Source: Gammaproteobacteria bacterium (GTDB taxonomy: Bacteria; Pseudomonadota; Gammaproteobacteria; Steroidobacterales; GCA-2729495). From it: DNA of 64,000 bases. The stretch is taken from NCBI GenBank assembly GCA_016874095.1, contig VGVH01000003.1, positions 1 to 64,000 of the forward strand. Reading direction: 5' to 3'. Shown here piece after piece: positions 1 to 64,000 of this stretch; within the stretch, counting starts at the first letter, position 1; each line of letters starts with the position of its first letter. Under the pieces are notes generated by a model. The model saw only the letters and a list, made by a program, of their open reading frames with translations. It was not told the DNA's origin and ran no database searches. A program made the position numbers and the translations under genes.

Positions 1-231
1 CGACAGCAACCACGACGGAGCCGGCGAAAACCCGCTGCCGTGGCACATGGCGCTGCATTTGGCGCATCCACTGAAGCGGGTCCTTTCGGTCCCGAGTTCA
101 GGATCCGCCCTATCGCGAGACGGCGGCAATTGGCGGCGCATCTGTACCCGCGGGAGATCGAGTTCGTGACCGACCTGCCCAAGACGCCAGGCGGGAAGGT
201 GCAGCGGTTCTTGCTGCGCGGGCGTGGATAG
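1..231 (+). pseudogene. C-terminal remnant of an acyl-CoA synthetase (AMP-forming), cut by the window edge
   Basis: The frame is open from the first base to a TAG at 229-231. Its last ~33 residues, roughly from position 130, read like the closing segment of the AMP-binding acyl/aryl-CoA ligase family: AAHLYPREIEFV followed by DLPKTPGGKVQRFLLR. That segment contains the A10-type PKTPxGKxxR motif, whose lysine acts in adenylation. The ~43 residues before it do not resemble the family's C-terminal domain in this frame, so the upstream part is probably rearranged or frameshifted, although the gene also runs out of the window. Such ligases activate carboxylic acids for beta-oxidation-like degradation, which fits the CoA racemase gene 113 bases downstream. 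Calling it a remnant rather than an intact gene tail is an inference. Confidence 0.5.
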
Positions 232-343
232 CGCAGCCTGTGCTCATAGGGCGACGCGGGGTGTTTGAACTGACCATTCTCGACACGACGGCATCCCAGC
301 CCCGCGCGCGGGTGGCGTCATCGTTTTTGAGGCTGCACGCACG

Positions 344-1486
344 ATGGGACCTCTGCAGGGACTGCGCGTAGTCGAGCTGGCCGGCATCGGCCCCGGGCCG
401 ATGTGCTGCATGCTGCTGGCCGACCTCGGCGCGGATGTCGTTCGCGTCGATCGGCTCGAGCCCAGTGGCTTGGGCGTGGAGATCGACAAGCGCTTCGAGA
501 TCAACGGCCGCGGCCGGCGCTCGGTAGCCATTGACACCCGCAAGGCCGCCGGGCGCGATGCGGTGCTGGCATTGGTCGAACGTGCCGACGTTTTGATCGA
601 GGGCTTTCGCCCCGGCGTGGCCGAGAAGATGGGTCTCGGGCCCGCCGACTGCCGGCAGCGCAACCCGCGCTTGGTCTACGGCCGCATGACCGGCTTCGGC
701 CAGCAAGGGCCGCTCGCGCAAGCCGCCGGGCACGACCTGAACTACATCGCGCTGACCGGCGTGCTGCATGCGATCGGCCCGGGCAGCAAGCCGGCGCCGC
801 CGTTGAATCTGGTGGGCGACTACGGCGGCGGTGCGCTGTACTTGGCCTTCGGCGTGATGGCGGCGCTCTTCGAACGCCAGCACTCCGGCCGTGGGCAGGT
901 GGTGGATGCGGCGATGGTCGACGGTGCGGCGTCGCTGGCGTCGATCTTCTACGGCTTGAAGGCGGCCGGCCGCTGGGACGCCGGTGCGCGCCAAGCCAAC
1001 TTGCTCGATGGCGGCACGCCGTTCTACGACGTCTACGAAACGGCCGATGGCCGCTACGTCAGCATCGCCGCGCTGGAGCCCAAGTTTTTCGCGACTCTGG
1101 CCGCGGCGATAGGGTTGGACGAGAGCTTCGTCGAACGCCAGTACGACCGCGCGCGGTGGCCTGAGATGCGTGAGGCGATCGCCGCCCGTGTGCGCGGGCA
1201 CACACGCGACGAGTGGAGTGCGCGTCTGGAGGGCACGGATGCCTGTTTTGCGCCGGTGTTGAACTTCGACGAAGCGTCGTCGCACCCGCATGCACGCGCG
1301 CGCGCTGCGTTCGTCGAAGTCGCCGGTGTGACGCAACCGGCGGCGGCACCGCGATTCGATCGCACGCCCGCCGCTGTGCCGCGGCCGGCGGTGGCCGTCG
1401 GCGCCCACACCGACGAGGTGCTCGCAGAAGCCGGCTTCGACGCCGCGGCAATCGCGGCGCTGCGCTCGGAAGGGGTCGTGCGGTGA
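344..1486 (+). CDS. CaiB/BaiF family CoA protein, alpha-methylacyl-CoA racemase-like
   Basis: This 380-residue protein belongs to the family III CoA-transferase/racemase fold. It most resembles alpha-methylacyl-CoA racemase, which interconverts (2R)- and (2S)-2-methylacyl-CoA so that branched or sterol side chains can enter beta-oxidation. The residues matching the known racemase acid-base set are visible: His130 in GHDLNYIALTG, Asp159 in LVGDYGGGALYL and Glu245 in AALEPKFF. The N-terminus PLQGLRVVELAGIGPGP and the GADVVRVD strand are typical, and the length is near the family's usual 360-390. The ATG at 344 follows a GAGG about 10 bases upstream. The neighbours are fragments of an acyl-CoA ligase and an enoyl-CoA hydratase, so it looks like the surviving member of a degradation cluster. 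A formyl- or carnitine-CoA-transferase function is less likely given the His/Asp/Glu set. Confidence 0.85.
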   Translation: MGPLQGLRVVELAGIGPGPMCCMLLADLGADVVRVDRLEPSGLGVEIDKRFEINGRGRRSVAIDTRKAAGRDAVLALVERADVLIEGFRPGVAEKMGLGPADCRQRNPRLVYGRMTGFGQQGPLAQAAGHDLNYIALTGVLHAIGPGSKPAPPLNLVGDYGGGALYLAFGVMAALFERQHSGRGQVVDAAMVDGAASLASIFYGLKAAGRWDAGARQANLLDGGTPFYDVYETADGRYVSIAALEPKFFATLAAAIGLDESFVERQYDRARWPEMREAIAARVRGHTRDEWSARLEGTDACFAPVLNFDEASSHPHARARAAFVEVAGVTQPAAAPRFDRTPAAVPRPAVAVGAHTDEVLAEAGFDAAAIAALRSEGVVR

Positions 1487-1517
1487 GTGCGCCCGCGGCC
1501 GGCCTCGAAGTGAGGCT

Positions 1518-1637
1518 CTACTGACTCCACTTCGGCGGTCGTTTGGCGTGGAAGGCCGCCATGGCTTCCTGCCAGTCCTTGGAACCCACCAAAAGCGCCA
1601 GCGACTCGAGCCCGAAGCGCCGAGTTCCTCTCTTGGT
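1518..1637 (-). pseudogene. C-terminal remnant of an enoyl-CoA hydratase/isomerase
   Basis: On the minus strand the last ~35 codons before the stop at 1518-1520 read like the end of crotonase-family proteins: LESLALLVGSKDWQEA followed by MAAFHAKRPPKW. The terminal helix and the KRPPxW ending are typical of the family. Upstream in the same frame (above about 1640) the translation no longer resembles a crotonase, so the catalytic domain is missing. The fragment converges on the CaiB-like gene with ~30 bases between them. The break lies about 130 bases from the tRNA-Glu 3' fragment at 1763, which suggests that element insertion or excision truncated it. The family assignment rests on a short match. 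Confidence 0.55.
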
Positions 1638-1762
1638 GATGACCATCCCAAATCCTGTGGCCGAAAAACGTGGTGATTCTTGCCCCACGCCGCGCCGCTC
1701 GGCTTCGTGAAAACCAAGGCGGCCCCCGTCTTGCCGGTCAGCAAGCGCCGTCGGTTCAAGTC

Positions 1763-1807
1763 CTTTCACGGCGGTAACCGGGGTTCGAATCCCTGTGGGG
1801 GCGCCAA
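1763..1807 (+). repeat. tRNA-Glu 3' half (anticodon loop to CCA), probable attachment-site scar
   Basis: This stretch is the 3' half of a tRNA-Glu. It contains the anticodon loop CTTTCAC with anticodon TTC (1766-1768), the 3' anticodon stem GGCGG, a T-stem CGGGG/CCCTG closing the T-loop TTCGAAT (1785-1791), the 3' acceptor strand TGGGGGC, discriminator G and an encoded CCA. Just upstream (1759-1762) the bases do not pair with GGCGG, and no D-arm or 5' acceptor strand is present, so this is not a functional gene. Similarity starting at the anticodon loop is the classic footprint left at the distal border of elements whose integrase targets the 3' half of a tRNA gene. A second, more diverged copy lies at 3574-3609. 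The orientation implies that the intact tRNA and the inserted DNA lie to the left. Confidence 0.75.
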
Positions 1808-1912
1808 TAAAAATAATACCTTCGCTGTCATGGCAAGGATTCTTCGGTAACTGGCGGAGCGGGAAGCGGTGCGATGGACACCGGCTGCCGACACGACCGC
1901 GTCCGCCGGTCT

Positions 1913-1937
1913 TGGCGTTACAAAACGTTACACGCCA
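1913..1937. promoter_or_regulatory. Operator-like inverted repeat with internal direct repeat upstream of the SOUL gene
   Basis: The sequence has perfect 6-base arms TGGCGT-N13-ACGCCA. Inside it, two CGTTACA heptamers start at 1916 and 1926, exactly one helical turn apart, around a central AACGTT palindrome. It lies 57 bases upstream of the SOUL gene start at 1994, where a regulator could act on that gene. The layout suggests a transcription factor site, but I do not recognise the regulator and no regulator gene is adjacent. Confidence 0.4.
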
Positions 1938-1993
1938 CCGAAACCGCAGTCATGGCCGCTGCGAACAATATGACTACGGAAGGAGCAATCTCC

Positions 1994-2632
1994 ATGTCAC
2001 GACGAAACATCATCGCCCGGGCAGCGCTGTTTGCAGGGCTCATAGGCGTCGGAGGGCAAGCCATGGCCATCGAGGAACCCAGCTACAGTGTCGTCAGTCG
2101 CAATGACTCCATAGAAATCCGCGAGTACCAGCCCTACGTGGTGGTCGAGACCTACGTCGAAGCCGGCTTTGAGTCGGCGGGCAATGAAGGTTTCCGTCGC
2201 TTGTTCCGCTACATCACCGGCGCCAACGCGGGTGGCGAGGAGATCAGCATGACCGCCCCGGTTGCTCAGCAGGCCGGCACTGAAATCGCGATGACCGCGC
2301 CGGTGGGCCAGTTGCGCGACAGCGGCGGGCACTGGGTCTCCTTCATGGTGCCGTCGCAATACAGCTTCGCCACGGCTCCGCGCCCGACCGAACCGCGCGT
2401 GCGCCTTCGGCAGGTTCCGGCCCAGCTGGTGGCGGCGGTCCGCTATTCGGGCTTCTGGAGCGAACGGCGCTTCGCGCAGGAAAAGGGGCGACTCGAGGCA
2501 TTCATGAGTGAGGCGGGTCTCGAAGCCGCTGGCGAGCCACAGATCGCCCGGTACGACGCGCCGTACGTGCCCCCGTTCATGCGGCGCAATGAAATCCTGA
2601 TCCCGCTGGCGGCAGGTAGCGATACGGAATAA
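1994..2632 (+). CDS. SOUL family haem-binding protein, exported
   Basis: This 212-residue protein starts at the ATG at 1994, which has a strong AGGAG eight bases upstream. The open frame extends further up but without a better start. Residues 1-25 form a signal peptide: RRN, a hydrophobic core LFAGLIGVGG, and cleavage near QAMA. The rest matches the SOUL/HEBP family, with EEPSYSVVSRNDSIEIREY at the start, the repeated SMTAPV/AMTAPV segments in the middle and a conserved C-terminal NEILIPL strand. The family binds haem or other tetrapyrroles. In bacteria it often accompanies photolyase, lipocalin and light- or singlet-oxygen-stress genes, and here a lipocalin follows 330 bases later. The physiological ligand cannot be read from the sequence. 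The gene lies between the two tRNA-Glu 3' ends. Confidence 0.85.
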   Translation: MSRRNIIARAALFAGLIGVGGQAMAIEEPSYSVVSRNDSIEIREYQPYVVVETYVEAGFESAGNEGFRRLFRYITGANAGGEEISMTAPVAQQAGTEIAMTAPVGQLRDSGGHWVSFMVPSQYSFATAPRPTEPRVRLRQVPAQLVAAVRYSGFWSERRFAQEKGRLEAFMSEAGLEAAGEPQIARYDAPYVPPFMRRNEILIPLAAGSDTE

Positions 2633-2696
2633 CGTCACGAGTCACCTGGCGAACCGAACCGGGTCCGCCGGATGGCTGGATGACAAATCGGATAAC

Positions 2697-2813
2697 TCAA
2701 AAGATGTCGGCGAGAACCACAAAACGGATGATTCCGGCCAGACAGATTACTCCGAGGACGATGAAAATGACCAACTCCGCGGTATCAGAAATATTCTTGA
2801 AGACCTTCGGCAT
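2697..2813 (-). CDS. Small hydrophobic protein of 38 residues, unknown function
   Basis: I do not recognise this gene. On the minus strand an ATG at 2811-2813 is preceded by a perfect AAGGAG nine bases upstream and opens a 38-codon frame ending in TGA at 2697-2699. The product begins MPKVFKNISDTAE and continues as a single hydrophobic stretch (LVIFIVLGVICLAGII), then RFVVLADIF. This predicts one transmembrane helix with a short polar N-terminus. It occupies most of the otherwise empty 330-base gap between the SOUL and lipocalin genes and points opposite to both. The strong ribosome site and clean helix favour a real gene. Small single-helix proteins like this often modulate a larger membrane partner or act as toxins, but nothing here selects between those. 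Confidence 0.55.
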   Translation of the reverse strand: MPKVFKNISDTAELVIFIVLGVICLAGIIRFVVLADIF

Positions 2814-2962
2814 AGTCGCCGCTCCTTGATGCGGGGAAATTTCTCAAGACAACTATTGTGGCGAATCTTGCCAGAAGGACGGCGCAGTTGCTCATCTTAT
2901 ATTGCAACGGACATGCATGATGTGGCCGGAGCACGCGGGATGATCAACCTCGGATATTCACG

Positions 2963-3520
2963 ATGCACCAACCTGCTCGAGTCACCGTCGCAATACTCTG
3001 GCTCGCCATGATAGCAGCCTGTGCCGGTTCGACGAATCTCGTTGCCCTTCGCGGCCGTGCCGAGCCCGTCGATCTCGACCGCTTCATGGGGCCTTGGCAC
3101 GTGATTGCGTACATTCCGATCCACCTCCCCCCGCTGTTCTCGGAGAAGGATGCGTACAACGGAGTCGAGACCTACCGTCTCGACAGCGACGGCAGCATCG
3201 CGACGACCTATAAGTTCCGTCGCGGCGGCTTCGACGGGCCTGAGAAGCGCTTTACACCTCGGGCGCAGGTGGTTAACGGGCCGGTCAACAGCGAGTGGAA
3301 GATGAAGTTCTTCTGGTACCTGCCGGCGGGCGACTTTCTGATACTCGACGTCGATCCCGCCTACGAGACGACCATTATCGGCGTGCCAGATCGCAAATTC
3401 GTCTGGGTAATGGCCCGCTCACCGTCCATCACGGATGACGCATACAGATCGCTCGTCGCACGGACGGCAGGGTTCGGCTACGACGTGCAGAAGCTGTCGC
3501 GGGTGCCGCAAAGCTGGTGA
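2963..3520 (+). CDS. Lipocalin family outer-membrane lipoprotein (Blc-like)
   Basis: This 185-residue protein has a signal peptide with a lipobox near residues 17-20 (MIAAC), which predicts lipid attachment to Cys20 and envelope localisation. After it comes the lipocalin signature: LDRFMGPWHVIAYIP is the G-x-W motif of strand A, followed by ETYRLDSDGSIATTYKFR and a C-terminal YxSLVARTAGFGYD helix. Blc-like lipocalins bind fatty acids or lysophospholipids and act in membrane repair or stress. No good ribosome site precedes the ATG, so the start is fairly but not fully certain. The gene is separated from the SOUL gene by the divergent 38-residue ORF and ends 54 bases before the second tRNA-Glu 3' copy. 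Confidence 0.85.
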   Translation: MHQPARVTVAILWLAMIAACAGSTNLVALRGRAEPVDLDRFMGPWHVIAYIPIHLPPLFSEKDAYNGVETYRLDSDGSIATTYKFRRGGFDGPEKRFTPRAQVVNGPVNSEWKMKFFWYLPAGDFLILDVDPAYETTIIGVPDRKFVWVMARSPSITDDAYRSLVARTAGFGYDVQKLSRVPQSW

Positions 3521-3573
3521 AGAAATTGCGCGACGTTTGCCCGCAGCCGTGAAGCCTGTCGGGTGGCGGACGC

Positions 3574-3609
3574 GCGGTAACCGGATTTCGAATCCCCGTG
3601 GGGACGCCA
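3574..3609 (+). repeat. Second, diverged tRNA-Glu 3' end (direct repeat of 1772-1807)
   Basis: This 36-base stretch matches 1772-1807 at 32 of 36 positions. It keeps GGTAACCGG, the T-loop TTCGAAT (3587-3593), the acceptor strand TGGGGAC, the discriminator and CCA. The T-stem has two mismatches (3585 and 3586) and the anticodon loop is gone, so it cannot be a tRNA. Its acceptor strand is closer to a standard tRNA-Glu than that of the first copy. It ends five bases before the stop codon of the next minus-strand gene. Together the copies bracket 1.8 kb and look like borders of stacked insertions. The outer, more decayed copy would mark the junction with the ancestral chromosome. Confidence 0.6.
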
Positions 3610-3613
3610 GTGA

Positions 3614-4264
3614 TCACCCGGTCTTGCGCAGGTACCACCCGAGCGCGCCTGCCCACACGATCGTCAGCTGCAGGTACGAAAAGCCGATCGGCGGAAAGAC
3701 GAAGCTGGCGAGCCCCGGGAACAGCATCAGCCAGCCATACCAGCCAAACCAGGGCGGAAACGCGCGAGTCTTGCGCGTCAGCCAGGCCAGCTGGCCCGCA
3801 GTCCAGCTCAGGCCGACGATGGCGAGCACGTTCACGACGCTGCGGATCATCGTGTTGATGAGCAGCACTTCTTCCCAGCGATCCGGGTTCACGTCGCGGA
3901 GTATCTTGGCGTAGACGGCGCCCGGGATGTCGCTCATGCCGGTCAGCAGGAAGCCGAGGCCAGAAAGGCCCGCAGCCAGCATCAGAAGTTGCGCCCCGAC
4001 CGGGTGCGCACCGAGAAACCGCTCTTTCAGCCCGAGGCCCAGAACCAGCATCGAGAATCCGCAGACGATGTGAGCCGTGCCACTGGTCAAGAACGAAAAC
4101 GAGAATTGCGCGTTCAGTATCTTCGCCATGTCCCCGTAGTCGCGCGCCTTGTCCACGAACCCGAGGTAGGTGGGTTCGAGCCACAGCGCGTTCATGTTGT
4201 GGACGAGCATGCAGGCGACGATGAACCAGGCGGCATTTGCTGCGGCTTTGTCGAGCGATTTCAT
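3614..4264 (-). CDS. Integral membrane protein of unknown function, about six helices
   Basis: I do not recognise a named family. The 216-residue start (MKSLDKAAANAAWF) is chosen because a GGAGC lies five bases upstream of that ATG. An earlier in-frame ATG 54 bases upstream adds a polar leader without a ribosome site. Five to six hydrophobic segments are evident: AAWFIVACMLV, the TSGTAHIVCGFSMLVLGLGL region, LLMLAAGLSGLGFLLTG, the RSVVNVLAIVGLSW region, and a Trp/Phe/Pro-rich C-terminal pair beginning WFGWYGWLMLFPGLASFVFP. No catalytic motif is visible. It is co-directional with and 11 bases downstream of the TerC-family gene, so the two probably share a transcript. Confidence 0.6.
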   Translation of the reverse strand: MKSLDKAAANAAWFIVACMLVHNMNALWLEPTYLGFVDKARDYGDMAKILNAQFSFSFLTSGTAHIVCGFSMLVLGLGLKERFLGAHPVGAQLLMLAAGLSGLGFLLTGMSDIPGAVYAKILRDVNPDRWEEVLLINTMIRSVVNVLAIVGLSWTAGQLAWLTRKTRAFPPWFGWYGWLMLFPGLASFVFPPIGFSYLQLTIVWAGALGWYLRKTG

Positions 4265-4275
4265 CTGAGCTCCTG

Positions 4276-5073
4276 TCACACAGTGGCTTGCGGGAGTGCC
4301 TGTCCGCAAAGCGTACAACGGGTAGCTGGCGACAGCTGCGGATCGTGGAGGCGAACCGGCTCGCCACGGCGCCGGAGCCGGATGTTAAGCGCCTCGACGA
4401 TGACCGAGAAAGCCATCGCGCTGTAGATGTAGCCCTTCGGGATGTGGAAGTCGAGGCCGTCGGCCATCAGCGCGATGCCGATCACCAGCAGGAAGGCGAG
4501 CGCCAGCATCTTGATGGTGGGGTGCCGGTTCACGAAGCCGCTGATGGTACCAGCGAAAACGAGCATGAAAATGACGGCGACGACGACCGCAGCAACCATG
4601 ATCTCGATGCGATCCACCATGCCCACGGCCGTGATGATCGAGTCCAGCGAGAAAATAATGTCGATCACCATTATCTGGCCGACTATCGCACCCATCGTGA
4701 CGCCGGCTGCCGCCGACGTTCCGCCGTGATCGTGTTCGACACCTTCGAGTTTCTGGTGGATTTCCATCGTGGCCTTGTAGATCAGGAAGAGACCACCGAT
4801 CAGCAAGACCAGGTCCTTGCCGGAAATCTCGTTCGCCATGACTGTGAAGAGCGGAACGGTGAGCTGCATGATCCACGTCAGGGTCGCCAGCAGGAGCAGG
4901 CGCGAGACCAACGCCGCGGCGATGCCCAGCTGCCGCGCCCTGGCTTGCTGGGCGGGCGGGAGTTTGCCCGCCAGGATGGAAATGAAGATCAGGTTGTCGA
5001 TGCCGAGGACGATTTCCAGTGCCGCGAGCGTCGCGAAAGCGATCCACGCATCCGGGGCAAGCAGCAGTTCCAT
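4276..5073 (-). CDS. TerC family integral membrane protein
   Basis: This 265-residue protein has about seven hydrophobic segments and the two signature acidic motifs of the TerC/YgdQ/YoaE group: EIVLGIDNLIFISILAG near the N-terminus and IDIIFSLDSIITAVGM in the middle. Members are linked to metal-ion (tellurite, manganese) homeostasis, probably exporting metal or loading secreted enzymes. The ATG at 5073 is preferred over one 12 codons upstream because an AGGA precedes it and family members begin MELLxxPxxW. The C-terminus carries an extra cytoplasmic tail with a CTLCG pair (TRCTLCGQAL), which may bind metal; I infer that from the cysteines only. The next gene downstream is the unknown membrane protein at 3614-4264. 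Confidence 0.88.
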   Translation of the reverse strand: MELLLAPDAWIAFATLAALEIVLGIDNLIFISILAGKLPPAQQARARQLGIAAALVSRLLLLATLTWIMQLTVPLFTVMANEISGKDLVLLIGGLFLIYKATMEIHQKLEGVEHDHGGTSAAAGVTMGAIVGQIMVIDIIFSLDSIITAVGMVDRIEIMVAAVVVAVIFMLVFAGTISGFVNRHPTIKMLALAFLLVIGIALMADGLDFHIPKGYIYSAMAFSVIVEALNIRLRRRGEPVRLHDPQLSPATRCTLCGQALPQATV

Positions 5074-5269
5074 CTTGTTCCTGTCTGGGGTGGAGGCCGG
5101 AGGGTGCACAAAAGACTAGCGTTTTCCGCCGACTGGCGCGACTGCCGGTGGACGGGGTACCGCGACTGCGACCTGCAGCTTGGACGGGCCTTGCCGCTTC
5201 CACTACCATGGGCAAGGTTGTTGTCGATTGACAGGGCCCGGCGGGTCATCCGGGCTGGGGCGCGATGCG

Positions 5270-7372
5270 GTGTCGTCCTCGCTCTTGAATCCTTCATCGG
5301 CGTATCTCGCCGCTGCCGTGGCGCATGCGGGGCTCGCCGTCTGGGCTCTGCTTGCCGGAGGTCGCGGTCTGCTGCGCTGGCATATCGCGGGCCTGGCGCT
5401 TGTCGGCGTCGCATGGGCGTCGTTCCTGGGCGTGACGGCAGGGCCGAGCGGATTTTCGGATGCCGGTCCCGTGGGCTTTGTCGTCGAGGCCGCATACGCA
5501 GCCGCGTGGTTTCTGCTCCTGCAGCGACTCCTGAGGGGTCCGTACCTGCAGTCGATGCCGTCCACGGTCCGGCTCGGTCTCGCGACACTATGGGCGGGCG
5601 TCATCGCCGTGGGTGCTGCCGCTTCCTGGTCCTGGTACCGCGGCGGCTGGGATGACTGGCTCGCCGGGCTGTTCAGCGCCCTTGTGCTGATGGCTGCACT
5701 TTGCGGAGTGGCGTTGACGGCCCAGTTGTGCAGGGATGCGCCTGTCGAAGGCCGGGACGCACTGCGTTTCCTGGTCGCCTCCGGTGCGCTCGCGACGGGC
5801 GGTCAGGCCCTGTTCGCAGGCGCCGGCCTGTTGGCCTCGGTAGTAACGCCCGCACTGCAGGTGGCCCGCGCTGCTCTGGTTGTACTCGCTGTGGCCTGTC
5901 TCGCGATGGCCGTGCGCCAGCGTCCGCAGTGGTCACTTGCGATCTTCGTGTCGCCGCAGGCGCGTACTTATCTGCCACGACTCCTGGTTACAGCAGGGTT
6001 TTTCTGCGCGGTGGTCGCTGCGGTTCCGCTGTTCCGCGCCTTTGATCCGGAGCAGGCCCAGGCCTTGTCGACCTGGCTGTTGCCACTGATCGGGCTGCCG
6101 CTCGGTGCGCTGGTTTTCTCGCAGTCGCTCAGTGCACGGCTACGCGTCTTCCTCAGCAAGCATTTTCTGCCGTTTCGTTACGACTATCGGGAGGAATGGC
6201 TGCGACTGATTGACACGCTGGCCTCACCTGAGCAGCGCCTGCCGCTGCCCGAACGCGCGATCAAGTCGGTCGCGCAGATCGTCAGCAGCCCGGCGGGCCT
6301 CCTGTGGCTGAGGCGCCAGGCCGACGGGGGGTTTACCTGTGCGGCCGGCTGGAATACGAAAATGTGGTCTGACGCGGTCGTCGAAGCCGGGGACGCGGCC
6401 GTTACCTTCATGCTGGAGCGCGAGTGGATTCTGGATACCGCCGAACTCGAACGCAATCCGGCTATGTACCGGGGTCTCGTGCGACCAGGCTGGCTGGAGC
6501 AGTTTCCGGAAGCGTTGTTGCTCGTGCCGCTGATCAGCAACCGTTCGTTGATCGGTTTCATGGTTCTGCGGCAGTCGAGTTCCGCTTTTCGGCTGACCTA
6601 CGAGGAAATCGACCTGCTGCGCACTTCGGGCCGCCAGGTCGCCGCCCACCTCGCCCAGTACGAAGCCGACCAGAGGCTTGCCGAAGCCAAGCAATTCGAG
6701 GCGTTCAACCGGCTGACAGCGTTCCTGATGCACGACCTGAAGAATCTGATCGCCCAGCAGTCACTCGTTGTAAAAAACGCTGTGCGCCACAAGGGAAATC
6801 CGAATTTCTTCGAAGACACGATAGCTACCATCGACAACTCGGTTGCCCGCATGAGCAGGATCCTGCAGCAACTGCAGAGCGGGGAGACGGGTGGACGGCG
6901 CAGCCGGGTGCGGCTCGCATCAAGCCTGCAGGATGCAGTGGAGCGCTGTCGCGGCCGCGCGCCGGAGCCACGATTGATCCAGGTTGACGATCGTCTCCAC
7001 GCGCAGATCGATCGCGACCGGTTCGCGATGATCGCGGCCCACCTCATCCGCAATGCGCAGGAAGCGACCGCAACTGAAGGCAAAGTCGAGATCCGTGCGA
7101 CGCGCGAAGGCAACCATGCTGTAATTACCATCGAGGATGACGGCTGCGGAATGGAGCCCGACTTCATTCGTACTCGTCTGTTCCGCCCGTTCGATACAAC
7201 CAAGGGCAGCAAGGGCATGGGCATCGGCGCTTACCAGGCCCGGACCCTGGTGGTCGATTCGGGTGGTTCGCTGGATGTGGCGTCCGAGCCGGGTCGCGGC
7301 ACCTGCATTACCATTCGTCTGCCGCTGACGGATTCCGTCGAGGCGATTGGCCGGGAAGGGCAGGTCGAGTGA
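5270..7372 (+). CDS. prsK: PrsK-type membrane sensor histidine kinase (PEP-CTERM/EPS system)
   Basis: This protein of about 700 residues has an N-terminal membrane domain of eight or more helices (to about residue 300), a GAF-like sensory region (about 330-470), then a kinase core. The core has the phospho-acceptor His488 in FLMHDLKNLIAQQ, an N-box LIRNAQEA, a G1 box EDDGCGMEPDFI and a G2 box GSKGMGIGAYQAR. The absence of the usual HE dyad (HDLKN instead) and the domain order match PrsK kinases that pair with a sigma-54 activator in bacteria with PEP-CTERM protein sorting and exopolysaccharide. The GTG at 5270 is chosen by family length; only a weak GGGG precedes it. Its stop overlaps the response regulator start by 4 bases. 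No EPS or PEP-CTERM gene is seen nearby. Confidence 0.85.
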   Translation: MSSSLLNPSSAYLAAAVAHAGLAVWALLAGGRGLLRWHIAGLALVGVAWASFLGVTAGPSGFSDAGPVGFVVEAAYAAAWFLLLQRLLRGPYLQSMPSTVRLGLATLWAGVIAVGAAASWSWYRGGWDDWLAGLFSALVLMAALCGVALTAQLCRDAPVEGRDALRFLVASGALATGGQALFAGAGLLASVVTPALQVARAALVVLAVACLAMAVRQRPQWSLAIFVSPQARTYLPRLLVTAGFFCAVVAAVPLFRAFDPEQAQALSTWLLPLIGLPLGALVFSQSLSARLRVFLSKHFLPFRYDYREEWLRLIDTLASPEQRLPLPERAIKSVAQIVSSPAGLLWLRRQADGGFTCAAGWNTKMWSDAVVEAGDAAVTFMLEREWILDTAELERNPAMYRGLVRPGWLEQFPEALLLVPLISNRSLIGFMVLRQSSSAFRLTYEEIDLLRTSGRQVAAHLAQYEADQRLAEAKQFEAFNRLTAFLMHDLKNLIAQQSLVVKNAVRHKGNPNFFEDTIATIDNSVARMSRILQQLQSGETGGRRSRVRLASSLQDAVERCRGRAPEPRLIQVDDRLHAQIDRDRFAMIAAHLIRNAQEATATEGKVEIRATREGNHAVITIEDDGCGMEPDFIRTRLFRPFDTTKGSKGMGIGAYQARTLVVDSGGSLDVASEPGRGTCITIRLPLTDSVEAIGREGQVE

Positions 7373-8751
7373 GCGAAACCAAACGGCGGCTACTTGTCGT
7401 CGAGGACGACAAAGGCTTGCAAAGCCAGCTGCGCTGGTGCTTCGCAGACTGTGAAGTCGTCGTAGCAGAAGACCGCAATTCGGCTCTCGCCCAGCTGCGG
7501 CGTCACGAGCCACCCGTCGTCCTGCAGGACCTGGGTTTGCCGCCGGATGCCGAGGGTGTAGCCGAAGGGTTTGCGACGTTGGAGCAGATTCTCGGTCTGG
7601 CGCCTTCGACGAAGGTGATCGTCGTGACCGGTCACGGCGACCAGCAGAACGCGGTCAAGGCAGTCGGCCTTGGCGCCTATGACTTCTACCAGAAGCCGGT
7701 CGACACGGACGTCCTGCAGCTCATCGTCAACCGCGCGTATCAGATACACGCGCTCGAGCTGGAAAACCAGCGCCTCGTCCGCGAGCAGAGGGCATCGCCG
7801 CTCGATGGTATCGTCGCGGCCAGTGAAAAAATGCTCCAGGTCTGTCGGATCATCGAGAAGGTCGCACCAACCAGTGCGACGACGCTACTGCTCGGCGAAA
7901 GCGGTACTGGCAAGGAGCTGCTTGCACATGCGCTGCACAACCTGAGTCCGCGCAAGGACAAGCCGTTCATCGCCATCAACTGCGCAGCAATCCCGGAGGC
8001 CCTGCTCGAGAGTGAGTTGTTCGGCTACGAGAAGGGCGCCTTTACCGGCGCAGTCAAGCAGACTCACGGCAAGATAGAGACCGCTGACGGTGGCACGTTG
8101 TTTCTGGACGAGATAGGCGACATGCCGCTGGCCTTGCAGGCCAAGTTGCTGCGCTTCCTGCAGGAGCGGGTCGTCGAGCGGGTTGGTGGCCGCGAGGAGA
8201 TTCCCGTGGACGTGAGGGTGGTGTGCGCAACGAATCAGGACCTCGATGCCTGCATCCGCGACGGCCGGTTCCGCCAGGACCTTTTCTACCGGATCAGCGA
8301 AATCACGATCCGCATTCCGCCGCTCCGCGAACGCGATGGTGGCCGTCTGGTTCTCGCCCGATCTCTGCTTGAGAAAGCAACTGCCCTGCACGGCCGGCGA
8401 ATCTCCGGCTTCACTCAGGATGCACAGAGCGCGATAGAGAATTACGCCTGGCCTGGCAACGTACGCGAAATGGAGAACAAGATTCGCGGGGCCGTGATCA
8501 TGGCCGAGGGCAAGCAGGTGACGGCCGGCGATCTTGGCCTCGCCGGCACTGATGCCACTCCACCGAATCTCAACCTGCGTGAGGTACGGCGCGAGGTAGA
8601 GACGCGGGCGATCACTCGCGCCCTCGCGTTCGCCAACGACAACGTGTCCCAAGCGGCCAAGATCCTCGGGATCACACGGCCGACGCTCTACGATCTGATG
8701 GAAAAATACGGCATACAGCCGGTAGAGTCCGGGCCGCCGAGCGGCGGGTGA
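7369..8751 (+). CDS. prsR: PrsR-type sigma-54-dependent response regulator
   Basis: This 460-residue regulator has three domains: a receiver (1-125) with VVEDD acidic pocket and phospho-acceptor Asp54 in VLQDLGLPPD; an AAA+ sigma-54 activator domain (about 145-380) with Walker A GESGTGKEL, the sigma-54-contacting GAFTGA loop and Walker B LFLDEIGDM; and a Fis-type helix-turn-helix at the end (NVSQAAKILGITRPTLYDL). The DLGLPPDAEGVAEGF stretch is characteristic of the PrsR group. It would activate -24/-12 promoters upstream of PEP-CTERM protein genes or exopolysaccharide genes in response to PrsK. Start GTG at 7369 overlaps the prsK stop and follows GGGAAGGG, indicating translational coupling. 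It converges with galE, whose stop is one base away. Confidence 0.9.
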   Translation: MSETKRRLLVVEDDKGLQSQLRWCFADCEVVVAEDRNSALAQLRRHEPPVVLQDLGLPPDAEGVAEGFATLEQILGLAPSTKVIVVTGHGDQQNAVKAVGLGAYDFYQKPVDTDVLQLIVNRAYQIHALELENQRLVREQRASPLDGIVAASEKMLQVCRIIEKVAPTSATTLLLGESGTGKELLAHALHNLSPRKDKPFIAINCAAIPEALLESELFGYEKGAFTGAVKQTHGKIETADGGTLFLDEIGDMPLALQAKLLRFLQERVVERVGGREEIPVDVRVVCATNQDLDACIRDGRFRQDLFYRISEITIRIPPLRERDGGRLVLARSLLEKATALHGRRISGFTQDAQSAIENYAWPGNVREMENKIRGAVIMAEGKQVTAGDLGLAGTDATPPNLNLREVRREVETRAITRALAFANDNVSQAAKILGITRPTLYDLMEKYGIQPVESGPPSGG

Positions 8752-8752
8752 G

Positions 8753-9748
8753 TCAGAGTGCCGGCTCCTTGAGCAGCCGCCGTTCCCACGCAAGAGCCGT
8801 CCTGGCGATCAGGTCGAGGTCGTCGCAGACCGGTTCCCAGTCGAGGACGGCACGTATACGCTCAGCTCGCGCTATGAGAGTTGGTGGGTCGCCTGGCCGG
8901 CGCGGCGCATCGACGACCTGCAGTGCCGCACCCGCAGCCCGTTCGACTGCTTTGATTACTTCGCGAACGCTGTAGCCGTGGCCGTATCCGCAATTCAGCG
9001 TAACTGATGTGCCGCCACGGCGCAGGTAGCCGAGCGCCTGCACGTGGGCCGTCGCCAGGTCCTCGACGTGGATGTAGTCGCGCACACCGGTTCCGTCGCG
9101 CGTGTCGTAGTCGGTGCCGAACACCGAGACGTGGGACCGCTTTCCGACCGCTGCCTCGCAGGCCACCTTGGTGAGCAACGTGGCTTCGCGCGTCGACTGG
9201 CCTATTCGGCCATTGGGGTCGCAGCCCGCCACATTGAAGTAGCGCAATGTCACGTGCCGCAATGCGCAGGCTGCCGCCAGGTCACGCAGCATCCACTCCG
9301 TCATCAGCTTCGACGTGCCGTATGGATTGACTGGCTCGGTCGGCGAGTGTTCATCAGCCACACCACCCTGCGGGACGCCGTATACGGCCGCGGTCGAGGA
9401 AAACACGAAGTGAGAGATTCCTGCTTTCGCGGCGCAGTCGAGCAGGCTGCGGCTGGCGCAGGTGTTGTTGGCGTAGTAGCGAAGCGGATCCGCGACGGAC
9501 TCCGGAACGATCGTGCGCGCCGCGAAGTGCATGATGGTGTCGACATCGTGGTCCCGCAGCAGGGACGACACGAGTGCGGCGTTGCCGGTATCGCCGATCA
9601 CGAGGGGAGCGCCCAACACTGCTGAGCGGAATCCGGTGCTGAGGTCGTCGAGGACGACAACTCGTTCGCCGGCCTCGGTGAGCTGCCGCACGACGTGACT
9701 GCCGATGTAGCCGGCGCCGCCGGTCACGAGAATGGATTTGCGCTGCAT
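8753..9748 (-). CDS. galE: UDP-glucose 4-epimerase
   Basis: This is a 331-residue extended short-chain dehydrogenase. The NAD-binding GGAGYIGSH is at residues 10-18, the catalytic set Ser118, Tyr143 and Lys147 is in FSSTAAVYG and NPYGTSK, and the sugar-binding RYFNVAG follows. This spacing matches E. coli GalE (Ser124, Tyr149, Lys153). It interconverts UDP-glucose and UDP-galactose in the cytoplasm, supplying galactose donors for LPS or exopolysaccharide. It converges on prsR, whose system controls exopolysaccharide-linked genes, so a role in surface polysaccharide is plausible. A TATAAT-type -10 lies about 35 bases upstream of the ATG. Confidence 0.93.
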   Translation of the reverse strand: MQRKSILVTGGAGYIGSHVVRQLTEAGERVVVLDDLSTGFRSAVLGAPLVIGDTGNAALVSSLLRDHDVDTIMHFAARTIVPESVADPLRYYANNTCASRSLLDCAAKAGISHFVFSSTAAVYGVPQGGVADEHSPTEPVNPYGTSKLMTEWMLRDLAAACALRHVTLRYFNVAGCDPNGRIGQSTREATLLTKVACEAAVGKRSHVSVFGTDYDTRDGTGVRDYIHVEDLATAHVQALGYLRRGGTSVTLNCGYGHGYSVREVIKAVERAAGAALQVVDAPRRPGDPPTLIARAERIRAVLDWEPVCDDLDLIARTALAWERRLLKEPAL

Positions 9749-9783
9749 GATCGCCGAGCGTCGTGTCTGACCGAGAAGCCGCG

Positions 9784-9789
9784 ATTATA
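9784..9789 (-). promoter_or_regulatory. Candidate -10 element for galE
   Basis: The minus strand reads a perfect TATAAT here, 36 bases upstream of the galE ATG at 9748. No convincing -35 hexamer sits 16-18 bases further upstream. It is the only consensus -10 in the 206-base gap between galE and dusA. Confidence 0.45.
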
Positions 9790-9954
9790 GGTAAGCGGGC
9801 CAGGACTTGTCCGCTCGTCGTTCGCACGCTTGACCCTGTGGGCGGCGATGGGCCAACATCACGCGCGCCCACGCGATAGGGCGCGCAAGGCACCTCGAAC
9901 TCCCATGTCCGACAACAGCATGCCGGGTCCCATGGCCCTGCGCCCGGTCAGGCC

Positions 9955-10947
9955 GTGACCGTCGGGACCAGACATGCGGCAATCAGTGTCGCGCCGATGA
10001 TGGACGTGACCGATCGGCATTGCCGGTATTTTCTGCGCCTGCTGTCGCCGTCAGCGTTGCTCTATACGGAGATGATCACGGCTCGAGCCATCGTCCGTGG
10101 CGACAGGGAAAGCCTGCTCGGGTTCGACGCAGCGGAGCACCCGGTCGCTTTGCAGCTCGGCGGCCACGATCCGGTGGAACTGGCCGAAGCAGCCCGCATT
10201 GGCGAGGGCTTCGGCTACGACGAAATCAACCTGAACGTCGGCTGCCCCAGCGACCGGGTCCGGGAGGGGCGTTTCGGCGCATGCCTGATGCTCGAGCCTG
10301 ATGTGGTCGCCGCGGCTGTCGGCGCGATTCGCTCCGCCGTTCGTATTCCGGTCACGGTCAAGTCCCGCATCGGCGTAGACGACCGGGAGGGCTTCGACTT
10401 CCTGTCGAGCTTTGTCGAACGCGTATCCGCGGCTGGTTGCCGCGTATTCGTGGTGCACGCGAGGACGGCCATCCTGTCAGGGCTCTCGCCGCACGAGAAC
10501 CGCACCGTGCCGCCGTTGCGCTACGCGGTCGTGACTGAGTTGAAGCGCAGCCGGCCGGACCTTACCGTCGTGCTGAACGGCGGCATCACCACGGAAGAGG
10601 CCGTCGAAGGGGCGCTGCGCAGCGTTGATGGCGTCATGGTCGGACGCAAGATCGTGGACGATCCATGCTTTCTTGCCACGCTGGAGCAGCGCTTCGTCAA
10701 CCCGTCGGCTACGCTGCCCGATCGTACGGCGGTCGTGTACCGGATGTATGAATACGCCAGTCGTCTGGCGGCTCGTGGTGGGCGTGTCCACCACGTCACG
10801 CGTCCCATGTTGGGACTGTACCGAGGCCAGCGCGCTGCACGCAGCTGGCGGCGATTCCTGTCCGAGCGGGTCTGTCAGCCGGATGCCAGTCCCCGGCTGT
10901 TGCTCGAGTCGCTGCGGATTGTGGAGCAGGTGACGGAAACTGAGTGA
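9955..10947 (+). CDS. dusA: tRNA-dihydrouridine(20/20a) synthase
   Basis: This 330-residue FMN enzyme reduces uridine to dihydrouridine in the tRNA D-loop. The N-terminal SVAPMMDVTDRHCRYFLR is the DusA signature (most homologs have MDWTD). The catalytic cysteine lies in NLNVGCPSDRV, followed by the FGACLM segment. KSRIGVDD and VHARTAILSGLSPHENR carry the FMN and tRNA contacts typical of the DusA subgroup. The C-terminal helical domain contains HVTRPMLGLYRGQRGAR-like RPMLGLYRGQRAARSW. The GTG at 9955 is used because it is the first in-frame start near the conserved N-terminus; the ribosome site is weak. The next gene, a broken methyltransferase, overlaps its stop by 4 bases. Confidence 0.93.
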   Translation: MTVGTRHAAISVAPMMDVTDRHCRYFLRLLSPSALLYTEMITARAIVRGDRESLLGFDAAEHPVALQLGGHDPVELAEAARIGEGFGYDEINLNVGCPSDRVREGRFGACLMLEPDVVAAAVGAIRSAVRIPVTVKSRIGVDDREGFDFLSSFVERVSAAGCRVFVVHARTAILSGLSPHENRTVPPLRYAVVTELKRSRPDLTVVLNGGITTEEAVEGALRSVDGVMVGRKIVDDPCFLATLEQRFVNPSATLPDRTAVVYRMYEYASRLAARGGRVHHVTRPMLGLYRGQRAARSWRRFLSERVCQPDASPRLLLESLRIVEQVTETE

Positions 10948-11709
10948 ACGGAATGAATGTGTCGGGTAAGGGCAAGGCACGGCGCGGTCCGACGATGGCC
11001 GAGCGGGCTGATCGACATGATCTGTATGAACAGGCTGTGCTTGATTCGAAAGCCGAGGTGGACTTTATGCGCGCCACGTACCGCAGCATCCGCGGTCGGG
11101 CCGCGAGCTTTTTCCGTGAGGACTTCGCGGGCTCGGCGAGTACCGCCTGCGAGTGGGTGCGTCGCAGTGCGAATTGTCACGCTATTGGCGTGGCCCTGGA
11201 TCCGGCCGTGCTCGAATGGGGGCGCAAGCACCGCGTAGCGAGGCTGACGAAGAGCCAGCGTTCGCGCGTTCGCTTGGTGGAGGGGAATGTACTGAACGCT
11301 GCGCCAGTATTTTCGCGCCGTTAATGGCTCGCTGCGCCGCGAAGGGATCTTCTTTCTCGTTGCGTTCGGGGGCTACGAGGCATTGCGCGAGATGAAGAAG
11401 AGTACGCGGCAGCGACGCTTCACCTATGTCTGGGATCAGGCCCGTTACCGGCCGGTCACCGGCGAACTGCTGTGTCACATCCACTTTTGTTTTCCCGACG
11501 GATCACGACTACGCAGGGCGTTCTCCTACGACTGGCGCCTGTGGACGCTGCCGGAACTGCAGGAGCTGCTGGCGGAATCCGGCTTCGGTCGGGTAACGGT
11601 CTACTGGGAGGGCGACGACAGCAACGGCAAGGGCAGTGGTGAGTTCACTCCGCACGCCCATGGCGACGCCGACGCCGGCTGGGTCGCCTTCCTGGTTGCC
11701 GAAAAGTAG
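10944..11709 (+). pseudogene. Class I SAM-dependent methyltransferase, inactivated by an internal deletion and frameshift
   Basis: Two consecutive frames encode the two ends of one protein. The first (10944 to about 11298) carries ADRHDLYEQAVLDSKAEVDF, the SAM-binding half with REDFAGSASTACEW (motif I variant) and IGVALDPAVLEWG. It runs into a stop at 11322-11324. From about 11299 the other frame resumes with LRQYFRAVNGSL, FGGYEALREM, YVWDQARYRPVTGELLCHIH and the C-terminal VTVYWEG region to a TAG at 11709. Full-length relatives, as I know the family, have about 25 more residues at the junction, including an NFSYW-type motif. A deletion not divisible by three at about 11298 explains both the loss and the frameshift. 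The GTG overlaps the dusA stop, so the two were an operon. Confidence 0.75.
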
Positions 11710-11750
11710 CGTCGGGCGGATCGGGGCGATTCGCACGCTGGGCCTTGCCG

Positions 11751-11756
11751 TATAAT
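11751..11756 (+). promoter_or_regulatory. Candidate -10 element for the cyclase-FHA gene
   Basis: A perfect TATAAT lies 40 bases upstream of the GTG start at 11797, in the short gap after the methyltransferase pseudogene. No good -35 hexamer is visible at the usual distance, so activator dependence is possible. Confidence 0.45.
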
Positions 11757-11796
11757 CTTCGCGGTCGCTTTACATATTCCGGGCCGGGGGCCAGCT

Positions 11797-12705
11797 GTGG
11801 GCGAAGGCAGGGAGGTTGCCATCCTATTCGCGGACGTCGTGGGCAGTACACACCTGTACGAGGCCCTGGGGGACGAGCGCGCGCGCGAAACGGTTCAGCA
11901 GTGTCTGCGCGTCATGCGCGAGGCGACCGAGCAGTTCGGCGGCACCGTGATAAAGACCATGGGCGACGAGGTGATGGCGACCTTTCCCTCGGCGGAAGAC
12001 GCCATGAGTGCCGCCAGCCAGATGCAGAAGCGCATCACGCTCAGCTCGAAGTCCATGGAGGCAGACGGCGCCCAGATTGCCATCCGTATCGGCTGCCACT
12101 TCGGGCCGGTGGTTGCCGAAGACCGCGACATCTTTGGTGCCTCCGTGCACATCGCTAACCGCATGACCTCCCAGGCCAAAGCAGGTCAGATACTCACGAC
12201 GGCCACGACCGTCGCGCAGTTGACCGGCGAGTGGCGCGCCCTGGCGCGGCAGATCGATGTGGCCGCAGTCAAAGGTTATTCGAGCGAAATGGCGCTATTC
12301 GAGGTGCTGTGGCAGCCGGAGGAGGCGACGAGCATGTTGTCGTCCATCAGCTGGTCCGTACCCGAAGCGGCACAGGGTGGGCGTCTTGTGCTGCGTTTCC
12401 GCGGCAGCGAGCTCGTGCTCGGTGGCGACAGCAAGACCGAAGCCAGCATGGGGCGGGCTGATGAAAACGACGTCGTGGTCAAGGGCAAACTGATTTCACG
12501 TGTCCACGCCCGCATCGACCTGCGCAAGAACCGCTTCGTGCTCATCGACGAGAGCACCAATGGCACCTATATCCAGCCGGACGGCGGTACCGAAGTCTAC
12601 GTGCGGCGCGACAGCGCGGAACTTTCCGGCAGTGGCGTCATCGGCATGGGCAGGGTCGCGGCACGCGGCACTCCGCTCGCCATCGAGTACCGCTGCGAAC
12701 ACTGA
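11797..12705 (+). CDS. Class III adenylate/guanylate cyclase with C-terminal FHA domain
   Basis: This 302-residue protein joins two domains. Residues 5-175 are a class III cyclase catalytic domain: metal-binding Asp13 in ILFADVVGSTHLYE, then Lys53 and Asp57 in IKTMGDEVMATF, then the FGASVHIANRM segment. In that last motif the usual transition-state Asn (VNxAxR) is His, while the Arg is kept. Residues 195-300 are an FHA domain with MGRADENDVVV, ISRVHARI and ESTNGTYI, which binds phosphothreonine. No membrane segment is present. The architecture suggests a cytosolic cyclase that docks on a phosphorylated partner, probably a Ser/Thr-kinase substrate. The second messenger (cAMP or cGMP) cannot be told from the sequence. 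The GTG start follows a GGGGG about seven bases upstream. It converges with pckG. Confidence 0.85.
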   Translation: MGEGREVAILFADVVGSTHLYEALGDERARETVQQCLRVMREATEQFGGTVIKTMGDEVMATFPSAEDAMSAASQMQKRITLSSKSMEADGAQIAIRIGCHFGPVVAEDRDIFGASVHIANRMTSQAKAGQILTTATTVAQLTGEWRALARQIDVAAVKGYSSEMALFEVLWQPEEATSMLSSISWSVPEAAQGGRLVLRFRGSELVLGGDSKTEASMGRADENDVVVKGKLISRVHARIDLRKNRFVLIDESTNGTYIQPDGGTEVYVRRDSAELSGSGVIGMGRVAARGTPLAIEYRCEH

Positions 12706-12709
12706 CGGG

Positions 12710-14455
12710 CTACCGGGCCAGTTCCCGCTCGACGCGCTGTCGCTCTTCGCTCAACTCGGAAGGAAGGGCGGCGCCGAATTCGGCGAAGTAACCGGCGATG
12801 TCGTTCATCTCTCGCTGCCAGCTCGCATGGTCCACGCTGAGAAGCGAATTCACGACTTCGGGCGCAATCTGCAGTCCCTTCAAATCGATGTCTCCGGCGA
12901 GCGGCAGGAACCCGATCGGCGTCTCACGTGCGCCAACCCTCCCGGCACAACGATCGACGATCCAGCGAAGCACGCGCAAATTTTCGCCGAACCCGGGCCA
13001 GAGGAATCGACCATCCTTGTCCTGACGGAACCAGTTGACGTGGAAGATCTGCGGCAGCTTTGACGAGCGTGTGCCAAAAGACAGCCAGTGGCGCCAGTAG
13101 TCACCGAAGTTGATGCCACAGAAGGGTTTCATGGCCATCGGGTCACGGCGCGTGACGCCGACCGCACCGATGGCGGCAGCAGTGGTTTCGGATGCCACTG
13201 AGGCGCCGACGAGCACGCCATGGCGCCAGTCGCGGGCCTGGTAGACAAGGGGGGCGAGTTCCCGGCGGCGACCACCGAAGATGATGGCGCTGATCGGCAC
13301 GCCAGCCGGGTCGTCTGCCAGTGGTGAGTAGCTCGGATTCTGCCGTGCTGACACGGTAAAGCGCGAATTGGGATGGGCAGCCGCGCCGTTGCCTTTTTGC
13401 CAGGGCTTGCCGCGCCAGTCGATGACGGGCTCGAACTTGTCCTTGTCTTCCCACCAGGGCTCGTTGGCTGCGTTCAACGCCACGTTCGTGAATATGGCAT
13501 CGCGTTGGATCATGTCGAAGGCGTTGCGATTGGTCTTGGGATTGGTGCCCGGGACGACACCGAAATATCCGGACTCCGGATTGATCGCACGAAGCCTTCC
13601 GTCACCGTCGAGATGCAGCCAGGCAATGTCGTCGCCGAGCGTGCGTATCTTCCATCCTGCCTGCGATTCGGGCGGGATCAGCATGGCGAGATTGGTCTTT
13701 CCGCAGGCGGAAGGAAACGCGGCGGCTATGTAGTGCTTTTCACCTTCCGGGCTTTCGATTTCAAGGATCAGCATGTGCTCTGCGAGCCAGCCTTCGCGAC
13801 TGGCCTGCCAGCTGGCCAGCCGCAGCGCATGACACTTCTTGCCGAGCAAGGCGTTGCCACCGTAACCGGAGCCGTAGCTCTGGATCAGCATTTCATGCGG
13901 GAAGTGCATGATGAAGCGGCGATCCGGATCGAGTTCGCCGGTGGAGTGCAATCCGCGGGCAAAGTGGCCTTCGCGTTCTATTCGCCGCAGCGCCGGCGCT
14001 CCCATCCGTGTCATCAGTTTCATGTTCACCGTGACATAGGGGCTGTCGCTGATCTCGACGCCGCAGCGCGCGTACGGTGAGTCGATTGGCCCCATGCAGT
14101 ACGGGATCACGTACATCGTCCGGCCGCGCATACAGCCGTCGAACAGGGCATCCATTTGCAGATGGGCTTCGCCGGGCGACATCCAGTTATTGTTCGGTCC
14201 GGCTTCGGCCTTCTCCGGCGCGCAGACGAAAGTAAGGTGCTCGACCCGCGCAACGTCGCTTGGGTCCGAGCGATGGAGGTAGCAATTCGGGTAGGTCGAA
14301 CCGTTCAGCCGGATGAGATCGCCGCGGCCGAGCATCAGCTGGATCAGGGCCTCGTACTCCGCGTCGCCGCCGTCGCACCACTGGATACGGTCGGGTTTCG
14401 TGAGTGCCGCGGTATCCTGGACCCACTTGCGCAGGGCCACGTTCGTCGTGCTCAT
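12710..14455 (-). CDS. pckG: Phosphoenolpyruvate carboxykinase (GTP)
   Basis: The 581-residue enzyme converts oxaloacetate and GTP to phosphoenolpyruvate, GDP and CO2, the entry step of gluconeogenesis. The GTP-dependent class is clear from the P-loop AAFPSACGKTNLAML with its hyper-reactive cysteine, GDDIAWLH, the guanine pocket PGFGENLRVLRWI and the N-terminal TYPNCYLHRSDPSDVARVE. The ATG at 14455 is chosen over one 19 codons upstream because AAGGA lies six bases before it and homologs start near here. E. coli uses the unrelated ATP enzyme, so this marks a different metabolic layout. A divergent promoter region separates it from yoaA. Confidence 0.95.
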   Translation of the reverse strand: MSTTNVALRKWVQDTAALTKPDRIQWCDGGDAEYEALIQLMLGRGDLIRLNGSTYPNCYLHRSDPSDVARVEHLTFVCAPEKAEAGPNNNWMSPGEAHLQMDALFDGCMRGRTMYVIPYCMGPIDSPYARCGVEISDSPYVTVNMKLMTRMGAPALRRIEREGHFARGLHSTGELDPDRRFIMHFPHEMLIQSYGSGYGGNALLGKKCHALRLASWQASREGWLAEHMLILEIESPEGEKHYIAAAFPSACGKTNLAMLIPPESQAGWKIRTLGDDIAWLHLDGDGRLRAINPESGYFGVVPGTNPKTNRNAFDMIQRDAIFTNVALNAANEPWWEDKDKFEPVIDWRGKPWQKGNGAAAHPNSRFTVSARQNPSYSPLADDPAGVPISAIIFGGRRRELAPLVYQARDWRHGVLVGASVASETTAAAIGAVGVTRRDPMAMKPFCGINFGDYWRHWLSFGTRSSKLPQIFHVNWFRQDKDGRFLWPGFGENLRVLRWIVDRCAGRVGARETPIGFLPLAGDIDLKGLQIAPEVVNSLLSVDHASWQREMNDIAGYFAEFGAALPSELSEERQRVERELAR

Positions 14456-14528
14456 CAAGCGTCCTTGGCGGAGAGATTTCTGCAGGAAATACCCGGTCTT
14501 GCGCGGGTTCATTCAAAATTAAACGTCT

Positions 14529-14556
14529 ATTATACAGACCTCATCAGATCGGTCAG
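14529..14556 (-). promoter_or_regulatory. Putative sigma-70 promoter of pckG
   Basis: On the minus strand CTGACC (14551-14556) and TATAAT (14529-14534) are 16 bases apart, with a TG just before the -10 (TGTATAAT, extended -10). Transcription would start near 14521 and leave a leader of about 65 bases before the pckG ATG. The -10 is close to palindromic and could also serve the divergent yoaA gene. Confidence 0.5.
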
Positions 14557-14593
14557 CCGGCAGCAGCGCCCTGGCGGCGCGGGAATGCGACAT

Positions 14594-16525
14594 ATGTCTA
14601 CGGCAAATGCCGGTCTCGATGCCTACTACGAGGCCGGCAGCCCGCTTGAATCGACGCTCGAGGGGTTCTCTCACCGCCCGGAGCAGCTCGACATGGCGCG
14701 CCGCGTGTCCGACGCGATTCTGACGGGCAAGCACCTGGCCATCGAGGCTGGTGCGGGAACCGGCAAGACGCTCGCCTATCTCGTTCCGGTTCTTCTGTCC
14801 GGCCGCCGGGCGATCGTCGCAACCGCAACCCGTACGCTCCAGGACCAGCTCTTTCACCGGGACCTGCCGGTGCTTTCGCGGGCTATCGGACGTCCCGTCC
14901 GCGTCGCACAGCTGAAGGGCCGAAGCAATTATCTCTGCCTGCACCGCATGGAGCGATTACGCAGCTTTCCCGAAGGGCTCGATCGCGAAAGCCGGCGTCA
15001 CCTCGGCGTTGTGCAGGAGTGGTCTGTGCGCACCGTGGCCGGAGATATCGCCGAGGTCGCGGAAGTGGCCGAGGACGCCGGCCTATGGCCCATGGTCACT
15101 TCCACTGCTGACAACTGCCTTGGCAGTCGCTGTCCCAGCATCGAGCAATGCCATGTCGTTGCCGCGCGACGTCGTGCCATCGAGTGCGATCTCGTGATCG
15201 TCAACCATCATTTGCTGCTGGCCGACATGAACCTCAAGGACGATGGGTTCGGGCGGCTGCTGCCCGGCGCCGAGGTCGCGATAGTCGACGAGGCGCACAG
15301 GTTTCCGGAGACAGCGCAATCACTGTTCGACCTCACTCTGCATGCGCATCAGGTCGAGGAGGTCATGCGCGACCTTGCCGAGGAGGCACGGGTGGCCGGC
15401 GTGCTCGCGACGCCGCTCGAGGCGGCCATGCGATCAGTCTCGGTCGCGCTGGCGGCAGCGATGGAATGCGGGGTGCCGGAAGGCGATGCACTGCCGCTTG
15501 CTGCGACCGGCGAAGCGTTTGCCGCCTGCCTTTCCAGCATCGCTGAGGCGGTCGATGCGCTTTCCACCCTGGTCGCGCCCAGCGGCGATGCCAGCCCCGG
15601 TTTCGCCCGTGCGGTCGAGCGCGTGGCAGAAACCGCTGCGGTTGCCGGGCGCATCGCAGACTGGGAGTCGCTGTCGGACCTGGCCTGGGTCCAGCGGTCG
15701 CGGAACGGCTTCTCCGTCCATGTCACGCCACTCGATTCGTCGCAGCAGCTGCGCGCCCTGCTGGAAGCCCAGACCTGCACCTGGATATTCACGTCGGCGA
15801 CGCTCGCGGTGGGCGAGGACTTCTCACATTTTTCGCGGCGACTGGGAGTCCGCGACATCGAGACCGGCCGTATCGACAGTCCGTTCGACTATGCGCGTTG
15901 TGCACGTCTGTACCTGCCGCAGGGACTGCCTCCCCCGAATTCGCCCGACTATACGGATCGTTTCGTTGCGGCGGCTCTGCCACTGCTGCGCAAGAGTCGC
16001 GGGAGAGCATTCCTGCTGTTCACCAGCCGCCGTGCCCTGCAGCGTGCCGCTGAGCTGCTGGCCGCTGGTGACCACGGCCACACGCTGCTCGTACAGGGGG
16101 CGGCGCCACGCTCGCGGCTGATCGAGCAGTTCCTGCGCGAAGACAGCGCTGTTCTGCTGGGGACCGCTACGTTCTGGGAGGGCGTCGACATTCGCGGCAG
16201 CGCCCTGGTCGTTGTGGCAATAGACAAGCTACCCTTCGCATCCCCTGGCGATCCACTCATGCAGGCGCGCCTGGAGCTGGTGCGCCGCAATGGTGGGGAC
16301 GGCTTCCGCGATTACCAGTTGCCCCAGGCGGTACTGGCACTGCGCCAGGGAGTCGGGCGCCTGATACGCGGCTACGGGGACTACGGTGTGGTGATGATTG
16401 GGGATCCGCGCTTGACCGGCAGGGGCTATGGGAAAACTTTTCTCCACAGTCTTCCGCCCATGCCGGTCGTGCGTTCTGCAGAGGATGCCTGCGAATTCCT
16501 GGGCGTGTGCGAGGCGGCGGCGTGA
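14594..16525 (+). CDS. yoaA: ATP-dependent DNA helicase of the DinG/YoaA (XPD-like) family
   Basis: This 643-residue superfamily 2 iron-sulfur helicase has Walker A AIEAGAGTGKTLAYLVP, the DEAH box IVDEAHRFPET, and four cysteines for a 4Fe-4S cluster in SNYLCLHRME and NCLGSRCPSIEQCH. The C-terminal half has GTATFWEGVDIRG and the VGRLIRG motif VI. The length fits YoaA (about 636) rather than DinG (about 716). The family unwinds DNA 5' to 3' and aids repair of replication damage; in E. coli YoaA works with HolC. The ATG at 14594 follows GGGAA by 7 bases; the open frame upstream is antisense to pckG. Its stop overlaps the tsaB start by 4 bases. Confidence 0.9.
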   Translation: MSTANAGLDAYYEAGSPLESTLEGFSHRPEQLDMARRVSDAILTGKHLAIEAGAGTGKTLAYLVPVLLSGRRAIVATATRTLQDQLFHRDLPVLSRAIGRPVRVAQLKGRSNYLCLHRMERLRSFPEGLDRESRRHLGVVQEWSVRTVAGDIAEVAEVAEDAGLWPMVTSTADNCLGSRCPSIEQCHVVAARRRAIECDLVIVNHHLLLADMNLKDDGFGRLLPGAEVAIVDEAHRFPETAQSLFDLTLHAHQVEEVMRDLAEEARVAGVLATPLEAAMRSVSVALAAAMECGVPEGDALPLAATGEAFAACLSSIAEAVDALSTLVAPSGDASPGFARAVERVAETAAVAGRIADWESLSDLAWVQRSRNGFSVHVTPLDSSQQLRALLEAQTCTWIFTSATLAVGEDFSHFSRRLGVRDIETGRIDSPFDYARCARLYLPQGLPPPNSPDYTDRFVAAALPLLRKSRGRAFLLFTSRRALQRAAELLAAGDHGHTLLVQGAAPRSRLIEQFLREDSAVLLGTATFWEGVDIRGSALVVVAIDKLPFASPGDPLMQARLELVRRNGGDGFRDYQLPQAVLALRQGVGRLIRGYGDYGVVMIGDPRLTGRGYGKTFLHSLPPMPVVRSAEDACEFLGVCEAAA

Positions 16526-17211
16526 AACAGCCTGCCGCACTGGCGTTCGACGCGGCGACCGATCGCCTGTGCATTGGCGCAGCGTACATGGGGCGCGTGG
16601 AGTTCGCCGATCTCGAGCCCTCACGCGATCACACGGACGCGGTATTCCTGCACGCCGCTGCAGTGCTGCAGAAGGTCGGCTGCAGTGTGGCGCAGCTTGA
16701 CTTCGTGGCCTGCGGCCGCGGTCCAGGGAGCTTCACCGGCGTGCGTGTAGCAACGGCGGCTGCGCAGTCGCTCGGGTTTGGTCGTAGCCTGCCAGTCTGC
16801 CGCGTCTCCAGCCTTGCACTGCTTGCCGCGACGGCGATGCGCATCACCGGTGCCGAAGCCGTGGGTGTCTGCCTCGACGCCCGCATGGACCGCGTTTACA
16901 CCGCTCTGTACCTTGCCAGCCCAACTGGCCCGATGGCATTTTCGCCTGATGCCTGGGTGGATCCGCGGGAGTGCCGGCTTCCGGGTGATTCCCGCTTCGC
17001 CGCCGTCGGGGACGGCTGGAGTGCATGGCCGGCGATGGCTGAACGACATGGTTCGCGCATCGCTGCGCTGGAGCCGGCGCTGTTGCCGTCCGGCCGCGAA
17101 TTGATCAGCATGGCGATCAAGGAATATCAGGCTGGCAATACGGTCCGGCCGCAGGACGCACTGCCTGAATACCTCGGTCAGCAACCGGCGAGACCGCTTA
17201 CTGCCCGCTGA
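16522..17211 (+). CDS. tsaB: tRNA threonylcarbamoyladenosine biosynthesis protein TsaB
   Basis: This 229-residue protein of the ASKHA fold partners TsaD and TsaE in making t6A37 in ANN-decoding tRNAs. The N-terminus ALAFDAATDRLCIG, the RDHTDAVFLHAAAVL helix and the DFVACGRGPGSFTGVRVATA segment are diagnostic (the GPGSFTGxR motif is shared by TsaB and TsaD). The shorter length and lack of the TsaD metal-binding histidines identify TsaB. The GTG at 16522 overlaps the yoaA stop and has GAGGCGG before it; yoaA-tsaB coupling is also found in other gammaproteobacteria. Confidence 0.92.
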   Translation: MKQPAALAFDAATDRLCIGAAYMGRVEFADLEPSRDHTDAVFLHAAAVLQKVGCSVAQLDFVACGRGPGSFTGVRVATAAAQSLGFGRSLPVCRVSSLALLAATAMRITGAEAVGVCLDARMDRVYTALYLASPTGPMAFSPDAWVDPRECRLPGDSRFAAVGDGWSAWPAMAERHGSRIAALEPALLPSGRELISMAIKEYQAGNTVRPQDALPEYLGQQPARPLTAR

Positions 17212-17230
17212 AGCACACCAGGAGTCACGC

Positions 17231-17716
17231 ATGTCGATAAACGCCCGTGCAGGCAACCTGATCGGCCTGCTCGCCTGCGCCGGTCTGATGGGCTACGCCT
17301 TGTACGCCCAGCACATACTCGGGTTCGAGCCCTGCCCGTTGTGTATTTTCCAGCGAGTTGCGGTCGTCGCGCTGGGTGCCGTATTTCTTCTGGCGGCGCT
17401 GCACAACCCCGGAGCCTTCGGTTCGCGAATCTACGCATGCCTGGTCGCGTTGGCCGCAGCTGCCGGCGCAGGGGTGGCGGGCCGCCACCTCTGGCTGCAG
17501 AGTCTGCCGCCCGAACGTGTGCCGGCCTGCGGGCCGGGGCTCGACTACATGCTGGAGACGTTTCCGTTCGCCGAAGTGGTCGACACGGTTCTTGCCGGCT
17601 CCGGCGAGTGTGCGAAAGTTGACTGGAGCCTGCTGGGGCTCGCGATGCCGGCCTGGGTCTTGATCGCAGTAGCGACCCTGGGGATTGCAGGCATCTGGGT
17701 GAACCTGCGCCGCTGA
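17231..17716 (+). CDS. dsbB: Disulfide bond formation protein B
   Basis: The 161-residue inner-membrane protein reoxidises DsbA and passes the electrons to quinone. Four transmembrane helices and both redox pairs are visible: Cys35 and Cys38 in FEPCPLCIFQR, and Cys100 and Cys127 in the second periplasmic loop. The ATG at 17231 follows an AGGAG eight bases upstream. It lies 19 bases after tsaB on the same strand and converges with dapE eight bases later. Confidence 0.95.
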   Translation: MSINARAGNLIGLLACAGLMGYALYAQHILGFEPCPLCIFQRVAVVALGAVFLLAALHNPGAFGSRIYACLVALAAAAGAGVAGRHLWLQSLPPERVPACGPGLDYMLETFPFAEVVDTVLAGSGECAKVDWSLLGLAMPAWVLIAVATLGIAGIWVNLRR

Positions 17717-17723
17717 AGGCAGA

Positions 17724-18854
17724 TCAGGCGGGCAGCAGCTTCTTGAGGATACGCAGGTAGACTGCCTTCATGCGGTCGATGTCGGCGATGGCGATGTGCT
17801 CGTTCAGCTTGTGTATCGACGCATTGACTGCGCCGAATTCCACCACATCAGTGCCGTAAGGGGCGATGAATCGCCCGTCGGATGTTCCGCCGCCAGTCGA
17901 GAGTTCCGGTTTGACGCCGGTGATCTCCGTCACGGCGGCTGTCGCAGCCTCGGTGAGCCGGCCTGGCGATGTGAGAAACGGTTCGCCGGACAGGTGCCAG
18001 CGCAGGTCGTAATCGAGCCCATGCCGGTTGAGCAGCGCTTCCACGTGCGCCTGCAGCCGTTGCCAGGTCCATACGGTCGAGTAACGGAAGTTGAAGCGCG
18101 CGGACAGCTTGCCGGGAATCACGTTGGGGGCGCCTTCGCCGGCCTCGATCTTCACGACCTGGAAACTCGAGGGCGGGAAAAACTCGTTACCGTTGTCGAG
18201 CGGTGTCGCGTAGAGCTCGGCTATTACCGGCGCAAACAGCTGGATCGGATTTCGCGCCAGCTGGGGATAGGCCACATGGCCCTCGATGCCATTGACCGTG
18301 ATCATTCCGCTCAGTGAGCCACGTCGGCCGACCCGTATCGTGTCGCCGAGCGTCCTTGTGCAGGATGGCTCACCGATCACGCACCAGTCGATTTTTTCAC
18401 CGCGTGCGGCAAGCGTCTCCATGACCTTCAGGGTTCCGTCGCGCGCGCGACCTTCCTCGTCGCTGGTGACGAGGAACGCGATGCGCCCCGGATGTTCCGG
18501 CCGGGCCCTGACGAACTCGACTGCGGCATCGACCATCGCGGCCAGTCCAGCCTTCATGTCGGCCGTGCCGCGGCCGTAAAGCATGCCGTCGCGCTCGGTT
18601 GGTACGAACGGGTTGCTGGCCCAGGCCGCCAACTCGCCAGGCGGAACGACGTCCGTGTGCCCGGCGAAACAGAACAGCGGGCCACTGCTGCCGTGGCAGG
18701 ACCACAGATTGGTGACTTCGCCGTAACGCAACGTCTCGTTGCGGAATCCGGCGATCGATAACCTCGCCGCAAGCAGCTCCTGGCAGCCACGGTCATCCGG
18801 CGTGACCGAAGGGAGTGCGACCAGCGTCTTCGTGAATTCGATTGTGCTGGACAT
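17724..18854 (-). CDS. dapE: Succinyl-diaminopimelate desuccinylase
   Basis: The 376-residue M20-family zinc enzyme releases succinate from N-succinyl-LL-diaminopimelate in lysine and peptidoglycan precursor synthesis. Metal and catalytic residues are in CFAGHTDVVPPGE, GRGTADMKAGLAAM, VTSDEEG and the C-terminal VEFGAVNASIHKLNE. The length matches E. coli DapE (375). It starts 8 bases after the dapD stop on the same strand, so the two consecutive pathway steps are co-transcribed, with DapD first. Confidence 0.96.
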   Translation of the reverse strand: MSSTIEFTKTLVALPSVTPDDRGCQELLAARLSIAGFRNETLRYGEVTNLWSCHGSSGPLFCFAGHTDVVPPGELAAWASNPFVPTERDGMLYGRGTADMKAGLAAMVDAAVEFVRARPEHPGRIAFLVTSDEEGRARDGTLKVMETLAARGEKIDWCVIGEPSCTRTLGDTIRVGRRGSLSGMITVNGIEGHVAYPQLARNPIQLFAPVIAELYATPLDNGNEFFPPSSFQVVKIEAGEGAPNVIPGKLSARFNFRYSTVWTWQRLQAHVEALLNRHGLDYDLRWHLSGEPFLTSPGRLTEAATAAVTEITGVKPELSTGGGTSDGRFIAPYGTDVVEFGAVNASIHKLNEHIAIADIDRMKAVYLRILKKLLPA

Positions 18855-18862
18855 GGCGGCGG

Positions 18863-19684
18863 TCAGTCCGACCTCAGGATTTCATTGATGGCCACTTTCG
18901 CGCGCGTGCGGGCGTCCACCCGTTTCACGATGACTGCGCAGTAAAGGCTGCACTTGCCCTCGGACGAGGGCAGGCTGCCGGGAACCACGACGGAGCCCGC
19001 GGGCACCCGGCCGTAGATTACCTCGTCGCGTTCACGATCATAGATTCGCGTGCTGGCGCCGATGTAGACACCCATCGACACGACGGCGCCTTCCTCGACG
19101 ATGACGCCCTCCACGATTTCGGAGCGCGCACCAATGAAGCAATTGTCTTCGATGATCGTCGGGTTCGCCTGCACTGGCTCCAGGACTCCGCCGATGCCGA
19201 CTCCCCCGGAAAGATGCACGTTGCGGCCAATCTGTGCGCAGCTGCCGACAGTGGCCCAGGTGTCTACCATCGTGCCGGAGTCGACATAGGCACCGATGTT
19301 CACGTAGGACGGCATGAGCACGACGCCACGGGCAATGTAGGCACCGCGCCTCGCAATCGCCGGCGGCACGATGCGCACGCCCGCCTTTGCCATCGCGGCG
19401 TCGTCCAGTCCGGAGAACTTCAGCGGCACCTTGTCGAAGAACTTCGTGTACTGGGCCTCGATGGTCCGGTTCTGGGACATCCCGAAGTACAGGAGGACGG
19501 CTTTCTTCAGCCACTGGTGAACTATCCAGCCACCTGGCCCCTTCTCGGCAACCCTTGCCGTGCCGGAATCCAGCAGTGAGATCGCGGTTTCCACGGCCTC
19601 GCGCAGATCGGCTTCAGGCCTGCTCAAGTCGAGCTGGCTGCGCTCCTCCCAGGCTTTCGAAATGACTGGCTCGAGCTGTTGCAT
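18863..19684 (-). CDS. dapD: 2,3,4,5-tetrahydropyridine-2,6-dicarboxylate N-succinyltransferase
   Basis: The 273-residue enzyme succinylates tetrahydrodipicolinate using succinyl-CoA. It shows an N-terminal helical domain ([16 protein letters not shown]) and a left-handed beta-helix built from hexapeptide repeats, including [39 protein letters not shown] and [14 protein letters not shown]-type repeats. The length is essentially that of E. coli DapD (274). It lies between glnD (upstream, 42 bases) and dapE. The usual dapC aminotransferase is not in this cluster. Confidence 0.96.
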
Positions 19685-19726
19685 ATGTGGTCGTTGCCGT
19701 CGGGTGAGGGCGGATATTGGAGTGAA

Positions 19727-22456
19727 TCAGGCTGCCTGGTCCAGCGCCGATGTCAGGGCTTTCTTCAGCGCATCGCAGGAGGCGGGCTCGAGCGGCTGGC
19801 CCTGGCGGTCGGTAACGTAGAACACGTCTTCCGCGCGTTCACCGAGGGTGACGATCTTGGCCGTATGGATCGCCACCTGCTGCTCGCGCAGCACCTTGCC
19901 GACCTCTGACAGCAAGCCTGGGCGGTCGCCGGCGACGATCTCGATAACGGTGCGGTTGCTGCGCTCATCCCGGGCAAAGCTGACGAGCGTCGGGATCGGG
20001 AACATGCGAACCTGGCGCGGCGCGCGCCTGGTCACGCGTTTAGGTTGTCCGTCGGCGCGTGCCAGCGCCTGCTCCATGTGCCGGCGTATCTGTTCGTGGC
20101 GCGCTGCTTCGGTGATAGGGGCGCCGGTCTGCTCGAGCACGACGAACGACGAAAGGCTGCGCCCGTTCTCCAGTGGGATAACGCGTGCGTCGGCGATGGT
20201 GAAGCCGAGTTCGTCGAGGACGCCGGTCGCCAACGCAAACGTGAATTGCTCCTGTGGCGTGTAGAGAAAGACCTCTGTCCCGCCGCTTGTCGGGTCGTCG
20301 TGCACACCTATCATCACTGAGTGGCGCCCGGGGTCGAAGTCAGCGAGCTGGCGAGTGTGCCACGCTATGGCTTCCGGACGACACCGCAGGAAGTAGTCTT
20401 CCGTCAGCAGTGTCCATACGCGGGTGACGGTTGCGGCATCTAGGCCGCCGGCCTCGAGCAGTCCCAGGGCGGCGTCGCGGCGCTCAGCCAGCAGTTCGTC
20501 CTTGTCAATGGGCGTCTCGAGGCCCCGGCGCAAGGCGCGCTTCGTCGAGAAGTACAGCTCCTCGAAGAGCTGTGCCTTCCAGGAATTCCAGAGCTTGGGA
20601 TTCGTCGCCCGCACATCGGCTACCGTGAGCAGGTACAGATAGTCGAGGTGCGCCTCATCGCCGACCTTGCGGGCGAAGTCGCGAATGACGTCGGGGTCCG
20701 CGATGTCGCTGCGCTGGGCGGTCATCGACAGAGCCAGGTGCTGGCGGACGAGCCATGCTACCAGGCGGGCCTCGTACCGCGTCATGCCATGTTCGAGGCA
20801 GAACGCCTCCGCTTCCACTGATCCGAGTTCCGAATGGTCCCCGCCGCGGCCCTTGGCAATGTCATGAAACATTCCCGCCAGGTAGGCGATTTCAGGCGTA
20901 GGCAGCGCCTGCATGATTTCCGAGCAGCGCGGAAACTCGTGGTTGTAGCGTTCGAGGGCGAAGCGGCGGAGGTTGCTCACGACGAAGAGCGTATGCGCAT
21001 CGACTGTGTAGGCATGAAACAGGTCGTACTGCATGCGGCCGACGATCCGGCCGAACGATGGCACGTAGCGTCCCAGCACGCCGTACAGGTTCATGCGCCT
21101 CAGTTCGTGGGTCACACCGGCCGGTGCGCGCAGGATCTGCAGGAATAACCGTTGGTTCCGCGGGTCCTGCCGGAATTCGTCGTCTATGAGGTGCAGGTTT
21201 CTCTGCAACAGGTCGATGGTGGTCGCGCTCACGCCCTTGATTGCTGGGTTCTGTTGCAGCAACAGGAAGAGTTCGAGGATTGCCGAGCGTTGCTCGTCGA
21301 ATACACCGTCGTGCGCTACCTGCAGGAAGCCGTTTTTCACCTGGAAGCGCTCGTTCAGCGGCTCGGCCTCCACGTCCGGATTCATCAGGATGGCTTCCTG
21401 GAAAAGCTGCAGCAGCATTTCGTTCAGGCGGCTCAGGTCCATGACCGTGCGGTAGTAGCGTTGCATCAGCTGTTCGACCGCAAGCATGTAGGTCGCGTCC
21501 TGGTATCCGAACAGCTTCGCGATGCGCGTCTGGTAGTCGAACAACAGGCGATCTTCCTTCCGGCCGGTGAGGACATGCAGGGCGAAACGGATGCGCCAAA
21601 GAAAGTCCCGGCCCTGGCGCAGCATGCGCAGTTGCCCGGGCGTGAGAAAGCGGTGGCCAACCAGGCCTTCGAGATCCGCAGTGCCGAAGTGGCGGCGGGC
21701 AACCCAGACGATCATATGGATGTCGCGCAGCCCGCCGGGACTGCCCTTGATGTTGGGTTCGAGGTTGTAGGCGGTGTCGTCGTAGCGGGCGTGACGAGTC
21801 TGTTGCTCCTTGAGTTTCGCCTCGAAGAATCCGCGCGCCGGCCAGACCGACGGTGGCGCACAGGCCGCTTCCATCTCCCGGTAAAGTTCCTCCGGCCCGA
21901 GGATCAGGCGGCACTCCATGAGGGTCGTTGCGGTAGTCAGGTCGCGACCGCACTCGTCGGCGCACTCGTCGACTGTCCGGGTGCTGTGGCCCACTTCGAG
22001 GCCGATGTCCCAGAGCAGCGTGAGGAAGCGCGAGACCGGCTCCTTGGCGTCCTTTTTCCGGCGCGCCGGGATGATCAGCAGCAGGTCGACGTCGGAATGC
22101 GGGTGCAACTCGCCGCGCCCGTAGCCGCCGACTGCCGCCAGCGCCACTTCCGGCAGATCCGGACCGCAGGTTCGCTCCCATGCAGAGCGAATGATTCGAT
22201 CGATGAGAGTCGTCTGGTCCGCGACGAGCTGCGAGGCGGACTCGCCGGCAATGAACCGCCGGCATAGCGCGCCGCGCGCGCCCGCGAGCACTTTTTTCAG
22301 CTGTTCGACGCCGGTTCCGGTCGTCGCAAGATCTGCATCGATTCGTGCCCAGTCGAGCCCGTTGCCTGCAGTCAGATAGGGCTCGCCCGCTGCGGCCGCG
22401 GCCAGCAGCTGCGGCGGCACGACATCGGTTGCGGGATCGGCTGCCGCATTGTTCAT
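19727..22456 (-). CDS. glnD: Bifunctional PII uridylyltransferase/uridylyl-removing enzyme
   Basis: This 909-residue nitrogen sensor uridylylates PII proteins when glutamine is low and deuridylylates them when it is high. The nucleotidyltransferase domain has AVGGYGRGELHPHSDVDLLL; the HD hydrolase domain has the MFHDIAKGRGGDHSELG metal site; two ACT domains close the protein (VFLYTPQEQFTFALATGVL and IEIVAGDRPGLLSEVGKVL), where glutamine binds. The ATG at 22456 is preceded by GGGGAG and overlaps the map stop (ATGA). A much longer open frame upstream is antisense-shadow sequence within map and is not used. The map-glnD-dapD order is conserved in gammaproteobacteria. Confidence 0.95.
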   Translation of the reverse strand: MNNAAADPATDVVPPQLLAAAAAGEPYLTAGNGLDWARIDADLATTGTGVEQLKKVLAGARGALCRRFIAGESASQLVADQTTLIDRIIRSAWERTCGPDLPEVALAAVGGYGRGELHPHSDVDLLLIIPARRKKDAKEPVSRFLTLLWDIGLEVGHSTRTVDECADECGRDLTTATTLMECRLILGPEELYREMEAACAPPSVWPARGFFEAKLKEQQTRHARYDDTAYNLEPNIKGSPGGLRDIHMIVWVARRHFGTADLEGLVGHRFLTPGQLRMLRQGRDFLWRIRFALHVLTGRKEDRLLFDYQTRIAKLFGYQDATYMLAVEQLMQRYYRTVMDLSRLNEMLLQLFQEAILMNPDVEAEPLNERFQVKNGFLQVAHDGVFDEQRSAILELFLLLQQNPAIKGVSATTIDLLQRNLHLIDDEFRQDPRNQRLFLQILRAPAGVTHELRRMNLYGVLGRYVPSFGRIVGRMQYDLFHAYTVDAHTLFVVSNLRRFALERYNHEFPRCSEIMQALPTPEIAYLAGMFHDIAKGRGGDHSELGSVEAEAFCLEHGMTRYEARLVAWLVRQHLALSMTAQRSDIADPDVIRDFARKVGDEAHLDYLYLLTVADVRATNPKLWNSWKAQLFEELYFSTKRALRRGLETPIDKDELLAERRDAALGLLEAGGLDAATVTRVWTLLTEDYFLRCRPEAIAWHTRQLADFDPGRHSVMIGVHDDPTSGGTEVFLYTPQEQFTFALATGVLDELGFTIADARVIPLENGRSLSSFVVLEQTGAPITEAARHEQIRRHMEQALARADGQPKRVTRRAPRQVRMFPIPTLVSFARDERSNRTVIEIVAGDRPGLLSEVGKVLREQQVAIHTAKIVTLGERAEDVFYVTDRQGQPLEPASCDALKKALTSALDQAA

Positions 22457-23220
22457 GGCCGCTCCCCCGCGCCGAGCGTCAGAATCTCGCAGCCGTTGGC
22501 TGTGACCAGGATCGTGTGCTCCCACTGCGCCGACAGCGAGTGATCCTTGGTTACGACGGTCCACCCGTCCTGCAGCAGCTTCACGTAGCGTTGACCCGCG
22601 TTGACCATGGGCTCGATGGTGATGGTCATGCCTTCGCGCAGTTCCACGCCGGTTCCGGCACGACCGTAGTGCAGGACCTGCGGGTCTTCGTGGAATATGC
22701 GCCCAATCCCGTGTCCGCAGTATTCGCGCACGACTGAGCAGCCGTTCGATTCCACGTGGCTCTGGATCGCGTAACCGACATCTCCCAGCCGGGCGCCGTG
22801 GCGTACAGTGCGGATGCCCCGCCACATCGCCTCGTGGGCGATTTGTATCAGGCGCGCTCCCTGCACGGAAGGCTTGCCTACCGCAAACATACGGCTGCTG
22901 TCGCCGTGGAAGCCGTCCTTGATGATCGTGATGTCGACATTCAGGATGTCGCCGGTGCGCAGCTTGCGGTCCCCCGGAATGCCGTGACACACGACATGGT
23001 TGACCGAGGTGCAGATCGATCGCGGGAAGCCTCGATAGTTGAGGGGTGCCGGAATCGCCCCTTGCACGTCGACGATGTAGTCGTGGCAGACGCGGTTGAG
23101 GTCGTCCGTGGTGATGCCGGCCTCGATGTGCGGACCGATCATGTCCAGGACGTCAGCGGCGAGCCTGCCTGCGACGCGCATGCTCTGTTGTTCCTCAGGG
23201 GTCTTGATGCTTATGTTCAT
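22453..23220 (-). CDS. map: Methionine aminopeptidase, type I
   Basis: The 255-residue metalloprotease removes the initiator methionine from nascent proteins. The five metal ligands are recognisable in DILNVDITIIKDGFHGDSSRM, CGHGIGRIFHEDP, MTITIEPMVN and QWEHTILVT, and the substrate histidine lies in VNHVVCHGIPGD. Start ATG at 23220 (MNISIKTPEEQQSM) matches the family N-terminus. It diverges from rpsB across a 301-base gap, the arrangement seen in E. coli, and is translationally coupled to glnD. A GTGGCA-GGCGG-TGCCAC inverted repeat lies at 23305-23321 in its upstream region. Confidence 0.96.
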   Translation of the reverse strand: MNISIKTPEEQQSMRVAGRLAADVLDMIGPHIEAGITTDDLNRVCHDYIVDVQGAIPAPLNYRGFPRSICTSVNHVVCHGIPGDRKLRTGDILNVDITIIKDGFHGDSSRMFAVGKPSVQGARLIQIAHEAMWRGIRTVRHGARLGDVGYAIQSHVESNGCSVVREYCGHGIGRIFHEDPQVLHYGRAGTGVELREGMTITIEPMVNAGQRYVKLLQDGWTVVTKDHSLSAQWEHTILVTANGCEILTLGAGERP

Positions 23221-23369
23221 GCCGCTGCCCTGGGTCCTGCCCACCACCCGCCAGAATCCAACCCGAGCCGGTTGATGCAGGCCGGAGCAGGTGACAGGAG
23301 CACGGTGGCAGGCGGTGCCACGGCCCCGCCCCGGCCGTGCTGAACCGCTGATTTTGAACGCTTTGCGCG

Positions 23370-23398
23370 TTGTTGCTCGATGATCCTTATGGTATAAA
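23370..23398 (+). promoter_or_regulatory. Putative sigma-70 promoter of the rpsB operon, with long leader
   Basis: TTGTTG (23370-23375) and TATAAA (23393-23398) are separated by exactly 17 bases, the best promoter match in the 301-base map-rpsB gap. A start near 23405 gives a leader of about 117 bases before the rpsB GTG. In E. coli such a leader binds ribosomal protein S2 for autogenous control. The leader here is GC-rich and can fold, but I cannot confirm an S2 motif by eye. The remaining sequence from 23221 to 23369 holds no gene. Confidence 0.6.
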
Positions 23399-23521
23399 GC
23401 GCGCGCCTTACAGGCAATTAAATCCACACCTGCTTCGACACGTGCGGCGGGGTGCCCGGTTCAGGTTCTGTCCGGGTTGCCGTCACGGGGAGCAGGGAGG
23501 CCCAAACCCGAAGGAGTCAAT

Positions 23522-24418
23522 GTGGCAGACGTCAGCATGCGCCAGATGCTGGAGGCGGGTGTTCATTTCGGACACCAGACCAGGTACTGGAACCCCAAGA
23601 TGGCGCCGTTCATTTTCGGTGCCCGTAACAACATTCACATCATCAATCTGGAGCAGACGGTCCCGCTGTTCCACAAGGCCTGCGGCTTCGTGAAGAACCT
23701 TGCAGCCGATGGCGGCACGCTGCTTTTCGTTGGAACCAAGCGATCCGCGCGCGATTCGGTCAAGGCCCAGGCCGAGCGCTGTGGCATGCCCTATGTTAGC
23801 CATCGCTGGCTCGGCGGCATGCTGACCAACTTCAAGACGATCCGTCAGTCGATACGTCGGCTGGAAGAGCTGCAGGGCATACAGGCCGATGGATCCATCG
23901 ACCGGCTGACCAAGAAGGAAGTGCTGACGTTGCGTCGCGAGCAGGAGAAGCTCGAGCGCAGCCTCGGTGGCATCAAGACGCTTGGAGCGCTGCCAGACGC
24001 GATTTTCGTGATCGATGTCGGACACGAGAAAATTGCCGTTCACGAGGCACGTATTCTCGGTATACCGGTAGTCGGCATCGTCGACACGAATTGCTCCCCC
24101 GATGAAGTCGACTATGTGATTCCGGGGAACGACGATGCGATGCGGGCGGCGGAGCTTTACGCCTTCGGTATTGCTGATGCCGTTCTCGCTGGGCGCGCTT
24201 CGGTCCCGTCCATTCCGGCCGGAGAGGACGAGTTCGTGGAGCTCGACACCGAAGGCAGGCCTAAGGCCCAGCCGGGCGCCAGAAAGGTGCCGGCCGGCCG
24301 CAAGACTGCGCGCGGTCGCTCCTCGGGCGATTCGCCAAAGCCGGCTGTCCGGCGCGCCCGGACCAAGGCGACCCAGGATAAGCCCGCGGAAGCGGGCGGC
24401 AAGGACGAACTGGAATAA
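23522..24418 (+). CDS. rpsB: 30S ribosomal protein S2, with extended basic C-terminus
   Basis: The 298-residue S2 protein starts at a GTG with a perfect AAGGAG six bases upstream. Family features are present throughout: [22 protein letters not shown], the [17 protein letters not shown] loop, and [28 protein letters not shown]. coli S2 has about 241 residues. This one carries roughly 50 extra residues after the conserved core, rich in Lys, Arg, Ala, Gly and Pro (for example [13 protein letters not shown] and [10 protein letters not shown]), ending in an acidic EAGGKDELE. The tail is likely disordered. It heads the rpsB-tsf-pyrH-frr operon. Confidence 0.97.
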
Positions 24419-24426
24419 ATGGCGCG

Positions 24427-24441
24427 CGGGGTGATGCCCCG
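24427..24441 (+). terminator. Hairpin between rpsB and tsf, possible attenuator
   Basis: A CGGGG-TGATG-CCCCG inverted repeat sits nine bases after the rpsB stop. No U-run follows, so it is not a standard intrinsic terminator. In E. coli transcription is partly attenuated between these two genes, and this hairpin could serve the same purpose or stabilise the upstream message. Confidence 0.3.
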
Positions 24442-24458
24442 TCGCGGGGAGTGCACCG

Positions 24459-25340
24459 ATGAGCATTTCTGCAAGCGTGGTCAAGGAACTGCGTGAGCGC
24501 ACAGGCGCCGGCATGATGGAGTGCAAGAGCGCACTCGTCGAAGCCGGTGGTGAAATCGATGCGGCGGCCGAGATTCTCCGCAAGCGCGGCCAGGCCAAAG
24601 CGGACAAGAAGGCCACTCGTATCGCGGCCGAGGGTCGGGTTGAATTGGCCGTATCGGCCGACGGCAAGTCCGGCGTGCTGCTCGAAGCAAACTGTGAAAC
24701 CGATTTCGTCGCGCGTGACGAGAATTTTCTTTCGTTCGTGCGTGAGGCGGCTGCCCTGGCGCTTGTCAGTGGTCCGTCTGACATCGCCGCGCTTATGGCA
24801 ATCTCCCGTCCTGCGGGCGGCACGCTCGAGGACCTCCGGAAAGAACTGGTCGCCAAAATCGGTGAGAACATCGCCATTCGTCGCTTCGATCTCCTGCGCA
24901 CCGCAGGTCAGCTGGGAACCTATGTCCATGGCACCCGCATTGGCGTGATCATCGACGTTGCCGGGGGAGATGACGATCTGCGTCGTGATCTGGCGATGCA
25001 CGTCGCCGCGGCCCGGCCCCAGTGCGTCTCCGCGGAGGACGTGCCAGCGGATGTGCTCGACCGCGAGCGTCGCATCCTCTCGGAACAGGCGTCCCAGGAA
25101 GGCAAGCCGGCCGAGATCGTCGCGAAGATGGTCGAGGGCCGACTGCGCAAGTTCCTCGGAGAGATCACCCTGCTCGGTCAACCGTTCGTCAAGGATCCTG
25201 ATACGAGCGTCGGCAAGCTTGTGCAGGGCAGGAAGGCGACAGTGCAGCGCTTCGTGCGGCTGGAGGTCGGCGAAGGCATAGAGAAAAAGTCGGCGAATTT
25301 CGCCGAGGAAGTTCGCGCCCAGCTGGAGGCACATGCCTGA
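24459..25340 (+). CDS. tsf: Translation elongation factor Ts
   Basis: The 293-residue factor exchanges GDP for GTP on EF-Tu. The N-terminal helical domain VVKELRERTGAGMMECKSAL and the core motif EANCETDFVARDENF, whose Asp-Phe contacts EF-Tu's magnesium site, are clear. The C-terminal module begins near GRLRKFLGEITLLGQPFVKD. The ATG follows GGGGAG seven bases upstream. The length is slightly above E. coli EF-Ts (283). Confidence 0.97.
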   Translation: MSISASVVKELRERTGAGMMECKSALVEAGGEIDAAAEILRKRGQAKADKKATRIAAEGRVELAVSADGKSGVLLEANCETDFVARDENFLSFVREAAALALVSGPSDIAALMAISRPAGGTLEDLRKELVAKIGENIAIRRFDLLRTAGQLGTYVHGTRIGVIIDVAGGDDDLRRDLAMHVAAARPQCVSAEDVPADVLDRERRILSEQASQEGKPAEIVAKMVEGRLRKFLGEITLLGQPFVKDPDTSVGKLVQGRKATVQRFVRLEVGEGIEKKSANFAEEVRAQLEAHA

Positions 25341-25397
25341 TGCAGCCGGTAACTGCCCGGCACAAGCCCGCTGGCTTCCGGCTGGCGGCGGAAACGT

Positions 25398-26126
25398 ATG
25401 ACGCGATCTGACAGGCCATTCGGGCGGATGCTGCTCAAGCTGAGCGGTGAGGCCCTGCTCGGCGGCGAGGACTACGGCATCGATCCGGCGATGCTCGGTC
25501 GCGTGGCCGGCGAACTCACCGAGTTGAGCCGGATGGGTATACAGCTCGGCGTCGTGATCGGCGGCGGCAATATCTTCCGTGGTGCCGGCCTGGCACGTGC
25601 AGGCATGGACCGGGTCACCGGCGACCACATGGGAATGCTGGCAACGGTAATCAATGCCCTGGCGCTGCAGGATGCACTGGAGCGCGCCGGTGCCTTTGCC
25701 CGGGTGATGTCGGCTCTGCAGATTCACGAGGTCTGCGAGGACTACATCCGTCGCCGCGCGATACGTCACCTGGAGAAAGACCGGATCGTGATCCTGGCCG
25801 CCGGCACCGGCAACCCCTTTTTTACCACGGACACTGCCGCTGCTCTGCGCGCGATCGAGATCGGCGCCGATGTGCTGGTCAAGGCGACCAAGGTGGACGG
25901 CGTGTATACCGCCGATCCCAAGAAGGACAAGACCGCGTCCCGTTACGAGCAGCTGAGCTATGACCGGGTGCTTACCGACAAGCTCGGCGTCATGGACGCC
26001 ACCGCTGTGGTCATGTGCCGCGACAACGGGCTGCCGATCCGGGTTTTCGATCTCAATGAACCCGGTGCGCTGGTGCGGGTGGCGAAAGGCGAGGCGGTCG
26101 GTACACTGGTTACCGACGGCAATTAG
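25398..26126 (+). CDS. pyrH: UMP kinase (uridylate kinase)
   Basis: The 242-residue amino-acid-kinase-fold enzyme phosphorylates UMP to UDP, feeding the CTP synthase encoded downstream in the window. [20 protein letters not shown] gives the phosphate-binding N-terminus, [14 protein letters not shown] the nucleotide loop, and [15 protein letters not shown] and [16 protein letters not shown] the UMP and ATP contacts. Length and position between tsf and frr are standard. Confidence 0.97.
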
Positions 26127-26159
26127 GCTGGCTTCGCTAAGGAGCTTCAGGGTGACGAC

Positions 26160-26717
26160 ATGATCGCCGATATCCGCAAGGACGCCGAACAGCGCATGGC
26201 GAAAGCCGTTGGAGCGTTCGGCCAGCTTCTGAAGAAGCTCAGGACCGGACGTGCCCATGTCGGTCTTCTCGAGCACATTCAGGTCGACTATTACGGCTCG
26301 AACGTGCCGCTCAACCAGACCGCGAACGTAGCGGTGGAAGACGGGCGTACGCTTTCGGTCACGCCCTGGGAACAGAAGATGGTCGCGGTGATCGAGAAAG
26401 CGATCCAGAATTCCGACCTGGGCCTGATGCCGGTCACTGCTGGCACGGTTATCCGCGTGCCCCTGCCGCCCCTTACCGAGGAACGGCGCCGCGATCTCGC
26501 GAAGCACATCAACAAGGAAGCCGAGCAGGCACGGGTGGTCGTTCGCGGGATACGCCGCGATGCTCTGGCGGACCTCAAGGAGCTGCTCAAGGAGCGTGAA
26601 ATCACCGAGGACGACGACCGCAAGGGGCAGCAGCTGGTCCAGGAGCTTACGGACCGGCACGTTGCCCAGATCGAACAGTTGTCGACAGATAAGCAAAAGG
26701 AAATCATGCAGGTATGA
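26160..26717 (+). CDS. frr: Ribosome recycling factor
   Basis: The 185-residue protein splits post-termination ribosomes together with EF-G. It matches the family over its full length: KLRTGRAHVGLLEHIQVDYYG, the domain II turn PLNQTANV and TLSVTPWE, and the C-terminal helix RIPLPPLTEERRRDLAKHI-like segment VPLPPLTEERRRDLAKHI. The ATG is preceded by a weak AGGGTGAC. It is the last of the rpsB-tsf-pyrH-frr block; uppS follows 12 bases later. Confidence 0.96.
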   Translation: MIADIRKDAEQRMAKAVGAFGQLLKKLRTGRAHVGLLEHIQVDYYGSNVPLNQTANVAVEDGRTLSVTPWEQKMVAVIEKAIQNSDLGLMPVTAGTVIRVPLPPLTEERRRDLAKHINKEAEQARVVVRGIRRDALADLKELLKEREITEDDDRKGQQLVQELTDRHVAQIEQLSTDKQKEIMQV

Positions 26718-26729
26718 TCTCTTTTTTCA

Positions 26730-27503
26730 GTGAGACGTGACGTCGTGACCGCCGACACCAACTCGGCCGAGGCGCCGTATCCCGCTCCCAGGCACATCGC
26801 CATCATCATGGATGGCAACGGACGCTGGGCTTCGGCACATGGCAAGTCGCGGTACGCTGGGCACCAGGCTGGCGTGGGCGCAGCGCGGGCGATAGCCATG
26901 GCGGCAGTCGAGTCCGGCATAAAGGTCCTCACGCTGTTCGCGTTCAGCAGCGAGAACTGGAATCGGCCGGCTGATGAAGTGAACGGTCTCATGCACCTGT
27001 TCTTCGAAGTGCTGCAGCAGGAGTTAGACGAGCTGCAGTCGCACGGCATCCAGCTCCGATTCATCGGCGCTCGCGAACATCTGCCCGAGATTCTGCGCAA
27101 GCGCATCGCAGCAGCAGAGGCCAAGACCGCCGGCGAAGTCCGCATGGTTCTTGTCCTGGCTGTTGCCTATGGCGGCCGCTGGGACCTCGTGCAGGCAACG
27201 CAGCGAATTGCTGCGAAGGTTCGGGCGGGCGATCTTCAGCCGGACGACATCGACGAGGCGGTCGTCAGCCGCCATATGGCGCTGGCCGGTCTTCCGGCGC
27301 CAGATCTGCTCATCCGGACCGGCGGCGAGCAGCGGGTGAGCAACTTCCTCCTTTGGGATCTCGCCTATACGGAAATATTATTTTCCCCGGCATTTTGGCC
27401 GGATTTCCGCGCCGCGGAATTTGCGGCTGCGGTCGATTGCTTTCGCGCGCGTGAACGTCGTTACGGTCGCACGAGGGACCGGCTCGAGGCACTGGCCGAC
27501 TGA
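26730..27503 (+). CDS. uppS: Undecaprenyl diphosphate synthase (cis-prenyltransferase)
   Basis: The 257-residue enzyme elongates farnesyl diphosphate with eight isopentenyl units to make the carrier lipid for peptidoglycan and LPS. The catalytic Asp lies in HIAIIMDGNGRWA, followed by [16 protein letters not shown], the FAFSSENWNRP loop and the C-terminal RTGGEQRVSNFLLWDLAYTE that binds isopentenyl diphosphate. The GTG at 26730 is assumed; a GTG at 26745 is an alternative and neither has a good ribosome site. dxr, which lies before uppS in E. coli, is absent from the 12-base gap to frr. Confidence 0.95.
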   Translation: MRRDVVTADTNSAEAPYPAPRHIAIIMDGNGRWASAHGKSRYAGHQAGVGAARAIAMAAVESGIKVLTLFAFSSENWNRPADEVNGLMHLFFEVLQQELDELQSHGIQLRFIGAREHLPEILRKRIAAAEAKTAGEVRMVLVLAVAYGGRWDLVQATQRIAAKVRAGDLQPDDIDEAVVSRHMALAGLPAPDLLIRTGGEQRVSNFLLWDLAYTEILFSPAFWPDFRAAEFAAAVDCFRARERRYGRTRDRLEALAD

Positions 27504-27545
27504 CGGCCGGCCCGCGGGCAGCAGCGGCGTCATCCCTACCGGCCG

Positions 27546-28364
27546 ATGGCCATCAGCAGCCTGACTCAGCGCGTTTTCACGGCGGTGGTGCTCGTGGCGC
27601 TGCTGTTACCGGCATTACTGTTCCTGCCGAAGGGATTCGGCCTGGCGCTGGTCTCTGTGTTCGTGTTGGGCGCCGCGTGGGAGTGGTCGGCGTTCGTCGC
27701 CGCCGCCAGTCCGCGGCGCATCGCATACGTAGGCGCCGTCGCGTTTGTAATGGCCGCCGTTGCCTGGGTTGTGCCGGCGCGGCTTTCCGGCACGGTCGTG
27801 CTCGTCGCCGCGCTGCTGTGGTGGAGCGTTGCGTTCGCCATGGTCCTGCGTTTTCCGTTCAAGGTCGGCCGACCGCTGGCAGCCGTTGCGGGCGCCTGCG
27901 TGCTCGTTCCCGCCTGGTTTGCGCTGTTGACGCTGCTTGATACGCCCTCCGGCGGGCGGACACTGCTGCTGGTGGTCATTGCAATAACCTGTGCCGCCGA
28001 CATCGGTGCCTATTTCGCCGGCAGACGATTCGGTCGCGTCAAGCTCGCTCCGCAGGTGAGTCCGGGCAAGACCTGGGAGGGCGTGATGGGTGGGTTGCTG
28101 CTGGCGGTCGCAGTGGCGCTTGCATCGGCGGCCTGGCTGCGAATGCCGCCAGGTCCGGCTGTCTTTCTGGGCCTGAGCGTCGCTTCGCTTTCAATCGTCG
28201 GCGACCTTACGGCGAGCTTGTTCAAGCGCGGCGCCGGTCTGAAGGACAGCGGCAGCATCTTCCCGGGCCACGGCGGCATCCTCGATCGCATCGACAGCTT
28301 GACCGCTGCGGCGCCGCTTTTTGTGCTGGTCGCGGGCTGGCTCGGTTGGCTTGGCGCACGGTGA
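27546..28364 (+). CDS. cdsA: Phosphatidate cytidylyltransferase (CDP-diglyceride synthase)
   Basis: The 272-residue inner-membrane enzyme makes CDP-diacylglycerol from phosphatidate and CTP, the branch point of phospholipid synthesis. Six to eight hydrophobic helices are visible. The family signature sits near the C-terminus: GDLTASLFKRGAGLKDSG followed by FPGHGGILDRIDSL. SPGKTWEGVMGGLL supplies the CTP-binding loop. It lies 42 bases after uppS and ends 82 bases before rseP. That 82-base gap encodes no recognisable dxr residue. Confidence 0.95.
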   Translation: MAISSLTQRVFTAVVLVALLLPALLFLPKGFGLALVSVFVLGAAWEWSAFVAAASPRRIAYVGAVAFVMAAVAWVVPARLSGTVVLVAALLWWSVAFAMVLRFPFKVGRPLAAVAGACVLVPAWFALLTLLDTPSGGRTLLLVVIAITCAADIGAYFAGRRFGRVKLAPQVSPGKTWEGVMGGLLLAVAVALASAAWLRMPPGPAVFLGLSVASLSIVGDLTASLFKRGAGLKDSGSIFPGHGGILDRIDSLTAAAPLFVLVAGWLGWLGAR

Positions 28365-28446
28365 TGGTTGCCAGCCGCGCGGCACGCTTGCGATCATGGG
28401 CGCGTACGGCGTCGCTGCATGTGCGTTTGCCTTCCGCCGGGGTCCT

Positions 28447-29811
28447 ATGAGCGTACTCGTGTCCGTGACCGCGTTCCTCGTTGCCATCGGCGTGCTCGTC
28501 GCCGTGCACGAGTACGGGCATTACATCGCGGCACGCTGGCTCGGCGTGAAGGTTCTGCGGTATTCGATCGGATTCGGGAAACCCCTGTGGACCCGCCGTT
28601 CGGGTCCGGACAGCACCGAGTACTGCGTCTCGGCCATTCCGTTTGGCGGCTACGTCAAATTGCTGGATGAGCGTGATTGTGCTGTTTCATTCTCCGAGCA
28701 GGATCGTGCTTTCAACCGCCAGCCGATCGCCTCGCGCGTGGTGATACTGGCGGCAGGGCCACTGCTGAATTTCCTGTTCGCGATCGCGGCTTACTGGGCC
28801 ATGTTCGTTATCGGTGTGCCCGGGTTGCGCCCCCTAGTCGGCGAGGTTGAACCCGGATCGATTGCCGGGCGGGCCGGGCTCTTGGCCGGTGACCAGATCA
28901 TCCGTGTCGGCGACACGGACACCACGACATTGCAGGCAGCCGTGGTCGCTATCCTCGACGAACTTCTCGCAGCAGAGCGGATCGGAATGACCGTGCGTGG
29001 GGAACGAGGCGACACGCGTGTGTTGTCACTGGATGTCGCGGGGCGCGCTGCGGAGCTGACCGAGCCCGGCGTCTTGTTCGAAGGACTGGGATTCGACACG
29101 TGGTCGCCGCAGATTCCTCCCGTGATAGGTAAGGTCTTGCCCGGCGGAACGGCGGAGCGTGCCGGGCTCCTCGCCGGAGACACTGTCATCAGTGCCGATG
29201 GCGAACCGGTAGCCACCTGGCCGCAGTGGGTGAGATTCGTCCGGGACCGGCCCGGGCGCATGATCGAGCTCGTGGTTGAACGTGACGGGAATCGCATCGA
29301 GGTGATGTTGCCCGTGGAGCGCAGCAGCGAGGATGGCGAAACGATCGGGCGCATTGGTGCCGGCCCGCAGGTTCCGGACGACCTCGCCCAGGCGCTGCAG
29401 GACGTAGAGCGTTACGGACCTCTTGATGGGCTCGGCCAGGCGCTTTTGCGGACCTGGGAGATGTCCAGCCTCACTTTGCGGATGATTTTCCGAATGATCA
29501 CCGGCGACGTATCGGTGAAGAACATCAGTGGGCCGATCAACATTGCCCAATATGCCGGCTACAGTGCCAGTATCGGCCTGACATCGTTCCTCAGTTTCCT
29601 CGCGATCGTTTCGATAAGCCTTGGCGTGCTTAACCTGCTGCCGGTGCCAATGCTCGACGGTGGCCAGATCCTCTTCCAGCTGGTCGAGGCCGTGAAGGGA
29701 GAGCCGCTTTCGGAGCGGTCCCAGCTCCTCGGTCAACAGGTGGGCATCGTCCTGCTGCTGGCCCTGATGAGCTACGCTTTTTACAACGACATCGCCCGGC
29801 TACTCGGATAA
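28447..29811 (+). CDS. rseP: RIP zinc metalloprotease RseP (site-2 protease)
   Basis: This 454-residue membrane protease makes the intramembrane cut in the anti-sigma factor RseA, releasing sigma-E; RseA is encoded at 59478-60059. The zinc site His21-Glu-x-x-His25 lies in VAVHEYGHY, two PDZ domains follow in the periplasmic part (about 120-210 and 215-300, with EPGSIAGRAGLLAGDQI and LPGGTAERAGLLAGDTV), and the third ligand Asp is in NLLPVPMLDGGQ. The ATG at 28447 follows a GGGG; the longer upstream frame lies inside cdsA. bamA begins 5 bases after the stop. Confidence 0.95.
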   Translation: MSVLVSVTAFLVAIGVLVAVHEYGHYIAARWLGVKVLRYSIGFGKPLWTRRSGPDSTEYCVSAIPFGGYVKLLDERDCAVSFSEQDRAFNRQPIASRVVILAAGPLLNFLFAIAAYWAMFVIGVPGLRPLVGEVEPGSIAGRAGLLAGDQIIRVGDTDTTTLQAAVVAILDELLAAERIGMTVRGERGDTRVLSLDVAGRAAELTEPGVLFEGLGFDTWSPQIPPVIGKVLPGGTAERAGLLAGDTVISADGEPVATWPQWVRFVRDRPGRMIELVVERDGNRIEVMLPVERSSEDGETIGRIGAGPQVPDDLAQALQDVERYGPLDGLGQALLRTWEMSSLTLRMIFRMITGDVSVKNISGPINIAQYAGYSASIGLTSFLSFLAIVSISLGVLNLLPVPMLDGGQILFQLVEAVKGEPLSERSQLLGQQVGIVLLLALMSYAFYNDIARLLG

Positions 29812-29816
29812 ACCGC

Positions 29817-32258
29817 TTGCGCCTGATCGTTCAACACCGGGAGTCTGGGTCTCGGCGCCTGCGGGCGGTAGCGCTGGCGCCCGTCCTTTTCTGCGCAACT
29901 GCTCTTGCGCAGGCACCAGCAGACCTCCTGATCCGGGATATACGCGTCGAGGGCCTGCAGCGCATCGCGGAAGGCACGGTTTTCAACTACCTGCCGCTGA
30001 ATATCGGCGACAGGCTGACGGAGCAGCGAAGCCAGGAGGCCCTCCGCGCCGTTTACGCAACCGGATTCTTCCGCGACATCGAGTTTCGTTGGGATGCAGG
30101 CACCCTCGTGATCGCGGTGGCCGAGCGGCCGTCGATCGAGAGCTTCACCATCGACGGCAACAAGGACATCAAGACGGAGGACCTGAACGAGTCTCTCGCC
30201 AGGATCGGCATCAAGACCGGCCGGATATTCAACCGCTCCGTCCTCGATGACGTCGAGCAGTCGCTGACCGACCAGTATTTCAGCCAGGGCAAATATGGCG
30301 CTGAAGTCCGCACCGAGGTCGAGGACCTGCCGGATAATCGCGTCCGTATCGCGATCAAGATCACGGAGGGCGAGCGGGCCCGGATCCGCCAGATCAATCT
30401 GGTCGGCAACCGCAGCTTCGACGACGAGGAGATTCTCGAAGCGTTCCAGCTGAAGATGCCGAACTGGTTGTCCTTCATCCGCCAGGACGATCGTTACTCA
30501 CGCGAGACCCTGCAGGGCGACCTCGAGACGTTGCGTTCCTTCTACATGGACCGGGGTTTCGCTGACTTCGGCATCGACTCGACCCAGGTGGCTCTGTCGC
30601 CGGACAAGAAGGACATTTTCATCACCGCTAATATCCGCGAGGGTGATCGCTACAAGATCTCGGAGATCAAGCTGGCCGGTGACCTGATCCTGGATGAGAG
30701 ACTGCTCAACGCCTTCGTGCTCGTCAAGCCGGGCCAGACGTACTCCCAGAGGGTGATAACCCAGAGCGCGGATCTGATCCGCCTGCGCCTCGGAGAGGAG
30801 GGCTACGCCTTCGCGACGGTTGAGCCGGTTCCGGAACTCGACAAGGACAAGAAGACCGCGGCGGTCACCCTGTACATCGAACCCAAGAATCGCGTTTATG
30901 TCAGGCGGGTGAATTTCGCCGGCTCGTCCGCCGTCAATGACGAGGTGTTCCGTCGCGAGGTCCGCCAGTTCGAGGGCGCGTACCTGTCGAACAGCAAGCT
31001 CGAGCGTTCCAAGATCCGCCTGCAACGTTTGCCCTACGTCGAGAACGTCGAGGTCGAGACCACGCCGGTGCCGGGAACACCTGATCTCGTGGACCTCGAC
31101 TTCAAGATCGAGGAGGGCCTGCCGGGCCAGTTCGGCGGTGGTGTCGGCTATTCGGAATCGCAGAAGTTCCTGTTGAACGGCAGCTTCGTCCACACGAATT
31201 TTCTCGGCACCGGAAATCGCGTGGCTGCCGACGTCAGCACGGGTCGCTTTCGTACGATTTACAGCCTGTCCTATACCGACCCTTATACCAATCTGGACGA
31301 AGTGAGCCGCACGGTCAGCCTCGCCTACCGCGACATCACCCAGTTCACCTCCGGCTCGTCCGACTTCTCGACCGAAACTTTCACTGCCTCGGTCGAGTAC
31401 AGCTATCCGATCACCGAGTACCAGCGGCTGATCTACGGAGTCAGCTGGCAGGAGTCCAACCTGCTGTCGAATTCACTGCGCAGCCTGCAGGCCCAGGACT
31501 GGGTGCAGAACAATGGCGACAGTTTTACCGATATCGTCAGCGGCGGAGCGACGATCTATGGGACGAATTTCAGCAGCTTCGACCTGGTTGCCGGCTGGGT
31601 TTACGACAGCCGCAATCGCGCCCTTTTTGCCGACCGCGGTGCCAGGCACCGGGTGATACTCGCGAGTACCATTCCCGGCTCGGACGTCGAGTACTACACG
31701 CTTAATTATGGTGCCACTCAGTATCTCCCCCTCGGCCGGCTGTTCACGGCAGCGTTCAATCTCGATATCGGTTACGGCGGCAGTTACGGTGACACCACCT
31801 CGCTGCCTCCCTACAAGAACTATTTCGCCGGCGGCCCCGATACCGTCCGCGGGTTTCGCGAAAACTATCTCGGACCGCGGGATACGGAAGGCAATCCCTA
31901 TGGCGGCAACCTGCTGGTTGCCGCACAGACCGAGCTTATCCTGCCGATACCGGAGGAGTGGCGGTCGCGATCGCGGGTGTCGCTGTTCTATGACATCGGC
32001 AACAGCTTCTCCACCGGTGACGTGGTGTTTTACTCGCCCGGGCAGAACAATCCCAACGTGATCGACTATGATTTCGACTTCAACGAACTGAGACAATCGA
32101 TCGGCATCTCTGCACAGTGGCTCGCGCCGCTCGGCCTGTTCCGCTTCAGCTATGCCTTCCCGCTGAACGACAAGGCGGCGATCGAGGACGACGGCTCGCT
32201 GCTCACCTACGGAGACGAAACGGAGGAGTTCCAGTTTTCGATCGGTGGGGCTTTCTGA
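29817..32258 (+). CDS. bamA: Outer membrane protein assembly factor BamA
   Basis: The 813-residue Omp85 protein folds beta-barrel proteins into the outer membrane. A signal peptide (about 1-30, LAPVLFCATALAQA) is followed by five POTRA domains (IRDIRVEGLQRIAEGTVF is the start of the first) and a 16-strand barrel. The conserved lid-loop motif appears as PDTVRGFRENYLGPRD (VRGF). The last residues EEFQFSIGGAF end in the aromatic needed for barrel recognition. The start codon is a TTG five bases after the rseP stop; no in-frame ATG lies nearby. Length is almost equal to E. coli BamA (810). Confidence 0.96.
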   Translation: MRLIVQHRESGSRRLRAVALAPVLFCATALAQAPADLLIRDIRVEGLQRIAEGTVFNYLPLNIGDRLTEQRSQEALRAVYATGFFRDIEFRWDAGTLVIAVAERPSIESFTIDGNKDIKTEDLNESLARIGIKTGRIFNRSVLDDVEQSLTDQYFSQGKYGAEVRTEVEDLPDNRVRIAIKITEGERARIRQINLVGNRSFDDEEILEAFQLKMPNWLSFIRQDDRYSRETLQGDLETLRSFYMDRGFADFGIDSTQVALSPDKKDIFITANIREGDRYKISEIKLAGDLILDERLLNAFVLVKPGQTYSQRVITQSADLIRLRLGEEGYAFATVEPVPELDKDKKTAAVTLYIEPKNRVYVRRVNFAGSSAVNDEVFRREVRQFEGAYLSNSKLERSKIRLQRLPYVENVEVETTPVPGTPDLVDLDFKIEEGLPGQFGGGVGYSESQKFLLNGSFVHTNFLGTGNRVAADVSTGRFRTIYSLSYTDPYTNLDEVSRTVSLAYRDITQFTSGSSDFSTETFTASVEYSYPITEYQRLIYGVSWQESNLLSNSLRSLQAQDWVQNNGDSFTDIVSGGATIYGTNFSSFDLVAGWVYDSRNRALFADRGARHRVILASTIPGSDVEYYTLNYGATQYLPLGRLFTAAFNLDIGYGGSYGDTTSLPPYKNYFAGGPDTVRGFRENYLGPRDTEGNPYGGNLLVAAQTELILPIPEEWRSRSRVSLFYDIGNSFSTGDVVFYSPGQNNPNVIDYDFDFNELRQSIGISAQWLAPLGLFRFSYAFPLNDKAAIEDDGSLLTYGDETEEFQFSIGGAF

Positions 32259-32288
32259 CGAATGGACTCAACCAAGGACGACAGGATT

Positions 32289-32846
32289 ATGACGAAACAA
32301 GTGACCGTGCTGGCCACTCTGGTGGCCTGCATACTGCTCGTGCCGGTGACTGCCGGAGCCCAGATGGCGCCGGGGCCGAAGATCGGCGTGGTGAATTTTC
32401 GCGCCCTGCTGAACGAAGCCCCGCAGACGCAACAGAAATTGAAGGCCGTACAGGATGAATTTGCGCAGGAGCAGCGCGCGATCGAGGCCAAGCAGAAGGA
32501 GCTCAAGGACCGCCAGGCCAAGCTGCAGAAGGATCTGCCGGTCATGGGTCTAGAGGAGCGCCGCAGCGCCGAGGCGAAGTTCCGCGAGGACGAGCGTGAA
32601 CTGGGCAGGCGGATCAATGAGTTCAAGGAAGAAATCAGCGCACGGCAGAATGAAGTCCTCGGGCGGCTGCAGGACGATCTGCTCAAGAACGTACAGGCCT
32701 TCGCGACCGCGGGCGGATACGACATCGTGCTGAGCGAATCCGGCGATGTACTGCACGCGTCCGCTTCCGTGAATCTCACGGGCAAGGTGCTGGCGGCGAT
32801 CCAGGCCAAGGCCAAACCCGCGGCGGCTCCCGCGGCCAAGCCCTGA
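32289..32846 (+). CDS. skp: Periplasmic chaperone Skp (OmpH family)
   Basis: The 185-residue protein is a predicted trimeric periplasmic holdase for outer-membrane proteins on their way to BamA. A signal peptide (VLATLVACILLVPVTAGAQ) precedes KIGVVNFRALLNEAPQTQQ, the conserved start of the mature family, then a long charged coiled coil (about residues 45-130) and a C-terminal Ala/Lys/Pro tail. The ATG at 32289 is preferred since it directly precedes the signal peptide; another ATG at 32262 would add nine polar residues. It sits between bamA and lpxD as in E. coli. Confidence 0.9.
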   Translation: MTKQVTVLATLVACILLVPVTAGAQMAPGPKIGVVNFRALLNEAPQTQQKLKAVQDEFAQEQRAIEAKQKELKDRQAKLQKDLPVMGLEERRSAEAKFREDERELGRRINEFKEEISARQNEVLGRLQDDLLKNVQAFATAGGYDIVLSESGDVLHASASVNLTGKVLAAIQAKAKPAAAPAAKP

Positions 32847-32872
32847 AGCCGGGCGCCTCACGGCAGCATAAG

Positions 32873-33910
32873 GTGGCGTTATCGCTCGGACTGCTCGCGG
32901 TGCGTCACGGCTGCACGCTGCGCGGCGATCCGGATGCGGTGGTCGAGCGGGTGGCCACGCTGTCCGCTGCAGCGGCTGGCACGCTCAGCTTTCTTGCCAA
33001 CCCTCAATATCGGTCGCAGCTCCAAGCCACGCGCGCGACGGCTGTAGTCCTGGCGGCAGGGGATGCCGAGGCTTGCCCGGCCGCGTGCCTCATCAGTTCG
33101 AATCCGTACCTGACCTACGCGCGGATCGCAGCGGAGTTACATCCGGAGCCACCGCTGGCGCCGGGGGTCAGTTCCCGCGCAGTGGTCGCGGCAACGGCCA
33201 GCATCGGCGCTGGTTCGCAGGTCGAGTCCGGCGCCGTTATCGGCGACGGAGCGGACATTGGTGAGCGCTGCTACGTCGGTGCCAACGCCGTCATCGGTCG
33301 CGATTGTCGGGTTGGCGCCGACACCCGCTTGATGCCCCTCGTCGTGCTCTACCCGGGGGTGCGGGTCGGGGCGCGCTGCCTGCTGCATGCAGGCGCCGTG
33401 ATCGGGGCTGATGGCTTCGGCATAGCGCGCGGGGAAGGCGGTCGCTGGACCAAGGTGCCGCAGGTCGGGTCCGTGGTCGTCGGTGACGATGTCGAGATAG
33501 GCGCCAATACGACCATCGATCGCGGTGCCATCGGGGATACGATCATCGGTGACGGCGCCAAGCTCGATAACCAGATCCAGATCGGCCACAACGTGGTAAT
33601 CGGCTGTCACACGGCGATCGCGGGGCTTGTCGGCATTGCCGGCAGTACAAAAGTGGGCGCGCGCTGCATCCTCGGCGGGGATGCGACGGTGTCAGGGCAT
33701 CTGGAAATCGTCGATGATGTGGTAGTGAGCGGCGGTGCCACTGTGACCAACTCGATCACCAGGCCCGGGCTCTACGGCGGGCCTCTTCCGGCCAGCGAGA
33801 TGCGCAGCTGGCGACGAAACGCCGTCCGCTTCGGTCAGCTGGACGAGCTGGCGCGCCGCCTGCAGCGGCTAGAGCAGATCGTGGGGCAGAAAGGAAAGGC
33901 GGACACTTGA
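32873..33910 (+). CDS. lpxD: UDP-3-O-acylglucosamine N-acyltransferase
   Basis: The 345-residue enzyme adds the second 3-hydroxyacyl chain to UDP-3-O-acylglucosamine in lipid A synthesis. The N-terminal uridine-binding domain ends at about residue 100. A left-handed beta-helix follows with hexapeptide repeats, including the catalytic histidine in [12 protein letters not shown] and [15 protein letters not shown]. Start is a GTG. Its TGA overlaps the lpxA TTG start. fabZ, which normally separates lpxD from lpxA, is absent. Confidence 0.96.
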
Positions 33911-34677
33911 TTCATCCGACGGCCATCATCGATCCCGGCGCGCAACTCGACGTCGGTGTGACCGTCGGACCGTACTCGATCATCGGCGATCGGGTCAGCA
34001 TCGGGCGCGGCACGACCATCGGTCCTCACGTCGTCATCAAGGGGCCAGCGAAGATCGGTGCCGACAACCGCATCCTGCAGTTTGCGTCCGTTGGCGAAGA
34101 TCCCCAGGACAAGAAATACGCCGGGGAGGACACCCGGCTCGAAATCGGTGATCGCAACCTGATCCGCGAGTACTGCACGATCAACCGGGGGACGGCCCAG
34201 GACGAAGCGGTCACGCGGGTGGGCAGCGACAACTGGCTGATGTCCTATACGCACATTGCCCACGACTGCCGGGTCGGCAACCACGTCATCATGTCGAACA
34301 ACGCGACGCTCGCCGGTCACGTACATGTCGGCGATCACGCGATACTGAGCGGCTTCGCCGCCATCCACCAGTTCTGCCGCATCGGAGCGCACAGCTTCGT
34401 CGGCGGTCTGGCGGGCATTACCCGCGACGTGCTGCCTTACATGCTGGTTGCGGGCCAACCGCCGGAACCGCATGGCATCAACCAGGAAGGCCTCAAGCGG
34501 CGCGGGTTCACGCCGGACCAGATTCGCAATCTCAAGGAAGCGTACCGGATCCTCTACCGTTCCAACCTGAAGCTCGCCGAGGCAAGGGAGCAACTTGCCG
34601 CGCTGGCTGCCAGCCAGCCTGAGGTCGGCGTTATCGTCTCCTTCATAGACGCCTCCGAACGCAGCATCCTGCGATAA
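33907..34677 (+). CDS. lpxA: Acyl-ACP:UDP-N-acetylglucosamine O-acyltransferase
   Basis: The 256-residue beta-helix enzyme performs the first step of lipid A synthesis. The N-terminus [20 protein letters not shown] matches the family, catalytic His is in [17 protein letters not shown], and the C-terminal helical domain contains [20 protein letters not shown]. It starts with TTG in the sequence TTGA shared with the lpxD stop, so translation is probably coupled to lpxD. A weak start plus coupling may keep LpxA low relative to LpxD. Confidence 0.96.
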
Positions 34678-34687
34678 CCTGCGCCCC

Positions 34688-35830
34688 ATGTCGGCGGCTC
34701 CCGTCATCGTGCTCGTGGCCGGAGAGGCATCAGGCGATCAGCTTGGTGCGGCGCTGATCCATGCCCTGCGCGCACTGTGTCCGGGTCTGCGGGTTGCCGG
34801 TGTGGCGGGTCCTGCCATGCGCGAGGCGGGCTGCGAAACCTGGTTCGACGCCAGCGAGCTGTCCGTCATGGGTCTTGCCGAGGTCGTTCGGCATCTGCCG
34901 CGGCTCGCCCGTCGCCGGGACGAGCTCGTTTCCCGTGTCCTGGCAGTGCGGCCTGCCGTCTATGTCGGGATCGACGCGCCCGATTTCAACCTGCGCATCG
35001 AGCGGGCGGTTCGCCGCGCCGGTATCAGGACGGTCCAATACGTTGCGCCCAGCGTGTGGGCGTGGCGTTCCGGGCGGGTCAGCACTCTGCGGGAGGCCTG
35101 CAATCACGTCCTTTGCCTGTTGCCGTTCGAGCAGCCCTTTCTTGCCGCTGCAAACGTCACGGCAACTTTCGTGGGGCATCCTTTCGCGGACGAGATATCG
35201 CCCGTGGCCGCAACTCGAGACGCCCGGGCGGCGCTGGGTATCGACGCCACGCGGGTCGTGGGAATACTGCCTGGTAGCCGCATGGGAGAGGTGACGCGTC
35301 TGGGGCCCGACTTTCTCGCTGCTGGCCGGCTGCTCAGGGAGCGCTTTCCGGATCTCGAGCTGGTGGCGCCGATGGCTGGCCCGCATCTGGAGCGCCAATT
35401 CAGGTCTGACGCGCAAGCCGCAGGCGTGCCCGTACGGCTGTTCGACGGCAGGGCCCGTGACGTGATGGCAGCGAGCGACCTGCTGCTGATCGCCTCCGGC
35501 ACGGCAACCCTCGAGGCGATGCTGGTCGGGCGGCCGATGGTCGTTGCCTACCGTTTCGCCGCTCTGACGTACTGGCTGGCGCGCGGACTGCGGCTCGTGA
35601 AGGTTCGCCACTTCGCGCTGCCGAACCTGCTGGCCGATTCGCCGATCGTGCCCGAATTGCTTCAGCATGCCGTGACGCCGACCGCTTTGGCCGATTCGGC
35701 GGCAGAGTACCTCCGGGATCCGGTGCGCAGCGAAGCGCTTCGGCAACGATTCTCGAAAATGCATGAAGAGCTCAGGCGCGATGCCAGTGGTTGTGCCGCT
35801 CGCGTCGTTGCAGAAGTCGCCGGCTGGTGA
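34688..35830 (+). CDS. lpxB: Lipid A disaccharide synthase
   Basis: The 380-residue GT-B glycosyltransferase joins UDP-2,3-diacylglucosamine and lipid X. Diagnostic segments are VAGEASGDQLGAALI at the N-terminus, the GIDAPDFNLR stretch, QYVAPSVWAWR, FVGHPFADE, and the donor-binding ASGTATLEAMLVGRPMVVAYR. Length matches E. coli LpxB (382). It ends the lpxD-lpxA-lpxB block and is followed by a perfect hairpin. Confidence 0.96.
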   Translation: MSAAPVIVLVAGEASGDQLGAALIHALRALCPGLRVAGVAGPAMREAGCETWFDASELSVMGLAEVVRHLPRLARRRDELVSRVLAVRPAVYVGIDAPDFNLRIERAVRRAGIRTVQYVAPSVWAWRSGRVSTLREACNHVLCLLPFEQPFLAAANVTATFVGHPFADEISPVAATRDARAALGIDATRVVGILPGSRMGEVTRLGPDFLAAGRLLRERFPDLELVAPMAGPHLERQFRSDAQAAGVPVRLFDGRARDVMAASDLLLIASGTATLEAMLVGRPMVVAYRFAALTYWLARGLRLVKVRHFALPNLLADSPIVPELLQHAVTPTALADSAAEYLRDPVRSEALRQRFSKMHEELRRDASGCAARVVAEVAGW

Positions 35831-35848
35831 CCGGCGCCTGCGCGCCGG
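35831..35848 (+). terminator. GC-rich perfect hairpin directly after lpxB
   Basis: CCGGCGC-CTGC-GCGCCGG is a perfect 7-base-pair inverted repeat that begins on the base after the lpxB stop. Only two T residues follow, so it is a weak intrinsic terminator at best, or a 3' stabiliser of the lpx message. The next gene, rnhB, has its own -10 hexamer 12 bases further on, consistent with a transcript boundary here. Confidence 0.45.
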
Positions 35849-35860
35849 TTGACTGCCTCC

Positions 35861-35866
35861 TATAAT
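35861..35866 (+). promoter_or_regulatory. Candidate -10 element of rnhB, very close to its ATG
   Basis: A perfect TATAAT ends 8 bases before the rnhB ATG at 35875. A start site 6-8 bases downstream would fall at or just before the ATG, giving a leaderless or nearly leaderless message. No Shine-Dalgarno sequence precedes that ATG. The TTGACT at 35849-35854 is too near to be its -35. Confidence 0.4.
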
Positions 35867-35874
35867 TCCGCTCC

Positions 35875-36489
35875 ATGGGCGAACGGCAGCTTTCAGGCGG
35901 TGCGCGGCAACTGGCGGGCGTGGATGAGGCGGGCCGCGGTCCTCTGGCCGGCCCCGTCTGTGCGGCCGTGGTGGTGCTCGCGTCCGATGATGCCATCGCT
36001 GGTGTCGCTGATTCGAAGCTGCTCAACGCTGCGCGGCGTGAAGAACTAGCCGCGGTCATTCGCCAGCGCGCTGTCGACTGGGCGGTCGGGTACGCCGAGG
36101 TCGAGGAGATCGACCGCGTGAATATCCTGCAAGCCACATGGCTTGCCATGCAGCGCGCCGTTGCGTCATTGCGGGTGGTGCCCGACAGGATTCTCGTGGA
36201 TGGCAACCGGGCGCCGGTATTCGCCGGCCACGAGAGCCGCACGCAGTGCATCGTGGGCGGAGACCGCAGTGAGCCGGTCATCTCCGCGGCTTCCATCCTG
36301 GCGAAAGTCGCGCGGGATGCCGTCATGCTGTCGCTCGATGCCCGCTATCCCGGTTACGGCTTCGCGCGCCACAAGGGCTACCCGACAGCGGCGCACATCG
36401 AAGCGCTCGGGCAGTTGGGCCCGACGCCGGTGCACAGGTTGAGCTTCGCGCCGGTTCGTGCGGCACTCGCTGGAAGACAGGTCGCATGA
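35875..36489 (+). CDS. rnhB: Ribonuclease HII
   Basis: The 204-residue enzyme cleaves RNA in RNA-DNA hybrids and at single ribonucleotides in DNA. The catalytic Asp-Glu pair is in [16 protein letters not shown], a third acidic residue in [12 protein letters not shown], and [11 protein letters not shown] and [11 protein letters not shown] complete the RNase HII signature. The ATG has no ribosome site and may be read from a near-leaderless transcript. Its stop overlaps the dnaE start (ATGA). Confidence 0.95.
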
Positions 36490-39400
36490 GCTTCGTTCAT
36501 CTGCATGTCCACAGCGAGTACTCGCTGGTCGACAGCGTGGTCCGTATCGCTGACCTGCTGGCAGTCGCAAGGACGGCAGGCATGCCAGCCGTTGCGCTTA
36601 CCGACCAGGACAATCTTTTCACGATGGTACCGTTCTATACGGCGGCACTGGCCGCCGGCATCAAGCCCATCATCGGTGCAGACGTGGCCGTGCGGCTCAT
36701 CGGCGGGAGTCAGGCTCCTTCGCGACTGGTACTCCTGTGCCGTAATCGACTGGGGTACGCCAATCTCGCGCGCCTCATTTCACGCTCCTACATCGAGGGC
36801 CAGGAAGCAGGTTCGCCGGTGATTCGGAGGGAATGGCTCGAGGGCGGCGGCTGCGAAGGACTCATCGCGCTGTCAGGCGGTCGCGAAGGCGTCCTGGGGC
36901 CCGCGCTTGCCAGCGGTCGCGAAGCAGAGGCGCTGTCGGTACTCGGCGACTGCCGGCGCCTGTTCGGTGGTGAGTTCTATCTGCAGATCTGCCGAACCGG
37001 GCGTCCGGGCGAGGAGGAGCACGTCGCGGCGGCGGTACGGCTGGCAGCTGCGACCGGTTGTCCACTGGTCGCCACCAATGACGTGCGCTTCCTCAAGAAG
37101 GGGGACTTCGAGGCACATGAGGCGCGCGTCTGCATCCAGCAGGGCAGGGTGCTCAACGATCCGTCCCGCGCACGTATCTACAGCGAACAACAGTTCCTGC
37201 GCAGTCCGCAGGATATGGCCGGCTTGTTCGCGGACCTGCCGGAAGCCCTGGATAACGCCATGGCCATCGCGCGCCGGTGCAATCTCACCCTGGCTTTGGG
37301 CGAATCGCATCTGCCCGAGCTTGAGGTTCCCGGCGGCCTCAGCGTCAGCGAGTTTCTGCTGCGCGAGTCGCGCCGCGGACTCGATGCCCGGCTCGCCGCT
37401 GACCCCGCATCCGACCCGGCTGCCTATCGCGCCCGCCTCGAGCAGGAGCTGGACGTCATCTGCCGCATGGGCTTCGCCGGCTATTTCCTGATCGTTGCGG
37501 ATTTCATCCGCTGGGCCAAGGAAAACGGGGTCCCGGTGGGGCCGGGGCGCGGCTCCGGCGCAGGCTCCCTTTGCGCATGGGCTCTTGGTATCACGGAGCT
37601 CGATCCAATCCTTCACAGCCTGCTGTTCGAGCGGTTCCTGAATCCCGAGCGGGTCTCGATGCCGGACTTCGACATCGACTTCTGTATGGAGGGGCGCGAC
37701 CGTGTCATCGACTACGTGGGCGAGCGCTACGGGAGGGAGCGCGTGTCGCAGATCATCACCTACGGCACCATGGCCGCCCGGGCAGTTGTCCGTGACGTCG
37801 CGAGAGTGCTCGGACATCCCTATGGTTTCGGCGACCGGATCGCGAAGCTCATTCCTCCCGAACCCAAGATCAAGCTCGCCGATGCACTCGCGAGCGAGGC
37901 CGAGCTGCGCGCGTTGTGCGAGTCCGACGAAGATGTGCGTTCGGTGATGGAGCTGGCGACGCAGCTCGAGGGGCTCGTGCGAAACGCCGGCAAGCACGCC
38001 GGCGGCGTGGTGATCGCCCCGACCCGCATCACCGACTTCGCGCCGCTCTACCGCGTCGAGGGTGAAAGCGCCACGGTCACGCAGTTCGACAAGGACGGTC
38101 TCGAGGCGGTGGGCCTCGTGAAGTTCGACTTTCTTGGCCTGCGAACCCTGACGATCATCGACCTGGCAGTCAGGACCATCAATGCGCGTCGCGAGGCGGG
38201 ATCGCCGGAGATCGATATCGCGAGGATTCCACTGGTGGATCCGAAGACATACGAATTGCTGCGATCCGGACGCACGACTGCAGTTTTCCAGCTCGAGTCG
38301 CGTGGCATGCGCGACCTGGTCAAGAAGCTCAAGCCCGACAGTTTTGACGACCTCGTGGCGCTGGTCGCCCTGTTCCGGCCGGGACCGTTGCAATCCGGCA
38401 TGGTCGATGACTTCATCGCCCGGAAGCACGGCGTGGCCGGAGCGGGCATCAGCTACCTGCATCCCGATCTAGAGCCCGTATTACGCAGCACCTACGGCGT
38501 CATCGTTTACCAGGAGCAGGTGATGCAGATCGCGCAGATCCTGGCGGGTTACACGCTGGGCGGAGCCGATCTGCTGCGTCGCGCGATGGGCAAGAAGAAG
38601 CCAGAGGAAATGGCCAAGCAGCGCTCGGTATTTCTCGAAGGGGCGGCGAAGCGGGGCGTGGCAGCGCCGCTTGCCACGCAGATCTTCGACCTCATGGAGA
38701 AATTCGCCGAGTATGGATTCAATCGCTCGCATTCTGCGGCCTACGCGTTGCTTGCGTTGCAGACAGCTTGGCTGAAACGGCACCACCCGGAGGCCTTCAT
38801 GGCCGCCGTCCTCACGTCGGAAATCGACGACACCGACAAGCTGCTGTTGCTGAAGCGGGAAGTCGAGGCCATGGGACTCAAGCTGCTACCGCCGCACGTC
38901 GATCATTCCGGCGCCCTGTTTGAGGTGGAGGGAGATAGCGAGATCCGCTACGGGCTGGCGGCGATCAAGGGTCTCGGCCGCGCTGCGGCGGAGCAGATCA
39001 CAGCGGAGCGCTCGCGCGCCGGCGGCTTTGCCGGACTGCACGACTTCTGCCGGCGTATCGGCGGACAGCGCTTCAACCGCCGTGCGATCGAGGCACTCAT
39101 CAAAGCGGGTGCGCTCGATGGCTACGGGTCGAGCCGGGCAGCCCTCATGGCCGCCCTTTCCGGAGCGATGAGCGGCGCCGAGCAACATGCGCGCTCGCGC
39201 GATTCTGGCCAGAACGACATGTTCGGGTCCGTCGCGCCCGCCATCGAAGTCGCGGCAGCGATGCCTGTTGTCACCGACTGGGGCATCAACCGGCGACTGG
39301 AGGCCGAGTACGAGAGCCTGGGGCTCTACCTCAGCGCACATCCGTTCGACCAATACCGCAGTGATGCCGCCTACATTGCCTCCGGCAGCCTGGTTGTACT

Positions 39401-39959
39401 GGCCGGTGCTCCTCCGCCACCTCCGGGTACCGAGTACCAGTCGGGGCGCGATGCATCGATCGCCGGGCTCGTCACGAATGTCCGCCGCCGAACCGGGCGA
39501 ATCACCGCGGAGATCGATGATGGAACCGCCGTGATGGAGGTCAGCATCTTCCCGGAGACCTACGAGCGTTGCCGGAACGCACTCGGATCCCAATCGATCG
39601 TCGTCGTCAACGGGCAGCTTCGTTGGGATGCATTCATCGACGGCTGGCGCATGGCGGCGCGCGACGTTGTCGATATCGACCGCGTTATCGAGAAGAGGGC
39701 GACGCGTCTCGTGATCCACTGGATCGGTGGCTCGGGATCGCGGGTCGATGCCGGAAAACTTCGCAGTGCGCTCGAGCCATTCCGGCCGGGCAACTGCGGC
39801 ATTCTCGTTTCCTACTCGCGCGGCGATGCGCAGGCCCGGCTTTCCCTCGGGGAGGACTGGGCTGTGCGGCCGAGCCGCGAGCTGCGTGAGCGCCTGTCGG
39901 AGCTGGTCGGGCATGATGGCTATCGCTTCGTTTACGACGCGGGCCAGTCGTTGCACTGA
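36486..39959 (+). CDS. dnaE: DNA polymerase III alpha subunit
   Basis: The 1157-residue replicative polymerase (E. coli 1160) has an N-terminal PHP domain ([17 protein letters not shown]), the C-family palm with two catalytic aspartates in [17 protein letters not shown], preceded by [19 protein letters not shown]. It then has the fingers ([20 protein letters not shown]), a helix-hairpin-helix region and a C-terminal OB fold ([19 protein letters not shown]) and tau-binding part. It is translationally coupled to rnhB, as in many gammaproteobacteria. Confidence 0.97.
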
Positions 39960-40028
39960 GTGTCCGGCTTGTCGCGGCCTGTCATGCAGCTATACAGTGA
40001 CCCCGGGTGACGGCGCGATGAATGGACG

Positions 40029-40988
40029 ATGGATCTGAAGTTTCTCGATTTCGAACAGCCAATCGCCGAGCTGGAGGCGAAGATCGACGAATTGCGATTC
40101 GTCGGCGATGACTCCGAGATCAACATCAGCGATGAAATCAAGCGCTTGAAGGCGAAAAGCGAGGAGCTCACCCGTAGTATCTTCTCGAGCCTGACGGCCT
40201 GGCAGGTTGCGCAGCTCGCGCGCCATCCCCTGCGTCCCTACACGCTGGACTATCTGGAGGCCATCAGTCCTGACTTCCAGGAACTGCACGGCGATCGGAT
40301 GTACGCTGACGATCCCGCCATCGTCGGCGGTATCGGCCGGATCGATGGCCGCCCGGTCATGTTCGTCGGCCAGCAGAAGGGTCGGGACACGAAGTCAAGG
40401 GTCCGACGCAACTACGGCATGCCCCGGCCCGAGGGCTACCGAAAGGCACTGCGACTCATGCAGATGGCGGAGCGGTTTCGCATACCGATCGTCACGTTGA
40501 TCGATACACCCGGCGCCTATCCGGGGCTGGACGCCGAGGAGCGCGGTCAAAGCGAGGCAATAGCGCGCAACCTGTTCGAAATGGCGCGCCTGCGAACGCC
40601 GATCGTGAGTGTGGTGATCGGTGAGGGCGGTTCCGGTGGCGCACTGGCCATCGGGGTGGCCGATCGTCTCCTAATGCTCGAATACAGCGTCTATTCGGTC
40701 ATTTCGCCCGAAGGCTGCGCCAGCATCCTGTGGAAGAGCGTTGAAAAGGCAGAACTTGCGGCGGAGGCGATGGGCATCACGGCCGGACGCCTGCAGGAGC
40801 TCGGGCTGGTGGACGAGTTGCTGAAGGAGCCTCTCGGCGGCGCCCACCGCGACCCGCGCGCGGCTGCCGAGACATTGCAGTCCGCGCTTCAGCTTTCGTT
40901 GCGCGACTTCGAAGTGCTCGATGTCGCCGAGCTGCTCAGGCGGCGGCAGGCACGGCTGCTGTCGTTCGGGCGATTTCGCGAGTCCTGA
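40029..40988 (+). CDS. accA: Acetyl-CoA carboxylase carboxyltransferase subunit alpha
   Basis: The 319-residue subunit, with AccD, transfers CO2 from carboxybiotin to acetyl-CoA to start fatty acid synthesis. [19 protein letters not shown] is the family N-terminus. The crotonase-fold core contains [39 protein letters not shown] and [20 protein letters not shown], with [10 protein letters not shown] nearby. Length equals E. coli AccA. Its stop overlaps the tilS start by one base. Confidence 0.97.
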
Positions 40989-42346
40989 TGTCACCCGGGC
41001 GGTCGCCGGCACGCAACAGGTCTGCCGTTGCCGAGTTGACCGGCTTTGTGCGCCAGGCGCTTGGGGCTGCGGCGGGTGGCGTTGCCGTTGCCTACAGCGG
41101 CGGGGTCGACTCCACCGTCTTGCTCGACGTTCTTTATCGGCTGCGCATTCGGCCGTTGCGTGCCATCCATGTCCATCATGGGTTGCAGCCGGCGGCCGAC
41201 GAGTGGGTCGGGCATTGCCGGCGCTTCTGCGCAAGGCGGCGCATCGAATTCGTGCTCCTGCGTGTCACGGTGCCCAGTCGATCGTCGTCAGGTCTCGAGG
41301 CAGCGGCACGCGAATCGCGTTACAGAGTGCTCGCAGGAGTACTGCGAGCCGGCGAGACGTTGCTTACTGCGCATCATGGCGACGACCAGGCCGAGACACT
41401 GCTCCTGAACCTGTTCCGGGGCAGCGGTGTATCCGGCCTCGCCGGGGCCAGGGCTGATGGCGCTTTCGGAGCCGGGCGGCTCTGCCGACCGCTTCTCGGC
41501 CTGACACGCGCCAGCATCGAGTCGTATGCGCGGGCGCGGCGGCTCCGCTGGATCGAAGATCCCATGAACGCCGATGAAGCCTTGTCGCGCAGCTTCGTAC
41601 GCCGCAGCGTCCTGCCATTGATCGAGAGCCGCTGGCCCGGCGTGCAGGCGACCATCGCCAGGAACTCGCGCCTGGCCGCAGAGTCCGCGGTCCTGCTGGA
41701 TCAGCTGGGCGCTGCCGATGCGGCACGGGCGTGGCGACGGCAACGGCTGAGTCTTGCTGCCTTCCTCCGTCTCGACGGCGCCCGCCAGCGCAACCTGTTG
41801 CGCTTTCTGTGCCGCCGGGAGCTGGGCAGTGCGCCGGGCGCGGCCCGGCTGGAGGAGGGTCTCAACCAGTTGTTGACGGCTCGCCGTGATCGCCAGCCGC
41901 TGCTGGCGTGGCCGGGCGGGGAGATCCGTCGCTACCGCGACTGCCTGTACCTGCTGCGGCCGTTGCCCGATGCCGGGGCCAGGTCCGGGTGGTTGCTCGA
42001 CGCGGCCAGGGGCGCATCGATCGACCTTGGCCCGGTCGGATCGCTGCGGCTGGCGCTCAGTCGTCGGGGCGGCCTGCGGGTCGCGGCTTTGCCTGCCAGT
42101 TTGACCGTCCGCTACCGCGGCGGCGGGGAAGGGCTGCGTCCGGTCGGCCGGGGTCGGCGCAGGGAGTTGCGGAAACTGCTGCAGGAGGCGGGCGTCCTTC
42201 CCTGGATGCGCGACAGGATTCCCCTGCTGTATGCGGGCGATTCTCTTGCTGCTGTCGGCGATCTGTGGATCGCTGCAGAATTCGCGGCCGACAAGGGCAA
42301 GCCAGGCCTGCGCGTCATCTGGAGCGGGCACCCGCCGCTCGGCTGA
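40988..42346 (+). CDS. tilS: tRNA(Ile)-lysidine synthase
   Basis: The 452-residue enzyme attaches lysine to C34 of the CAU-anticodon tRNA-Ile so that it reads AUA. The PP-loop motif VAVAYSGGVDSTVLLDVLY, the HVHHGLQPAADEW segment and TAHHGDDQAETLLLNLFRGSG identify it, and a C-terminal TilS domain carries RYRGGGEGLRPVGRG-type residues. The ATG overlaps the accA stop. accA-tilS adjacency is common in this group. Confidence 0.94.
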   Translation: MSPGRSPARNRSAVAELTGFVRQALGAAAGGVAVAYSGGVDSTVLLDVLYRLRIRPLRAIHVHHGLQPAADEWVGHCRRFCARRRIEFVLLRVTVPSRSSSGLEAAARESRYRVLAGVLRAGETLLTAHHGDDQAETLLLNLFRGSGVSGLAGARADGAFGAGRLCRPLLGLTRASIESYARARRLRWIEDPMNADEALSRSFVRRSVLPLIESRWPGVQATIARNSRLAAESAVLLDQLGAADAARAWRRQRLSLAAFLRLDGARQRNLLRFLCRRELGSAPGAARLEEGLNQLLTARRDRQPLLAWPGGEIRRYRDCLYLLRPLPDAGARSGWLLDAARGASIDLGPVGSLRLALSRRGGLRVAALPASLTVRYRGGGEGLRPVGRGRRRELRKLLQEAGVLPWMRDRIPLLYAGDSLAAVGDLWIAAEFAADKGKPGLRVIWSGHPPLG

Positions 42347-42387
42347 AGCCCGCCAGCCGTTCGATTGTCGCTGCCGGGTCGATCTGA

Positions 42388-46342
<3,955 letters not shown>

Positions 46343-46345
46343 TCT

Positions 46346-46651
46346 ATGTGGCGGGTGGTCGCGGGTATCCTGGTGACGTTGCTCCTGCTGTTGCAGGTAC
46401 GTCTCTGGTTTTCGCCCGATGGATTGCGCGGCGTCGCGCAGTTGCGCACCCAGGTCGAAGCCCAGCAGGCGGAGAATGCCCAGCTGACGGAGCGGAACCG
46501 CCGCCTCGACGCCGAGGTCGCCGACCTGCGCCAGGGCTTTTCAGCGCTCGAAGAGCGCGCCCGGTCCGACCTTGGTCTGGTTGGCGCCAACGAGACTTTT
46601 TTCATCTACGCGGACAAGCGTGGTGCGCCAGCCGGTGCCGACGAGCGCTGA
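46346..46651 (+). CDS. ftsB: Cell division protein FtsB
   Basis: The 101-residue bitopic protein joins FtsL and FtsQ in the divisome. One transmembrane helix lies at residues 4-20 (VVAGILVTLLLLLQVRLW). A periplasmic coiled coil follows (LRTQVEAQQAENAQLTERN), with the conserved end EERARSDLGLVGANETFF, which contains the FtsQ-binding part. It follows eno by 3 bases. ispD and ispF, which usually come next, are absent. Confidence 0.93.
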   Translation: MWRVVAGILVTLLLLLQVRLWFSPDGLRGVAQLRTQVEAQQAENAQLTERNRRLDAEVADLRQGFSALEERARSDLGLVGANETFFIYADKRGAPAGADER

Positions 46652-46721
46652 CAGGGCCTGCCCGTGTCGATGCGGCGGGTTACCGGTCGAAACCGCCGGC
46701 AGCGCTTTCCTCAAGTAGGAC

Positions 46722-47267
46722 TCAGCGTCGCAGGAGCACGTATACGGCACCCGTGCCCCCGTCGTGGGGCGGTGCGGACACGAATGCCATGACTTCATCC
46801 CATTGCCGCAGCCAGCGATTGACGCCTGCCTTGAGTACGGGCCCGCCGGCACCTGAGCCCAGTCCCTTGCCGTGTATCACCCGGACGCAGCGCATGCGCG
46901 CATGGTGGCTCTCGGCCAGAAAGCGCCGAAGTTCCCGCCAGGCCTGGTCGCTGGTCATGCCATGCAGGTCGATTTCCGCCCGCACCTTGACCTGTCCGCG
47001 CCGCAGTTCCCGAAATACCCTGGTCGATATTTCCTGCCTGCGGAAGACCAACTCCTCGCCGGTTTCCAGTTCCAGCTGGTCGGCGCTTATTCGCAAGGAA
47101 TCCGCCAGCACGGCGCGCTCATCCGCACGCCGGAATCGCGCCCGCGGGGCTGGCGGCTTCGGTCGCAAATCGGCCTTGCGGTTACTGACGGGGCGCGCAC
47201 CGGCGACAGCGTCGCGGAATAGCGCCGAGTCGTCCGAGTTGATATTTTTGGGCGGTTTGGCAGTCAT
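46722..47267 (-). CDS. smrA: Smr domain protein (SmrA-like)
   Basis: The 181-residue protein has a charged N-terminal half with the VFRRQEISTRVFRELRRG segment typical of the DUF2027/YdaL-SmrA group, then a C-terminal Smr domain with EIDLHGMTSDQAW and RCVRVIHGKGLGS. Smr domains act as nucleases on RNA or branched DNA; in E. coli SmrB cuts mRNA at collided ribosomes. The ATG at 47267 (MTAKPPKNINSDD) is chosen over one 26 codons upstream because it fits the usual N-terminus. It is divergent from surE and convergent with ftsB. Confidence 0.85.
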   Translation of the reverse strand: MTAKPPKNINSDDSALFRDAVAGARPVSNRKADLRPKPPAPRARFRRADERAVLADSLRISADQLELETGEELVFRRQEISTRVFRELRRGQVKVRAEIDLHGMTSDQAWRELRRFLAESHHARMRCVRVIHGKGLGSGAGGPVLKAGVNRWLRQWDEVMAFVSAPPHDGGTGAVYVLLRR

Positions 47268-47325
47268 GACGCGGTCGATCCTAAGTTGGCGCCGGTCAGC
47301 GGCCCGCCCGGAGTGAAGGACCCGC

Positions 47326-48069
47326 ATGAAGATACTGCTTAGCAATGACGACGGCTACCAGGCAGAGGGCCTGGCCGTGCTCGCTGCCGCCTTGCGCGAC
47401 CTGGCTGACCTGACCATAGTCGCTCCGGATCGCAACCACAGCGGCGCGAGCCATTCGCTGACGCTCCAAACACCCCTGCGTGTCGCCCAGACAGCGGATG
47501 GGCGTTACTACGTCAACGGCACACCGACAGACTGCGTGCAAATGGCCATCACGGGACTGCTCGATGTGCAACCGGACATGGTCATCGCCGGCATCAACCA
47601 CGGCGCCAATCTCGGCGACGACGTGCTGTATTCCGGCACCCTTGCTGCGGCAGTCGAGGGGCGTTTTCTTGGATTGCCGGCCATGGCCGTTTCCCTCACT
47701 GCTCATGCACCCAGACATTTCGCGACAGCCGGTCGTGCCGCGCGCCTGCTGCTGGAGCGGCTCATGGCTGATCCGCTGCCTTCCGACACCATCCTCAACG
47801 TGAACGTTCCGGATGTCCCGTTCGAAGAGGTACGCGGGTTCGAGGCCACGCGACTGGGCTTACGCCATCGCTCCGAACCGATCGTCGAAACCCGTGATCC
47901 GAAGGGTCGGCCGGTGTTCTGGATCGGCGCGGCCGGCGCCGGGCAGGACGCCGGGCCGGGAACCGATTTTCACGCCGTGGAGCATGGCTGGGTGTCAGTG
48001 ACGCCGCTGCAGATCGATATTACGCGGCACCGGGCACTGCCGGACCTGGCACGGTGGCTCAAGCGGTGA
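47326..48069 (+). CDS. surE: 5'/3'-nucleotidase SurE
   Basis: The 247-residue survival protein dephosphorylates nucleoside monophosphates and short polyphosphates. Metal-binding residues are in [32 protein letters not shown] and [20 protein letters not shown]. The C-terminal [12 protein letters not shown] is also family-typical. Length matches E. coli SurE (253). It is adjacent to pcm as in most gammaproteobacteria, but truD is missing before it. Confidence 0.96.
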
Positions 48070-48098
48070 CAGCGTCAGCAAACCGCCAGGGGATTGGC

Positions 48099-48749
48099 AT
48101 GACGTCCGCCCGCACGCGCGAGCGGCTGGTGCAGCGGCTCGCGGCCAGCGGCATTCGCAACGCCGCGGTCCTCGAGCGTGTGCGCAACGTGCCCCGGCAC
48201 CTGTTCATCGACGAAGCGCTGGCCAGCCGTGCCTATGAAGACAGCGCCCTGCCGATAGGGCAAGGCCAGACCATTTCACAGCCTTACATCGTTGCCCTCA
48301 TGACCGAAGCGCTGCTGCAGGAGGGTGGCAGGCCGCTCGACAAGGTGCTGGAAGTCGGGACCGGCTGCGGGTACCAGACGGCTATCCTTGCGCCCCTGGT
48401 CGGTAAGTTGTTCACTATCGAGCGGATCGCATCGTTGCAGCGCGCGGCACGCTCGCGCCTGAATTCTCTCGGCATCGGCAACGTCCGCTATCGCCACGGC
48501 GACGGCTTCGAGGGCTGGCCGGGACAAGCGCCGTTCGATGCCATCCTCGTGGCAGCCGCCCCGGTCGATGTCCCCCCGGCACTGATCGAGCAGCTGGCAC
48601 CCGGCGGGCGCCTCGTCATTCCGGTGGGCAGCGGCGCGCACCAGGTGTTGCTGCGGATCACCCGCGGACCCGGCGGGGTCGATCGCGAGCAGCTCGGTCA
48701 GGTCACTTTCGTGCCCCTGGTCGAAGGTGTCGACCGGGCGCGCCGGTGA
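48099..48749 (+). CDS. pcm: Protein-L-isoaspartate O-methyltransferase
   Basis: The 216-residue enzyme methylates isoaspartyl residues to start their repair. The N-terminal [40 protein letters not shown] and the SAM-binding [19 protein letters not shown] are diagnostic. The ATG at 48099 has AGGGGA five bases upstream and is preferred; a GTG at 48066 that overlaps the surE stop would add 11 residues. nlpD and rpoS, which follow pcm in many relatives, are not here. Confidence 0.95.
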
Positions 48750-48752
48750 TCA

Positions 48753-49121
48753 TCAGTCCACATACAGGGCTGCTACGACACGCCGGTTCTCCGAGGCCAG
48801 CACGTTGAAGGTGCGACAGGCAGCAGCGGTCGCCATCACTTCGAGCCCGACGCCGCGGGACATGATGTCGTGGGCGAGAGCGGCTGGCGGAAACACCTGC
48901 CGCTCGCCCGTGCCAAGCAGGATGACATCGGGTTGCAGCGCGAAGGCTGCGCGCAGATCGTCGGCGCCGAGTTCCGCGACGGCGGGAGGCGACCACGCGC
49001 GAACGATCGTATCGGCGCTGAGAATGACAGCTTGGCGCAAGGTTTCGCCGCCGACCAGCAATTCGCCCCGGTGATATCCGCGGATCAGGTTCGCGGGTCC
49101 GGTTTCGCGGTCCAGTTTCAA
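48753..49121 (-). CDS. Mth938-like domain protein (DUF498/Xcc1710 family)
   Basis: This protein of about 122 residues matches small proteins of the Mth938/NDUFAF3 fold: KLDRETGPANLIRGYHRGELL at the start, SADTIVRAWSPPAVAEL in the middle and VILLGTGERQVFPP, then MATAAACRTFNVLASENR-type ending. The mitochondrial relative is a complex I assembly factor; the bacterial role is unknown. A TTG at 49121 gives the family's usual N-terminus with GGGGA upstream. A GTG at 49184 would extend it by 21 residues but would overlap the divergent recJ start, so I reject it. It converges with pcm, three bases apart. Confidence 0.75.
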   Translation of the reverse strand: MKLDRETGPANLIRGYHRGELLVGGETLRQAVILSADTIVRAWSPPAVAELGADDLRAAFALQPDVILLGTGERQVFPPAALAHDIMSRGVGLEVMATAAACRTFNVLASENRRVVAALYVD

Positions 49122-49177
49122 GGCCGGTCGTCCCCGTTTCGCGTGTGCCCGAGCATGGCGTCCGGGCGAGGATAGCG

Positions 49178-50920
49178 ATGGCACGCGACTCTGTCATCCG
49201 CCACCGCGAAGTGCGCCGACGCTCGGTGCCTGCCGAATACTACGACGCGTTGCCGGACGACATGGACCCCGTGCTTCGGCGTGTCTACGCTGCGCGGCAG
49301 GTACGACCCGGCGAACTGGAGACAGCGCTCTCCTGTCTGCTGCCAGTCCGCTCACTCGGTGGTCTCGATCCGGCGGTTGGTCTGCTTTGCGCGGCTCGCT
49401 CGGGCGGCGCCAGTGTGCTGGTCGTCGGCGATTACGACGCCGATGGCGCGACAGCGAGTGCGTTGATGGTCGATACGCTGCGACGGTTCGGTTTCCCGCG
49501 TGTGGACTACCTCGTGCCAAACCGCTTCCAGTTCGGCTATGGCCTGTCGCCCGCCATTGCGGAGCTGGCTGCGGCCCGCGGGGCGGCACTACTCGTCACT
49601 GTCGACAACGGCGTGAACAGCTTCGACGGTGTCAAGCGCGCTCAGGAGCTGGGTATGCGGGTTTTGGTGACCGATCACCATCTGCCCGGCTGTCTGGTGC
49701 CTCCGGCAGATGCCATCGTGAATCCGAATTTGCAGGGTGACGGATTCGCCAGCAAGGCGCTGTGTGGCGTCGGCGTGGTGTTCTATCTCATGGCCGCGCT
49801 GGCACGAGAACTGGATCTGCGCGGCCAGCTGCCCTATGAATCGGCCCGCGGGATTCTCCAGGCGGGCCTGGATCTGGTCGCGCTCGGAACCGTCGCTGAT
49901 CTGGTTCCGCTCGATCACAACAACAGGATTCTGGTCGCCGAGGGCCTTCGCCGTCTTCGGTCCGGCCGCGGGCGCGCCGGCATCGTCGCGTTGTTCAGGG
50001 TTGCCGGTCGCAATCCGACCGCGGCGCACGCGGCCGATTTCGGGTTCGCGATTGCGCCGCGTCTCAACGCTGCAGGCCGGCTTACCGACATGTCGCTGGG
50101 GGTCGAGTGCCTCCTGGCTGAAGACCCCGGTCGAGCGGCTCGTCTGGCGGCGGAGCTGGACTCCCTCAACAGCCAGCGCCGCGAATTGCAGTCCCGCATG
50201 ACGGAGGAGGCCGAGCGACATCTGCGAGCGTTGTCCGCCAGTCTCGACGCCGGGCGTGTGGCGCCCGCCAGCTGCCTTTTCGATCCGGCCTGGCACGAGG
50301 GCATCGTCGGTCTGGTCGCGTCGCGAATCCGCGAACGCACAGGCAGGCCGGCCATCGCGTTCGCGCGCTCGGAAGGCCGGGATGTGATCAAGGGCTCGGC
50401 CCGCTCGGTCCCCGGCGTGCATGTCCGCGATGCGCTGGCGCTCGTTGCGGCTCGCGGCGAAGTCGAGGGCCTGGAGTTCGGCGGCCACGCGATGGCCGCC
50501 GGTGTCCGCATTCCCATGGCCGGGCTGGAACGATTCACAGCGGCCTTTTCCGCCGCCATCTCGGTTCAGCTCGCGCTGGCGGAGCCGGACGACATCCTGT
50601 GGACGGATGGCCCGCTCGATCCGGATCAGTGCAGCGTCGAAATGGCCGATCGCCTCCAGCTCGCCTCGCCGTGGGGGCAGGCCTTCCCGGAACCCTTGTT
50701 CCACAACCGCTTCGAGATCGTAGACCGGGTGGTGCTCAAGGGCTCACACCTGCGGCTCGTGCTAACGCACGAGCACGGGGGCGAACCGATCGAAGCTATC
50801 GCGTTCAATGAAACCCGCGAGCTGCCTGGCCACGCAGGGCTCGTCTACCGGCTGGGCGTCAACGACTTTGGCGGTCGCCGGCGCCGGCAATTGGTTGTCG
50901 AACATGTGCAACCTGAATAG
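49178..50920 (+). CDS. recJ: Single-stranded-DNA-specific exonuclease RecJ
   Basis: The 580-residue DHH-family 5'-3' exonuclease acts in RecF recombination and mismatch repair. Core motifs are VVGDYDADGATASALMVD, VDNGVNSFDG, VTDHHLPG (the DHH motif), and the DHHA1 segment with FGGHAMAAGVRI. Length matches E. coli RecJ (577). The ATG at 49178 has GAGGA six bases upstream. recJ-prfB-lysS order is the same as in E. coli. Confidence 0.95.
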   Translation: MARDSVIRHREVRRRSVPAEYYDALPDDMDPVLRRVYAARQVRPGELETALSCLLPVRSLGGLDPAVGLLCAARSGGASVLVVGDYDADGATASALMVDTLRRFGFPRVDYLVPNRFQFGYGLSPAIAELAAARGAALLVTVDNGVNSFDGVKRAQELGMRVLVTDHHLPGCLVPPADAIVNPNLQGDGFASKALCGVGVVFYLMAALARELDLRGQLPYESARGILQAGLDLVALGTVADLVPLDHNNRILVAEGLRRLRSGRGRAGIVALFRVAGRNPTAAHAADFGFAIAPRLNAAGRLTDMSLGVECLLAEDPGRAARLAAELDSLNSQRRELQSRMTEEAERHLRALSASLDAGRVAPASCLFDPAWHEGIVGLVASRIRERTGRPAIAFARSEGRDVIKGSARSVPGVHVRDALALVAARGEVEGLEFGGHAMAAGVRIPMAGLERFTAAFSAAISVQLALAEPDDILWTDGPLDPDQCSVEMADRLQLASPWGQAFPEPLFHNRFEIVDRVVLKGSHLRLVLTHEHGGEPIEAIAFNETRELPGHAGLVYRLGVNDFGGRRRRQLVVEHVQPE

Positions 50921-50955
50921 CATGTGACGCTGTTTCAGCTGCCTGACTGCTATCC

Positions 50956-52051
<1,096 letters not shown>

Positions 52052-52080
52052 TATCGGCCGCTGAAAGCGGGCGGAGTGGC

Positions 52081-53574
52081 ATGGAACAGGAACCTGAGGG
52101 CGAAAGTGAACACAGGCTCATCGCGGAGCGGCGGCGCAAGCTGGACGCAATGCGCGCGGCCGGTTTCCGTTTTCCGAACGACAGGCGCCGCAGCGCGCTG
52201 GCTGGCCAGCTGCACGCGACGTGGGCTGGTTACGAGACGACCGCGCTCGAAGCAAAGGCTGTAACGGTCAGCGTCGGCGGCCGGATGATGGCGAAGCGGG
52301 TCATGGGCAAGACCAGCTTCATCAAGCTGCAGGACCGCAGCGGCCAGATCCAGGTGTTTCTCCAGCAGGGCGCCATCGACGAGAACCAGTACCGGGAGTG
52401 CAAGGGCTGGGATCTTGGCGATATCGTCTGGGCCGAAGGCACTCTGTTCCGCACCCGCACTGGCGAGCTCAGTGTGCGGGCGACGGCTGTCACCCTGCTC
52501 GTCAAGTCCCTGCGACCGCTGCCCGAGAAATTCCACGGCCTTACCGACCAGGAGACCCGTTACCGTCAGCGCTACCTTGACCTCATCGTGAACGAGGAGT
52601 CGCGCGAGGTCTTCCGCAGCCGGTCGCGAATCGTGCAGTTCGTGCGGAATTACCTCGACGCGATGGAGTTCCTCGAGGTCGAGACGCCGATGATGCAGTC
52701 GATTCCCGGCGGCGCGATCGCCAGGCCCTTCGTGACACATCACAACGCGCTCGATCGGGATCTGTACCTGCGTATCGCGCCTGAGCTTTATCTCAAGCGA
52801 CTCGTGGTCGGGGGCTTCGAGCGCGTTTACGAGTTGAACCGCAATTTCCGCAACGAAGGCGTGTCCGCCCAGCATAACCCCGAGTTCACCATGCTGGAGC
52901 TCTACATGGCCTTTGCGGACCACCTTGTGCTGATGGACATGCTTGAGCAGCTGCTCCGCAGCCTCGCCGAGTATCTGCTGGGATCGCCAGTCGTCAGCTG
53001 CCAGGGGCGCGGATTCGATCTCTCCGTCCCATTCCGCCGGGCCTCGATCGAGGACCTGGTCCTCGAGTCGAATCCGGGGATTCGGCGGGAGCAATTGCGT
53101 GATCTCGATACCCTGCGTGAGCGTTGTCGCGGTCTTGGTCTCGAAGTATCGGGTCGGGAGGGAGCCGGCAAGCTGCTTACCGCCATTTTCGAGAAGACAG
53201 CGGAGCAGCGCCTGGTGGATCCGACCTATGTCACCGGGTTTCCGGCGGAAGTCTCGCCGCTGGCCCGTCGCAGCGACTCGGATCCATTTCTCACCGATCG
53301 GTTCGAGCTTTATATCGCCGGCCGCGAGATCGCGAACGGGTTTTCGGAGCTGAACGACGCCGAGGACCAGGCGGAGCGCTTCAGGGCGCAGGTCCAGCAG
53401 AAGAGTGCGGGCGACGACGAGGCCATGTTCTACGATGAGGACTACGTCACTGCGCTCGAGTTCGGTATGCCGCCGACCGCCGGATTGGGTGTCGGAATCG
53501 ACCGGCTCGTCATGTTCCTCACCGACCGGCCGTCGATCCGGGACGTCCTGTTGTTCCCGCACATGCGGGATTGA
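52081..53574 (+). CDS. lysS: Lysyl-tRNA synthetase (class II)
   Basis: The 497-residue synthetase has an N-terminal OB-fold anticodon-binding domain ([21 protein letters not shown]) and the class II core: motif 1 in [21 protein letters not shown], motif 2 in [24 protein letters not shown] split over two segments, and motif 3 in [15 protein letters not shown]. Length is near that of E. coli LysS (505). The ATG follows a GGGCGGAG run. It converges with ygfZ. Confidence 0.96.
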
Positions 53575-53594
53575 GTGCGCAGCGTCAGTCCCGG

Positions 53595-54395
53595 CTACGG
53601 CATGGTGTACGGCAGGGCGAGTCGTTCGAGTCCGATCGCCAGCTGTTCGTCGGCGAACATCGGCAGGGCGGCCGCGGTGGCCTGGATGACAGCGAGGGCT
53701 TCGCCGCCGCTGGCTGAGCGGGCGGTGTTTACGACCCGGCCGATTTCCCCATCCGTGCCGAAGACAGGTGAATTCACTGCCATCGACGCCGGCGTGCGCA
53801 ACCGGTAGAGCCGGCGCTTCACCCTGCCTAGGTGGCGCGTGCGCGCGATGACTTCCTGTCCCGGGTAGCAGCCTTTGGTAAAGCTCACTGCGCCGATCAG
53901 GTCGAGGTTCAGCATCTGCGGAACGTATTTGTCGCTCGTGGCGGCAGAGACCATCGGGACGCCGCCCGCGATGTCAGCCCCTTCCCAGTCCGGGCCGGCA
54001 GGAAGTTCGTTGCCGGCGAGCAGGCGCTCCAGAAGATCGGGCGCGGATTCCTCGATGCTGACCCGGGATCGCAGGACGAACTTCTGCAACCGCTGCGCGA
54101 TCGAGGAGACCAGATCTGCGGCAACACCAAGCAGGTACCGGTCCTGCCAGCGGGACAAAGAGCCGTTTGCAAGCACGCGACCCTGTGCGCTGGTCCACGC
54201 GTAGCGAAGGCAGTTGCCGTCGGTCAGGAGCCGCAGGTCCTGGGTCAGCTGTGCCTGCAGAAACGCCTGGCCATCAGGGCCGCTGATGCAAAGCAGGCGT
54301 AACGGATCGAGGCGGCCGGCGCGCGTTGGAGAGGTCACGTCAGGGAGCGCTAAAGCCGTTGAACATGCAACCGCGTGGTGAAAAGTCCGGCGCAT
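53595..54395 (-). CDS. ygfZ: tRNA-modifying protein YgfZ (folate-binding, Fe-S cluster maturation)
   Basis: This protein of up to 266 residues has the family hallmark KGCYPGQEVIARTRHLGRV, which carries the conserved cysteine, and the N-terminal GPDGQAFLQAQLTQDLR. YgfZ uses folate to help repair or complete iron-sulfur enzymes such as MiaB and succinate dehydrogenase. The ATG at 54395 leaves only 18 bases to the divergent gene, and a GTG at 54338 would give a more usual N-terminus; neither has a clear ribosome site. It sits back-to-back with the succinate dehydrogenase operon, whose SdhB is an Fe-S protein. Confidence 0.9.
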   Translation of the reverse strand: MRRTFHHAVACSTALALPDVTSPTRAGRLDPLRLLCISGPDGQAFLQAQLTQDLRLLTDGNCLRYAWTSAQGRVLANGSLSRWQDRYLLGVAADLVSSIAQRLQKFVLRSRVSIEESAPDLLERLLAGNELPAGPDWEGADIAGGVPMVSAATSDKYVPQMLNLDLIGAVSFTKGCYPGQEVIARTRHLGRVKRRLYRLRTPASMAVNSPVFGTDGEIGRVVNTARSASGGEALAVIQATAAALPMFADEQLAIGLERLALPYTMP

Positions 54396-54413
54396 TCTGG
54401 CACACTTTTTTGC

Positions 54414-54617
54414 ATGTCAGCAGTCGCAACGCCGGCACCCGATCAGGGCACTGTCGTCGGGCAGGGTGGGCGCGGTCAGGAATCGCTCGGTCCGCCGGCT
54501 GCTGCCAATCCGGGTTCCGGGGCGCCTGCTCGCAAGCGTGAACTGGGCGGGCCGACAGGGCCTGAACCGACCCGCTTCGGCGACTGGGAGAAGCGCGGCC
54601 GTTGCATTGATTTCTGA
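54414..54617 (+). CDS. SDHAF4-like succinate dehydrogenase assembly factor (DUF1674)
   Basis: The 67-residue protein has a polar, Gly/Pro/Ala-rich N-terminal half and the DUF1674 ending RELGGPTGPEPTRFGDWEKR followed by GRCIDF. This is the signature of the mitochondrial and alphaproteobacterial SDHAF4 family, which binds flavinylated SdhA and promotes its union with SdhB. Its position 65 bases before sdhC supports that role. The ATG at 54414 is the nearest start; an upstream GTG at 54375 would overlap the divergent ygfZ gene. No strong ribosome site is visible. Confidence 0.8.
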   Translation: MSAVATPAPDQGTVVGQGGRGQESLGPPAAANPGSGAPARKRELGGPTGPEPTRFGDWEKRGRCIDF

Positions 54618-54682
54618 AAGATTCGGCCGTTGCGGCTTGCGGGATCTATTGGCTGCGGATTGCGTTGAAGGGGCTTAGCCTG

Positions 54683-55075
54683 ATGGCCGACCCGACGAGA
54701 CCACTATCACCACATCTCAGCGTCTATCGCTGGCAGATCAGCAATACGCTGTCCATTCTTCACCGGGCGACAGGCGTATTCATGGCGTTCGGGGGCGTCG
54801 TACTGAGCCTGTGGCTGGTGGCTGCAGCAGCCGGGCCCGACAGCTACCTGCGCATCGTCGACTGGCTGGGCACGCCGATCGGCATGATCCTGCTGGTTGG
54901 CTGGTCATTCTCGTTTTTCTACCACCTGGCCAACGGCATTCGGCACCTGTTCTGGGACGCTGGAATGGGGTTCGCGCTTGATCGGGCACGAACTTCCGGC
55001 ATCGCGGTGGTCGTCGCGGCCACGATCATGACGGTGATGTTCTGGGTCATTGCACTTTCTGGCGGAGGCGCCTGA
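54683..55075 (+). CDS. sdhC: Succinate dehydrogenase cytochrome b556 subunit
   Basis: The 130-residue membrane anchor has three transmembrane helices. RPLSPHLSVYRWQISNTLSI followed by HRATG contains the quinone-site Ser and Arg, and the haem ligand His lies in FYHLANGIRHLFWD. The ATG at 54683 follows AAGGGG by 10 bases; the TTG upstream would add six residues. It is the first structural gene of sdhCDAB. Confidence 0.93.
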   Translation: MADPTRPLSPHLSVYRWQISNTLSILHRATGVFMAFGGVVLSLWLVAAAAGPDSYLRIVDWLGTPIGMILLVGWSFSFFYHLANGIRHLFWDAGMGFALDRARTSGIAVVVAATIMTVMFWVIALSGGGA

Positions 55076-55078
55076 CGC

Positions 55079-55465
55079 ATGAGCCTGCGATCTCCTCTTG
55101 GTCGGGTTCTCGGGCTCGGATCGGCCCGATCCGGCTTCGGCCACTGGTGGGCACAGCGGCTCACCGCCGCTGCGCTGGTCCCGCTCGGGCTGTGGTTCGC
55201 GTTCAGCATGGCCGGCCTTGCGAGCACTGATTACTGGTCTGTCACAGCCTGGATTGCTGAACCGCTCCACGCGACGTTGCTCCTACTGTTGTTGCTGTCC
55301 CTGCTGTATCACTCGAGCCTCGGCCTGCAGGTCGTGATCGAGGACTACGTGCACCATGGTGCAGCTCGACTGATAGCCCTGGTCGGCACTCAGTTCCTTC
55401 ACGTGCTCATGGCAGTGGCCGGCATTTACGCCATCGTTACGGTTTCCGTCGGTGCCCAGGCATGA
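55079..55465 (+). CDS. sdhD: Succinate dehydrogenase hydrophobic membrane anchor subunit
   Basis: The 128-residue subunit has three transmembrane helices: the [19 protein letters not shown] start is typical of the family, the haem-ligand histidine is in [18 protein letters not shown], and VEDY-type residues (here IEDYVHH) form the quinone pocket. It lies 3 bases after sdhC, and its stop overlaps the sdhA ATG. Confidence 0.93.
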
Positions 55466-57252
55466 GTGCGAACGAGTACGCTTTCGTCGACCACAATTAC
55501 GATGTTGTCGTCGTTGGCGCCGGCGGAGCCGGATTGCGCGCCACGTTCGGGCTGGTGGAGGCCGGATTGTCGACCGCCTGCATAACCAAGGTGTTTCCGA
55601 CCCGCAGTCACACGGTTGCCGCGCAGGGCGGCATCAGTGCCGCTCTCGGCAACATGGGTGAGGACGACTGGCGCTGGCACATGTACGACACGATCAAGGG
55701 TTCGGACTGGCTCGGTGACCAGGACGCGATCGAGTACATGTGCAAAGAGGCACCACAGGCGGTCATTGAGCTCGAGCACTACGGCGTGCCGTTTTCACGT
55801 ACCGACGATGGTCGCATCTACCAGAGGCCTTTCGGCGGCATGACCACGCATTACGGCAAGGGCACGGCACAGCGTACCTGCGCGGCTGCCGACCGGACCG
55901 GGCACGCGATGCTGCACACGCTCTACCAGCAATCGCTCAAGCACAACGCTACGTTTTTTATAGAGTATTTCGCCATTGACCTCGTCATGGAACATGGTGA
56001 GTGTCGCGGTGTCATCGCCATCGACATGGCGACCGGCCGGTTGCACCGCTTCCGCGCCCATCGGGTCATTCTCGCCACCGGGGGCTACGGCCGTGCCTAT
56101 TTTTCCTGCACGTCCGCACATACCTGCACGGGTGACGGCAATGCAATGGTGCTGCGTGCCGGGCTGCCGCTGCAGGACATGGAGTTCGTGCAGTTCCATC
56201 CGACCGGTATCTATGGTTCGGGATGCCTGATAACAGAGGGTGCGCGCGGTGAGGGCGGGTACCTCACGAATTCGCGCGGCGAGCGCTTCATGGAGCGCTA
56301 TGCACCGAACGCCAAGGACCTCGCATCGCGCGATGTCGTCAGCCGCTCGATGACGGTAGAGATCCGCGAAGGTCGGGGCGTGGGCGACGAGGCGGACCAC
56401 ATTCATCTGCACCTCGAGCACCTGGGCGCCGACGTCATTCATGAGCGGTTACCTGGTATTGCCGAGACAGCGCGCATCTTCGCCGGAGTGGATGTCACCA
56501 AGGGGCCGATTCCGGTCCTGCCGACGGTCCACTACAACATGGGCGGGATACCGACGAATTACCATGGCGAAGTGCTGACGCGTGCCGACGCCAATCCTGA
56601 CACCGTGGTGCCGGGACTGATGGCGGTCGGCGAGGCTGCCTGTGTCTCTGTCCATGGCGCCAACCGCCTGGGGTCGAACTCACTTCTCGATCTCGTCGTT
56701 TTCGGGCGCGCGGCCGCGCGCCGCTGTGCCGAAGAACTGAAGGGGGCGGGGCGTCCACGGCCCTTGTCCGCGGCGGCAGGGGCGGGAGCGGTTGCCCGCC
56801 TCGACAGCCTGCGCCACGCAGATGGCGATCGGCCGACGGCGGAAATCCGGCTGGAAATGCAGAAGATCATGCAAAACCATGCGGCAGTGTTCCGAACCGG
56901 CCAGTCGCTTGCCGCGGGCGTGGCCAAGCTTGGCGCGACATTCAGCTCGTTCTCACGCGTAAAGGTCAGCGACCGCGGGCTCGTCTGGAATACGGATCTC
57001 ATCGAGACGCTGGAACTCGAGAACCTGCTGGTCCAGGCACAGGCAACTATCCATGCGGCAGCCAACCGCGAGGAAAGCCGCGGCGCGCATGCACGCGAGG
57101 ACTTTGCGCAGCGCGACGATGCCGGATGGATGAAGCACAGCCTCATCTGGGTCGGCGGGGATGGTGCAGTCCGTATCGATTACCGCCCCGTGCACATGCA
57201 GACGCTGACGCGCGACGTCGAACCGGTGCCACCGAAGGCCCGTGTTTACTGA
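55462..57252 (+). CDS. sdhA: Succinate dehydrogenase flavoprotein subunit
   Basis: The 596-residue subunit oxidises succinate to fumarate. The FAD-binding [16 protein letters not shown] begins it, and the flavin-linking histidine is in [17 protein letters not shown]. The active site has [20 protein letters not shown], and [20 protein letters not shown] forms the C-terminal flavin contact. Length is near that of E. coli SdhA (588). Covalent FAD attachment would need SdhE, encoded after sdhB. Confidence 0.97.
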
Positions 57253-57275
57253 CGCCAACATGACAAGGAACGACA

Positions 57276-58058
57276 ATGGCTGAATTCAGGCTGCCGGCGA
57301 ATTCGCGTATCCAGCCGGGCCGGCGGTTTCCGATCGCGGCCGGCACAAGCCGGGTTCGCACATTTCATGTTTACCGCTTCGATCCCGCCAGCGGTGAAAA
57401 CCCCCGCGTAGACAGCTTCGAGATCGATCTCGACCGCTGTGGGCCGATGGTTCTCGATGCGCTGATCAAGATCAAGAACGAGGTAGACCCGACACTCACA
57501 TTCCGTCGCTCCTGCCGCGAGGGCATCTGCGGTTCCTGTGCGATGAACATAGACGGCGGAAATACGCTGGCCTGCATCCAGGCCATCGATGACATCAAGG
57601 GCGACATCCGTATTTATCCGCTGCCGCACATGCCGGTAGTCAAGGACCTGGTCCCGGACCTCACGAACTTCTATGCCCAGTATGCTTCGATCAAGCCCTG
57701 GCTGCAGACGCGTACGCCTGCACCGCCCGATCGGGAGCGGCTGCAGTCGAAGCGCGAGCAGGAAAAAATCAACAGCCCTTCGGCTTGCATACTTTGCGCC
57801 TGTTGCTCGACCAGCTGTCCCAGCTACTGGTGGAATTCCGATCGCTTCCTGGGACCCGCAGCGCTGCTTGCAGCCTATCGCTGGCTGGTCGACAGTCGCG
57901 ACGAGGCGACAGGTGAGCGGCTGGATGATCTGGAAGATCCATTCCGGCTGTATCGGTGCCATACCATCATGAACTGCGCCACGGCCTGTCCGAAGGACCT
58001 GAATCCGTCCCGCGCGATCGCCGAGACGAAAAAGATGATTGCTGCCCGCCATCTCTGA
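57276..58058 (+). CDS. sdhB: Succinate dehydrogenase iron-sulfur subunit
   Basis: The 260-residue subunit carries electrons from FAD to quinone through three clusters. The 2Fe-2S ligands are in [20 protein letters not shown] with a fourth Cys just after. The 4Fe-4S and 3Fe-4S ligands are in [16 protein letters not shown] and [17 protein letters not shown]. The ATG follows AAGGAACGACA, 23 bases after sdhA. Confidence 0.97.
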
Positions 58059-58074
58059 CCGGTGTCCCTGATCC

Positions 58075-58353
58075 ATGCCGGATGATGTCGAGCTGAGGCG
58101 ACTGCGCTGGCGATGCCGGCGCGGCATGCGCGAACTGGACACGCTGCTGCTCAGTTACCTGGATGAGCGTTTCGTTCTGGCCGACGATGCCGAGCAGGAT
58201 GCTTTCCGGCGCTTCGTTTCCCTGCAGGATCCGGAGATATTCGCCTTGCTGACCGGTCGCCTGAGCAGTGACGATGCGGGAATTGCCCTGATCGTCTGCC
58301 AGCTGCGTGTCAAACGGGTTTCTGCAGGAACTGGTGCTTCGTCCGCCCGCTGA
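58075..58353 (+). CDS. sdhE: FAD assembly factor SdhE
   Basis: The 92-residue protein promotes covalent flavinylation of SdhA. The family motif RRGMRELD (here RCRRGMRELDTLLLSYLDER) is intact, and LQDPEIFALLTG matches the second conserved helix. The C-terminus overlaps the next gene by 47 bases and has diverged. Gene order sdhB-sdhE-ygfX is found in other gammaproteobacteria. Confidence 0.92.
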   Translation: MPDDVELRRLRWRCRRGMRELDTLLLSYLDERFVLADDAEQDAFRRFVSLQDPEIFALLTGRLSSDDAGIALIVCQLRVKRVSAGTGASSAR

Positions 58354-58732
58354 CAGGGCGCGGCAGTTCGTTGCGCTTGTTGCGGGGCCCCTGGCCCTGG
58401 CCGCAGTCCTGGTCGCTGATAGCACCCGTCTGCCCCCGTGGGTTCCCTGGCTGGCTGTCGCACCGGTTTGTGCCCAGTTGCTGCGGGCGTTTTTCCGCCG
58501 CAGCCCCTGCGAAATGACCCTGTCGCCCGGGGGTGGATGGCAACTGCGCCTCCCGTCCGGAGAAGCGGTGGCAGCCACCCTGTTGACGAGCCGGGGTGCC
58601 GCCCGGGGTCTGATGATCACCCTGCACTGGCAGGCGGAGGGGGGCGGCCGCGGCTTCAGCGCCTGGCTCCTGCCTGGTGATGTCGATGGTGCAACCTGGC
58701 GCCGGCTGCGGGTGCGGCTCCTGATCGCTTAG
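58307..58732 (+). CDS. YgfX-like membrane protein
   Basis: The 141-residue protein starts with a GTG inside sdhE (SNGFLQELVLRPPADR). It has two close hydrophobic segments (FVALVAGPLALAAVLVA and PPWVPWLAVAPVCAQLL) followed by a soluble beta-rich half, MTLSPGGGWQLRLPSGE and MITLHWQAEGGGRG. This matches the YgfX/CptA layout, in which the gene overlaps sdhE. E. coli YgfX has been described as an inhibitor of cell shape proteins and as an SdhE partner; which applies here is unknown. Sequence similarity is modest, so the call rests partly on context. Confidence 0.7.
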   Translation: MSNGFLQELVLRPPADRARQFVALVAGPLALAAVLVADSTRLPPWVPWLAVAPVCAQLLRAFFRRSPCEMTLSPGGGWQLRLPSGEAVAATLLTSRGAARGLMITLHWQAEGGGRGFSAWLLPGDVDGATWRRLRVRLLIA

Positions 58733-58802
58733 AATCCCCGGCAATGCTGCGGCGAATCAGCTGACGATCTGTGCGCCGTTTCACATAGTCAGCATTGCGC
58801 AC

Positions 58803-58829
58803 GAACTTTGTCGACGGGCTGCAGTCTAT
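58803..58829 (+). promoter_or_regulatory. Candidate sigma-E-dependent autoregulatory promoter of rpoE
   Basis: GAACTT (58803-58808), 16 bases, then TCTAT (58825-58829) fits the sigma-E pattern GAACTT-N16/17-TCTGA with one or two mismatches in the -10. Transcription would begin near 58836 and leave a leader of about 40 bases before the rpoE ATG. Sigma-E operons are normally autoregulated in this way. Confidence 0.6.
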
Positions 58830-58875
58830 CGCCGTGTCTGCGGTCCCGAGGCGCCAACACGGCTTTTGGGTCCGC

Positions 58876-59475
58876 ATGGCCGAACAGACCAGCGATCAGG
58901 TTCTCGTCGAACGGGTCCAGGGTGGTGATCGCCGGGCGTTCGATGTCCTGGTTCTCAAGTACCAGCAGCGGATACTGAAGCTGATCATGCGCCTAGTCCG
59001 CAATTCCGCCGATGCCGAAGACGTGGCCCAGGAGGCGTTCATACGCGCCTACCGGGCGTTGCCGTCGTTCCGGGGCGACAGCGCTTTCTATACCTGGCTC
59101 TATCGCATCGGGATCAACACCGCCAAGAATCATCTCGTTTCCGCGCAGCGGCGACCCTTCGACCAGGAGTTCGATCCGCAGGATCCGGATAATTATCAAA
59201 TTAATGCCAGGTTCCGCGACGAGGAAACGCCGGAAGGTCTGGCGCTGCAGGAAGAATTGCGCGTCACGGTGGAGCGGGCCATAGCCGCATTGCCAGACGA
59301 TCTGCGTACGGCCATTATGCTGCGCGAGATCGATGGCTTGAGTTACGAACAGATCGCGCAGGCAATGGATTGTCCCGTTGGCACGGTCCGGTCGCGAATT
59401 TTCCGGGCTCGTGAGGCGGTGGATCGCAGCATCGACCAACTGAACGGGGTCGGCGAGCAGGCAGGCAGGAAGTAA
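58876..59475 (+). CDS. rpoE: RNA polymerase sigma factor RpoE (AlgU-like)
   Basis: The 199-residue ECF sigma factor directs the envelope-stress response. Region 2 contains FDVLVLKYQQRILKLIMRLV, DAEDVAQEAFIRAYRAL and AFYTWLYRIGINTAKNHL. Region 4 contains LPDDLRTAIMLREIDGLSYE and the helix-turn-helix EQIAQAMDCPVGTVRSRIFR. The ATG at 58876 matches the family start; sequence further upstream contains the putative promoter. RseA and RseB follow in one operon. Confidence 0.95.
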   Translation: MAEQTSDQVLVERVQGGDRRAFDVLVLKYQQRILKLIMRLVRNSADAEDVAQEAFIRAYRALPSFRGDSAFYTWLYRIGINTAKNHLVSAQRRPFDQEFDPQDPDNYQINARFRDEETPEGLALQEELRVTVERAIAALPDDLRTAIMLREIDGLSYEQIAQAMDCPVGTVRSRIFRAREAVDRSIDQLNGVGEQAGRK

Positions 59476-59477
59476 TC

Positions 59478-60059
59478 ATGAGCAAGCCCATCGACGAACA
59501 GTTGTCTGCATTCGTGGACGACGAGCTTCCGGCCCGGGAAGTTGACCTTTTGTTGAGGCAAATCGAGCGGGACCCGTCTGGACGGGGACGCCTGGTTCGC
59601 TATGTGCTGATTGGAGACACGCTCCGCGATTCGGCACGGCGCGCCGCGCCGGACACGCGTCTGGCTGATCGCGTTCGCTCCGCGCTCGAGTCCGAGGCAG
59701 CGCCGGCTTCAGCACTGCGACCTGCCTGGCACCGCCGGGGTTGGATGGCCGGTGCGGCTGCTGCTGTCGCTGGCGTCGCCATGTTCGTGCTGCTCGGAAC
59801 GTTACCCCGGCAGTCGGAACCGCAGCTTGTGCCAGCCGATACAGTCGCGTTGGTGGCGGACTCTGCGGTGGATCCTGTGACGACCACCTTCCCGCGACGT
59901 CTGGGTCCCGCAGCGGCGGCGCGCCTGACAGGGTATCTGGTTGCCCATCGTGCCCATGCCAGCGACATTTCCCTGAATACGATGGACTCGCGGTTGCTCG
60001 CGGCGCGTGCTGAGCGCGCGTCGTGGAGCCTCCCGCAGCAGTTGTCGCCTGAGCGCTGA
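59478..60059 (+). CDS. rseA: Anti-sigma-E factor RseA (MucA-like)
   Basis: The 193-residue inner-membrane protein holds sigma-E inactive. The N-terminal cytoplasmic domain begins IDEQLSAFVDDELPAREVDL and carries RYVLIGDTLR. One transmembrane helix lies at about 92-110 (WMAGAAAAVAGVAMFVLLG), and a periplasmic part would bind RseB and be cut by DegS and then by RseP (encoded at 28447-29811). It starts 3 bases after rpoE. Confidence 0.92.
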   Translation: MSKPIDEQLSAFVDDELPAREVDLLLRQIERDPSGRGRLVRYVLIGDTLRDSARRAAPDTRLADRVRSALESEAAPASALRPAWHRRGWMAGAAAAVAGVAMFVLLGTLPRQSEPQLVPADTVALVADSAVDPVTTTFPRRLGPAAAARLTGYLVAHRAHASDISLNTMDSRLLAARAERASWSLPQQLSPER

Positions 60060-60065
60060 GCGCCA

Positions 60066-61064
60066 ATGAACCGGATTTCGATGCGGCTGCCTGGCGCGGC
60101 GCTTTCTGCCCTCCTGACGTTCACCGTTGCACAGGCCGCGGATTCGCCCGCGGCATGGCTGGATCGCATGAGTCGAGCGGTGGAGCACCTGAGCTACAAG
60201 GGCCAGCTCGTCCATGTGAACGAGACCGATACCAGCGTGCTCAGCATCGTGCATCGTTCCCGAAACGGCGAAGTGGCCGAAAGGATCACGTCGGTCGACA
60301 TGGGAAGGGAGATCATCCGCACCAACGACGAGGTGATTTTTATCCTGCCGGACAAGCGGACGGTCCTGGTGGAAGCACGTGATGACCGCAATCGCAACCA
60401 GAGCCCGCTGCGGGCGAATCTTCCCGGCGCCATCAAGCCCGACAGGCGTCTTTACGGAGTGGCGTTCGACGGGGTGGAGAGTATCGCCGGACGACGAGCC
60501 CAGATCGTCGCCATTCGACCCCTTGACCCTTACCGGTACGGTTACCGCATATCAATAGACCGGCAGACCGGGATGCCGCTCAAGACCCAGTTGCTGGACG
60601 AGGACGGTCGCGCCCTCGAGCAGATCTTCTTCAGCGCCATCAGGTTTCAGGCGTCGATCGCGGACAAGGACGTTCAACCGTCGGTAAAGCTCGGCACGCT
60701 CACGATGTTGCGCTTCGCGCCGGCTGGGGGGCAGGCCGAGAACCAGCCGGCGGAGTCCTGGGGTTCTGCAGATCTGCCGCCGGGGTTCCGCATGACCAGT
60801 TCGCAGGCAAAGCTCGGCGCGAATCTGCCAGCTGGGCTCCAGCAGGTGGTCTATTCCGATGGCCTTGCGACGGTTTCTGTTTTCATCGAGCCGGCGGTCG
60901 CTGCTTCGGAGCAGGCTGAAGGGTTGTCGCGTATTGGGGCAGCCAACGCCTACAGCACTACGGCCAACGGTATCATGGTGACTGCCATAGGCGAGGTCCC
61001 GGCCCAGACCGTAGAGAAGCTGGCCAGGTCAGCCCGCTCCGCCCCAGCGCCCTCCGCGCGCTGA
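60066..61064 (+). CDS. rseB: Sigma-E regulatory protein RseB (MucB-like)
   Basis: The 332-residue periplasmic protein shields RseA from proteolysis and senses mislocalised LPS or lipoproteins. A signal peptide (LPGAALSALLTFTVAQA) precedes the mature start AAWLDRMSRAVEHLSYKG, and the two-domain lipid-binding fold is seen in LVHVNETDTSVLSIVHR and the C-terminal LPPGFRMTSSQAKLG. The ending IMVTAIGEVPAQTVEKLARS is typical. rseC/mucC and degP do not follow; a glutaredoxin-like gene does. Confidence 0.92.
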   Translation: MNRISMRLPGAALSALLTFTVAQAADSPAAWLDRMSRAVEHLSYKGQLVHVNETDTSVLSIVHRSRNGEVAERITSVDMGREIIRTNDEVIFILPDKRTVLVEARDDRNRNQSPLRANLPGAIKPDRRLYGVAFDGVESIAGRRAQIVAIRPLDPYRYGYRISIDRQTGMPLKTQLLDEDGRALEQIFFSAIRFQASIADKDVQPSVKLGTLTMLRFAPAGGQAENQPAESWGSADLPPGFRMTSSQAKLGANLPAGLQQVVYSDGLATVSVFIEPAVAASEQAEGLSRIGAANAYSTTANGIMVTAIGEVPAQTVEKLARSARSAPAPSAR

Positions 61065-61081
61065 ATCTGCGGAGCTGGCAG

Positions 61082-61324
61082 GTGCGTCGAACCCTCGTGC
61101 TGCTGGGGCGACCCGGGTGTCATCTCTGCGAGGAAGCGCTCGAACGGCTGGAGCCCATCTGCCGTTCGGCCGGGTTCGGTTTGCGTGCGGCAGACGTCGA
61201 TGCCAGCGATATCTGGCGTGAACGTCACGGATTGCGAATACCGGTCCTTCTGGATGGCGAAACCGAGTTGGGTGCCTGGCCATTTGACTGGAACGCCCTG
61301 GCCACCCGGTTGGTCGGGCGCTGA
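61082..61324 (+). CDS. Glutaredoxin-like protein (DUF836 family)
   Basis: The 80-residue thioredoxin-fold protein has a Cys13-x-x-Cys16 redox pair in [17 protein letters not shown], the cis-proline in [13 protein letters not shown], and a [12 protein letters not shown] ending that is typical of the DUF836/YruB-like group. It probably acts as a small thiol oxidoreductase; its substrate is unknown. The GTG at 61082 has GGAG six bases upstream. It is the last gene of the rpoE run and lies 68 bases before lepA. Confidence 0.85.
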
Positions 61325-61355
61325 ACCCCCCCCCGGCCGGGCGCGTCCGTCCGGT

Positions 61356-61361
61356 TATAAT
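61356..61361 (+). promoter_or_regulatory. Candidate -10 element of lepA
   Basis: A perfect TATAAT lies 31 bases upstream of the lepA ATG, after a run of nine C residues in the gap following the glutaredoxin-like gene. No convincing -35 is visible. It suggests that lepA-lepB can be transcribed apart from the sigma-E operon. Confidence 0.45.
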
Positions 61362-61392
61362 GCCCGCCTTTTTTGCACCCTTTCGACGCGAC

Positions 61393-63210
<1,818 letters not shown>

Positions 63211-63263
63211 GGATCCGGCATGGTACAGTCCGTCCGGTTTTGCCCGTGAAGGGGAACTGAGCA

Positions 63264-64000
63264 GTGGATTTCGCTTTCTGGCTGGTTGCGGCGACCGCCG
63301 TCTCCGGCGTCATCTGGGGTCTGGATTCGGTGCTGTTTCGCGCCCGCCGCGCCGAGGGCGCGCCGCAGCCGATCGTCGTCGATTACGCGCGCTCGTTTTT
63401 CCCGGTGTTGTTGATCGTATTGATCATCCGGTCCTTCCTCTACGAGCCGTTCCGCATTCCATCTGGCTCGATGATGCCCACGCTGCTGGTCGGAGACTTC
63501 ATCTTCGTCAACAAGTTCGATTACGGATTGCGGTTGCCGGTTCTGAACACGAAGATCGTCGGCATCGGCGAACCGCAGCGCGGTGACGTCATCGTCTTCC
63601 GCTTTCCTCCGGATCCCAGCATCAACTACATCAAGCGCCTGATCGGCCTCCCCGGCGACACCATACGCTACCGCGGCAAGAGGCTTTACGTGAACGACGA
63701 GCCGGTGCCGGTGTCGCCCTCGGGCACGTATTTCGGGGGGTGTCCTTTTCAGCCGGATGCGATGAAGTACGAGGAGCGGCTTGGTGATCTGCGCCATGCC
63801 ATACTGAATTGCAGTCGCAATCAGGGCCGGGAGGGCGAGTTCGTCGTGCCGGCGGGCCACTATTTCATGATGGGTGACAACCGGGACAACAGCGAGGACG
63901 GCCGCTACTTCGGCTACGTACCCGAAGCCAATATCGTCGGGCGGGCCGTGCGTATATGGATGAGCTGGGACTTCAGCCGTCTGCCGCAATGGCGGCGCAT
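63264..64000 (+). CDS. lepB: Signal peptidase I, C-terminus beyond the window
   Basis: The GTG at 63264 (AGGGGA nine bases upstream) opens a frame that runs to the end of the window, showing 245 residues. Two N-terminal transmembrane segments are at about 3-25 and 44-59. The catalytic Ser69 is in FRIPSGSMMPTLLVGDF and Lys124 in NYIKRLIGLPGD. The MMGDNRDNSEDGRYFG box closes the catalytic core. It cleaves signal peptides such as those of the SOUL protein, BamA, Skp and RseB seen here. Only a few C-terminal residues should be missing. lepA-lepB order is conserved. Confidence 0.95.
   Translation, partial: MDFAFWLVAATAVSGVIWGLDSVLFRARRAEGAPQPIVVDYARSFFPVLLIVLIIRSFLYEPFRIPSGSMMPTLLVGDFIFVNKFDYGLRLPVLNTKIVGIGEPQRGDVIVFRFPPDPSINYIKRLIGLPGDTIRYRGKRLYVNDEPVPVSPSGTYFGGCPFQPDAMKYEERLGDLRHAILNCSRNQGREGEFVVPAGHYFMMGDNRDNSEDGRYFGYVPEANIVGRAVRIWMSWDFSRLPQWRR

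Follow-up and report, generated by a model that had tools for sequence, protein, structure and literature searches.

Two displaced tRNA-Glu 3' ends mark a probable tandem of decayed integrative elements in a gammaproteobacterial genome

Background

What history is recorded by the 3' half of a tRNA gene that stands in a chromosome without its 5' half? Such a piece lies near the start of a 64,000-nucleotide stretch from the assembly of an uncultured gammaproteobacterium (GCA_016874095.1, contig VGVH01000003.1), the whole of which is called the window here. The genome is referred to as G000, and the window begins its contig C3. An earlier note on this DNA had taken the piece for the border of one element, with an intact tRNA-Glu and an integrase gene upstream of base 1. 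In our analysis, two integrative elements, both now decayed, very probably stand in tandem at a single tRNA-Glu gene; element A, with SOUL and lipocalin genes, would have entered first and element B, with a CoA-transferase gene, second. The features of the locus, in window coordinates, are as follows.

1 to 99, plus strand: scrap of an IS91-type transposase gene, which extends left onto contig C17 and there comes within 3 bases of the intact tRNA-Glu at its 3' end (BLASTN to the copy on contig C10)
121 to 231, plus strand: C-terminal scrap of an AMP-binding acyl-CoA synthetase, to the stop codon (PF13193)
344 to 1486, plus strand: family III CoA-transferase (CaiB/BaiF), full length, cargo of the proposed element B (PF02515, E 7.9e-90)
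1518 to 1625, minus strand: possible C-terminal scrap of an enoyl-CoA hydratase, weakly matched (phmmer against PDB)
1667 to 1750, minus strand: probable remnant, 28 codons long, of a tyrosine integrase of the tRNA-Glu family, from its catalytic domain (19-sequence HMM)
1762 to 1806, plus strand: copy 1, displaced tRNA-Glu 3' half, border of the proposed elements B and A (43 of 45 bases)
1807 to 1830, plus strand: probable left arm of element A, ATAAAAATAATACCTT... (like the sequence after tRNA-Glu in G034 and G154, less so in G011)
1874 to 2632, plus strand: SOUL heme-binding protein, cargo of the proposed element A (PF04832, E 6.3e-48)
2963 to 3520, plus strand: lipocalin (Blc-like), cargo of the proposed element A (PF08212, E 1.6e-32)
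3574 to 3609, plus strand: copy 2, displaced tRNA-Glu 3' end, probably the older (34 of 36 bases)
5180 to 8751, plus strand: prsK and prsR, right-hand flank of the site, conserved among relatives (TIGR02916 and TIGR02915 above cut-off; synteny)

Two displaced copies downstream of an intact tRNA-Glu

The piece first described is real, although its span, given as 1763-1807, was one base off. It corresponds to tRNA-Glu positions 32-76 (95.6% identity over 45 nt), and its reading as the displaced half left by a tRNA-targeting element is still the best one. It does not stand alone, as had been thought: a second, shorter 3' copy in the same orientation, 1803 bases further on, corresponds to tRNA-Glu positions 41-76 (94.4% over 36 nt). 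Copy 1 is therefore a border as proposed, but an internal one between two tandem remnants and not the outer edge of a single element. A 22-nt core of the tRNA gave two matches in the window at up to 3 mismatches and none in 100 dinucleotide shuffles. ARAGORN found no complete tRNA in the window. A third, weaker copy was sought between the tRNA and prsK and rejected, the best masked score of 18 being lower than the mean shuffled maximum of 20.5 (200 shuffles).

The intact gene is found on another contig. The first 127 bases of C3 are an exact overlap with the end of contig C17, and this match over the full length is the only one in the assembly. C17 holds a tRNA-Ala(GGC) and a tRNA-Glu(TTC), the latter at C17:179-254 on the minus strand, so that only 51 bases separate it from window base 1. 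The join rests on assembly overlap, not on reads. This placement bears out the prediction of an intact tRNA-Glu upstream of base 1 and leaves about 1.86 kb between the tRNA end and the far end of copy 1. With the intact tRNA upstream and the copy downstream, bases 1-1762 would lie inside the element, as had also been predicted.

Contents of the two segments

Segment 1, the proposed element B, begins with the IS91 scrap. BLASTN aligned it to the C10 copy over 22 nt at 95%, from the fourth base after the tRNA (E 2e-5), and over 56 nt at 84% (E 1e-12); a gapped alignment scored 124 against at most 54 in 50 shuffles, the scored query including the tRNA end. The C10 protein has Zn_Tnp_IS91 and Y2_Tnp domains. 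Where the tRNA end and the next bases read GGGGACGCCAGCC, the C10 transposase gene has GGTGACGCCGGCC, and this short likeness (GACGCC) makes a joint at short homology possible. The AMP-binding scrap matches PF13193 at residues 41-66 of its frame (E 0.002; 19.5 bits, below the curated cut-off of 24.5). For the candidate enoyl-CoA hydratase scrap, the best PDB match is 3g64 (phmmer E 0.0087), the sole hit below E 0.1; five of the six PDB matches at E up to 10 are named enoyl-CoA hydratase, and Pfam gave no match. The description of these genes as truncated catabolic genes thus holds, weakly, for the two C-termini, but not for the CoA-transferase between them, which is full length. Its best full-length relatives in the order sample are 57% identical; four genus members carry relatives elsewhere at 53-55% identity, and G008 has none at E 1e-60. 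Five interior ORFs scanned with Pfam included no transfer genes. The G+C content is 68.8% in segment 1, 60.4% in segment 2 and 64.1% in the window from 10 to 64 kb.

Segment 2, the proposed element A, holds the SOUL and lipocalin genes. Among the five other genus members listed, none had a SOUL match at E 1e-20. The lipocalin is matched by the Blc model below its cut-off. The idea that the two genes travel as a pair elsewhere was rejected: none of the 29 other SOUL loci examined holds the lipocalin at E 1e-5 within about 1.5 kb on each side.

The sequence right after copy 1 was compared with 32 sequences that follow the tRNA in other genomes. The closest were those of G034 and G154, with 13 of 16 bases each; the local scores were 22 for G034, 20 for G154, 18 for G011 and 16 for G008 and G009, the last two being genomes without a tRNA copy. 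Of 1000 shuffles, 16 gave a best local score of 22 or more; one sequence attained 13 of 16 bases in 4 shuffles, and two sequences together did so in none. G154 and G011 carry elements; G115 and G175, in which units are also present, do not match the arm, and G034 has no tRNA copy or integrase of the G011/G154/G115 family in the 13 kb before prsK. This likeness suggests that positions 1807-1830 are probably the left arm of element A. Copy 1 would then probably be the former tRNA end of element A, displaced later by element B.

A probable integrase scrap

The integrase gene expected upstream of base 1 did not materialize. The approximately 1.8 kb between the tRNA-Glu and copy 1 contains no integrase gene, just the probable 28-codon scrap, which adjoins the copy. 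The scrap peptide was first spotted by eye. Against an HMM of 19 family members, the peptide scores 10.1 bits and the 122-base region beside copy 1 scores 10.2 bits; none of 300 shuffled regions (best 4.4) or 2000 shuffled peptides (best 6.8; 1279 scored) reached its score. When the whole insert was scanned with the same HMM, the frame came second at E 0.38, behind an unrelated frame at E 0.2. The scrap had no match at E 10 in Pfam and PHROGs, two unrelated matches in PDB and none in the plasmid and phage searches, and it was absent from the listing of a four-sequence HMM. Its position and strand agree with those of the integrases of G011, G154 and G115 described below. The segment is probably the remnant of a tyrosine integrase, though not certainly so.

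Elsewhere in G000, the five PF00589 matches are on contigs C1, C9, C21, C31 and C38, and none is on C3 or C17. The tyrosine recombinases of C38, C31 and C9 are only 23-30% identical to the integrases of G011, G154 and G115, over 61-168 residues. As a separate observation, G000 has an integron integrase near a contig end (L224, C31:17246-17794, minus strand; TIGR02249 above cut-off).

Related elements at the same tRNA gene

Displaced tRNA-Glu 3' copies were found in two of 40 family genomes, G000 and G011 (E 1e-4; 37 of the 40 had any match). That screen excluded matches cut by contig ends (G003, G031, G039, G040), a second full-length match in G034 and five that covered positions 7-62 at 77%. 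A wider sample of the order (196 genomes, at least 141 of them matched) yielded at least three further confirmed copies, in G154, G115 and G175; a candidate pair in G060 proved to be two intact tRNAs. In G011, G154 and G115, the copies are free of mismatches (44, 47 and 50 nt, respectively), and the displaced copy, not the intact tRNA, has next to it a PF00589 tyrosine integrase gene that reads away from the copy. The integrases of these three genomes and of G013 all match PF00589 and are 31-41% identical to one another; G013 has no displaced copy in 19.6 kb. The G011 tRNA and its copy lie on separate contigs, and a phage capsid gene adjoins the intact tRNA. The copy blocks start at tRNA position 33 in G011, 30 in G154, 27 in G115, 31 in G175 and 32 in copy 1 of G000, all in the anticodon stem and loop. 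For sublocation, the source is reportedly Williams 2002.

The G175 case is at locus L191 (G175:C37), where the tRNA-Glu is at 6146-6221 and a perfect 46-nt copy at 5201-5246, both on the minus strand. The 0.9-kb unit between them encodes a PIN toxin and a MazE-like antitoxin only, with no integrase among its ORFs.

A scan of viral contigs with the four integrases kept 80 of 99 loci, and the 15 closest were examined. In four of these, a tRNA-Glu 3' half, oriented as expected, lies upstream of the integrase; two have another tRNA-like T-loop there. The remaining nine have no tRNA piece within 700 bases; L248, L250 and L251 had less than 150 bases of contig in that place. At L245, an intact tRNA-Glu(CTC) lies about 700 bases upstream of the integrase (ARAGORN, 13 of the 15 loci).

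Two side observations concern G006. At L041 and L327, a serine recombinase (PF00239, PF07508) and genes that look phage-like by eye come after the same tRNA-Glu, and another contig carries an 11-nt tRNA 3' end some 135 bases ahead of the prsK match (E 0.075). In the available text of PMC4383910, only tyrosine recombinases had been known to target tRNA genes.

The right flank and empty sites in relatives

The proposed comparison with relatives did reveal loci without these genes, in which the tRNA-Glu is close to prsK. Same-strand prsK comes after the tRNA-Glu in 17 of 31 relative loci, a count that includes G039, whose tRNA is cut by a contig end, and excludes G040, with 34 nt of the tRNA at a contig end. 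The gap, taken to the start of the protein match (which in G010 overlaps the tRNA end), is below 200 bases in seven of the 17; G007, a single-contig genome, has 27 bases, and the gap in G005 is as long as 5.2 kb. One genus has prsK on the other side in four loci (G021, G022, G023, G025). None of the 31 loci (3.5-20 kb) contains the CoA-transferase, SOUL, lipocalin, membrane protein or TerC genes at E 1e-10.

The membrane protein and TerC genes occupy positions 3610-5109 of the window, between copy 2 and prsK. This stretch is absent from the relatives' loci and has no third tRNA copy, so the 5.2-kb difference is not wholly explained by the two segments.

Other observations at these sites stand by themselves. 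The gap contents vary, with PhyH in L035 (G008), a glycosyltransferase in L097 (G044) and a sulfotransferase with a 2OG-Fe(II) oxygenase in L098 (G028), and these three have no tRNA copy at E 1. Further along the window, positions 23407-23506 match the Rfam t44 RNA (RF00127, 67.9 bits).

Comparison with known systems

Several known systems resemble this locus. CIMEs are att-flanked, have lost their integration genes and come to stand head-to-tail by successive insertion at one target gene, as described in the available part of PMC5704250. The tandem here is similar in having repeats at both ends, which are tRNA-Glu 3' halves, in its lost integration genes and in its head-to-tail order; it differs from CIMEs, as that text presents them, in that the segments are about 1.8 kb each, the copies have diverged and mobility seems not to be retained. 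Set beside an integron cassette array, the repeats here are tRNA-Glu 3' halves, and an intI gene of G000 is on another contig, C31. Also similar are the Dehalococcoides ssrA islands, which occur in tandem, have direct repeats of one RNA gene's 3' end between them and in some cases have no integration module (PMC3146451, available portion). Those islands, however, involve tmRNA and a serine recombinase, in contrast to tRNA-Glu and a tyrosine integrase family whose gene stands beside the displaced copy.

The anticodon-centred tDNA islands of Islander are likewise comparable, since here too an intact tRNA is followed downstream by a displaced 3' fragment in the same orientation, with the crossover at the anticodon (PMC4383910, as far as its text was available). 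The Islander filters given there reject candidates that are shorter than 2 kb or lack an integrase. Neither interval holds an integrase gene, and the segments (about 1.86 and 1.80 kb) exceed 2 kb only together, so each taken alone would be missed. Tandem decay at one target gene is thus already in print, in the parts of PMC5704250, PMC3146451 and PMC4383910 considered here, and the locus is a further example of a known process.

Proposed history and alternatives

The two copies, the overlap that places the intact tRNA, the relatives free of the inserts and the related elements with an integrase at the same tRNA are all observed. We infer the insertion order, the deletions and the joints. Element A would have entered by a crossover in the anticodon region and rebuilt the tRNA from its own att sequence, and the displaced 3' end of the host's tRNA would now lie at 3574-3609; copy 2, which is shorter and changed, would be the older copy. 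Element B would later have entered the rebuilt tRNA in the same way and moved the tRNA end of A to 1762-1806. Both elements would then have shrunk by deletion. B may have lost its left arm and nearly all of its integrase, so that the tRNA now abuts the IS91 scrap, perhaps joined at GACGCC, while A would have lost its integrase entirely. The genes kept would be the CoA-transferase of B and the SOUL and lipocalin genes of A.

A single element with its only border at 1762-1806 and its integrase upstream of base 1, as first proposed, would account for an intact tRNA upstream and a 3' copy. It is very improbable, given the short interval devoid of an integrase gene, the second copy at 3574-3609 and the arm-like sequence after copy 1. 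The copies are short and an IS91 scrap borders segment 1 on one side, as might be expected if the 3' halves had arisen by duplication or illegitimate recombination instead of site-specific integration. Such an origin is hardly credible, because the copy blocks start at tRNA positions 27-33 in five genomes, three of them with an integrase gene alongside, and because the longest direct repeat common to the two copy sites (window 1-6000 searched) is the 36-nt tRNA piece itself.

The segments could also be units that are still mobile, CIMEs or mini-cassettes without an integrase of their own, for which the enzyme is supplied in trans. The G175 unit, with its perfect copy and no integrase, fits this, and both G000 segments retain full-length cargo genes. 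We regard it as distinctly unlikely, however, since the two G000 copies are no longer identical to the tRNA, with 2 changes each (45 and 36 aligned bases, respectively), and copy 2 is shortened, B keeps gene scraps and seems to have lost its left arm, and no homolog of the G011 integrase is present in G000 at E 1e-10. A broader proposal is that tRNA-Glu in this order serves as a dock for tiny integrase-less units of 0.9-1.9 kb (toxin-antitoxin, CoA-transferase, SOUL with lipocalin), set head-to-tail like cassettes and moved by the integrase of visiting elements; we hold this to be distinctly unlikely as well.

Conclusions

Read as a tandem of two decayed elements, the locus is a clear example of a well-known process and not a new one. 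Its history is unusually readable, the order of events being traceable from the two tRNA copies, the probable element arm and the probable integrase scrap. The Islander filters (PMC4383910, available text) discard remnants of this kind, which are below 2 kb and have no integrase, so that such remnants may be under-counted. The locus further draws attention to an integrase family, several members of which use tRNA-Glu, with the gene beside the displaced copy, and it shows how the genes of an island can persist in a genome after its mobility has been lost.
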